A stretch of DNA of 37,455 nucleotides from a virus. The translations under genes were made by a program, and so were the position numbers. Of the stretch, positions 1-37,455 are shown piece after piece (position 1 is the first letter of the stretch; every line of letters begins with the position of its first letter). Location of the stretch: IMG/VR virus record IMGVR_UViG_3300046009_002136, positions 1 to 37,455 of that record; one strand, written 5' to 3'. The notes beneath the pieces are model-generated. The model worked only from the letters and a program-made list of their open reading frames with translations, made no database searches and had not been told where the DNA came from.

Positions 1-314
1 TAGAGATACAACATTTAATTAACCAACTTACAAAATTTTTAAAACCCTTCTCCAGTCAACTATAAACAAAACTCATGATACCATAGAGGGAAACTATAGT
101 TTGATATTAGATGTAAAATTACCATATAAGGTAAACGATAAACAAAGGAGTATAAAAAATTAACCCCAAACAAACAAGGCTGTAATATCCAACCCGAAAA
201 AACAGCCTAGAAAAAACCTAAAAACTTTGTAGGAAATATCCTGAAAGTAGACCCCCGTGGGTCGAGTGGAAAAAGTTTCCGTGGGAGAACGTAGACGTGG
301 ATGGAGGGGGAGAG

Positions 315-358
315 TCCCATTGCTTTACTTAACTTACCCCATTGCTCTACTTAACTAT
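315..358. repeat. 22-bp tandem direct repeat, two copies
   Basis: Two adjacent copies with period 22 share the core ATTGCT(T/C)TACTTAACT, beginning at 319 and 341. Only a few bases differ between copies. The repeat lies upstream of a RepL-like winged-helix gene at 614. Iteron-like binding sites are one explanation. With only two copies, simple slippage duplication is equally possible. Confidence 0.6.
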
Positions 359-528
359 CTAATTAAAAAACCTACAATCTATACATACAGTGTTTATGTA
401 GTTATTATTATAGGATGTGATATGTGGGGGTTGTATGTTTAATAGATTTAACCTTCAGTATAGTGTATATAAGATAAAGAGTAACATTTAAAGCTTTCCT
501 TTATTCATAAGGGTTTACAGAGGTTGCA

Positions 529-545
529 TTCACACGGAATGTGAA
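529..545. promoter_or_regulatory. Dyad symmetric site, possible operator
   Basis: Perfect 6-bp arms TTCACA (529-534) and TGTGAA (540-545) flank a 5-bp spacer CGGAA. The site is about 70 bp upstream of the start of the winged-helix gene at 614. Its size and position suit a dimeric repressor, possibly autoregulation by that protein. No direct evidence links them. Confidence 0.3.
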
Positions 546-613
546 GTAAAATCACAGCACTGATATTTTATGTTTAAAAGTGGTATATTTACATACAATT
601 AAACGTATTAAAA

Positions 614-1180
614 ATGGAAAAACAAAAGTACAGAAAAGAGGTTTCTATCTATCATAACGAGTCATTAATGGCTGTAAATATAGAGACCGGAGAGTATAGA
701 GATATATCCGCAAGGAGAAACAATATACCGGAGAGTTCAATGGTGTTTGAGAAAGACGCTATATTCAGGAAAGACTATCAAAATAGTTGGTTCTTTTTAA
801 GAGGAGTATTAACGCCTATAGAATATAAAGCTGCTCATACATTAGCTATGATGGCTAGAGCAAATACAAACTCATTAGAACCTTTAAATGACGATAGTAC
901 TCTAAAGGAAGTTATGTCTGTATTGGACATGTCCATAAATAAAGTCAAACCTATAATGCAGAGATTATTTGATTTAGGTGTATATGGAAAGTTTGAAGTT
1001 TACAAGCCGGAGAGACCATACACTAAGAGTTGGATATTTAATCCATACCTATCTTTTGCAGGAAGAATAATAAAGTCTGATATAGCGAAGTTATTTACAG
1101 GAACACATTGTGAAAAAGCCTTCTATGATGACGATTATTTATATACATACAAAATAAAATACTCTAAATTTAAAATGTAA
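614..1180 (+). CDS. RepL-like winged-helix DNA-binding protein
   Basis: This 188-aa protein has a central helical region (about residues 58-130) followed by the segment SWIFNPYLSFAGR near residues 138-150 and then IAKLFTGT. That arrangement resembles the winged-helix core of plasmid RepL-type initiators (helix-turn-helix, wing, then a W-x-x-NPY motif and an I..LF..T tail). Such proteins bind DNA as replication initiators or, in phages, as regulators. It is the first gene of a rightward cluster, preceded by a region with tandem repeats and a dyad, which suits an initiator or autoregulated regulator. The coding call is strong. The family assignment comes from motif resemblance only, and the exact role is open. 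Confidence 0.75.
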   Translation: MEKQKYRKEVSIYHNESLMAVNIETGEYRDISARRNNIPESSMVFEKDAIFRKDYQNSWFFLRGVLTPIEYKAAHTLAMMARANTNSLEPLNDDSTLKEVMSVLDMSINKVKPIMQRLFDLGVYGKFEVYKPERPYTKSWIFNPYLSFAGRIIKSDIAKLFTGTHCEKAFYDDDYLYTYKIKYSKFKM

Positions 1181-1200
1181 AAACAAATAGATATTATTTA

Positions 1201-1208
1201 TATCTTTG
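1201..1208 (+). promoter_or_regulatory. Bacteroidetes-type -7 box (TATCTTTG)
   Basis: TATCTTTG matches the TAnnTTTG -7 element of Bacteroidetes promoters, 26 nt before the ATG at 1234 and in the only sizeable gap between the genes at 614 and 1234. I do not see a clear TTG -33 element. It probably starts a transcript covering 1234-2915. Confidence 0.55.
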
Positions 1209-1233
1209 AAACAAACCAACTAAACATCCAAAA

Positions 1234-1581
1234 ATGAGAGGAGCAAGAACACAAATGTCTATTTACACATTCATAGAGAATCTAAGAAATGGAATTACAT
1301 CTAAAACATACGATTCATTTACTATATCTTTAATCCTAAGCTATATGTACAAAGGAGAGATATACTGCTGTAATGATGACTTCATCTGTAAAGTAGGAGA
1401 TGATTTCTACGATATAGACGGACTTATTCCTGAAGAAGATTTTGATATAGACGAGTACTTTAAATTCTGCAATAGCCACGTTGAGGATATAGCTCAAGAG
1501 TACGAACTAACAAGAATGAAGTTTATCTTGCCTTATGTAGATATAGATGACCATTTAACTATTGATATAAACCTAAATTAA
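1234..1581 (+). CDS. Small acidic protein, unknown function
   Basis: A 115-aa protein rich in Asp, Glu, Tyr and Ile (for example DDFYDIDGLIPEEDFDIDEY near residues 56-75), with no motif that I recognise. It follows a -7 box at 1201-1208 and is followed after one base by the HAD gene. The start is uncertain: ATG 1234 adds MRGARTQ, while ATG 1255 (MSIYTF...) would have AGGAG about 13 nt upstream, an unusual purine-rich site in this genome. Small acidic early phage proteins are often host-takeover factors or DNA mimics, but nothing specific supports that here. Confidence 0.8.
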   Translation: MRGARTQMSIYTFIENLRNGITSKTYDSFTISLILSYMYKGEIYCCNDDFICKVGDDFYDIDGLIPEEDFDIDEYFKFCNSHVEDIAQEYELTRMKFILPYVDIDDHLTIDINLN

Positions 1582-1582
1582 T

Positions 1583-1954
1583 ATGAATAACGTAATAACT
1601 ATAAGCTTCGATTTCGATGGGTGTTTATCACTCCAAGAGGTCCAAGATAAAGCCTCCAGTCTGATAGAGAGTGGATATAACGTAATTGTTACCACATCAA
1701 GAATGAAGGAGCATAAAAATCAAGACCTATACAATGTCGTAGATGCTTTAAACATAAAAACGATAGTATTTACTGATTTACAAAAGAAAGCTCCTTATAT
1801 GTACGATATTGATGTTCACATAGACAATGATAGGACTGAACTATTATACATAAGTAGAACTACCTCTTGCGAAGTAGTAGATAACACAAATAAAGATTGG
1901 ATTAGAAATTTAGACGGAATATTAAAAATAAGAGGTAACTATGGGAGAGAGTAA
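1583..1954 (+). CDS. HAD-superfamily phosphatase
   Basis: A compact 123-aa HAD hydrolase. Motif I is SFDFDGCL with nucleophile Asp10 and acid/base Asp12; motif II is TTSR (residues 37-40); Lys68/Lys69 fit motif III; and DVHIDND (77-83) supplies the motif IV acidic pair. There is no room for a large cap domain, so this is a minimal HAD fold, as in phage nucleotidases and 3'-phosphatases. Substrate is not predictable; nucleotide or polynucleotide 3'-phosphate is plausible in an early cluster. The gene overlaps the next one by 14 nt, implying translational coupling. The fold call is firm and the substrate unknown. Confidence 0.85.
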   Translation: MNNVITISFDFDGCLSLQEVQDKASSLIESGYNVIVTTSRMKEHKNQDLYNVVDALNIKTIVFTDLQKKAPYMYDIDVHIDNDRTELLYISRTTSCEVVDNTNKDWIRNLDGILKIRGNYGRE

Positions 1955-2210
1955 AACATCAAAGTATTATGCTAGTAATCCTGAAGCTAGAAAGAAACGC
2001 CTTAAATATCAGGCAGAATATAATAAGAAACCGGAGCAAGTAGAGAAACGTAAGGAGTTAATTAAAAAGAATCGTGATGCAGGTGTCTATGGCAACAAAG
2101 ATGGTAAAGACTACGACCACGCAACGAAAAGATACGTTAAAGCGTCTGTAAATAGAGGTAGAAACTCTAAAAATGGAGGCACAGCAGGAGATAAACGAGC
2201 AAGAGGATAA
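1941..2210 (+). CDS. Small basic HNH-like phage protein
   Basis: An 89-aa Lys/Arg-rich protein beginning inside the HAD gene. The C-terminal half has GNKDGKDYDHATKRY followed by NRGRNSKNGGTAGDKRARG. This recalls a widespread phage family with a degenerate HNH-type signature (GDGKDxDH...GGxNSxxN). The D-H pair is present, but a final His or Asn ligand is not obvious and no zinc-binding cysteines exist, so nuclease activity is doubtful. It may simply bind DNA or a virion component. The N-terminal half is a charged helix (ARKKRLKYQAEYNKKPEQ). Confidence 0.75.
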   Translation: MGESKTSKYYASNPEARKKRLKYQAEYNKKPEQVEKRKELIKKNRDAGVYGNKDGKDYDHATKRYVKASVNRGRNSKNGGTAGDKRARG

Positions 2211-2213
2211 ACA

Positions 2214-2915
2214 ATGGATGCTAAAGATATAAACGACTATAAACTCTGGAAAACAGAGAAGGAAAGGGAGAAGCTATATCGCACCGCAAAGACTTGGGAT
2301 AGGCATGGTAAGCCCATTATACAGCTAAAAAAGGTAAAGAGAGTAAGGACACGTATAAACCCTCGCTCTCCGTATGTAAGAGTAAAGAAATCGGTGTATG
2401 TTGCCTCAAGAAAGAGGAATTTTGACTTCTTAAAGTACTGGAGTTTAGTAAGGCATTGGGCAATGGTCCAATACGGAGTCACTCAAGAGGAAATAGATAC
2501 ACTAATGTACCTTTATTCAGAGCCTTATTTCAGTAGGGACCAATACAATGAATTTGCCGATGTGTTAATAGGAAAGAAAAACTCATTAACAGACTTTATT
2601 GCTAGAGGATATATAGTGGAAATTGATATGGTAGATAGGACGAATGGCGAAAGAGTGCATTCTCGTCAAATATACAAGCTATCATTCAAAACAAACAGTA
2701 TATTAGCAGCAATATACGATAGAATACTACTTAAAACTCAAATTTCAGAGAGCAATAAGATTACAAAGGTGTTTCAAGTCTTTAAAACCACAATAAAAGA
2801 CAAAAAAGTAGCGAAATTAATCGTGAAAATGAATGAAACAGCTAGGTCAATACAAAAAGGAGAGGACAACACCTACTTAAAAGATGATTTAAGAAAAAGC
2901 GGAAAAGGTATTTAA
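2214..2915 (+). CDS. Winged-helix (MarR-like) protein
   Basis: A 233-aa protein with a very basic N-terminal third (about residues 15-70, many Lys/Arg). Next comes a helical segment starting near WSLVRHWAMVQYGVTQEEID and continuing through SLTDFIARGYIVEID, which looks like a winged helix: recognition helix, then beta wing. The C-terminal part is helical and Lys-rich. It most likely binds DNA and regulates transcription. The gene starts 3 nt after its upstream neighbour and its 3' end forms half of a terminator shared with the leftward groES gene. I do not recognise a specific named family. Confidence 0.75.
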   Translation: MDAKDINDYKLWKTEKEREKLYRTAKTWDRHGKPIIQLKKVKRVRTRINPRSPYVRVKKSVYVASRKRNFDFLKYWSLVRHWAMVQYGVTQEEIDTLMYLYSEPYFSRDQYNEFADVLIGKKNSLTDFIARGYIVEIDMVDRTNGERVHSRQIYKLSFKTNSILAAIYDRILLKTQISESNKITKVFQVFKTTIKDKKVAKLIVKMNETARSIQKGEDNTYLKDDLRKSGKGI

Positions 2916-2938
2916 CCAATTCCGCTTTCTTTGTTTTA
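2893..2938. terminator. Bidirectional intrinsic terminator
   Basis: The arms AAAGCGGAA (896-904 of the 2 kb block, i.e. 2896-2904) and TTCCGCTTT (2920-2928) form a 9-bp stem. Rightward the stem is followed by CTTTGTTTT. Leftward, the complement gives TTTTTCTT. It lies between the stop of the rightward gene ending at 2915 and the stop of the leftward groES at 2936, so it can end both convergent transcripts. Its left arm lies inside the last codons of the 2214-2915 gene. Confidence 0.8.
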
Positions 2939-3190
2939 ATCCTCTATAATCACAACATCTTCATACCGCAGTATCTTATAATACTCTCCTTTGTACGTTA
3001 TATCACTAGAGCGATAACCATCGAACCATACAATATCTCCAACACACACATTCTTTGTTAAATCTCCAAAGGCAATTACCTCTCCTCTCTTATACTTAAC
3101 ATCCTTTGTTTCCCCTAAGAAAATCCCTCCGGAGGAGACAGCATCTTCAACTATCTCCTTCATAATTACATTAAATCCTGTACACTTCAT
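2936..3190 (-). CDS. groES: Co-chaperonin GroES (Cpn10)
   Basis: An 84-aa GroES-fold protein. The mobile loop is visible as SSGGIFLGE (residues 19-27; the bacterial consensus is GGIVL). It is followed by the beta-barrel signature KRGEVIAFGDL, then CVGDIVWFDGY and a C-terminal strand KILRYEDVVIIED. It is shorter than typical bacterial GroES (about 95 aa). The ATG overlaps the groEL stop by one base (TAATG), so the two are co-transcribed and probably coupled. The order is groEL then groES, opposite to the usual bacterial operon. It should cap the phage GroEL, or possibly the host one. Confidence 0.93.
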   Translation of the reverse strand: MKCTGFNVIMKEIVEDAVSSGGIFLGETKDVKYKRGEVIAFGDLTKNVCVGDIVWFDGYRSSDITYKGEYYKILRYEDVVIIED

Positions 3191-4761
3191 TATTTCTCTC
3201 TTTTATAAGTTATAGCAACATTTGTCATTAATACAGTGCAAGCAACCGATACCGCATTCTCTAAAGCACATCTAATCACTTTAGATGGATCTATAATTCC
3301 TTGAGAAACCATATCTTTAACCAACACATAATCCTTAACATCATAACCCTCAAATTCGCTCTCTAATGACACGTAATCTTCAGCCGATAACTCTACGCCT
3401 GCATTACGAATTATTGTCTCAAATGGAGCGTATAGAGCTTCTCGCAGGATAAGTTCTCCTTCGGTCAAACCTTTTAATGTTAATGCTGCTCTAAGTAATG
3501 TCATTCCACCTCCAATAACAACTCCTTCTGCTAAAGCAGCTCTTACAGCGTGAATTGCATCATCAACTCTATCAATCTTTTCTTTAAGCTCTGATTCCGT
3601 ATTCCCACCGACCTTAACAACCGATACTCCGCAAGCTAATTTAGCAACTCTATCTCTTAAATACTCTTTCTCTAGTTTGTTAGTGCTATTCTTAATCACA
3701 GCCTCTAACTCATCAATCTTCCCTTTAATCTCTTCTGGGTTATTAGACTCTTTAAAGAATAATACAGTATCGGTTTTTGACACAGATAATTTACTACACC
3801 ATCCTAAAACATCTTTAGGGTCGTAGCTCTCAAGATTTGTATTTGTATCTACATCTAAAACTAATCCACCGGTAGCTAATTTAATGTCGGTTAAGTATTC
3901 TCTACGCTTCTCTCCTACAGACGGAGGAGTAATTACAGCTACTTTTAATCCATTATTCTTCTTGTTTACATATAAAGTCTTCATAACATCATATTCCATC
4001 TCTGAAATAATTAAAAGCTCTTTATTTTCTTTGTAACATACCTCTAAGAATGGTAAAATCTCCTTAATTGCTTGAATTTTTCTATTAGAAAGCAAGATAT
4101 ATGGAGCTTCGTTAAACTCAATCATTCTTTTCTCAGGAACATTAACAAATCCTTCAAACTCCCAACCTCTTTCTACCGGCATACCATCAATAAATTCAAC
4201 ATAGGTCTTCTCGTTCTCTGATTCCTCATAAGACACAACTCCATTCTTACCTGCCTTGATAAAAGCATCTGCGATAACCTCTCCTAGCTCATTGTCATTG
4301 TTAGATGATATTTTAGCTATATCAAAGATAAATTCGTCTTTAATCGGGATTGTATTCTCTTTTATGTACTGAACAACCTTGTCTTTAGATTTCTCTAACT
4401 CCATTTTAATGTCGATAGCTGAAGATCCATTCTGAACATACTTATTCGATATGTTAATTAAGTTTTGAGATAATACAGCAGTATTACTTGTACCGTCTCC
4501 TGCTTCATCTACAGTCTTTTGGCAAGCTTGTTTTATAAACTCACAACCTAAACTCTCTACAGCATCTTCAAGGAATATTGCTTTAGCTACAGAAACACCA
4601 TCTTTAGTTGGTAAAGGGAAACCTCCAGGACTCTCGATAAGTACCGTTCTGCCTCGATACCCCATAGTAGATGCTACTGCATCACATACGATATTAATAC
4701 CCTTGATTAAAGGAGCTTTAGCATCCTCGTTAAACCTAACGTCTTTAATTGGACTATTCAT
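3190..4761 (-). CDS. groEL: Chaperonin GroEL (Cpn60), phage-encoded
   Basis: A full-length 523-aa group I chaperonin. Nucleotide-site motifs are intact: TKDGVSVAK (52-60, Asp54 equivalent to E. coli Asp52), GDGTS (88-92, Asp89 equivalent to Asp87; consensus GDGTT), and VDDAIHAVRAALAEGVVIGGG near 399-419 with Asp401 matching the hydrolytic Asp398. The apical domain (about 190-370) keeps hydrophobic substrate-binding positions (RGW, IKEILPFLE, MKTLYVN). The equatorial end IDPSKVIRCALENAVSVA is canonical, but the protein ends in AITYKREK without the GGM-rich tail. It is transcribed leftward from a divergent promoter region. It is likely to fold phage structural proteins. The pattern looks like an active chaperonin. 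Confidence 0.96.
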   Translation of the reverse strand: MNSPIKDVRFNEDAKAPLIKGINIVCDAVASTMGYRGRTVLIESPGGFPLPTKDGVSVAKAIFLEDAVESLGCEFIKQACQKTVDEAGDGTSNTAVLSQNLINISNKYVQNGSSAIDIKMELEKSKDKVVQYIKENTIPIKDEFIFDIAKISSNNDNELGEVIADAFIKAGKNGVVSYEESENEKTYVEFIDGMPVERGWEFEGFVNVPEKRMIEFNEAPYILLSNRKIQAIKEILPFLEVCYKENKELLIISEMEYDVMKTLYVNKKNNGLKVAVITPPSVGEKRREYLTDIKLATGGLVLDVDTNTNLESYDPKDVLGWCSKLSVSKTDTVLFFKESNNPEEIKGKIDELEAVIKNSTNKLEKEYLRDRVAKLACGVSVVKVGGNTESELKEKIDRVDDAIHAVRAALAEGVVIGGGMTLLRAALTLKGLTEGELILREALYAPFETIIRNAGVELSAEDYVSLESEFEGYDVKDYVLVKDMVSQGIIDPSKVIRCALENAVSVACTVLMTNVAITYKREK

Positions 4762-4788
4762 ATATTTAATTTAAGTGATTATACCATG

Positions 4789-4796
4789 CAAATATA
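4789..4796 (-). promoter_or_regulatory. Leftward -7 box for groEL-groES (TATATTTG)
   Basis: On the minus strand, TATATTTG runs from 4796 to 4789, 27 nt before the groEL ATG at 4761. It matches TAnnTTTG. It lies back to back with a rightward -7 box at 4813-4820, making a compact divergent promoter region of under 100 bp between groEL and the DUF6321 gene. Confidence 0.6.
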
Positions 4797-4812
4797 TAGT
4801 TTTTTTGTTTTG

Positions 4813-4820
4813 TATCTTTG
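4813..4820 (+). promoter_or_regulatory. Rightward -7 box (TATCTTTG)
   Basis: TATCTTTG sits 34 nt upstream of the ATG at 4855, at the head of the long rightward structural block. It is preceded by a T-rich stretch (4801-4811). No convincing -33 TTG is visible at normal spacing. Confidence 0.6.
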
Positions 4821-4854
4821 TCGAATATAATTATAATAACTAAAAATAATTAAT

Positions 4855-5148
4855 ATGCCGTCAAAATCAGATACAAAGAAAAAAGTATCTCTATCTATAG
4901 GACGAGGAGAGAAATCAAAGAGTGGTGGACTTACAGCTAAAGGAGTTGCAAAGTACAATAGAGCTACCGGAAGTAATCTAAAAATGGCTGTAACAACTAA
5001 GCCATCTAAATTAAAGGTTGGAAGTAAAGATTACAATAGGAGAAAGTCATTTTGTGCTAGAATGGGAGGTGTCGAAGGTCCTATGAAGAAGCCTAATGGA
5101 GAACCTACAAGGAAAGCGTTAGCTTTGAAGAAGTGGAATTGCAAATAA
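4855..5148 (+). CDS. DUF6321-type small basic phage protein
   Basis: A 97-aa basic protein with the conserved run SKSGGLTAKGVAKYNRATGS, then RRKSFCARMGGVEGPMKK and a C-terminal RKALALKKWNC. I recognise this as the small DUF6321-like family found across marine and Bacteroidetes phages and some bacteria. No biochemical role is known to me. The high Lys/Arg content and two conserved cysteines suggest nucleic-acid binding or a virion-associated role. It is first behind the rightward promoter and 10 nt upstream of the tail fibre gene. Confidence 0.88.
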   Translation: MPSKSDTKKKVSLSIGRGEKSKSGGLTAKGVAKYNRATGSNLKMAVTTKPSKLKVGSKDYNRRKSFCARMGGVEGPMKKPNGEPTRKALALKKWNCK

Positions 5149-5158
5149 AACATAAGAT

Positions 5159-7555
5159 ATGGCAAAAATAAAGAATTACTTACCGGATAATAACATAACC
5201 GATAAGGATATTGTTATAGGTTCTGACGGAGATGCAAGTGGGGTAACAAAGAACTTTAATGTAGGTACGTTAAAGCAACATATATTAGAAGATGTTCCAA
5301 CTTCGATTGTAGAGACGATTATAGCAGGAGCGAATATTACCGTAGATAATACTGACCCTTCAAATCCTGTTATTAGTTCGCTAGGTGGAGGGGGTACTTT
5401 AGGACTTATAAAAATAGTCGATAAAGCGGGCGACTTTTTTACAAATTTGGCTACTGCTTCGGCTTATATTAGAACGTTTACAAGTGCAACAATTACAAAC
5501 GAAAGTTATTCAAATGGTACGTTTTGGTTTACCGTTCCGAATGGTAGTAGTTTTAACGGTGCTGAATACTTTCTAGGTCACGCATCAATTCTTAAAAGCG
5601 CTTATATTGAAGATACTTTGGGGTTAATTACAACTTTTGGAGTAGATTTTGTGTCGGGTATTCATGCTTTTAAATATAATTCGGGAAACAATATTTTAGG
5701 TAATGCAACTTTCGCAAGAAGTTTTGTAAATTCAACGGGAAATAATTCTTTTGGAAATTGTACTTTTGGGAATGCTTCTTTTTCATTTTCAACTGGAAGT
5801 AATTCTTTTGGAAATTGTACTTTTAAAACAGACGATTGTTTTAATTCTAGTACGGGAATTAATAGATTTACAAACATCTTACTTCAAGGGGCATCTGATA
5901 ATTTTGGTAGGTCTTCATCAGGTCGCTTCGAAATCTACGGAACAATAGGCACAACAACGGGAAACGATTACGCAAACTTTTTTACAACAAATACCGCAGT
6001 AATTTGGGCGCAGAAAGTAATGCAAACAAACAACGGTGGAGGTATCGAGGGCGATTTAGCAAGGGCGCAAACAAATGGTGCTAAACTATTTTTTGGGTAT
6101 GCTGATGGTGGCGCAACAGACCTATCATACACCGCAAGTCCGACAAACGGCATAGTTGTAAGTTCAACAGGTACAGATGCGACAATTCCTTTGGCAGATG
6201 GGACAAACGCAGGGTTGTTAAGCCCAAGTGAAAAAACAGCAATTACCAATATTCCAACTAAAACAAGTGACCTTATAAATGACGGAGATAATGGTACAAG
6301 TCATTTTATTTCATTAGATGATTTGCCTTCAAATTTAGTACTATACCCAACTTCTACTGCATCCGATATTGGAGGTTACTCAAAAATAGTTACAAGTATT
6401 ACTGACTCAAGTTATGATGCAACAGCAGTTAATATTACAACAGGAGCAATTTCAGGGAGTAATCAATTAATTGCAAGTTTAGCTACAAGTGCTAATATTA
6501 TAATTGGAAATCCTGGTTTATTTAATGTTTCTACAATTGGAAACATTAGAAGAACAGTAGGTAGTGGTACTGCTGAATTTTATTTTGAAGTTTACAAAAG
6601 AACAAGTGGTGGTACTGAAACTCTTATTACAACAAGTTCAAATACAAGTCCAATCAGTTCAGCAATATACTCTCAATTCTCAGCTACGGCTTTATGGAAT
6701 GATGGAATATTTTTAGCTACTGATAGAATTGTATTGAAATTTTATGGTACTAAAGTAGGTAGTGGATCTAATCCGACTTACGATTTTCAATTTGGTGGAA
6801 GTAACCCAGTTAGAACTACTGTACCAATTCCATTAAATGTTGTACCTAATATTAATTTAAATGATATAAATGATGTAGAGGTTAGTACACCTTTAGACAA
6901 TGATGTTTTAACTTATGAAGCAAGTTCAGGTCTATGGAAGAATAAAGTTATTGGATTAGGAGTACCTTTAACACGTCAAGAATTTAACTTTACAGGTTCA
7001 CAAAGTTTTACGCTATCTAATACACCAAGCGCAATTTACGCAGTCTTTGTAAATGGTCAAGAATTGAATAGTTCGCAGTATTCTTTTGTAACTACAACTT
7101 TAACAATAGTAGATACTTTAGAGAGTGGAGATAAAATTAATATTATTTATACTCAAACAGTTGCAGGTGTTTTAGATTATTATACTAAAGCTGAGATAGA
7201 TACATTTAATTACCCAATTAGACCTGTAGCTACAACTGTAACAACAACAAATAGCACACCTACAACAATAGATTCAGTAGCAATACCTACTAACACAAGT
7301 AAAGTTGTAAAATTTTATATTAAGGCTAGGAATGCAGTAAGTGGATTTGTGTTGGGTGCTGAATGTTTTTTTACTGCAAACAATATAGCAGGAGTTGTAA
7401 GCGAAGTAAGCACTATGACTATGGATAGGAAATCAGGATTTCCAACTAGCGTAACACCATCTATTGAAGTAAGTGGTACAAATATAAATATAAAAGTAAC
7501 AGGAGCTACGTCTCAAAATATTAACTGGGAATGTTATATAACACAAATACTATAA
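5159..7555 (+). CDS. Tail fibre / receptor-binding protein with beta-solenoid repeats
   Basis: A 798-aa modular tail protein. Residues about 1-50 (DKDIVIGSDGD...KNFNVGTLKQHIL) match the start of the 675-aa protein at 12481, marking a shared virion-anchoring domain. Residues about 180-240 carry short repeats of TGxNSFGNCTF type, 19 residues apart, as expected of a beta-solenoid. They are encoded by DNA with a 25-bp exact repeat. The middle has a Ser/Thr-rich beta-sandwich-like stretch, followed by SLWKN- and EFNFTGSQSFTLSNTPS-type segments and a C-terminal beta domain. The Ser/Thr/Asn/Gly richness and lack of membrane segments fit an extracellular adhesin. The receptor is unknown. Confidence 0.85.
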   Translation: MAKIKNYLPDNNITDKDIVIGSDGDASGVTKNFNVGTLKQHILEDVPTSIVETIIAGANITVDNTDPSNPVISSLGGGGTLGLIKIVDKAGDFFTNLATASAYIRTFTSATITNESYSNGTFWFTVPNGSSFNGAEYFLGHASILKSAYIEDTLGLITTFGVDFVSGIHAFKYNSGNNILGNATFARSFVNSTGNNSFGNCTFGNASFSFSTGSNSFGNCTFKTDDCFNSSTGINRFTNILLQGASDNFGRSSSGRFEIYGTIGTTTGNDYANFFTTNTAVIWAQKVMQTNNGGGIEGDLARAQTNGAKLFFGYADGGATDLSYTASPTNGIVVSSTGTDATIPLADGTNAGLLSPSEKTAITNIPTKTSDLINDGDNGTSHFISLDDLPSNLVLYPTSTASDIGGYSKIVTSITDSSYDATAVNITTGAISGSNQLIASLATSANIIIGNPGLFNVSTIGNIRRTVGSGTAEFYFEVYKRTSGGTETLITTSSNTSPISSAIYSQFSATALWNDGIFLATDRIVLKFYGTKVGSGSNPTYDFQFGGSNPVRTTVPIPLNVVPNINLNDINDVEVSTPLDNDVLTYEASSGLWKNKVIGLGVPLTRQEFNFTGSQSFTLSNTPSAIYAVFVNGQELNSSQYSFVTTTLTIVDTLESGDKINIIYTQTVAGVLDYYTKAEIDTFNYPIRPVATTVTTTNSTPTTIDSVAIPTNTSKVVKFYIKARNAVSGFVLGAECFFTANNIAGVVSEVSTMTMDRKSGFPTSVTPSIEVSGTNINIKVTGATSQNINWECYITQIL
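5743..5824 (+). repeat. 25-bp exact direct repeat within the fibre gene
   Basis: TAATTCTTTTGGAAATTGTA plus CTTTT occurs at 5743-5767 and again at 5800-5824, 57 bp apart (19 codons, in frame). It encodes the NSFGNCTF core of the beta-solenoid. Further degenerate copies flank it (for example around 5690-5735). Recombination or slippage between copies would add or remove whole 19-residue coils without a frameshift. Confidence 0.85.
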
Positions 7556-7559
7556 AACT

Positions 7560-9044
7560 ATGAATGTTTACAACGGAAAAATAATTGATTTACAAAACTA
7601 TAGGTTAATCAATGGTGCTACAGTAACACTCACTAATGATGATTTATTAGCAGGAGGAGTTACTAGTATTTACTTAGAGGGTACTAATACACTTACCTTA
7701 CCTGCTATTCTTGATGATTCTACTTACATTGATTTAGTTGTTATTAGTGGATCTACTACAGTAACTAACACTATTGATGGAACTGCAAATAGAGTGTATT
7801 CAACTCCTAAACAAATCACAACTTTAGCTCGCACAGGTTCAGAATATAGCGTTACAAGTCAAGTCTTTACAGATAAAGAAAGAGTGTTTAACTCAGGGAT
7901 AGAGTTTTTCTTCTCAACTGCTAATAGTACAATTGCTCAATTAGCATCAGGAGCTACATTTACAGGAGTGATAGAAGATATTACATCATATCCTGCTTTG
8001 TCTTTAATGGTATTCGCTGACCAAGATTTAACAGTAACAGTTAGACAATTTATTGATGCTGGAGGTACTAAAATAGCAGAAGAAAATCAGTACTCACTTG
8101 TTGCAAATGAAAAGTTTGCTTATAGCTATCCTATTAACGGAAATTATATACAGGTACTTGTTAAAAATGAAGGAGGTAGTACAACAACTACTTTACAATT
8201 AGATACTGCCTATGGTATGATTGACCAAACTAATGAAATCAAAGATGATTTCCTCAGAGGCCAAGCAACACAAACTGCTACTGTAAATAATATATTAACT
8301 CCTACAAGCGGTACCGCAAGTGTAGATGTAAGTAAGTATCGCTCATTTACTTGTCAAGTAGTATCTACAGGAACAGCAGGAACCTTTATTTTTGAAGGTT
8401 CAAATGATAACGTAAATTTTCAACCAACCCCAGTTTATAATCAAGCCTTAGCAGTAAGAGTTCCTATAATTACAGCGATTACAGCAACGAATACTCAAAT
8501 CATTTATGAAGGTTCTTGTAACTTTAAGTATATGCGTTTAAGAATTGCTACTACTATTACAGGTGGGTCTTTAAGAACACATACAGTATTTTTACACAAT
8601 ACGCTTGGCACTACATCACAACCTGTATCGAATGGTACTGCTGCCAATTTTTTAGCAACGGTTTCAGGGTCTTTAACAAGTGCAGGAACAACAACTGCAA
8701 CTCCCGCTACACCTACTGCAAGTGCTATTAATAGTGCTGCAACTACCAATGCTACAAGTGTTAAAGCAAGTGCAGGAACAGTTTACAATGTACTTGTAAG
8801 TAATACAGCATTAACTACAAGATATGTAAAATTATACAACAAAGCTTCTGCCCCTACAGTTGGAACTGATGTTCCTGTAATTACTATTGCAGTACCTACA
8901 CTTGGAACAGTGCAAGCTCAATTTGGAGCTTTAGGATATAGATTTGCAACAGGAATAGCTTTAGCAATAACAGGTGGTGCTGCTGATTCAGATACTACAG
9001 CAATTGCAGCAAGTGAAGTAAAAGTATTAACTTCTTATATTTAA
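7560..9044 (+). CDS. Virion tail/appendage beta-sandwich protein
   Basis: A 494-aa protein beginning 4 nt after the fibre gene. It is built from beta-rich segments. The middle (about 255-345) has SFTCQVVSTGTAGTFIFEGS followed by YMRLRIATT, a discoidin-like or phage BNR-less sandwich. The C-terminal 120 residues (SVKASAGTVYNVLVSN, RYVKLYNKASAPTVGTD, GYRFATGIALAITGGAADSD) match a recurrent module of phage appendage proteins. There is an Ala/Thr-rich linker at about 365-395. Composition and context indicate a surface-exposed tail or capsid decoration protein. The function is inferred, the coding status is certain. Confidence 0.82.
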   Translation: MNVYNGKIIDLQNYRLINGATVTLTNDDLLAGGVTSIYLEGTNTLTLPAILDDSTYIDLVVISGSTTVTNTIDGTANRVYSTPKQITTLARTGSEYSVTSQVFTDKERVFNSGIEFFFSTANSTIAQLASGATFTGVIEDITSYPALSLMVFADQDLTVTVRQFIDAGGTKIAEENQYSLVANEKFAYSYPINGNYIQVLVKNEGGSTTTTLQLDTAYGMIDQTNEIKDDFLRGQATQTATVNNILTPTSGTASVDVSKYRSFTCQVVSTGTAGTFIFEGSNDNVNFQPTPVYNQALAVRVPIITAITATNTQIIYEGSCNFKYMRLRIATTITGGSLRTHTVFLHNTLGTTSQPVSNGTAANFLATVSGSLTSAGTTTATPATPTASAINSAATTNATSVKASAGTVYNVLVSNTALTTRYVKLYNKASAPTVGTDVPVITIAVPTLGTVQAQFGALGYRFATGIALAITGGAADSDTTAIAASEVKVLTSYI

Positions 9045-9047
9045 GAT

Positions 9048-9410
9048 ATGATAGGATCAAAAAAAATACCACAAGGGCAAATATCTCCAAATGTAGCTTT
9101 TACAAATATTGTGAATCTTGGAAATGTTACAGGTGCAGTTTCAATAAATTGGGCTTTAGGGGTAAAACATAAGTTAAATTTAAGTGGTAACGTAACTATA
9201 ACACAAACTAACTACGCTGCTTTTGAAGGTCAAAAAGTACAAGAGATACAGATAACAAGCTCAAGTCCTTCTTACACTATTACGTGGGTTGATGTAAATC
9301 CTACTGACTTTACAGATACTATTGATTTTACAACAGGTACAACATATAACAATGTATCAGTAAGACTATTAAGAAGTAATATTTTTCAATCAAATAACTT
9401 TGTAAGATAA
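9048..9410 (+). CDS. Small beta-rich tail/appendage protein
   Basis: A 120-aa protein with the pattern AVSINWALGVKHKLNLSGNV then TITQTNYAAFEGQKVQEIQI, resembling a short beta-sandwich family (INWALG...LTLTGNVT) seen in phage tail appendage clusters. It starts 3 nt after its neighbour and its stop overlaps the next ATG by one base (TAATG at 9408-9412), so it is translationally coupled. It is probably a small structural subunit next to the fibre proteins. Confidence 0.78.
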   Translation: MIGSKKIPQGQISPNVAFTNIVNLGNVTGAVSINWALGVKHKLNLSGNVTITQTNYAAFEGQKVQEIQITSSSPSYTITWVDVNPTDFTDTIDFTTGTTYNNVSVRLLRSNIFQSNNFVR

Positions 9411-10186
9411 TGGCTGTATTCGGAAATAAGATGATACCATTTGAAAGTGCGATTACTTTTGATGTTGACTATCAAGCTATTTTAGATTATGCAACAACAC
9501 AAGGATACACTTTACCAAGTCCAGGACAACAAATAAAACAAAATACTCTTTTAAGTAGTTTGAAAACTTTAGGAATTTGGGGTAAGTTAGATTCTTTTGC
9601 AAACTTTGCTACTGATGGGAATTCTAATTTTGCTTTAATAGATTGGAAGAATTTAACTCAATACACGGCTGTTAATAGTCCAACTTTTACATCTAATGTA
9701 GGGTTTTTAACAAATGGTACAAATAGTTATATTAATACGAATAAAGCACCTGGTCCAAATTTTATTTTAAATAGCGCATCTGAATTTAAATGGGTAAATA
9801 ATAATATAGATACTAGTGGAGGAAGCATAGTTTCAGGTGCAAGAAGTACAAGTGCTACAGCTAATTTATATGAGGTTACTGCAATAGCATTATTTGTGAA
9901 TAGCAATATTTCATTAACTTTCAGTGCTAATACCTTAGCAGGTTTTAGACATATAAATAGACCAAATAGTACACAAGCTCAACGATTTGTAAATGGAGTT
10001 GGTCTAACAGGAACTCAAGCATCTACAGTAGTGGTTAATAGAATCCCATTTATAGGAGCTTTAAATAATGGTTCAGCTGTTTTTTTTGAATCAAATTCAT
10101 TTTCGATATATGGATTTGGAGGAGATTTAAGTGCAGAAGCCACAGATTTTTATAATGCTATTAACACTTATATAACATCTTTATAA
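9410..10186 (+). CDS. Tail appendage protein, LamG/concanavalin-like
   Basis: A 258-aa protein. The N-terminus has a helical segment (residues about 18-60, with LPSPGQQIKQNTLLSSLKTL) leading to GIWGKLDSFANFATDGNSNF and ALIDWKN. It then has a beta-rich body (about 85-240) with Ser/Asn/Gly turns resembling a concanavalin/LamG-like jelly roll. The G.W.KLD.F..FATDG.....IDWKN signature recurs in Flavobacteriia phage tail proteins as far as I recall. It probably binds cell-surface glycans or forms part of the appendage. Confidence 0.78.
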   Translation: MAVFGNKMIPFESAITFDVDYQAILDYATTQGYTLPSPGQQIKQNTLLSSLKTLGIWGKLDSFANFATDGNSNFALIDWKNLTQYTAVNSPTFTSNVGFLTNGTNSYINTNKAPGPNFILNSASEFKWVNNNIDTSGGSIVSGARSTSATANLYEVTAIALFVNSNISLTFSANTLAGFRHINRPNSTQAQRFVNGVGLTGTQASTVVVNRIPFIGALNNGSAVFFESNSFSIYGFGGDLSAEATDFYNAINTYITSL

Positions 10187-10214
10187 TAGTACTAAATCCT
10201 AACACAATTAAAAC

Positions 10215-10694
10215 ATGAAAGCAATACAAATAAATGGTACTTGGAAGTTTTATCAAACTCTTCCAAAAGCATGGAATAACAAACAACCATATAACGCAAT
10301 AGAGGAAGGATTTAAAGATGTCATTAATCCTACAATAACAAATACTCAAAAGCTTGGAGTATTAATTTATGATGAGATAAATGATGTTTTAACCTATGAG
10401 GTTATAGATAAAACAGAAGAAGAAATACTTGCAGATGAACTATACAATTCTACAGAAGTAAGTGCAATTAAATTTTTAATTCAATTAGAATTAGAGGGAG
10501 TTACTGAGGCTAACATTTTATCAATAATTGATACTTTGCCAGAACCTAATAAAACTATTGCAAAAGTATCTTTTAAGCGTGCTACTTTATTTGAAAGGAC
10601 AAATCCTTTACTTTCTCTAGTTGGGCAAGCTTATGGATTCAATGAAGCTAAATTAGATGAGATATTTATCAACGCAAACAAATTACCTATCTAA
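10215..10694 (+). CDS. Putative tail-appendage accessory protein
   Basis: A 159-aa protein starting with a short beta segment (KAIQINGTWKFYQTLPKAWN) and becoming helical and acidic after residue 70 (KTEEEILADELYNSTEVSAI). The N-terminal layout resembles small phage proteins that assist tail fibres, but I cannot name a family. It sits between the appendage genes and the lysis cassette and overlaps the next gene by one base (TAATG). Confidence 0.72.
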   Translation: MKAIQINGTWKFYQTLPKAWNNKQPYNAIEEGFKDVINPTITNTQKLGVLIYDEINDVLTYEVIDKTEEEILADELYNSTEVSAIKFLIQLELEGVTEANILSIIDTLPEPNKTIAKVSFKRATLFERTNPLLSLVGQAYGFNEAKLDEIFINANKLPI

Positions 10695-11086
10695 TGTTAC
10701 TAAGTAAAAACTCATTTTTCAAGCAGAAAGATTTTGTATTGAAAAGAAAAAGAGAGGTAGTAAAAAAATACCTTGAATTAAAAGAAGTTGACACCTCTAT
10801 TTATTTAGAAGCTTATGACTACTTTTGTAAAAATAAAACAGAATTTGATGGAGCAACCGTTGTAAAAGATTTAGATGATATTCCTGAGTTAGATTTAAAC
10901 GCCATGCTACATGATTATAGATACTTAACTGACTTTGGAATATTTAAAAAGTTCAAGTGGGATTGGGAGTATTTTCAAGGAATGGCTAAACTAGGAAAAG
11001 GATATAGAACAGGAAGATACATTGCATTGACATTAAGTTCAATTGTATTTACTCCTTATAAATTATTAAATAAAAACAAAAAATAA
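10694..11086 (+). CDS. Conserved-looking phage protein beside the lysis cassette
   Basis: A 130-aa protein with a charged N-terminal helix, then the motif ELDLNAMLHDYRYLTDFG (about 71-88) and DWEYFQGMAKLGKGYRTGRYIA. The HDY motif faintly resembles DUF1353-like phage proteins, which have a similar HD-Y signature and sit near lysis genes. The similarity is weak. The C-terminus (about 108-124) is moderately hydrophobic. It is immediately upstream of the holin (7-nt gap). Function unknown. Confidence 0.68.
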   Translation: MLLSKNSFFKQKDFVLKRKREVVKKYLELKEVDTSIYLEAYDYFCKNKTEFDGATVVKDLDDIPELDLNAMLHDYRYLTDFGIFKKFKWDWEYFQGMAKLGKGYRTGRYIALTLSSIVFTPYKLLNKNKK

Positions 11087-11093
11087 AAACAAA

Positions 11094-11552
11094 ATGAAAA
11101 CATTCTTACTTGGTTGCCTTGCGTCCTTACTTACATTAATAATGCCGGTTGCTCCTTTTATCTATTTAGTAGGTATATTTATATTACTTGATACATTTGT
11201 TGCTTTATTATATGCAAGAGCAAACAGGACTGACGGAATTCCTTGGTTCGAATCACATAAGTTTTTCAATTTCGGGATTAAAATAGCGGTTTACATTATT
11301 TGCATTATTGGATCTTACGGAATAGATAAAGTTATTTTAGAGGGAAATGTTATTTTAGGAGTTCAATTGCTTGTTACGAAAGTTTTAACTATCTTGTTCA
11401 TAACTAACGAAATGGTTAGTATCAATGAAACCTACGAAAAAAAATACAAGGAATCAATATTAAAAACGCTTCGTCGCTGGATTAGGACAGCTAACGGAAT
11501 AAAAAGAGATTTAAAAGAAATAGTAAATACAGACGAAAATGAAAGTAAATAA
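11094..11552 (+). CDS. Holin
   Basis: A 152-aa membrane protein. Hydrophobic segments lie at about residues 4-18, 21-41 (FIYLVGIFILLDTFVALLYA), 63-82 (IAVYIICIIGSYGI) and 86-106 (ILGVQLLVTKVLTILFI). A charged cytoplasmic tail (RRWIRTANGIKRDLKEIV) follows. The layout D...R...G.PWFESHKFFNFGIK resembles the Phage_holin_4 / toxin-secretion holin family. It should form inner-membrane holes releasing the endolysin, whose ATG lies inside the holin's last codons (14-nt overlap). An 8-mer complementary to the seed of a candidate small RNA (25442-25537) lies near its start, at 11119-11126. Confidence 0.88.
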   Translation: MKTFLLGCLASLLTLIMPVAPFIYLVGIFILLDTFVALLYARANRTDGIPWFESHKFFNFGIKIAVYIICIIGSYGIDKVILEGNVILGVQLLVTKVLTILFITNEMVSINETYEKKYKESILKTLRRWIRTANGIKRDLKEIVNTDENESK

Positions 11553-11988
11553 AGAATGCTTAGACTTAATTGCTAGTTTTGAAGGATTATCTTTGAAACC
11601 TTACTTATGTTCAGCTAAAAAAGCCACAATAGGCTATGGTAACACCTATTACAAAGACGGAAGGAAAGTAACTATGCTAGATAAGCCAATTACTAAAGAG
11701 GAAGCTTTAGAGCTACTTAAAGTAATTGCGGATAGTTTTGCAAAACAAGTTAGTAGTATGGTAACTGCTCCTTTAAATCAAAATCAGTTCAATGCTTTGG
11801 TATCTTTTACCTTTAATGTGGGTGCTAGTAATTTTAAAAATAGTACCCTACTAAAGTTAGTAAACAAAGACCCAAATCAATTAGCAATAGCTAATGAATT
11901 TTTAAAGTGGGTAAATGCCGGAGGTAAAAAAGTTAAGGGGTTAGAGAATAGAAGAGTTAAGGAATCTCAAATATATTTTAAAAAATAA
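11539..11988 (+). CDS. GH24 (T4-type) lysozyme, endolysin
   Basis: A 149-aa muramidase. The catalytic Glu is Glu15 in ASFEGL; the glycine-rich strand ATIGYGNTYY holds Thr30. The position of T4 Asp20 is occupied by Cys24 in PYLCSAKK, a substitution known in other GH24 endolysins. The conserved NQNQFNALVSFTFNVG and C-terminal WVNAGG...GLENRR blocks are intact. There is no signal-anchor sequence, so release depends on the holin. It cleaves the MurNAc-GlcNAc bond of peptidoglycan. It overlaps the holin and is followed 3 nt later by the spanin gene. Confidence 0.95.
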   Translation: MKVNKECLDLIASFEGLSLKPYLCSAKKATIGYGNTYYKDGRKVTMLDKPITKEEALELLKVIADSFAKQVSSMVTAPLNQNQFNALVSFTFNVGASNFKNSTLLKLVNKDPNQLAIANEFLKWVNAGGKKVKGLENRRVKESQIYFKK

Positions 11989-11991
11989 ATC

Positions 11992-12459
11992 ATGAAAAAG
12001 ACTTTAACAATATTAGCTGTAGCATTACTCTTGTCTTGCAATACAACTAAAAAAGTGCAAGAGGTAAAGAAAGATGTTAAGTCTGAAATAGTGGCTGAGA
12101 TTAAAGAAAATAAAAGTACAGACACTAATGTTGTAAAAGACTTAATTGTAGATAACAAAGACGAAGAGTTTGTGTATGAGCCTATAGATGAAAATACTCC
12201 TATGGTTATAGATGGAGTTACATATAATAACACTAAAATAAAGAAAGTGAAGAAAAATACTAAGGAAACCTCTAAAGAAGTAATTAAGAAAAAAGATACT
12301 CAAGCAATAATTAGAAAAGCTATAGCAAAAACCACTCAAGAAACTGCTGCTAGAAATTTAGATAAAGAAGTCAAGACAAGTAGCTTTATATGGCTATGGT
12401 GGCTTTTAATAGCTGTAGGAGTTGCTGTATCTTACCGAGTTTATAAATACTTCGCATAA
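11992..12459 (+). CDS. Putative unimolecular spanin (lipoprotein plus C-terminal TM)
   Basis: A 155-aa protein with an N-terminal lipoprotein signal ending in the lipobox LLLSC (Cys16). A long charged periplasmic segment rich in Lys/Glu (about 20-128) follows, and one C-terminal transmembrane helix (about 131-150, FIWLWWLLIAVGVAVSY). Lipid anchor at one end and inner-membrane anchor at the other is the defining topology of u-spanins, such as phage T1 gp11, which fuse the outer membrane to the inner membrane after endolysin action. Gene order holin-endolysin-spanin supports this. I do not see sequence similarity to a named spanin; the call is from topology and context. Confidence 0.82.
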   Translation: MKKTLTILAVALLLSCNTTKKVQEVKKDVKSEIVAEIKENKSTDTNVVKDLIVDNKDEEFVYEPIDENTPMVIDGVTYNNTKIKKVKKNTKETSKEVIKKKDTQAIIRKAIAKTTQETAARNLDKEVKTSSFIWLWWLLIAVGVAVSYRVYKYFA

Positions 12460-12480
12460 ACAAATTAAAAACAATATACA

Positions 12481-14508
12481 ATGGCTAGAATAAGCAGAAC
12501 AGATTTATACATATATGACGGAACGGTTAGCGATAACGACTTCGTTATAGGTAGCGACGGAGACTTAATGTCTAAAACTAAGAGTTACCGAATGAAGGAT
12601 TTAAGAGACTATCTCTTAGCAGGTTTGTCTCCTGAAACCGGAGGAACTTTAAAGTACTCAGAGTACATTTACAACGGAGTAGAGACAAGTCCTTCGGCAG
12701 TATTTAATGCGTTGAATCCGGTGTTTGTAGTAATGCCTTACAATGTTGTTATATTAAGCATGAAGGGAGATAAGTACTTACTTAAACTTCAAGATGTAAC
12801 AGTAGGTTTTACTGAAACTCCGATAGCAGATAGCGACTTTATTTTATTAAGAGGAGATGTTTCATTAGGAGATGGACTTGATGTGTTAAAAGGATACAAT
12901 GTAGCTTCAAAAAAGCATGAGTTCTACTCTTTAAAATCTACAAGTTTAAATCTATCAAAGGAAACGTCAAGTTCAGTTGAAACCGGAAACATCTTAATCG
13001 AGATGAAGACTGATATTAACTTAAGTATCGGAGTAGGTAGCGAGAATGTTTACAAAGGATATAATTCTTCAAACAGCAAACATGAGTTTAGAGGCGTTAA
13101 AGATAGTCTATCTATAGATGTATCTTCTAACGCTACAGATTTATCCTTAGAAGTAAAGGAAATAGCTCAAAACGTAGGTGTAGGAGTTCCGGTATATACC
13201 TCGTTTGATACATTAACAAAGAAGCACAAGTTTAGAAGTCTTAAATCTGACACGTTAAATGTTACAGGAGTTGGAGAGGATTTGCTTCTTGAGATACCTA
13301 ATTTAGAGGCTAACACTATTTATGTAAATAATAAATATACAGGTGGTAGTTCAAATGGTTCTAAAACAAAACCTTACACTACGGTTGCAGCAGCGGTTAC
13401 AGGTTATATTGGTACAGGTACAAGATTAGCTCCTGAAAAAGCAGGGTATATTTTGTATGTAGAAAGAGGTAATGGTACTTACAACGAAACAAACCTAAAT
13501 TTAACCATTAGAAACCTTATATTCTACCTTGAAGAAGAAACGTCTTTAAACGTAACAAACAGAAGTAATTGGATAATTGATTTTGACGCTAGCGAAGGAG
13601 CTTCTTTTACAGCTAGTCATGAAATAAAATTATTTATCTATGGTAATTTATTTGTTTATGGTAATGGATTTAGAAATAGCGGAACTACATCTACTACTCC
13701 TTATGTAAATACTGCGTTAATCACGATAAAAGGAAATGGAAATATAGGGCATTATCTTCCTGCTGATGATAAATTAGCAGATCCAACATTATTGAGATAT
13801 ACACTAATATCTGCCGGAAAAACAAATCCTCTTAACGTAAACGGAAATTTCTACACATTTGTATTTGAAGATATTACATTTTATTGTGAAACACAAAGAA
13901 TATTAGAATTAGGAGGGCAAGTAGTTGAATTTAGAAATACAAATATAGTGTCATCATACGACAATGTTGTTGTCTTGCTAGACTACAAATCAATACTTGT
14001 AACAGGAGGGACATTTCGTTTTTATGATGGAAGCATAGGTGCTGATGGAACTTTAAAAAGAAATGGGTTTATCTATGTAGAAGGAGTTCAGACTCCATCT
14101 GTAGATATTGTAGGTGCTAAAATAAGCGGTAAGTTTGTTTCATTTATAAACTACAGCCATACTAGCTCTGTTTTTGATTACACCAACAAAATATCTATGA
14201 ACAGTGTTTATAGTTCATTCTTAAATGCTGACGCTGTATTTAAGAATTTAACAACCGTAGAGAATACATTTGCAATAAACGAATGTAATCTTCCTGGATT
14301 CCCTTTACTAAAACACGCATCATCAACGGCAAACATAAAGATATATACTTCTGCTTCAAATAAAATCGGAGCATACATTATAGATTCTTTACCGGAATAT
14401 GGCACTTACGCATTAGCATTAGCAGCACCATTACCGGTAGGAGCTAGGTTTGTAAACACTAATTCAAATAACGCAGATAAAAACACATGGAAAATACAAA
14501 CGATATAA
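12481..14508 (+). CDS. Tail protein with right-handed beta-helix (pectate-lyase-like)
   Basis: A 675-aa protein. Residues about 1-50 (DNDFVIGSDGDLMSKTKSYR) align with the start of the fibre at 5159, giving a shared virion-binding domain. Residues about 80-275 hold three GYN-S-KHEF-type repeats (LKGYNVASKKHEFYSLKS, YKGYNSSNSKHEFRGVKD, TLTKKHKFRSLKS). From about 280, NTIYVNNKYTGGSSNGSKTK followed by PYTTVAAAV opens a right-handed beta-helix resembling polysaccharide lyases and tailspikes. The fold is supported; enzymatic activity cannot be judged. Its last 22 nt overlap the next gene. Confidence 0.85.
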   Translation: MARISRTDLYIYDGTVSDNDFVIGSDGDLMSKTKSYRMKDLRDYLLAGLSPETGGTLKYSEYIYNGVETSPSAVFNALNPVFVVMPYNVVILSMKGDKYLLKLQDVTVGFTETPIADSDFILLRGDVSLGDGLDVLKGYNVASKKHEFYSLKSTSLNLSKETSSSVETGNILIEMKTDINLSIGVGSENVYKGYNSSNSKHEFRGVKDSLSIDVSSNATDLSLEVKEIAQNVGVGVPVYTSFDTLTKKHKFRSLKSDTLNVTGVGEDLLLEIPNLEANTIYVNNKYTGGSSNGSKTKPYTTVAAAVTGYIGTGTRLAPEKAGYILYVERGNGTYNETNLNLTIRNLIFYLEEETSLNVTNRSNWIIDFDASEGASFTASHEIKLFIYGNLFVYGNGFRNSGTTSTTPYVNTALITIKGNGNIGHYLPADDKLADPTLLRYTLISAGKTNPLNVNGNFYTFVFEDITFYCETQRILELGGQVVEFRNTNIVSSYDNVVVLLDYKSILVTGGTFRFYDGSIGADGTLKRNGFIYVEGVQTPSVDIVGAKISGKFVSFINYSHTSSVFDYTNKISMNSVYSSFLNADAVFKNLTTVENTFAINECNLPGFPLLKHASSTANIKIYTSASNKIGAYIIDSLPEYGTYALALAAPLPVGARFVNTNSNNADKNTWKIQTI

Positions 14509-14723
14509 TGGATATAATTAGAAAAATAAGTATAGGGGCAGATTTAAAGACTGCCCTTCATTACCAAGTAGGTAGTGTTACTTTCAAAGGAAAAACAATA
14601 TCTGACATCGTGATAAACGGAGACTTCTTTGATGTATATTTGCAAGACGAGGACTGTAAGTTGAAATGGAAATCTTTTAACAAAAGTTCAATAAGTCATA
14701 TCGAATATAATACAAACGAATAA
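14487..14723 (+). CDS. Small protein of unknown function
   Basis: A 78-aa protein whose start overlaps the end of the beta-helix tail gene by 22 nt. It has an N-terminal amphipathic helix (IMDIIRKISIGADLKTALHY) followed by short strands ending with KWKSFNKSSISHIEY. No family recognised. It lies upstream of the packaging block. A small-terminase role cannot be excluded, but it is short and lacks a recognisable helix-turn-helix. Confidence 0.65.
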   Translation: MENTNDIMDIIRKISIGADLKTALHYQVGSVTFKGKTISDIVINGDFFDVYLQDEDCKLKWKSFNKSSISHIEYNTNE

Positions 14724-14734
14724 AATCAAATAAA

Positions 14735-15286
14735 ATGAAAAGCCCACTTTACTTTATTATCAGACCAATGAATAATGAGGAATACATTAATAAGCTAGAT
14801 AGCGGATTAATAGTAAATACTTCTGTAGAGGACCATGAATACACGCAAAGAATGGCGGTTGTATCTATTGTACCTATAGGATATTCAGGGAGAATAAAGG
14901 AAGGGGACACGGTAATTTTACACCACAATACGTTTAGAACTCAATACGATAATCAAGGATTCCCTAGAGATTCAATGTACAAGATAGCTGAAAACCTATA
15001 CTACATAGATGAGAGTTTAATTTACGGAGTAATAATGGAGGATAACACTATCGAAGCGTTACTTCCATTTTGCTTTGTAGAACCTATAGATGAAGAATCT
15101 ACTTTTGAAGGAGTTATAGAGGTAGAGAGAGAAGGAATATTATCAGCAATATCTAAAGAATTTGAAAGCGAAGGGTTTTGTCCTGGAGATAGAGTATTCT
15201 TCAAGAGAGATAGCGAGTACGAGTTTAATATAAACGGAAAGAGGCTATATATGATGAATCAAAATAGAATACTATGCAAGGTTTAA
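14735..15286 (+). CDS. Tandem GroES-like (Cpn10-fold) protein
   Basis: A 183-aa protein whose two halves each resemble the GroES barrel. Half 1 (about 4-100): YFIIRPM, a GLIVNTSVEDHEYTQRM segment in the mobile-loop position, AVVSIVPIGYSGRIKEGDTV and ILHHNTF, ending in YYIDESLIYGVI. Half 2 (about 108-183): LLPFCFVEPI, VIEVEREGIL, GFCPGDRVFFKRDSEYEF, and KRLYMMNQNRILCKV. The GD.V-x-hydrophobic strand and the terminal I-strand recur in each. This is inferred by eye, not by alignment. If correct, it is a second, duplicated co-chaperonin-like protein located just before the capsid genes. It overlaps terL by 13 nt. No mobile-loop IVL in half 2. Confidence 0.7.
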   Translation: MKSPLYFIIRPMNNEEYINKLDSGLIVNTSVEDHEYTQRMAVVSIVPIGYSGRIKEGDTVILHHNTFRTQYDNQGFPRDSMYKIAENLYYIDESLIYGVIMEDNTIEALLPFCFVEPIDEESTFEGVIEVEREGILSAISKEFESEGFCPGDRVFFKRDSEYEFNINGKRLYMMNQNRILCKV

Positions 15287-17904
15287 GTAGAGATATAGAG
15301 ATAGCTGTAGATGTAACTATAGAGGGTCTTGAATATCCTATTGATACCTCTACTATTGATTCAGACAAGCTAAAGAATATAGTTAAGGCTAAAACCGATT
15401 CATTCAAGTACACTAAAGAACTTCTCCTTAAATGGCAAAACTCAAATAACGCTCCCTCAGAGGACAAATTAAAGAGTTATGTAAATAGATTAGTCAAGGC
15501 AGGAGATATGTCTTTAAATGTACTCAGAAGTGCTTTAAGAGAGAGGATAGACTACGCAGAGTTAGATCCATCTAAACACGCAATGGCTATTAGTGCAAAA
15601 CCTATCATACATCAAGCGATTGTAGAGATAGATGCTTCTCTATTAGAGTTGCGATTACAATTAGATGCTGACAATATAAACCTAAAAGACAATGAATTTA
15701 AAAGAGGGTATCCTGAGAAGTATGCCTCTGGAGAATTATTCCCTTTAAAGAACTACTACAAGAATTGGTTAGATAATGAAAAGGATTCTGTATGTATATG
15801 TCCTCACGGAACAAAAGGGGAGATTATAAATCTTGACGGATTAAATATTACGCTACCTAAAGTTCCGGATGATAAGAAGAAGATATTATTCTATAATAAG
15901 AAAAAGAAGGACCAATATTGGACTAGATTAGATGTGCCTAAAGGATTATCTCCCGATAACGAAGATGCTTATGCGGAATATATTATAGAGGAATTTAGAA
16001 GGAGAAGAGAAGGAGTTTGGTTCTTTAACAACGGAGAGCCGGTATATCTAACCGGAACACATTACTTTGCTTTACAGTGGGTAAAGATGGAGGATAGTGG
16101 AGGTTATATGGACTTTAGGCACGCTCAAAAGAATATGTATTACTTCACAAAGGCTTGTATTGTAGATACGAGATGTCTTGGAGAGTTATTTGTAAAGTCG
16201 AGGAGAACCGGTTTTACCTATCAGATTATTTGCGAGATGCTAAATGATAGTACATCAACTATAAACTCAAGATTAGGGATTACATCTAAGTCAGATAGTG
16301 ATGCTGAAAAGGCTTTCTCTAAATTCTCTTACGGATTCTTAAACCTACCGTTCTTCTTTCAACCGGTAGTAAAGGGTACATTAGATTCTAAGAAGTTATT
16401 AGAGTTTGCTAAACCTAGCGATAGAAGTAAAGCAGCAAAGAAAAAGCAAGATACAAATACCGATGGATACTTGAATACATTGATAGATTATATGCCTACG
16501 GTAGAGAGTTCTTATGATGGTCAAAAGATGTTTAGGTATTTAGCCGATGAATCGTCGAAATGGATTCGTGGAGCTAACTTCGAGAAACATTGGGGTCAAG
16601 TGTCTCCAACATTCGATGAGGGAGGTAAAATTGTAGGTAAAGCATTTGTAGGTTCAACTGTAAATGCAATGAATAAAGGAGGGGCTGAATTTAAGTCATT
16701 GTACTTAGCTTCAGATATAAAGAAAAGGGATAAGACTACCGATAGAACACCTAGCGGATTATACTCATTCTTTCTTCCGGCACATAAAAATATGACTGAA
16801 TTTACAGATATTTATGGTGTATGCCACGAAACGGTAGATAAAGGAGGTTCTTTTATCAATGTGAATGGAGTTACTAAGTCTGTAGGTTCTATAGCGTATT
16901 TAGAGGCTAAGAGAAAAGCTAAGAGGAAAGAGAATGATATTGCTTATAACGAAGAATTAAGAGCGTTCCCTATGACTACAGAGGAAGCGTTTAGAGATGA
17001 ATTAGTTAGGGCGTTATTCAATACCGAGAAGATAAATGAGCAAAAGATATTTAATGATTCCATAAATATTGATTCTGATTTAGTTAGAGGTAGATTCGCT
17101 TGGAAAGATGGAATACCGGATACAACGGTAGAATGGCATCCCGATAATAATGGTAGATTTTTAGTATCTTGGATACCAGCTCCAGGGTTTAGAAATAGAT
17201 TTGAATTAAGGAATGGATTTGGAGGTAACAGTAAGTATCCATTAAATGATGATATAGGAGCTTTTGGTTGCGACCCTTACGATATATCAGGTACAGTAGA
17301 GGGAGTTTCTGCTTCAGGTCATTACAATGAAGATACAAGTAGAGCGTCAAAGGGAGCATTACACGGATTAACCGGATTCACAATGAAGGATGCACCTAGC
17401 AATACGTTCTTTTTGCAGTATGTAGCTAGACCATCTACAGCTGAAATATTCTTTGAGGATGTGCTTATGGCTTGTGTATTCTATGGTATGCCTATACTTG
17501 CGGAGAACAATAAGCCACGATTACTATACCATTTTAAGAACCGAGGTTATCGTAACTTTGCAATCACTAGGTTTGATAAAGCATTGAATAGATTGTCTCC
17601 TACAGAAAAGGAATTAGGAGGTATGCCTAACTCCTCTGAGGATATAAAACAAATGCACGCTTCAGCGATAGAGGCTTATATTGATAAATATGTAGGTATG
17701 AATCACGAGACAGAGGAATATGGTAGTATGCCTTTTAATTTAACTCTTGATGATTGGATGAAGTTCGATATAAACAACCGAACAAAGTACGATGCCTCTA
17801 TTAGTTCAGGATTAGCAATTATGGCTGTAAATAGAAGATTGTATTCTACTCAGCACGAATCAAAACCTATCACTGTAAATATAAAGAGATACAACAATAG
17901 ATAA
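15274..17904 (+). CDS. terL: Terminase large subunit (ATPase-nuclease)
   Basis: An 876-aa packaging motor. Walker A is VKSRRTGFT (307-315), Walker B RYLADES (421-427, Asp425-Glu426), and the coupling motif lies at VGSTVNAM (459-466). The RNase H-like nuclease domain follows, with IGAFGCDPYD (661-670, Asp667 as likely metal ligand) and SKGAL beyond. About 300 residues precede Walker A, far more than in lambda or T4 TerL, including a helical N-terminus and a QYWTRLDVPKGL segment. It translocates DNA into proheads at the portal encoded 7 nt downstream. No small terminase is recognised nearby. Confidence 0.93.
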   Translation: MQGLSRDIEIAVDVTIEGLEYPIDTSTIDSDKLKNIVKAKTDSFKYTKELLLKWQNSNNAPSEDKLKSYVNRLVKAGDMSLNVLRSALRERIDYAELDPSKHAMAISAKPIIHQAIVEIDASLLELRLQLDADNINLKDNEFKRGYPEKYASGELFPLKNYYKNWLDNEKDSVCICPHGTKGEIINLDGLNITLPKVPDDKKKILFYNKKKKDQYWTRLDVPKGLSPDNEDAYAEYIIEEFRRRREGVWFFNNGEPVYLTGTHYFALQWVKMEDSGGYMDFRHAQKNMYYFTKACIVDTRCLGELFVKSRRTGFTYQIICEMLNDSTSTINSRLGITSKSDSDAEKAFSKFSYGFLNLPFFFQPVVKGTLDSKKLLEFAKPSDRSKAAKKKQDTNTDGYLNTLIDYMPTVESSYDGQKMFRYLADESSKWIRGANFEKHWGQVSPTFDEGGKIVGKAFVGSTVNAMNKGGAEFKSLYLASDIKKRDKTTDRTPSGLYSFFLPAHKNMTEFTDIYGVCHETVDKGGSFINVNGVTKSVGSIAYLEAKRKAKRKENDIAYNEELRAFPMTTEEAFRDELVRALFNTEKINEQKIFNDSINIDSDLVRGRFAWKDGIPDTTVEWHPDNNGRFLVSWIPAPGFRNRFELRNGFGGNSKYPLNDDIGAFGCDPYDISGTVEGVSASGHYNEDTSRASKGALHGLTGFTMKDAPSNTFFLQYVARPSTAEIFFEDVLMACVFYGMPILAENNKPRLLYHFKNRGYRNFAITRFDKALNRLSPTEKELGGMPNSSEDIKQMHASAIEAYIDKYVGMNHETEEYGSMPFNLTLDDWMKFDINNRTKYDASISSGLAIMAVNRRLYSTQHESKPITVNIKRYNNR

Positions 17905-17911
17905 ATAACAG

Positions 17912-20356
17912 ATGAACGGAGTAAAAAAACAAAATGGAATATCCATAACATTCAAAGGATTCCCTAATCAGAATCAGCCTTTTGAGGTTCAAAAGACAAG
18001 TGATTATGGATTGCAAGTTGGACAAGCTATTGGATATGAGTGGTTTAAGCGACAAGGGACTAGCTGTAAATTCTTTGACAATCGTACTGAGTTCCATAGG
18101 AGAAGATTATATGCTAATGGACTTCAAGGAATTTCTAAGTACAAGAACTATATGGCAACCAATGGAGATTTGTCATACCTTAATTTAGATTGGAGTATCA
18201 TTCCTATTATCCCTAAGTTTTGCGATATAATATCAAATGGTATGTCTAATAGAGATTACGCTGTAAAAGCTTTCTCAATAGACCCTGTATCTACCGATAA
18301 TAGAATATCGTACAGACAAAAGATAAAGGATGAGATGGATAGCCAAGAGTTTATCCAAGCAGCGAAAGAGGGAGCTGGAATTGATTTATCTACTATGTCT
18401 CCTGAAAAACTACCTGCTTCAGAGCAAGAGTTAGATTTACACATGCAGTTAGACTACAAGCCTTCCATTGAAATATCTACTGAGTTAGCTATACAAGCAG
18501 TGCTAGAGGAGAATAGATTCTCGTCTGTAATTAAGAATAGATACGAGAGAGATATTGTAGAGATAGGTGTAGGTGCTATGAAGCATAGATACACACATAC
18601 AGACGGAATTAAGGTAGAGTATGTAGATCCTGCAAATTTAGTATGGTCCTATACAGAAGACCCTTATTTTCAAGATTGTTTTTATTTTGGAGAATACAAG
18701 AATACAAATCTTACAGAGGTATTTAAAGAGTACCCTAATTTAACTACAGAGGAAAAGGATAGATTAGAGGGGATAGGTTCGTCTTGGAACAACTATTACG
18801 ATATAGACGCAACCGGACATAATGAAGATACTGCTGACGGTAAGATAGGGTTGCTGTATTTCAATTATAAGACCTCTAGAGAGAAGATTTGGAAGAAGAA
18901 GACTAATAGTCAAGGAGGTTCTAAAATAATCCCTAAAAACAGCGATTTCGTATATAAAGGAAATGGAGATGTTGACTTTGAAAAACTAACAAAAGTAGAG
19001 GAAGTTTGGTTCGAGGGAGTATTAGTGTTAGGTACTAATATTTTATTGCAATGGGAGTTATGTAAGAATATGGTTAAGAGCAAGTCTAATCTAAATAAAG
19101 CTCTATCAAACTATGTAATTTGCGCTCCTAAAATGTATAAAGGATATATAGATTCTACGGTATCTAAGATGATTCCTTTCGCTGATGACATTCAAATGTC
19201 TTGGTTAAAGCTACAGCAAGTAAAACAAAGGGTTGTGCCTGATGGTCAATACTTAGATGTAGATGGATTAGCTGATATATCTCTAGGGAATGGAGGTGCT
19301 TATACGGTTGATGATGCTTTGAATATGTATTTCCAAACCGGTACAGTATTAGGTCGCTCTTCTTCTGTAGGTGGGGAGTTTAATAATGCTAAAGTTCCGA
19401 TTCAAGAGATTAGGCATTCATCCGGTTCAGATAAAATACAATCATTATGGGAGTCTATTAAGATTTCATTAGATATGATAGCTTCTGTTACTGGTATAAA
19501 TCAAGCTGTAGATGGAAGTAATCCTGATAAAGACGCTTTAGTTGGCTTACAGAAAATGGCTGCTTACAATTCAAATGTAGCTACAAGGCACATGCTTAAT
19601 GGTAGTGTTCAAATGATGAATGCTATGGCATCTTGTATCGCAATTAGAATATCAGATGTTTTAGAGTTCTCTGAGACTAAAGAGGATTTAATTCGTAAGA
19701 TAGGTAGAACAAGTGTAATAAACCTTGACGAAATTAAGGAATTATACCTACATGACTTTGCTATAAACATAGAGTTAGCACCTGACGAAGAGGAGAGAGC
19801 TAAATTAGAGCAAGACATTACATTTGAGATACAGTCCGGTGGTTTAGGTGTAGAGGATAAATACGCTATATTAAACATCAAGAATATTAAACTAGCATCT
19901 AACTTCTTGTCTCTAAGAAAGAAGAAGAGAGCAGAGGAGATGTCTAAGAGAAAGCAAGAGGAGATTCAAGCTCAAACTCAAGGAAATATGCAGTCAGCTC
20001 AAGCTTCAGCAGAATCTAAAGCTCAGTTAATTCAAATGGAGGGGCAGTCTAAAGCTCAAGTAGAAACCGCTAGAATCGAGGGAGAGATAAGAAAAATGCA
20101 GATGGAGGTAGAGTTGAAGAAAGAATTAATGCAGATTGAGTTTGATTACAATATGCAGTTAAGAGGTATTGAGGTAGAGAATAAGAAGAAGATTGAGATG
20201 GATAAAGAAGACCGCAAAGACAACCGAACTAAGCTACAAGCTACACAGCAAAGTAAGATGGTAGAGCAAAGAAAAACGGATGCTCCTGCAATTAACTTCG
20301 AGTCTGAAGAGGATAGTATGGATGGATTTGATTTTTCCGGTTTTGAGCCTAGATAA
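17912..20356 (+). CDS. Portal protein
   Basis: An 814-aa protein following terL by 7 nt. The N-terminal two-thirds have the mixed alpha/beta pattern of a portal clip-wing-stem (for example LNLDWSIIPIIPKFCDIISN; WSYTEDPYFQDCFYFGEYKN), and about residues 520-590 carry the long helices (SLDMIASVTGINQAVDGS). From about 680 the protein is a highly charged Gln/Glu/Lys coiled coil with repeated SAQA/SKAQ motifs, ending in an acidic tail (MDGFDFSGFEPR). The size matches crAss-like portals. It should form the dodecameric vertex for packaging and tail attachment. Position between terL and scaffold/MCP supports the call. Confidence 0.87.
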   Translation: MNGVKKQNGISITFKGFPNQNQPFEVQKTSDYGLQVGQAIGYEWFKRQGTSCKFFDNRTEFHRRRLYANGLQGISKYKNYMATNGDLSYLNLDWSIIPIIPKFCDIISNGMSNRDYAVKAFSIDPVSTDNRISYRQKIKDEMDSQEFIQAAKEGAGIDLSTMSPEKLPASEQELDLHMQLDYKPSIEISTELAIQAVLEENRFSSVIKNRYERDIVEIGVGAMKHRYTHTDGIKVEYVDPANLVWSYTEDPYFQDCFYFGEYKNTNLTEVFKEYPNLTTEEKDRLEGIGSSWNNYYDIDATGHNEDTADGKIGLLYFNYKTSREKIWKKKTNSQGGSKIIPKNSDFVYKGNGDVDFEKLTKVEEVWFEGVLVLGTNILLQWELCKNMVKSKSNLNKALSNYVICAPKMYKGYIDSTVSKMIPFADDIQMSWLKLQQVKQRVVPDGQYLDVDGLADISLGNGGAYTVDDALNMYFQTGTVLGRSSSVGGEFNNAKVPIQEIRHSSGSDKIQSLWESIKISLDMIASVTGINQAVDGSNPDKDALVGLQKMAAYNSNVATRHMLNGSVQMMNAMASCIAIRISDVLEFSETKEDLIRKIGRTSVINLDEIKELYLHDFAINIELAPDEEERAKLEQDITFEIQSGGLGVEDKYAILNIKNIKLASNFLSLRKKKRAEEMSKRKQEEIQAQTQGNMQSAQASAESKAQLIQMEGQSKAQVETARIEGEIRKMQMEVELKKELMQIEFDYNMQLRGIEVENKKKIEMDKEDRKDNRTKLQATQQSKMVEQRKTDAPAINFESEEDSMDGFDFSGFEPR

Positions 20357-20385
20357 AGCACCTGTAAAAGTGTAGTAATTTTCAC

Positions 20386-20393
20386 TAATTTTG
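20386..20393 (+). promoter_or_regulatory. Candidate -7 box (TAATTTTG) before scaffold-MCP
   Basis: TAATTTTG lies 30 nt upstream of the ATG at 20424, in the 67-nt gap after the portal gene. It fits TAnnTTTG and would give the scaffold and major capsid genes extra transcription, as expected for the most abundant virion protein. Confidence 0.5.
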
Positions 20394-20423
20394 TAAAATA
20401 AATTCTAATTAAATTGAAGTAGT

Positions 20424-21485
20424 ATGTTTAAAATGAAACTAGAGGGGCAGGAAGAATTTCACGAACCTAACGTAGATAACCAAGAGACTGTAAACGAAGA
20501 GTTGGTTAATGACTCTTCAGATTCTAAAGAAGTTGCAGTTGAGGTCCAAGAAGAGGTAGCAGATGGCACTGGTGTGGTTAATCAAGAAGAAGTCACACCT
20601 ACTGCCTCTGAAGTAGAGATTAACGAGGAGAGAGTATCTGAGTATCTAAAGAACAATCCTGATTTACTAAATAAACTAAAACCTTCTAACGAAGTTGATT
20701 TAGATGAAGATGTAAAGAAGTATTTAGAGTTCAAGAAAGAAACCGGTAGAGGATACTCTGATTTCTTAGAATACAACCAGGAAGCGTCTGACTTAGGAGA
20801 GGAGTTATTGGTTAAGAGAATGCTTAGAGCTTCTAATCCGGACCTAACCGAAGAAGAGTTAGATGATGAGTTCTTAGATATTTTTGGATATGACGAAGAC
20901 CTTGACGATGAGAAAGACATCAAGAAAAAGCAAAGAGAATATAAAAAAGCAATTTCAGAGGCTACTGATATTTTCAATAAAGAGAAGGAGAAATACAAAG
21001 TACCATTATTGGTTAATGATGAGAACGTACCTGAAGATTATAAGAAAGCAAAGGTAGATTATGATACAATGAAGTCTGATAAAGAGGCTTACGAAAAAGC
21101 GATTGAACAACAAACAAACGACTTTTTAGGAAAGACTGAAGCATTCTTCTCAAACGATTTCAAAGGTTTTGAATTTCAGATAGGGGAAGAGAGTTTAGTG
21201 CATAAGCCTAATAGTACAGAGGAAGTTAAGAAAACGCAGTCTAGCATCGCTAATTTTTTCCAAAAGTTTTTAGGCGATGACGGAACATTGAAAGATGTAG
21301 GTGGATACCACAAGGCACTTTATGTAGCTATGAATTACGAAAGCATTTTAAAGAATGTGTATGAAACAGCGAAATCAAAGGCTATTGAGGAAGAGGTTAA
21401 GAACTCTAAGAATATAGATATGGGTATTAGACCATCTCAATCCACACTTAAAACGAATGGAATGACAATGAAAATAGTTCAGTAA
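20424..21485 (+). CDS. Scaffolding-like acidic protein
   Basis: A 353-aa, very acidic, Glu/Asp/Lys-rich protein located directly between portal and major capsid genes. The N-terminal 75 residues are low-complexity (many Glu, Val, Asn). The rest is mostly helix (for example DEKDIKKKQREYKKAISEAT), and the C-terminus is VKNSKNIDMGIRPSQ then TLKTNGMTMKIVQ. Charge, predicted coiled-coil and position are those of internal head scaffolds. No protease motif is visible, so scaffold rather than protease is preferred. The first residues MFKMKLEG could start at the second Met; ATG 20424 is taken as the upstream choice. Confidence 0.8.
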   Translation: MFKMKLEGQEEFHEPNVDNQETVNEELVNDSSDSKEVAVEVQEEVADGTGVVNQEEVTPTASEVEINEERVSEYLKNNPDLLNKLKPSNEVDLDEDVKKYLEFKKETGRGYSDFLEYNQEASDLGEELLVKRMLRASNPDLTEEELDDEFLDIFGYDEDLDDEKDIKKKQREYKKAISEATDIFNKEKEKYKVPLLVNDENVPEDYKKAKVDYDTMKSDKEAYEKAIEQQTNDFLGKTEAFFSNDFKGFEFQIGEESLVHKPNSTEEVKKTQSSIANFFQKFLGDDGTLKDVGGYHKALYVAMNYESILKNVYETAKSKAIEEEVKNSKNIDMGIRPSQSTLKTNGMTMKIVQ

Positions 21486-21508
21486 ACAATAAATAAAACA
21501 AGTAAAAT

Positions 21509-22867
21509 ATGCCATTAAATGCAAGCCCAGCAGTAAAATTAACACCTTCTGCTACAAAGGAAATTTTAGCATCAAACTATTATGATGCTACAAACTTAAA
21601 TCTTTCAAATCAATATCTTCCTGAATTACAAGCAGGAGAGTTTGCAAGATACGGTAATCAATCATTGAAAGGATTCTTAGAGAAAATGTCTCAAGAAGTG
21701 CCTATTCAATCGGATTTGATTAAATGGAGTGAAGAAGGTCGTTTAAGACCAGTAGGATTAGGAGTAACTCGTGTTGCTGATGTATTCACATTGACTGCAC
21801 ACCCTTTCCGTAAGAATGATACTGTAATCCTTTACGGTACTACAAACTTTAAAGAGTACAAAGGTATCGTAACAGCTACTACAGCTAATACATTTACAGT
21901 TGCATCTACTTTAGCAGCAGGTTTTGGTACAGCAGGTTCAGGAGGTTTAGATGCTTCTTGTAGTGTATTCACTTACGCTAATGAGTACAGAAAAGGAACT
22001 AATGGTCGTGAAGAGTCTTTAGAGGCGCAACCTGAAATCTTCAGCAACAAACCAATTATCATCAAAGAGAAAGATTCTGTTAATGGATCTGATATGGCTC
22101 AAATTGGATGGATTGAAGTTCAAGGAGAAAATGGTAATGGATTCTTATGGTACTTAAAATCAAGAGCGCAATCTCGTCAACGTTTTGATGACTACCTAGA
22201 GATGGCTATGGTTGAAGGTACTGCATTCGAGGCAGGTTCAGCAGCAGCTACAGCAGGATTTACAGGTACAGAGGGTCTTTTTGAAGCCGCAGGTAAAGGA
22301 AACGTATTCAACGGATTGGTAGATACTATCGCTGAGGTTGATGAGATTTTAGCTCGTCTTAACAAGCAAGGTGCTATCTCTGAATACTTGATGTTTAATA
22401 CATTCACTCAAGATAGAGCTATCGACACTATGTTGGCAGGCTTGAACTCTTATGGTGTAGGTGGTACTTCTTGGGGAGCTTTCAACAACTCTGAGGATAT
22501 GGCTTTAAAATTAGGATTCACAGGATTCAAATTGGCAGGTTATGAAATCTACAAAAACCAATGGAGATACTTAGATGATGCTACTGCTCGTGGTTTATTC
22601 GTAGGTACTGCTCAAGTAAACGGAATCTTATGTCCTTCTGGAACTAAAACGGTTTACGATAACGTAATGGGAGCTAATGCTACACTTCCATTCTTACACG
22701 TTAAATACCGTAAGTCTGCTACAGAAGATAGACGTTACAAAGTATGGGCTACAGGTTCAGCAGGAGGAGCGCAAACATCTGATTTAGATGCTAATGAGTT
22801 ACATTTATTGTCGGAAAGAGCGCTATGTGTATATTCAAGAAATAACTTTGTTATGTTAAAAGCATAG
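21509..22867 (+). CDS. Major capsid protein (HK97 fold expected)
   Basis: A 452-aa protein right after the scaffold-like gene. It shows an N-terminal arm (SNQYLPELQAGEFARYGNQS), a basic hinge, an inserted beta domain at about 75-150 (VADVFTLTAHPFRKNDTVIL ... ANTFTVASTL) in the E-loop region, a spine-helix region with WYLKSRAQSRQRFDDYLEMA, and a C-terminal P/A-domain-like segment. The overall look matches crAss-like MCPs. Arg is encoded largely by CGT here, unlike the AGA-rich neighbours, as expected of a strongly expressed gene. A bidirectional terminator follows. The HK97 fold is inferred. Confidence 0.9.
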   Translation: MPLNASPAVKLTPSATKEILASNYYDATNLNLSNQYLPELQAGEFARYGNQSLKGFLEKMSQEVPIQSDLIKWSEEGRLRPVGLGVTRVADVFTLTAHPFRKNDTVILYGTTNFKEYKGIVTATTANTFTVASTLAAGFGTAGSGGLDASCSVFTYANEYRKGTNGREESLEAQPEIFSNKPIIIKEKDSVNGSDMAQIGWIEVQGENGNGFLWYLKSRAQSRQRFDDYLEMAMVEGTAFEAGSAAATAGFTGTEGLFEAAGKGNVFNGLVDTIAEVDEILARLNKQGAISEYLMFNTFTQDRAIDTMLAGLNSYGVGGTSWGAFNNSEDMALKLGFTGFKLAGYEIYKNQWRYLDDATARGLFVGTAQVNGILCPSGTKTVYDNVMGANATLPFLHVKYRKSATEDRRYKVWATGSAGGAQTSDLDANELHLLSERALCVYSRNNFVMLKA

Positions 22868-22888
22868 ATAATTTAAACATTAAACTAA

Positions 22889-22917
22889 AAAGAGAGGTAT
22901 TTAGCCTCTCTTTTTTT
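22889..22917. terminator. Bidirectional intrinsic terminator after MCP
   Basis: AAAGAGAGG and CCTCTCTTT form a 9-bp stem with loop TATTTAG, followed by a run of T to 22917. The A-run on the left makes it function in both directions. It ends the capsid transcript and the leftward island transcript whose last stop codon (TAA, complement at 22916) lies in the T-run. Confidence 0.9.
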
Positions 22918-23113
22918 ATTCCTTAAACCTAAAAGTAGTTTTATTCTTATTCTTTCCATTTAGCTTTTGAGACAACCATGTTCTGCATTTACCTACAGAT
23001 TCCGCAGCGTCTTTAATCGAGAAAAAAACTTCTCCTGTTTCTGTATTTACAACTCTTTTACTTATAAGCCTCCAATTATGAAGGTTTATACTACACAATA
23101 AATTTCTCCACAT
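22916..23113 (-). CDS. Stand-alone NUMOD/IENR-like DNA-binding protein
   Basis: A 65-aa protein with RVVNTETGEVFFSIKDAAES then VGKCRTWLSQKLNGKNKNKT and TFRF. This is the signature of the NUMOD1/IENR1 repeats that bind DNA at the end of HNH homing endonucleases (V.NTETGE.F.SI..AA...G....LS..LNG..KN.T.F.F). No nuclease domain is present, so it is a degraded homing-endonuclease tail or a small DNA-binding regulator. It starts 2 nt after the stop of the 57-aa gene upstream. Confidence 0.8.
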   Translation of the reverse strand: MWRNLLCSINLHNWRLISKRVVNTETGEVFFSIKDAAESVGKCRTWLSQKLNGKNKNKTTFRFKE

Positions 23114-23115
23114 AG

Positions 23116-23289
23116 TTATAATATTTCGTTTAATTTTTCAAAATCTATAAAATTTATTTCTTTAGCTTGTTCAAAAGTTATATTTAATGTTTTTACAGAT
23201 GTACCTTTTTCATATAGTATATCTATTGTTTGAGTTTCTAATTTTATTTTTAAATCTCTTACTTTTATTCCGCTTTTTAAAATTTTCAT
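23116..23289 (-). CDS. 57-aa protein, unknown function
   Basis: A 57-aa open frame starting with ATG at 23289 and ending with TAA 2 nt before the next ATG (23113). The product is Lys/Ile/Leu-rich (KSGIKVRDLKIKLE ... KTLNITFEQAKEINFIDF), with no recognised family. It is too short for the length cut-off used for long frames, but tight packing with both neighbours (1-nt gap upstream, 2-nt gap downstream) argues that it is translated. Confidence 0.6.
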   Translation of the reverse strand: MKILKSGIKVRDLKIKLETQTIDILYEKGTSVKTLNITFEQAKEINFIDFEKLNEIL

Positions 23290-23290
23290 A

Positions 23291-23383
23291 TTACTCGTTT
23301 GCTTTTCTAATTAAATAATCAAATAACCAAATAACTTTTGGTCTTATAAATTCATAAGCTAGCCAAATTAAAATGTATTTCAT
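23291..23383 (-). CDS. 30-aa hydrophobic micropeptide
   Basis: A 30-codon frame (MKYILIWLAYEFIRPKVIWL then a short basic end). A hydrophobic stretch with Trp and Ile followed by Arg/Lys suggests a membrane-associated peptide. It sits between the 57-aa gene (1-nt gap) and the 105-aa gene (7-nt gap) in one leftward cluster. Short peptides can appear by chance; spacing and composition raise the odds that it is real. Confidence 0.45.
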   Translation of the reverse strand: MKYILIWLAYEFIRPKVIWLFDYLIRKANE

Positions 23384-23390
23384 AACTGTT

Positions 23391-23708
23391 TTATTTTATA
23401 TCAGAAATCCTTAATCCTTTTACATAAGAATAGTAATTAATTGCTTTCCCTTGATTATCAAAATTATCCCAAAACCAATCGAAAATCATCCCTTTAGGAG
23501 CATCTAATTCTAAATCTACTCTAATATCCTCAAACGATAAAAAAGCGTCTGAGAAGCAGTTAATCCCTCCCTTTATATCTCCTATCCAACCTTCAGCATA
23601 AACCTCTTGTTTTTCACAAAATAAATCAGTGTATAAATCAATACAGTTATCTAGTCTTTCTTTTATTTCTGAAATAGAAATGTTAATTGATTTTGGTTTT
23701 GTTTTCAT
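23391..23708 (-). CDS. 105-aa protein of unknown function
   Basis: An acidic 105-aa protein with a helical N-terminus (SISEIKERLDNCIDLYTDL), a central GWIGDIKGGINCFSDAF and an aromatic C-terminal region (GMIFDWFWDNFDNQ). I recognise no family. It heads the leftward cluster ending at 22916 and lies just downstream of the tRNA-like genes, so they may be co-transcribed. Confidence 0.7.
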   Translation of the reverse strand: MKTKPKSINISISEIKERLDNCIDLYTDLFCEKQEVYAEGWIGDIKGGINCFSDAFLSFEDIRVDLELDAPKGMIFDWFWDNFDNQGKAINYYSYVKGLRISDIK

Positions 23709-23734
23709 AATTTTGTTTTATAAGTTAATATTAG

Positions 23735-23820
23735 TGGTGCAGACAAGATTCGAACTTGTATTGTTGTTACATCATTCGCATTCATTAGCGAATATCGTCT
23801 ACCATTTCCGACACTGCACC
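23735..23820 (-). tRNA. tRNA-Leu-like gene with aberrant anticodon arm
   Basis: An 86-nt cloverleaf on the minus strand. The acceptor stem is GGTGCAG/CTGCACC (7 bp) with discriminator A; D-arm TCG-GAAATGGTAGA-CGA is of Leu type; the T-arm is ACAAG-TTCGAAT-CTTGT. The variable region is long (ATGTAACAACAAT), as in class II tRNAs. The anticodon arm is odd: 6-bp stem ATTCGC/GCGAAT with an 8-nt loop TAATGAAT (or 5 bp with a 10-nt loop). TAA is present but the preceding base is C, not the invariant U33; reading from the only U33 gives AAT. CCA is not encoded. Function is uncertain. Confidence 0.6.
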
Positions 23821-23855
23821 ATTTTCACTGTACTATCTGAGTCAAGTGAATGCTG

Positions 23856-23935
23856 TTCAGAGGGACGGACTCGAACCGTATAAGCAACCTTTTTAAAGGA
23901 CTCGGACACCATTTCCTTATTACGCCCACCTCCGA
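23856..23935 (-). tRNA. Irregular tRNA-like structure
   Basis: The acceptor stem TCGGAGG/CCTCTGA (7 bp, one G-U) and T-arm ACGG-TTCGAGT-CCGT are well formed. In between, the D-region is about 7 nt too long and contains GGAAATGGTGTCC, while the candidate anticodon stem AGTCC/AGGTT has one C-A mismatch and two G-U pairs around loop TTTAAAA (anticodon would be TAA). A Thr-like arm (CTTGTAA loop) lies just outside, 23936-23960. This may be a degenerate tRNA array or a non-standard tRNA. A tRNA gene call is tentative. Confidence 0.35.
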
Positions 23936-23994
23936 CCTTTACAAGAGATGTTCTAAGTGCTAGCAAGACAAATAGACTGGGACACATTGTAAAT

Positions 23995-24615
23995 TTATTT
24001 TTTTAGATTGTAATTATATTCCGGATAACAAGCTCTAAAAACATCTATATGGTAAAGATTTTGAAATCCATACCTAGGAGATTCTGCTTTTTTAATTAAA
24101 TACCCTAACTCTGTACTAACCTCTTTTAGTTTTCTCCAATTAAACTTCTTTTCATGGACTTTGTTGTGTTTAGCTACTTTTAAGATAGACACCCATTCAA
24201 GTAGATTATCCAGTACTGTGTTTAGATTCTCTGTTTTAGCTTCTAACAATTCAATTTGCTCTTGTTGTTGTAGAGCTAATATCAAAGCTTCTTTTAGGGT
24301 TTTAGGAGCTTTAGATTGTAATTGCTTCTCACATTCTATAAAGTAAGCCCTAGCTTGCTTTCCTTTATCAGTACGCTGAATCATAGAGATTTCTTTCGCC
24401 ATACTAAAAGACACTGCGTAATTCATAACCTCTTGATTAGCAAGGGTGTTAAACTCTTTACACCCTATATAATCTTCGTTTTCAATAAAGCCATACTGCA
24501 ATTGTCTCTCGAACCAAGTGGAAAATCTTTCTGTACTCTCTAAAAATTTATGCAACTCTCTTGCACTTACTACTTGCTTGCCATTCTCTTCTGTAACCTT
24601 AATTAATTCGTTCAT
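23995..24615 (-). CDS. AntA/AntB-family antirepressor
   Basis: A 206-aa protein. Residues about 12-75 (VSARELHKFLESTERFSTWF ... NEDYIGCKEFNTLANQ) match the AntA/AntB antirepressor domain, including the ELHKFL start. The C-terminal half (about 100-206) is helical with a coiled coil and the WRKLKEVSTELGYLIKK stretch resembling KilA-C/ORF6C-like DNA-binding domains. Such proteins bind and inactivate lysogeny repressors. No repressor or integrase is visible in this window, so its target is unknown. It is preceded by a leftward promoter and an intrinsic hairpin terminator. Confidence 0.9.
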   Translation of the reverse strand: MNELIKVTEENGKQVVSARELHKFLESTERFSTWFERQLQYGFIENEDYIGCKEFNTLANQEVMNYAVSFSMAKEISMIQRTDKGKQARAYFIECEKQLQSKAPKTLKEALILALQQQEQIELLEAKTENLNTVLDNLLEWVSILKVAKHNKVHEKKFNWRKLKEVSTELGYLIKKAESPRYGFQNLYHIDVFRACYPEYNYNLKK

Positions 24616-24628
24616 GTTTTTTTATTTT

Positions 24629-24726
24629 AAAAAGAGAAAACCTCTAACAATGCACTACTACTGTTAAAGGTTTCTCTGTTACACTAAATAAATAGCGTTA
24701 AACTTTTGATGTCTGTAGTGCTTCGA
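24629..24726 (-). ncRNA. Candidate 97-nt RNA / attenuator before the antirepressor
   Basis: On the minus strand a -7 box (TATATTTG, 24740-24733) is followed after 11 nt by seed GCACTAC (24721-24715), then by an intrinsic terminator: arms 24676-24662 and 24649-24634 (14 bp, one bulge, one C-A mismatch) and a run of five T (24633-24629). The 12-nt terminator loop contains GTAGTGC (24658-24652), a perfect complement of the seed. Seed-loop pairing and the terminator can both form or compete. The antirepressor ATG is 14 nt beyond the T-run, so it is either an attenuated leader or a stand-alone small RNA. Confidence 0.6.
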
Positions 24727-24732
24727 CAAGTA

Positions 24733-24740
24733 CAAATATA
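24733..24740 (-). promoter_or_regulatory. Leftward -7 box (TATATTTG)
   Basis: Minus-strand TATATTTG at 24740-24733, predicting a start near 24726. It drives the candidate RNA and, through read-through, the antirepressor. The match is to the TAnnTTTG element only; no -33 TTG identified. Confidence 0.5.
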
Positions 24741-24768
24741 AGGATTAATATTTGATTTTGGGTTAAAT

Positions 24769-24967
24769 TCTACAAAAAAAGTCTTTTAATCTGCAATTAA
24801 CTTGATTCTATACTTTTTGCCAAAATTGGCGTAAAGTCTAAATTATATTCCAACTTAGCTCTTTTTGAATTATATCTAATATTAAATAATCAACACTTGG
24901 GCTACCTTCAGTACTTTTCCCCTTTTAGGGTGTAAAGTATATATCTACAAAAAAAGTCTTTTAATCT
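24769..24967. repeat. 24-bp direct repeat pair
   Basis: TCTACAAAAAAAGTCTTTTA plus ATCT occurs at 24769-24792 and again at 24944-24967, 175 bp apart. The second copy forms the last codons of the 63-aa gene (24945-25136), so the first copy may be the remnant of a duplicated gene end or a shared processing or termination element. DNA between the copies has two hairpins: GCCAA/TTGGC near 24820 and TACTTT/AAAGTA at 24912-24939. Confidence 0.75.
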
Positions 24968-25136
24968 TGTAATACATCTTCTTTCTTTCCCTATCTATAG
25001 ACTTAACTTTGTCATCTATACATCTCTTATTATCATACCTTAACCTATTAACCTCAGTTTGTAACTCTTTATTCTCATCTGATAGTTTCTTTAGTCTTGT
25101 GTATTCAGACATCGTAATAGTAATTGTTGTTTCCAT
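24945..25136 (-). CDS. Small coiled-coil protein
   Basis: A 63-aa protein: a short beta-like start (METTITITMSEYTRLKKL) followed by a charged heptad helix (SDENKELQTEVNRLRYDNKR) and a basic C-terminus. Probably a dimeric helical protein. Function unknown; small coiled-coil accessory phage proteins are often regulators. A possible leftward promoter with TTTTG and TAACTTTA lies about 25-60 nt upstream but is weak. Confidence 0.65.
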   Translation of the reverse strand: METTITITMSEYTRLKKLSDENKELQTEVNRLRYDNKRCIDDKVKSIDRERKKMYYKIKRLFL

Positions 25137-25441
25137 GTTGCTTGTGAGTTATATTATATTTAAAGTTATATGTTAATGTTGTTCTACTTCAAAAGAAAAA
25201 TAGAGAAAAGAGAGAGAATAAAACAACCGTAAGAAAATAAGAGAGAGAAAAGAGAGAAAAAGAAAAAGCTCCCCCAATAAAAACAAAGTGTGTCTCTTTC
25301 CTCAATAGAGGGGTTTACCTGGTCCAATATATTTTCATATAAAGTCTGAACTCTTCAAATACACATCTTCATTAGTGTACCTAAGTATTATCTCTATCAA
25401 ATCGGTATTGTGTTTAAGTTGTACATATTGCGTTGTTTAAT

Positions 25442-25537
25442 AAAAAAGAAAAACCCCTAACTAGGGACGCAATCTAGTTAAGGGAGTCTATGTGTTTTAT
25501 CGTTGGACACCTACTATCATAGGTTTGCGTCCAATGA
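25442..25537 (-). ncRNA. Candidate 96-nt structured small RNA
   Basis: On the minus strand: -7 box TATCTTTG (25551-25544), predicted start near 25537, seed GGACGCAA (25532-25525) after 11 nt. A 5' hairpin follows: outer 10-bp stem between 25538-25529 and 25508-25499 (one G-U), inner CCTA/TAGG, and bulged GCAAA carrying half of the seed. Next is an intrinsic terminator: TAACTAG/CTAGTTA plus CCC/GGG with one bulge (25484-25455), then TTTTTCTTTTTT (25453-25442). The 9-nt terminator loop ATTGCGTCC perfectly complements the seed (8 bp). Discrete promoter, two stems and terminator make a complete small-RNA unit. Confidence 0.65.
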
Positions 25538-25543
25538 TATAGG

Positions 25544-25551
25544 CAAAGATA
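25544..25551 (-). promoter_or_regulatory. Leftward -7 box (TATCTTTG) for the small RNA
   Basis: Minus-strand TATCTTTG at 25551-25544 predicts initiation at about 25537, the foot of the 5' hairpin. It is divergent from the rightward box at 25575-25582, 24 bp away. Confidence 0.55.
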
Positions 25552-25574
25552 CAAATACTATTTATATATTTCAC

Positions 25575-25582
25575 TATCTTTG
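25575..25582 (+). promoter_or_regulatory. Rightward -7 box (TATCTTTG)
   Basis: TATCTTTG 30 nt upstream of the ATG at 25613, followed by an A/T-rich leader. This gives the 25613 gene its own transcript, which ends at the terminator at 26371-26401. Confidence 0.65.
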
Positions 25583-25612
25583 TAAAAATATTTTAATTAA
25601 AATCAAAAAATT

Positions 25613-26365
25613 ATGGCATTCGCAAAAAAGAAAGTAACCGAAATGGATACTACAAAGGAAAGAGTTTATTATTTAGTAGATAATAACCACCCTTTACAGT
25701 TCTTCTTACAGAACAAACACAAACAGCATTCTCCGTTGCAATATTACGATGAATCGACAAACCGAAGTAGAGCATTGAGATACACGACTAATAACTCGTC
25801 TGTATTCCAAGATGAGCAATTTGACGATAGTATCTTAGGATTCATTATCTTCAGCAATGGTAAATTAGTAGTGCCTAGAACAAACCCTACACTTCAACAA
25901 TTCTTAGCTTTACATCCTCATAACGGATTGTTATTTGCAGAGCATAATCCGGAGAAAGAAGCAGAGGGAGAATTAGAGTTACTAGTAGTAGAAGCAGAAG
26001 CAATGAAAGTAGCATTTGATTTAGATGCTATGGAATTAGAGAGTATTGCTATGGCTATCTTCGGTACAAGCGTCTCTAAAAAGAAAACAAGTGAGATTAA
26101 GAGAGATGTATTGCTTTACGCTAAACAAGACCCTACAACATTCTTGCACTTAGTATCGGATGATTTAACTAAGCTAAAAGCTATTGCGGTTAAAGCTCAA
26201 GAATTAGGATTAGTTCAGTTGAAGGATATGGTGTTTTATAATGAAGGAAACGTATTGTGTCGCGTACCTTATGACTCGGATCCGGTAGATACATTAGCTC
26301 GTTGGTTGTTTACAGCTAAGGAGGGCAAAATTTTCATGAACTTCTTAGAATCAAAATTGATTTAA
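25613..26365 (+). CDS. Conserved phage protein, probably virion-associated
   Basis: A 250-aa protein with N-terminal NNHPLQFFLQNKHKQHSPLQ, YYDESTNRSRALRYTTNNSS and a middle FIIFSNGKLVVPRTNPTLQ followed by QQFLALHPHNG. The C-terminal half is helical (KKTSEIKRDVLLYAKQDPTT). I recall this layout in a phage family in structural gene blocks, without known function. The gene is monocistronic, with its own promoter and a strong terminator, and uses some CGT/CGC codons like the capsid gene, suggesting high expression. An auxiliary capsid or decoration protein is one possibility. Confidence 0.8.
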   Translation: MAFAKKKVTEMDTTKERVYYLVDNNHPLQFFLQNKHKQHSPLQYYDESTNRSRALRYTTNNSSVFQDEQFDDSILGFIIFSNGKLVVPRTNPTLQQFLALHPHNGLLFAEHNPEKEAEGELELLVVEAEAMKVAFDLDAMELESIAMAIFGTSVSKKKTSEIKRDVLLYAKQDPTTFLHLVSDDLTKLKAIAVKAQELGLVQLKDMVFYNEGNVLCRVPYDSDPVDTLARWLFTAKEGKIFMNFLESKLI

Positions 26366-26370
26366 AACAT

Positions 26371-26401
26371 AAAAGCCCTTGATTAACTCAGGGGCTTTTT
26401 T
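26371..26401 (+). terminator. Intrinsic terminator
   Basis: AAAAGCCCTTGA and TCAGGGGCTTTT form a 12-bp stem (one T-G) with loop TTAAC, followed by a T-run. It directly follows the 25613 gene and isolates it from the connector operon that starts at a new -7 box 34 nt later. Confidence 0.92.
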
Positions 26402-26434
26402 ATTATACTCAAATAATCATTTATAGAATATACA

Positions 26435-26442
26435 TATCTTTG
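26435..26442 (+). promoter_or_regulatory. Rightward -7 box (TATCTTTG)
   Basis: TATCTTTG 20 nt upstream of the ATG at 26463, right after a strong terminator, so it must start the connector-nozzle transcript. The 5' leader would be about 15 nt. Confidence 0.65.
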
Positions 26443-26462
26443 TAAAAAACAAACTACAAAAT

Positions 26463-27170
26463 ATGGTTAATATAAACAAGGTAAGGAACACGGTGATGTT
26501 CATACTGAACAAAGAAAATCGTGGGTACATAACTCCAAATGAGTTCAATAGCTTCTCGGCTATGGCTCAAATGTCCATCTTCGAAGAAGACTTCTTTAAG
26601 TACTCTAATGCACTTGTAAGGCAGAACAATAGAATGTATCACTCTGAGTTCTCAGATATGCCTAAACAGATAAGAGAAAGGATTGACGAGCTTACAGAGA
26701 TAGGAGGGTTAAATATTGATTCTAACGGACTATTATCTGTAATTGATAATGACGTGTATAAATTATTAAATATAACATATAAAGGGCTATATGACGTTGA
26801 AGAGGTTTCTAAGCTAGAGGTTAATAGAGTTTTAAACAATAGTCTTATTGCTCCTTCATTAGAATTTCCTATATACACTAAGATAAGTGGTAAATACAGA
26901 GTATATCCATCTACTATCTTACATAATGATTTAATGGCAACTTACGTTAGAATACCTAAGCAACCTAAGTGGACCTATATAGATGTAGCAGGTAATCCGG
27001 TGTATAATGCTTCGGCAGTAGATAGACAAGATTTTGAATTACACGTTTCTTGCGAGGTGGATTTAATCACTAAGATATTAGGGTATTGCGGATTATCAAT
27101 CAGAGAGCAAGATATAGCTCAAGCTTCTAAGGCAGAGGAAATGTACAAAGACCAAAAACACGGAATTTAA
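26463..27170 (+). CDS. Virion connector-region protein
   Basis: A 235-aa protein. Residues about 15-80 (NRGYITPNEFNSFSAMAQMS then FEEDFFKYSNALVRQNNRMY) are helical and conserved-looking. The second half (PSLEFPIYTKISGKYRVYPS and WTYIDVAGNPVYNASA) is beta-rich with a final helix (DLITKILGYCGLSIREQDIA). I associate this N-terminal ITPxEFN motif with structural proteins next to the adaptor in Bacteroidetes podophages, probably head-tail ring proteins. It lies 11 nt before the adaptor-like gene. The ring role is inference. Confidence 0.78.
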   Translation: MVNINKVRNTVMFILNKENRGYITPNEFNSFSAMAQMSIFEEDFFKYSNALVRQNNRMYHSEFSDMPKQIRERIDELTEIGGLNIDSNGLLSVIDNDVYKLLNITYKGLYDVEEVSKLEVNRVLNNSLIAPSLEFPIYTKISGKYRVYPSTILHNDLMATYVRIPKQPKWTYIDVAGNPVYNASAVDRQDFELHVSCEVDLITKILGYCGLSIREQDIAQASKAEEMYKDQKHGI

Positions 27171-27181
27171 AAATATAAACT

Positions 27182-28054
27182 ATGAGTCATAAAATAACAA
27201 GCCCTCCGATTAATTACTATGAAGATGAATCGAAGTATGGAGACTATCAATATGTAACCTTAACGGAGTTAGTAAACAACTTTATTACGAATATGATAGG
27301 GGATGATAAATTATTGTCTAATGTAAAGCGATATAATGTTCTTTATCACTTAAAGAGAGGTATTTCAGAGCTATCATACGATGCGTTAAAAGACGTTAGA
27401 GCAATAGAGTTAGAGATAGGAGATACATTAAGCGTTCCTCTTCCGGTAGATTACGTTTCTTACGTTAGAGTATCGGTTGTTGGAGATGACGGAATGTTAC
27501 ATCCTTTAGCTATAAACAACAAAACTGCAATCGCAAAGTCATATCTTCAAGATAACAACTTTAAAATCTTATTCGATAATGATGGATACCCTTTAGAAGC
27601 TAATCCTAGTATCGTAGAGGACAGATTCTCAGGCAAAGCACATGTAGAGATTCCTGATGATTCTTATAGAGGAGATTACATTATTTCAGCCTCTCCTAAC
27701 TTTGACTTTGATGTATCCCAAAATGGGAACGGAACATTCTTGATAGACAAGAGAACTGGGAAAATGAATTTCTCATCAAATATCTACTCAAAGATTGTAG
27801 TGATAGAATATATCTCTGATGGACTCGAGGGAGACCCTGAGTTTATAAGCGTCCATAAGTTTGCAGAACAAGCATTATATGATTACGTTAAATATATGCT
27901 CTTAAATAACAAGTATGGAGTTCAGGAGTATGTTATAAACCGAGCAAAGAGGGATTATTATTCTTCACTTCAAAACGCTAAGATTAGAATGATGGAATTA
28001 AGGAAAGTAAACCTACACGGAATCCTTAATAATAGAAAACAATGGATAAAATAA
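27182..28054 (+). CDS. Head-tail adaptor (tail tubular protein A-like)
   Basis: A 290-aa protein. It begins with YQYVTLTELVNNFITNMIGD and NVLYHLKRGISELSYDALKD, then ELEIGDTLSVPLPVDYVSYV RVSVV, the pattern of adaptor proteins of T7 gp11/P22 gp4 type (helical ends, a central beta domain, P.DYV motif). The C-terminal third has long helices (HKFAEQALYDYVKYMLLNNK). It would sit between portal and nozzle. The gene lies directly before the nozzle protein gene, as in crAss-like and other podoviruses. Confidence 0.82.
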   Translation: MSHKITSPPINYYEDESKYGDYQYVTLTELVNNFITNMIGDDKLLSNVKRYNVLYHLKRGISELSYDALKDVRAIELEIGDTLSVPLPVDYVSYVRVSVVGDDGMLHPLAINNKTAIAKSYLQDNNFKILFDNDGYPLEANPSIVEDRFSGKAHVEIPDDSYRGDYIISASPNFDFDVSQNGNGTFLIDKRTGKMNFSSNIYSKIVVIEYISDGLEGDPEFISVHKFAEQALYDYVKYMLLNNKYGVQEYVINRAKRDYYSSLQNAKIRMMELRKVNLHGILNNRKQWIK

Positions 28055-28061
28055 CATAGAT

Positions 28062-31000
28062 ATGAAAATACAGAATAATTTTATTCAGGGTAAAATAAAC
28101 AAAGACATTGACGAAAGACTCGTTCCTCCAGGTGTCTTGATAGATGCGGAGAACTTTATGGTTGCATCTGAGGAAGGTGGAGCTATGGGTGTTGGAAAGT
28201 TAGTTTTAGGTAATACAAAGACTACTAATCTAAACATACCTGGAGGAGAGGTTATTGGTTCTTTGCCTGATGATTCAAACGAGAGGTTGTTTTACTTCGT
28301 TAAAGGAACATTACACGACTATGTGATAGAATACAATGTGGACACATACGCTACAACCGTACTATTAAAATCTACAGCCGGTACAGGTGTATTAAACTTC
28401 AATGTAAATCATAGAATAACACACAGCGATTTATTCGTTAGTACAGAAGATGACTCTTTTTTATCTTGGACCGATGGATATAATCCACCTAGAATTGTAG
28501 GTTTAGATAAAGCAAAGACTTATGCTACTGATGGATTTACTGATATTGAAATATCTGTAATGAAACCCTCTCCAATATTCGCACCTAAAATAGATTTAAT
28601 AAGTGTAAACCTTGATACTTTAAGTAACTTCTTGGAGGATAAGTTTTTAAGTTTTGCGTACAGATACAGATATGAGGGAGGATTTTATTCCTCTATATCT
28701 TCTTGGAGTCAAGTAGCATTCTTACCTAAATCATTTGCATTAGATTACCAAACATACGAGAACTTTGGTATGGCAAACTTAGCTAATGCGGTAGATATTA
28801 CATTTAATGTAGGTAGCAGACACGTTACAGGTGTAGATTTATTGTTTAAAGAGAGTTCTTCTCCTACGGTATATGTCATAGATAAGTTCGTTAAAGCAGA
28901 TGAAGGTTGGACCACTAATAATGCAGATATTAAATACACGTTCAAAGGGAATAAGATATACAGCGTACTACCTGAATCTCAGTACTTTAACAGCTTTAAT
29001 AATGTACCATTAACTTCTAAATGCCAATCAAAAGTAGGTAATAGATTAATGTATGCTAACTTTACGGAGGGTAGAGATATAGATACCAATACTAAATTAA
29101 GTGTTGATTACGTTTCTACTTCATTAGTTGATGACCAACAATTCGGAGTATTAAAGAATTTCTCATCATTAACTACATATCCAAATATAGTTGATTTTGA
29201 AAAAGGAACTCCAATTAGTGGAGCTACTACTGACCCAATGAACTATGCAACGAATGTTTATTCTGTAGCATTAACATCTGGAGAAAAAGTAGAGTTGTCT
29301 ATAACAATGAATCCTAAAGGACTTTACGAATCAGTACCTTACAATGTTTTTGTTGTGAATAATTCAGACAATTCAGTATTATTCTCTCAAATAGGAGTAA
29401 CAGCAGATAGAACCATGTATTACGAAAGGTCAGGTAGTAGTATTGATATGGCGATATATGTAACATCTGACTCAGGAATAATATATGATATGTCTGTAGA
29501 GGTAGAGAAATTTGCATCATTATCAAGTGTATATAAATATAGACATGAAGCTTTTGACCAACTAGTTTATCCTAATAGCTTAGGATACGGTAGTACTTAT
29601 GTAGGTAACACTATTATAAAGAAGTTATCTGAATTTGATATGTCTAGTGTAGAGTTTAAGAGTGGAGCGCAACTTAGATTTGACTTAACTTTAAGGTCGT
29701 CTTTAGTGTACGAGGTAAATCCTTCCGTAACTATGTTTTATAATCTAACAAGAGATTACATATCGTTAAGTGATTTTATAACTAACTCAGGATTCGTGCA
29801 TTACGTTGAAGATGTGTTCTCGGATTCATTTATACAAGGAGACACAGCGTTTACAAGTAAAGCAGGAACGTATGTTTCTTCAATAGGATTTAAAGTTACT
29901 ACATCAGGGAATACTCTAATTATAGAGAATCCTTCGGTAGTTTACTCTGTTTTAAAACCTGACGGACCATCTCCATTAAACGAAACAGATTTCTATCTTA
30001 GTGAACTATCTTCTTTCGGAATATATACAGCGAATGCTTTTGCTAGTATGCACTCAAATAGAGATTATACTTGCGATGTTATCTACATGGATAACGAGGG
30101 TAGAAAGACTACAGTGTTAACTGGTGGAGATACAACAATTTATATCCCAGCTTCAGAAAGTGAGAATATAAATAAGCTAAGAGTAAACACATTAAGTGAT
30201 CCACCATCTTGGGCGAAGTACTACAAGTTTGTAATCAAGGAGAATAAGAAAGAGTATAACACTGTTTTCGGCAACGTAGTATATTCAGAAGGTATTTACC
30301 GGTGGATTCAATTGGTAGGAGAGAACAAAGACAAAGTAAAAGAGGGAGATACACTTATATTGAAGTCGGATTACTCCGGAGTATTAAATTACTTAGTGAA
30401 GATAAAGGTTTTAGAGGTAGCCTCTAAGAAATCTGATTTTATAGCAGGCAACACTAACTCTTCAAACGTAGAACTTATAGAGGAAGAAGGTCTTTACTTT
30501 AAAATAAAGCAAGGAGATTTCGACATGACACTGAGAGACGATGCTTTTATTACTTATCAAGGCTTTGAAACTCGTAGGTACGCATCAAGAAGTAGAGTAT
30601 ATACCTCTCCTTTCTTCGGGGAATACGATGGTACTACTTATATGGCTAGACCAATACCTGCCGGAACTAAAATAAAATTCTTTGCAAGGATATTTAGATT
30701 TAAAAATGGTGGGTTTGACGATAGCGTAACTATAGAGGGTCAAGCTATAAGAGATTATACAGATGTTAAGGAGTGGTGGGAAGATATTGTTGCTGATGAC
30801 AACAGATGGATTAGATTTAGAGATGATAGGTTAGGTAATCCAGAAGGATACGGATTCGATTTAGATGCAGGAATACCTACACGATTCTATATTAGATCTA
30901 AAGCTGACGGTACGCAAAGAAGTGATATGCGTGTAAATGTATCTTTTGATATTAATTACTCAGGAGGTGCTTTAATACTTGAAACTGATGCTGTAGAGAA

Positions 31001-32486
31001 GCTTGACGCTCCTTATTACGAAACTGTAGAGACATACACAGTAAATAACGGAAAGCATAATTCATTAAACGCACAAAACTCTAACGAACATATCTTAAAT
31101 AACACTTTCAACTGCTATACTTTTGGTAATGGTTGCGAGAGTAACACGATTAAAGATTTGTTTGCAGGTAAAAAGTTCTTTATAAACTCAAATGCTACAA
31201 CAATTAGCGAGGATTTATACAGAAAAATGGATAGGTATGCAGATATTACCTACTCCGGAGTGTACCAAGAATCAACAAATGTAAATAGACTAAACGAGTT
31301 CAATTTATCTTTAGCAAACTATAAAGACGATATAGAGAAAAAGTACGGTCCAATAATTAGGTTGTCGGCAGATGAGAACGATTTGCTTGTTATACAAGAG
31401 GATAAATGGAGTAAAGTGCTATTCGGGAAAGATATGCTGTACAATTCAGATGCTACAACGAATATGACTAGGACTAATAGCGTGCTAGGTCAGCAAATAA
31501 TGTACTCAGGAGATTACGGAATATCATCTCAAAGTGAAAGTTTTGATGAATACGGAACAAATACATTTGCTACTGATGTAAAACGTGGTGTTGTACTTAA
31601 ATTAAACGCTTCTAACGGACTTTCTGAGTTGTCTAATAACGGAATGAGGGATTACTTTAAAAGATTGTTTAGAGACAACAAAATAGATAATGTAATCGGG
31701 GAATACGATTCTTTCTACAACATATACATCTGTAATATCAAGTTTACAAAGAGTGATGGTAGCAAGGATTATGTAACTTGGGTTTACTCTGATGTAGCTG
31801 ATGGATTTGCAACTAGAGAGACATTTAATCCAGAAGAAATGACAAGGGTAAATAACAAGTTTGTATCGTTTAAAAACGCAGAGGTGTACAGACATAACTT
31901 TGACAGCGTTGATAATTACAGTACGTTCTACGGAGTTGCTTGTGATAGTAGTTTTGCCTTTAACTTCTCTCAAGAGCCTAGTACAAGAAAGAGCTTTAAG
32001 ACCGTAGAGATAGAGGGGACTGATTCTTGGGATATAACGCTAAAGACCGACCTACAAAAAGGGTATATCAATAGAGTTGATTTACAAAGGAAAGAGGGAG
32101 TTTGGTATGGATATGTTAGAGGAGAAGGAAATAATGCAATAGACACCGCTACGTTAAGCGTACAAGGATTAGGAGTTGTGTCTTTAGTATCCGGAAACAG
32201 CATAACTATAGACGATTTCTCATCTGAATTAGTAAGTGTAGGAGACTTTATCTTAAACACCTCTCTTGTAGTTGTAGGAGTTATAACCGGAATAATCGGA
32301 AATCAAATTACGGTAAACGTAAGTCCTTCTGTATCAATAGGAGAGTTTTTAATATCTAGTAAACCTCAATCAATAGAAACAAGCGGATTATTAGGTTACT
32401 ATATGAGAGTAGATGCCAAGATAAACAAGAATACCTACTCAGAAGTTTATTCAGTTAATAGCGAGGTAGTCAAAAGCTATTCTTAA
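28062..32486 (+). CDS. Tail nozzle / 'muzzle'-type structural protein
   Basis: A 1474-aa protein. The N-terminus NNFIQGKINKDIDERLVPPG then VLIDAENFMVASEEGGAMGV matches the nozzle or muzzle signature (F..G..NKD.DERL.P.G.Y.DA.N). It is beta-rich throughout and contains WSQVAFLPKSFALDYQTYEN and, near residues 1090-1190, the segments SNEHILNNTFNCYTFGNGCE and YADITYSGVYQESTN that typify crAss-like tail barrels. Near the end, SVQGLGVVSLVSGNSITIDD and SELVSVGDFILNTSLVVVGV look like small beta modules. It forms the distal tube through which DNA leaves. The size fits. Confidence 0.85.
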   Translation: MKIQNNFIQGKINKDIDERLVPPGVLIDAENFMVASEEGGAMGVGKLVLGNTKTTNLNIPGGEVIGSLPDDSNERLFYFVKGTLHDYVIEYNVDTYATTVLLKSTAGTGVLNFNVNHRITHSDLFVSTEDDSFLSWTDGYNPPRIVGLDKAKTYATDGFTDIEISVMKPSPIFAPKIDLISVNLDTLSNFLEDKFLSFAYRYRYEGGFYSSISSWSQVAFLPKSFALDYQTYENFGMANLANAVDITFNVGSRHVTGVDLLFKESSSPTVYVIDKFVKADEGWTTNNADIKYTFKGNKIYSVLPESQYFNSFNNVPLTSKCQSKVGNRLMYANFTEGRDIDTNTKLSVDYVSTSLVDDQQFGVLKNFSSLTTYPNIVDFEKGTPISGATTDPMNYATNVYSVALTSGEKVELSITMNPKGLYESVPYNVFVVNNSDNSVLFSQIGVTADRTMYYERSGSSIDMAIYVTSDSGIIYDMSVEVEKFASLSSVYKYRHEAFDQLVYPNSLGYGSTYVGNTIIKKLSEFDMSSVEFKSGAQLRFDLTLRSSLVYEVNPSVTMFYNLTRDYISLSDFITNSGFVHYVEDVFSDSFIQGDTAFTSKAGTYVSSIGFKVTTSGNTLIIENPSVVYSVLKPDGPSPLNETDFYLSELSSFGIYTANAFASMHSNRDYTCDVIYMDNEGRKTTVLTGGDTTIYIPASESENINKLRVNTLSDPPSWAKYYKFVIKENKKEYNTVFGNVVYSEGIYRWIQLVGENKDKVKEGDTLILKSDYSGVLNYLVKIKVLEVASKKSDFIAGNTNSSNVELIEEEGLYFKIKQGDFDMTLRDDAFITYQGFETRRYASRSRVYTSPFFGEYDGTTYMARPIPAGTKIKFFARIFRFKNGGFDDSVTIEGQAIRDYTDVKEWWEDIVADDNRWIRFRDDRLGNPEGYGFDLDAGIPTRFYIRSKADGTQRSDMRVNVSFDINYSGGALILETDAVEKLDAPYYETVETYTVNNGKHNSLNAQNSNEHILNNTFNCYTFGNGCESNTIKDLFAGKKFFINSNATTISEDLYRKMDRYADITYSGVYQESTNVNRLNEFNLSLANYKDDIEKKYGPIIRLSADENDLLVIQEDKWSKVLFGKDMLYNSDATTNMTRTNSVLGQQIMYSGDYGISSQSESFDEYGTNTFATDVKRGVVLKLNASNGLSELSNNGMRDYFKRLFRDNKIDNVIGEYDSFYNIYICNIKFTKSDGSKDYVTWVYSDVADGFATRETFNPEEMTRVNNKFVSFKNAEVYRHNFDSVDNYSTFYGVACDSSFAFNFSQEPSTRKSFKTVEIEGTDSWDITLKTDLQKGYINRVDLQRKEGVWYGYVRGEGNNAIDTATLSVQGLGVVSLVSGNSITIDDFSSELVSVGDFILNTSLVVVGVITGIIGNQITVNVSPSVSIGEFLISSKPQSIETSGLLGYYMRVDAKINKNTYSEVYSVNSEVVKSYS

Positions 32487-32492
32487 ATTACA

Positions 32493-32500
32493 TACTTTTG
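32493..32500 (+). promoter_or_regulatory. -7 box (TACTTTTG) directly before the GNAT gene
   Basis: TACTTTTG ends 5 nt before the ATG at 32506. Typical spacing to the transcription start would place +1 at or next to the ATG, implying a leaderless mRNA. No -33 element is identified. Confidence 0.5.
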
Positions 32501-32505
32501 TAACT

Positions 32506-32910
32506 ATGGAAGTTAGACTTTTAATAGATGAAGATTATAACACATTAGTAGGTTGGTGGAAGTGGTTTAGATTCGCTCCACCTCCTAAGAATGCTTTACC
32601 GAATAATGGTACTTGTGGAATAATGGTAAGTAAATCCGGCATAGATGTGTGTGCCGGATTCTTATATTTAACAAACTCCTCTATGTGTTGGATGGAGTAT
32701 ATAGTATCTAATCCCGATGTGAAGGATAAAGCTACAAGAGAAGAGTGTATTGAGTACCTAATAGATAGTTTATCAGACTTCGCTAACAATCAAGGATATT
32801 CGGTAATATATACTTCGGTAAAAAACCAAAACTTAATTAAAAAATACTTAAATTGTGGCTTCATAAAAGGAAGCGATAATTGTACTGAAATGATTAAAAT
32901 AACAAACTAA
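32506..32910 (+). CDS. GNAT-like acetyltransferase
   Basis: A 134-aa protein with GWWKWFRFAPPPKNALPNNG then GIMVSKSGIDVCAGFLYLTN, MEYIVSNPDVKDKATREECI, and SVIYTSVKNQNLIKKYLNCG followed by F. This matches a GNAT subfamily common in Bacteroidetes phages, with the V-S-N beta4 strand, N-P-D-V-K loop and G-F end. The acetyl-CoA pyrophosphate loop is the degenerate KDKATREE. It might modify a host or virion protein. It sits 20 nt after the nozzle gene with its own -7 box. Confidence 0.82.
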   Translation: MEVRLLIDEDYNTLVGWWKWFRFAPPPKNALPNNGTCGIMVSKSGIDVCAGFLYLTNSSMCWMEYIVSNPDVKDKATREECIEYLIDSLSDFANNQGYSVIYTSVKNQNLIKKYLNCGFIKGSDNCTEMIKITN

Positions 32911-32925
32911 AAATAGATAGAAAAT

Positions 32926-33558
32926 ATGGCAGCAGTAACAACAGTAGCTATTGGAGTAGCTGGGATGGCAATGTCAGCATACCAAGCACAACAAGGAGCT
33001 AAACAAAAGAAAGAGGCGGCTGAAGCTTTAAAGAATTTACCGGTTCAAGACTTAACTAATCCTTACGAGAAACTACAAGTATCTACTATGGGTTCTGATT
33101 TAAAGAGTGAGGAACAACAACGATTAGAGGGTTCTCAAATAGAAGCTTTGCAAGGTTCAGGAGTTAGAGGTGTAGTAGGAGGACTTGGTAGAGTAGAGGC
33201 AGGTAGTCAAGCAGTTGCAAATCAAAATGCAGCGGATTTAGATGCTCAAAGAAAAGCTATAGACCAAGCTATTGCAGGGGATGAAACAGCTATTAGAACT
33301 ATGGAGGAGCAAAGAAGGAGAGAGAACGTAGCGGCTTTATCTTCTCAATTCTCAGCAGGGCAAGCACAACAATATCAAGGGTTGCAAGGTGCTTTCCAAA
33401 GTGCTGCATCAGGAGCTAGTGGATATGCTCAGATTAAAGGACTAGGTACACCAACAACGGTTAATAGTCAAGGTCAGAAAACAAATTACACAAACTACTT
33501 CGGAGGGGAGCAAAATAAAATAACTCCTTTTATGGGATACAAAACTCAAAGCACATAA
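32926..33558 (+). CDS. Internal virion/ejection protein candidate
   Basis: A 210-aa protein with an N-terminal hydrophobic helix (TTVAIGVAGMAMSAYQAQQG) followed by an Ala/Gln-rich body with coiled-coil character (EEQQRLEGSQIEALQGSGVR; QRKAIDQAIAGDETAIRT; QFSAGQAQQYQGLQGAFQSA). That composition resembles ejected proteins such as T7 gp14 and P22 gp7, which breach the cell membrane. It is followed 3 nt later by another virion-type gene. Role inferred. Confidence 0.75.
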   Translation: MAAVTTVAIGVAGMAMSAYQAQQGAKQKKEAAEALKNLPVQDLTNPYEKLQVSTMGSDLKSEEQQRLEGSQIEALQGSGVRGVVGGLGRVEAGSQAVANQNAADLDAQRKAIDQAIAGDETAIRTMEEQRRRENVAALSSQFSAGQAQQYQGLQGAFQSAASGASGYAQIKGLGTPTTVNSQGQKTNYTNYFGGEQNKITPFMGYKTQST

Positions 33559-33561
33559 ACA

Positions 33562-35091
33562 ATGGCAATAGGAAAAGTAAATGCGTATGCTACAGTAGAA
33601 GCTCCAAAAGCAGATTTTGGTGCAGTAGCGCAGATGAATATAGATAACCTAGTTAAGTCTGTAAAGGAAGATGAGCAAGCTAAGGCGGCTCAGAAAGTGG
33701 CTGATGATAAAGCTAAGAACGATAGGGATAAAGATTTAGGATTATTTCCTGAAACAACCGCCACAGGAACAGTGCCTACTGATACTTTTTATATTAAAAA
33801 AGCAGGAGAAGATAGAGATTTATATTTGACTTATAAAAGAGATTGGGTTGAAAACGGAAATTACGAATCAAGATCTAAAGCAGAGGCAATTATGGGTTTT
33901 TATAAAGACCAAAATGGGCAATTAGCTAAAAGAGGGGAAATAGTTACTAAGTTTAACACTGCCGCAGGTAAAGGCGAAATTAACAAAGTCTTTTCTGATA
34001 GATTAACTAGAATTACACAAAACAAAAACAATATATGGTCTCAAGATGAAAATGGAGTTACTAATATAGGTATCTACGAGGACAAAGGCGATGGAACTAT
34101 GGAACGAAAAGAGGTTATGAAAGATAGCGATTACATGTCTATGCTTAATAGTCCTGTGAGTAATATAGATATACCTAAAGTAATGGGCGATGAGGCTAAA
34201 ACATTTGAAAAAACATTAAATGAAAGTTCAGCTAACTACACCATACATCAAGGTGTAAAGAAGTTATCAAAAGAAGGTTTAGCTTCTATAGATGCTATGG
34301 CTAAAGGTAAAATGGAAGATTCTGATTTTATATTTAACTATATGATTAGTAAAGGAAAAGTTCCTGATGATAACGCATATTTGAAGATATTTTCGCCTGA
34401 ACTAAAAAAGGAGCTTGCAGAAATGTATGCTGAAGAAATTAAAGGAAGGATTGGGGAGGAAAGAACGATGAAAAAATTCCAACCACAACGACCAAGTGCA
34501 GGAGATGGTGGTGGAACTAAACCTACTGGAACTGTAACCGTTAGTAATCAAGATAGATTTAAAGTTGTTGGTGGAGAAGGAGCTACTCCTGTGGTTGTTG
34601 GATATTCTAGGATAAATAAAGACCAAGCTAAAGAAGTTCGTATATCTACAGGAGCTACAGGATTTAATGTTTATACTGAAGGTCTTAAAAATATAGGAGA
34701 GATAAAAGGTACTAATGACTCTGCTCCAAAGGCATTTTATATAAGTCAAGGTCAGTTAATTTTACACTCTCAAGGATTAACGAAGACTAGCGAAGATGGA
34801 TATTCTTATTCAGAATCAGGAGAAAATTACTTAATAAATTACAATACAAATAACTCAGATTTCGCTGCTGCTGTTAGAGGTATTGTAAATAAAAAACCTA
34901 CCTGGGAGTTAGAGAAGAAAGACGGTACAGTTGAGATGGTTAAAATAAGAAGTGCAAAAGACATTGCTGATTATTACAATAGACAAGATATTGAGAATGG
35001 TAATAAAGGACTGTATTACAAATCAAGAACAACATCAACAGGTGGTCCTGCAAATGGAGCTAAATTAACATCAAAATCATTAGGAATTTAA
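33562..35091 (+). CDS. Internal virion-type protein, unknown function
   Basis: A 509-aa protein with a charged helical N-terminus (DNLVKSVKEDEQAKAAQKVA), mixed middle (about 75-300) and a Gly-rich linker (SAGDGGGTKPTGT near residues 312-324), then a beta-rich C-terminal half. No motif recognised. Position between an ejection-type protein and a giant protein suggests a cargo/ejection component. Alternating composition and strict downstream spacing (3 and 12 nt) support a single transcript. Confidence 0.75.
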   Translation: MAIGKVNAYATVEAPKADFGAVAQMNIDNLVKSVKEDEQAKAAQKVADDKAKNDRDKDLGLFPETTATGTVPTDTFYIKKAGEDRDLYLTYKRDWVENGNYESRSKAEAIMGFYKDQNGQLAKRGEIVTKFNTAAGKGEINKVFSDRLTRITQNKNNIWSQDENGVTNIGIYEDKGDGTMERKEVMKDSDYMSMLNSPVSNIDIPKVMGDEAKTFEKTLNESSANYTIHQGVKKLSKEGLASIDAMAKGKMEDSDFIFNYMISKGKVPDDNAYLKIFSPELKKELAEMYAEEIKGRIGEERTMKKFQPQRPSAGDGGGTKPTGTVTVSNQDRFKVVGGEGATPVVVGYSRINKDQAKEVRISTGATGFNVYTEGLKNIGEIKGTNDSAPKAFYISQGQLILHSQGLTKTSEDGYSYSESGENYLINYNTNNSDFAAAVRGIVNKKPTWELEKKDGTVEMVKIRSAKDIADYYNRQDIENGNKGLYYKSRTTSTGGPANGAKLTSKSLGI

Positions 35092-35103
35092 CAACAACAA
35101 TAA

Positions 35104-37455
35104 ATGGAAGGAGAAAACTTAAATATAGACCCTAAGTACGTTAATAACGTATATAACGCACTAAAGAAAACAGTCCCTGATTTTGATAAATCTCCTGAAG
35201 AGTTTAAAGAGTCTTTGAAGTCTAAGCAGTATGTGTCTAATGTTCATGGTGCATTAAAAAAAGTAGTTCCGGACTTCGATAAAGACTTAAAGACATTTGA
35301 ATCTTTAGTTTACGAAAATCCTATTCAAAAAAAAAATCAAGTCGGGAGTGGAAGTTCTACTTCAAAAAAGACTCCTTCGGTCTCTACATCAAAGGTCGCT
35401 CCAACTACTTCATTGGATGGAGGGAAAACTCAACCGGTAGTGGGTTCGGAGTTTTCTGTTGGAGGTAACAAAACAGGGTTTAAAGGTATCGGTCTTCCTG
35501 CTGAGAAAGAAGCTAACAAAGAAAATAGAAGGCTTAATTTGAAGTGGGAGGTTGGTACAGCTAAGGTTACTCCTAAGAATATGGATGAAATCAGTGCTAA
35601 ATCTAAAGAACTTGATATTCTTAATGCAGAGAAAACCAACAAAGTAATAAAGCAAGGGGAGGCTAAGGTAAGCAAAGATAAAAATGTAGGCTTCGGAGGA
35701 TACTTAGCAGAGTCTATTCAGGGGAGTTCAGCAGGAATTATGTCTTCTGTAGCTAGATTACCTGAATTAATCTTCGATATTAATCAAGCAGGTTCAAGAA
35801 AACTATCTGATGCTTTCGGTATCGGGCGTGGTACGTCTGACTACAACGCAAAGCAAGTTATGGAGAAGTTAGGTATCACAAACGATGTTGCTGACGAGTT
35901 AGATAAAGTGGTTAAAAGCTCTAATGAAAAGATAGAGATATATAAAGCTAAAAATGGTGGAGATGCTTTAACTGCTTTTGAGAATGGAGAAATTTTAAAG
36001 TCTGCTAAATTACTTGCAGGAGACACGCTTCAATCTGCTCCATTAATGTTCGCTGCTATAGCTACAGGTGGAGGTGCTGCCGCTTTAGCTACTATGGGAG
36101 CTGTATCTGCATCTATGAGTTACGCTGAATTGCAGAAAGAGAATCCTGAAATGGACCAAGATGTTAAGTTGGCTAGTGCTGTAGGTAGTGGATTACTAGA
36201 GGCTTATTTAGGGCATTTCTTCTCAGGAGCATCTGGAGCAGTAGCTAAAAGAATATTAATTAAGGAAGGTGCTGAGCAAGGAGCTAAGGTTATAGCTAAA
36301 GGGTTTAAAGGAATGGCTATGGATGTTATAGAGAAAAACCCTGTAATAGCTGCTGTAGGAGAATATGTAGAAGAGTACAGTGTTGATGTAGGTCAGCAAT
36401 TAATAGAGATAGCAAATGGAACTAGAAAAGAAATAGATTATAATCGAGCTAAAAAGGCAGGGTTTTCATCTCTAGGAATGGGAGGTATAAATACCGTAGC
36501 TATATACGGCTCTAAAGGATACGTCAAGGCATCTGACTATAAAAAAGCAAAAGAGGTAAATAGGCAAATAGCCTCTCTAAGCGACGAATTGTCTAATCCT
36601 AACCTATCAGACTCAGACAAGAGAATATTAGCTTCAAGAGTCGATAAATTGATTTTAGAGAATAAGAAAATAATAGGAGATGGATTAAATAAAATTAAAG
36701 CATTACCTAACGATGTTAAATCTGAGATTGTAGATATAAACGGAAAGTTAGAGGGATTTAGAGACAAGGTTATAGAGTTAGAGGATAACTTAGTTATAAC
36801 TCCTGAAACTAAAGACGCATTAATTACAGAGATTAAATCTAACGTAAAAGAGCTTACAGATAGAAAGCTAAAGATAATTGAGGGGACTTATGTGCAAGAT
36901 GACTTTAATAAGCTATCTGACGCAGAGAAAATGCAGAGAAAAGACAAAGCAAGCAGAGAGTTACTAAACGAAGCACAAGCTAAAGGAGAAGAGAAAGCCT
37001 CTTTCGATGACGCACAAATAACTAAAAAAGCAATAGAAGATTATGGGACTGAAAGAAAACAAAAATCTGATAGGGAGTCAGCCAATCAAGAAGAGCCTAC
37101 AGGAGACAAAACAACAGCCGAACCTACACAGCCTACAGCAGAAGCAGAAGGAGGAGTACGTTCCGTTCAAGAAGAAGTAGATAAAACATACTACTATAAT
37201 ACAGATCCAAAAAGAGGACCTGTAGAGTCTGCTCCTGAAACATTACCTGAAGGGTATTCAAGCGCAACGCCTGTATCTAATAGTTTTGAGTTAGACGCTT
37301 TTAATAATCAAAACAAGATAAACGAAATAAAAAACAAATTATCTACTGACAAATCATTGCTCCTTAACGAAAGAATAGGATTAGAGAATGAACTTAAAGA
37401 CTTAGAATCTAAATCTACACCTCAAGAAACTCTACCTCCTGCACCGGAAGTTCTC
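35104..37455 (+). CDS. Very large virion/ejection-type protein (partial, runs off the window)
   Basis: An open frame of at least 784 codons with no stop before the window end, so it is 3'-truncated here. The N-terminus carries two copies of a motif: YVNNVYNALKKTVPDFDK and YVSNVHGALKKVVPDFDK (residues about 11-62), each followed by an EEFKESL/KTFESL helix. A membrane-active stretch follows (APLMFAAIATGGGAAALATM near 302-321; GSGLLEAYLGHFFSGASGA), then long charged coiled coils and a Pro/Glu/Thr-rich linker (about 660-690). Size, Ala/Gly segments and position suit an internal protein that is ejected with DNA, perhaps joined to an enzymatic domain beyond the window. Confidence 0.85.
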   Translation, partial: MEGENLNIDPKYVNNVYNALKKTVPDFDKSPEEFKESLKSKQYVSNVHGALKKVVPDFDKDLKTFESLVYENPIQKKNQVGSGSSTSKKTPSVSTSKVAPTTSLDGGKTQPVVGSEFSVGGNKTGFKGIGLPAEKEANKENRRLNLKWEVGTAKVTPKNMDEISAKSKELDILNAEKTNKVIKQGEAKVSKDKNVGFGGYLAESIQGSSAGIMSSVARLPELIFDINQAGSRKLSDAFGIGRGTSDYNAKQVMEKLGITNDVADELDKVVKSSNEKIEIYKAKNGGDALTAFENGEILKSAKLLAGDTLQSAPLMFAAIATGGGAAALATMGAVSASMSYAELQKENPEMDQDVKLASAVGSGLLEAYLGHFFSGASGAVAKRILIKEGAEQGAKVIAKGFKGMAMDVIEKNPVIAAVGEYVEEYSVDVGQQLIEIANGTRKEIDYNRAKKAGFSSLGMGGINTVAIYGSKGYVKASDYKKAKEVNRQIASLSDELSNPNLSDSDKRILASRVDKLILENKKIIGDGLNKIKALPNDVKSEIVDINGKLEGFRDKVIELEDNLVITPETKDALITEIKSNVKELTDRKLKIIEGTYVQDDFNKLSDAEKMQRKDKASRELLNEAQAKGEEKASFDDAQITKKAIEDYGTERKQKSDRESANQEEPTGDKTTAEPTQPTAEAEGGVRSVQEEVDKTYYYNTDPKRGPVESAPETLPEGYSSATPVSNSFELDAFNNQNKINEIKNKLSTDKSLLLNERIGLENELKDLESKSTPQETLPPAPEVL

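What the first reader, a model, noticed from the sequence alone, without database searches (positions are those of the whole stretch)
24629..25551. Two same-design minus-strand RNAs: seed complementary to its own terminator loop
Two intergenic units on the minus strand are built alike. Unit 1: -7 box 25551-25544, seed GGACGCAA at 25532-25525, terminator loop ATTGCGTCC at 25473-25465. Unit 2: -7 box 24740-24733, seed GCACTAC at 24721-24715, terminator loop containing GTAGTGC at 24658-24652. The box-to-seed gap is 11 nt in both, the predicted transcripts are both about 97 nt, and seed and loop complement perfectly, although sequences differ. Shared architecture with diverged sequence suggests a family, for example self-sequestering small RNAs, kissing-loop attenuators or an interference/entry switch. 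I know of no described family with this layout.
Basis: partly seen in the sequence, partly recalled or inferred. Interest (0 to 1): 0.82.

Follow-up and report, generated by a model that had tools for sequence, protein, structure and literature searches.

The report
Self-matching leader RNAs controlling phage antirepressors
Two short RNA elements in this Bacteroidota phage belong to a widespread, previously uncatalogued set of switches in front of phage antirepressor genes; an early stretch of each RNA matches the tip of its own terminator hairpin, and evolution preserves that match while changing the letters, much as in the antisense RNA that controls the antirepressor of phage P1.

Summary
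It is also not unique to this phage. I found at least 27 further units with the same design in Bacteroidota phages and prophages, nearly all upstream of antirepressor-type genes (AntA, Rha, BRO-N). They comprise a conserved group A (19 units) and a looser group B (10, including the window's two).

The seed-loop match is a real RNA pairing. In a 14-member alignment all 84 pair cells are Watson-Crick, 26 of them changed on both sides; sliding the partners by one column drops pairing to 42-50%.

Group A's order (a, b, stem, b', a') is that of the C4 antisense system of phages P1/P7 and its a1b1 target. Rfam's C4 model does not match it. Here the antisense hairpin is itself the terminator and, in nearly all cases, no second target lies at the start codon.

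Best reading: a compact C4-like, self-specific antisense/attenuator switch for antirepressor expression and probably immunity specificity. Pairing, family and gene context are shown by computation; transcription, trans action and effect on the gene are inferred.

The parts
25544..25551 (-). Unit 1 promoter -7 box TATCTTTG (Bacteroidota type TAnnTTTG)
   Evidence: sequence
25515..25539 (-). Unit 1 5' hairpin TATCAT[TGGACGCAAACCT]ATGATA with the seed GGACGCAA (25525-25532) in its loop; competes with a more stable hairpin that pairs GGAC with a downstream GTCC
25449..25484 (-). Unit 1 intrinsic terminator, 11-bp stem CCCTTAACTAG/CTAGTTAGGGG plus T run; loop ATTGCGTCC (25465-25473) is the antiseed
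25427..25433 (-). Possible second target of the unit 1 loop: ACGCAAT directly before the ATG of a 9-codon ORF (7 nt, weak)
24945..25136 (-). First gene of useful length after unit 1: 63-aa coiled-coil-like protein, no family match and no relative found
24733..24740 (-). Unit 2 promoter -7 box TATATTTG
24710..24728 (-). Unit 2 5' hairpin TGTC[GAAGCACTACA]GACA with the seed GCACTAC (24715-24721) in its loop
24629..24677 (-). Unit 2 intrinsic terminator with antiseed GTAGTGC (24652-24658) in its loop; ends about 17 nt before the ant start codon
23995..24615 (-). AntA/AntB antirepressor gene (206 aa) directly downstream of unit 2
   Evidence: Pfam AntA E=1e-22; PHROG anti-repressor Ant

Best explanation
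The units are compact C4-like leader RNAs of antirepressor genes. Transcription starts just upstream of a 5' hairpin that displays a target sequence (a; in group A also b). It then passes an antisense hairpin whose tip carries the complement (a'; in group A b' then a'). The antisense hairpin's basal stem is also an intrinsic terminator, so the usual product is a ~100-nt terminated RNA carrying both target and antisense. Proposed mechanism: in a naive cell the nascent 5' target pairs with the emerging antisense tip before the terminator's 3' arm is made. This delays termination and lets some transcripts run on into the antirepressor gene. Once terminated RNAs accumulate (established phage or lysogen) they bind the same sites on new nascent leaders in trans; the terminator then wins and the antirepressor stays off. 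Because pairing depends on the exact seed, each unit would recognise only itself and its own allele, giving C4-like immunity specificity. Shown by computation: anatomy, covariation, gene context, specificity of predicted pairing, switch of predicted fold. Inferred: transcription, termination efficiency, trans action, direction of the effect.
For: Covariation: group A seed/antiseed 84/84 cells paired, 26 double changes against 8.6 in shuffles, 0/500; slid partners pair in 14-50% of cells; 0/20000 permutations reach the observed match length. A second pairing, linker with the P3 loop, covaries more weakly (47/20000). Context: 16 of 17 group A units directly precede antirepressor-type genes, ATG 6-20 nt after the hairpin where measured; the exception, L430, has an HNH endonuclease gene there. 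Group B: window unit 2, L082, L083, L479, L481, L495, L499, L506 and L511 lie upstream of AntA or BRO-N antirepressor genes. A TAnnTTTG-type box lies 5-6 nt upstream of 15 of 17 group A units. Specificity: predicted 5'-domain/tip duplexes are -15.9 kcal/mol for own pairs and -10.4 for cross pairs (0/20000 permutations). Window units: own -13.7 and -12.3, cross -3.5 and -4.0. Alleles: L479 and L481/L482 have 99% identical antirepressor proteins and near-identical DNA just upstream of the gene, but unrelated seeds. One 52.6-kb phage (G400) has five units, all with different seeds. Natural variants L484 and L494 keep pairing through G-U. Switch: about 18 of 22 nascent folds truncated before the terminator's 3' arm contain the seed/antiseed helix; nearly all full-length folds contain the terminator instead, L264 being the exception. 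C4 order: in L108 an Rfam C4 hit has antisense CTGTCAA directly 3' of its second hairpin, matching TTGACAG in a1b1; group A has the same order. L264 has 16 nt of tip complementarity to the ant start codon, and L257, L483, L496 and L497 show comparable matches: links towards C4.
Against: No expression data of any kind. In three dimensions the seed/antiseed helix and the terminator might coexist as a pseudoknot, so antitermination is not established. Group A and the window units lack a clear start-codon target, which C4 has. Unit 1 is not directly in front of an antirepressor gene. Rfam's C4 model does not match any of these units. No antirepressor was found in 13 records related to the window phage by its capsid-region protein, so it may have acquired the cassette, and its lifestyle is unknown.
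Confidence: 0.6

Rival explanations
1. Trans antisense without attenuation: the terminated RNA works like C4 or P22 sar. Its loop binds the 5' hairpin of read-through antirepressor mRNA and triggers decay or blocks translation, with no role for cis pairing in termination.
For: C4 acts in trans (PMC8546580, PMC5320573). L264, L257, L483, L496 and L497 have a second complementary site at the antirepressor start codon. Specific own-pair duplex energies.
Against: In group A and in unit 2 the only strong target is the TSS-proximal 5' region, about 80 nt upstream of the start codon and separated from it by a terminator, an odd place for a translation block.
Confidence: 0.2
2. Purely intramolecular structure: seed and loop form a kissing-loop pseudoknot that stabilises the terminator or the RNA, or builds a pocket for a protein or ligand. 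There is no self-recognition between molecules.
For: All pairings can be made within one molecule, and group A has conserved unpaired nucleotides (GGUUU, GCC, AAAA, AAGAYAUU) outside the seed.
Against: A structural helix need not differ in sequence between five units of one phage, or between prophages with 99% identical antirepressors; such allele turnover is typical of specificity determinants.
Confidence: 0.17
3. The terminated RNAs are regulators of host or rival-phage mRNAs and merely use the antirepressor promoter region.
For: Phage sRNAs with other targets exist (review PMC12197685), and the seeds are variable.
Against: The one constant complementary partner is the unit's own leader; the downstream gene is almost always an antirepressor.
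Confidence: 0.03

Closest known systems
C4 antisense RNA of phages P1/P7 with its c4-a1b1 target (Rfam RF01695, RF03163)
   Same: Controls antirepressor genes; target sequences a, b lie upstream in the same transcript and antisense b', a' in a downstream hairpin, with a' directly 3' of the inner hairpin; variable specificity sequence; small allele differences set P1/P7 heteroimmunity (PMC5320573, PMC12197685).
   Different: Bacteroidota hosts and promoters; target and antisense fused within ~105 nt; the antisense basal stem is the terminator; group A lacks C4's tetraloop hairpin and a start-codon target; no Rfam C4 match; RNase P processing unknown.
sar antisense RNA of phage P22
   Same: Small RNA that holds down antirepressor synthesis (PMC12197685).
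   Different: As I recall, sar is encoded antisense to the ant transcript; the present RNAs are the leader of the antirepressor transcript itself.
Antisense-controlled transcription attenuators of plasmids such as pT181
   Same: Loop-loop RNA recognition deciding between terminator and read-through; orthogonal alleles (PMC3753616).
   Different: In pT181 a separate counter-transcript is the antisense; here the leader carries both target and antisense.
C4-like sRNA group of Acinetobacter baumannii
   Same: Many paralogues in one genome that differ in the target-specifying loop (PMC5320573).
   Different: Those match the C4 model and sit in a bacterial chromosome; these do not match it and sit in phage antirepressor leaders.

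Membership tests
C4 antisense RNA (RF01695) | Covariance-model match at gathering score | tested here: not met
   No C4 hit in the window or in members of groups A and B, down to E of 5-8 on selected loci; the same search finds C4 in L108.
C4 antisense RNA (RF01695) | Sits upstream of an antirepressor gene | tested here: met
   unit 1 and L430 are exceptions.
C4 antisense RNA (RF01695) | Two antisense segments complementary to two target segments (a/a', b/b') | tested here: inconclusive
   Group A: a/a' strongly covarying, b/b' weaker; window units show a/a' only.
C4 antisense RNA (RF01695) | Target at the ribosome-binding site or start codon | tested here: not met
   Mean own match equals cross match for group A and unit 2; only L264, L257, L483, L496 and L497 have it, unit 1 weakly (7 nt).
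C4 antisense RNA (RF01695) | Basal stem with two inner hairpins | tested here: not met
   Group A predicted folds have one inner hairpin; window units have a simple loop.
C4 antisense RNA (RF01695) | RNase P processing to ~77 nt | not testable with these tools
   Needs RNA ends.
Antisense-controlled transcription attenuator (pT181 type) | Mutually exclusive terminator and upstream pairing | tested here: inconclusive
   Nascent and full-length minimum-energy folds differ as expected in most members, but coexistence as a pseudoknot is not excluded.
Antisense-controlled transcription attenuator (pT181 type) | Trans RNA changes termination | not testable with these tools
   Needs transcription assays.
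Any Rfam 15 family | Curated family match | tested here: not met
   No credible match other than tRNA for the units.

The most novel reading that the evidence does not exclude
A separate class of self-recognising leader RNA, not derived from C4: each antirepressor transcript carries a hypervariable loop and its own complement on the terminator, so terminated leaders act as allele-specific immunity factors. Phages collect several orthogonal copies and exchange alleles in front of otherwise near-identical antirepressor genes.
Probability: 0.35. Interest if true: 0.8.

Novelty: new variant of a known kind. Interest (0 to 1): 0.64.

Why it matters
Known RNA control of phage antirepressors rests on a few models (C4 in P1/P7, sar in P22). 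A covariation-supported family in Bacteroidota phages, including Bacteroides fragilis phage BF1-TP2, makes lysis-lysogeny control and RNA-based immunity testable in abundant gut bacteria. Allele switching upstream of near-identical antirepressors offers a natural test of whether short RNA loops set immunity groups, and a natural collection of orthogonal attenuators.

Tried and rejected
Chance: rejected. Interference or entry switch: no supporting feature seen. HDV-type or other self-cleaving ribozyme: considered because of the nested pseudoknot topology; no Rfam match, and the variable sequences lack a conserved catalytic core. Known riboswitch: no Rfam match. Window units as close sequence relatives of group A: not supported; R1 gives no hit on them, its only window hit being elsewhere at E 0.6. 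Members in sampled Bacteroidota genomes: R1 found nothing convincing in 396 genomes, and the group A pattern gave 3 isolated hits, at least one (L457) without the element. Relatives of the 63-aa protein: none. Riemerella, Fusobacterium and several other Bacteroides phage antirepressor leaders examined: no such unit. Start-codon target as a general feature of group A: not supported. The 5' hairpin around the group B seeds: shuffled flanks do as well in 3-57% of cases per unit, so it is suggestive only.

Full report
OBSERVATION. The two units are present exactly as described. With a strict detector (TAnnTTTG box, terminator hairpin with T run, at least 7 nt of perfect complement between loop and 5' part), the window has three box-led terminators, two of which are these units; 150 first-order (dinucleotide) Markov-shuffled windows contain none. 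Unit 2 is the leader of an AntA-family antirepressor gene, 23995-24615, with its terminator ending about 17 nt before the start codon. Unit 1 precedes a 63-aa gene without known relatives. The minus-strand cassette 22868-25612 sits between plus-strand structural genes and is missing from the nearest related contig, L001, where the corresponding genes are 87 bp apart.

THE DESIGN RECURS. Upstream regions of related antirepressor genes show the same architecture with other letters: L082 (TGTCCAC/GTGGACA) and L083 (CATCTCAC/GTGAGATG), both directly in front of AntA genes. Scanning gave a well-conserved group A, with consensus box - GGUUU(seed)GCCNAAA - linker - AAGAYAUU - terminator stem - inner hairpin - antiseed - stem - U run. 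Seventeen members were extracted; two more are L450 and L219:749. A looser group B resembles the window units: window units 1 and 2, L082, L083, L479 (Bacteroides phage BF1-TP2), L481, L495, L499, L506 and L511. Downstream genes of group A are antirepressor types (AntA, Rha, BRO-N/KilAC), with the ATG 6-20 nt after the hairpin where measured; one exception, L430, has an HNH endonuclease gene there. Among 39 loci around BRO-N antirepressors, 5 of 10 strong terminators upstream of the gene have a match of 7 nt or more, against 1 of 17 elsewhere and about 1% for swapped loops.

THE PAIRING IS REAL. In 14 group A sequences with equal seed length, all 84 pair cells are standard pairs. Four of six pairs change on both sides, with up to three pair types each; 26 cells have double changes against 8.6 in shuffles, and sliding the partners destroys the signal. 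Over 17 sequences, no permutation of partners in 20000 reaches the observed match length. A second pairing, linker with the loop of the inner hairpin, is supported less strongly (47 of 20000). In group B, natural variants of one allele keep the pairing by G-U: L481 CCACAACA to L484 CCACGACA; L511 to L494 (pairs read by eye).

SPECIFICITY. Own 5'-domain/tip duplexes are on average 5.5 kcal/mol stronger than non-cognate ones. The two window units pair with themselves at -13.7 and -12.3 kcal/mol but with each other at only -3.5 and -4.0. A single 52.6-kb virus record (G400) carries five group A units, each with a different seed, although its predicted specificity is imperfect: own pairing is clearly strongest for three of the five. 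L479 and L481/L482 have 99% identical antirepressor proteins and near-identical DNA before the gene, but different seeds. This looks like turnover of a specificity determinant rather than conservation of a structural helix; that reading is inference.

A SWITCH IS PLAUSIBLE. When each RNA is folded only up to the antiseed, i.e. before the 3' arm of the terminator exists, the minimum-energy structure contains the seed/antiseed helix in about 18 of 22 cases. Full-length RNAs fold into terminator plus 5' hairpin, except L264, whose full-length fold keeps the seed helix, and the 5' hairpin is not in every fold. A secondary-structure program cannot say whether both helices can coexist as a pseudoknot. 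Unit 1 is one of the exceptions, because its 5' part prefers a local hairpin.

COMPARISON WITH C4. In the proteobacterial locus L108, Rfam finds C4 and its a1b1 target in front of an antirepressor. There the antisense CTGTCAA lies directly 3' of C4's second inner hairpin and matches TTGACAG in a1b1; the inner hairpin region TCGGTCTGT matches ACAGACCGA near the antirepressor start. Group A has the same order: a, b, basal stem, b' in the inner loop, a' directly after it. Several Bacteroidota loci look intermediate: L264 (tip complementary to 16 nt over the antirepressor start codon), L257 (Fibrisoma), L483, L496 and L497, with matches both upstream and at the start codon. C4 is a trans-acting antisense repressor of antirepressor synthesis, with loops a' and b', and a few loop differences set P1/P7 specificity (PMC5320573, PMC8546580, PMC12197685). 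I therefore call the present elements C4-like in working principle. They are not filed as C4: the Rfam model does not match, group A has no start-codon target and lacks one inner hairpin, and the antisense hairpin is itself the terminator.

MECHANISM AND LIMITS. Most likely the terminated leader is a self-specific antisense RNA that keeps antirepressor expression off once it has accumulated, by steering nascent leaders into termination. Simple trans antisense, or a purely intramolecular fold, remain possible. Nothing here shows transcription, termination, trans action or a phenotype. The set was collected through antirepressor genes and a group A sequence pattern, so frequency outside that context is not measured, although the pattern scan, which does not ask for an antirepressor, returned almost only antirepressor leaders among hits carrying the full element. 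No paper in the searched open library described these elements; most subscription papers are not held.

Noticed in passing
window 23734-23820 (-), and about 23850-23930 (-): A tRNA-like gene to which ARAGORN gives a four-base anticodon (atga), Rfam tRNA 38.9 bits, and just upstream a second stretch with a T-arm-like GGTTCGAGTCC that no tool called as a tRNA.
   Followed up: no
window 22868-25612: Minus-strand cassette (two units, antirepressor, tRNA-like gene, small ORFs) between plus-strand structural genes, absent from the related contig L001.
   Followed up: partly
window 24944-24967 and 24769-24792: Direct repeat of 24 nt (around GATTAAAAGACTTTTTTTGTAGA) at the end of the 63-aa gene and upstream of unit 2 (seen through the L081 match).
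   Followed up: no
window 3190-4761 (-): Phage-encoded GroEL-type chaperonin (PHROG E=1.6e-123).
   Followed up: no
window 25433-25427 (-): ACGCAAT, complementary to 7 nt of the unit 1 loop, directly before the ATG of a 9-codon ORF; resembles a C4 a2 site before a short leader ORF, but is weak.
   Followed up: partly
L257, L264, L483, L496, L497: C4-like arrangements in Bacteroidota with an antisense hairpin/terminator whose tip matches an upstream site and the antirepressor start codon; L257 has no Rfam C4 match, L264 had no C4 hit, the others were not tested.
   Followed up: partly
L430, directly downstream of the unit at 9855-9956 (-): An HNH endonuclease gene directly after a group A unit, where an antirepressor gene normally starts; possibly a homing insertion at this site.
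   Followed up: no
window 22916-23113 (-): Small ORF whose C-terminal part (SIKDAAESVGKCRTWLSQKLNGKNKNKTTFRF) resembles the NUMOD1-type repeats of homing endonucleases, from memory, untested.
   Followed up: no
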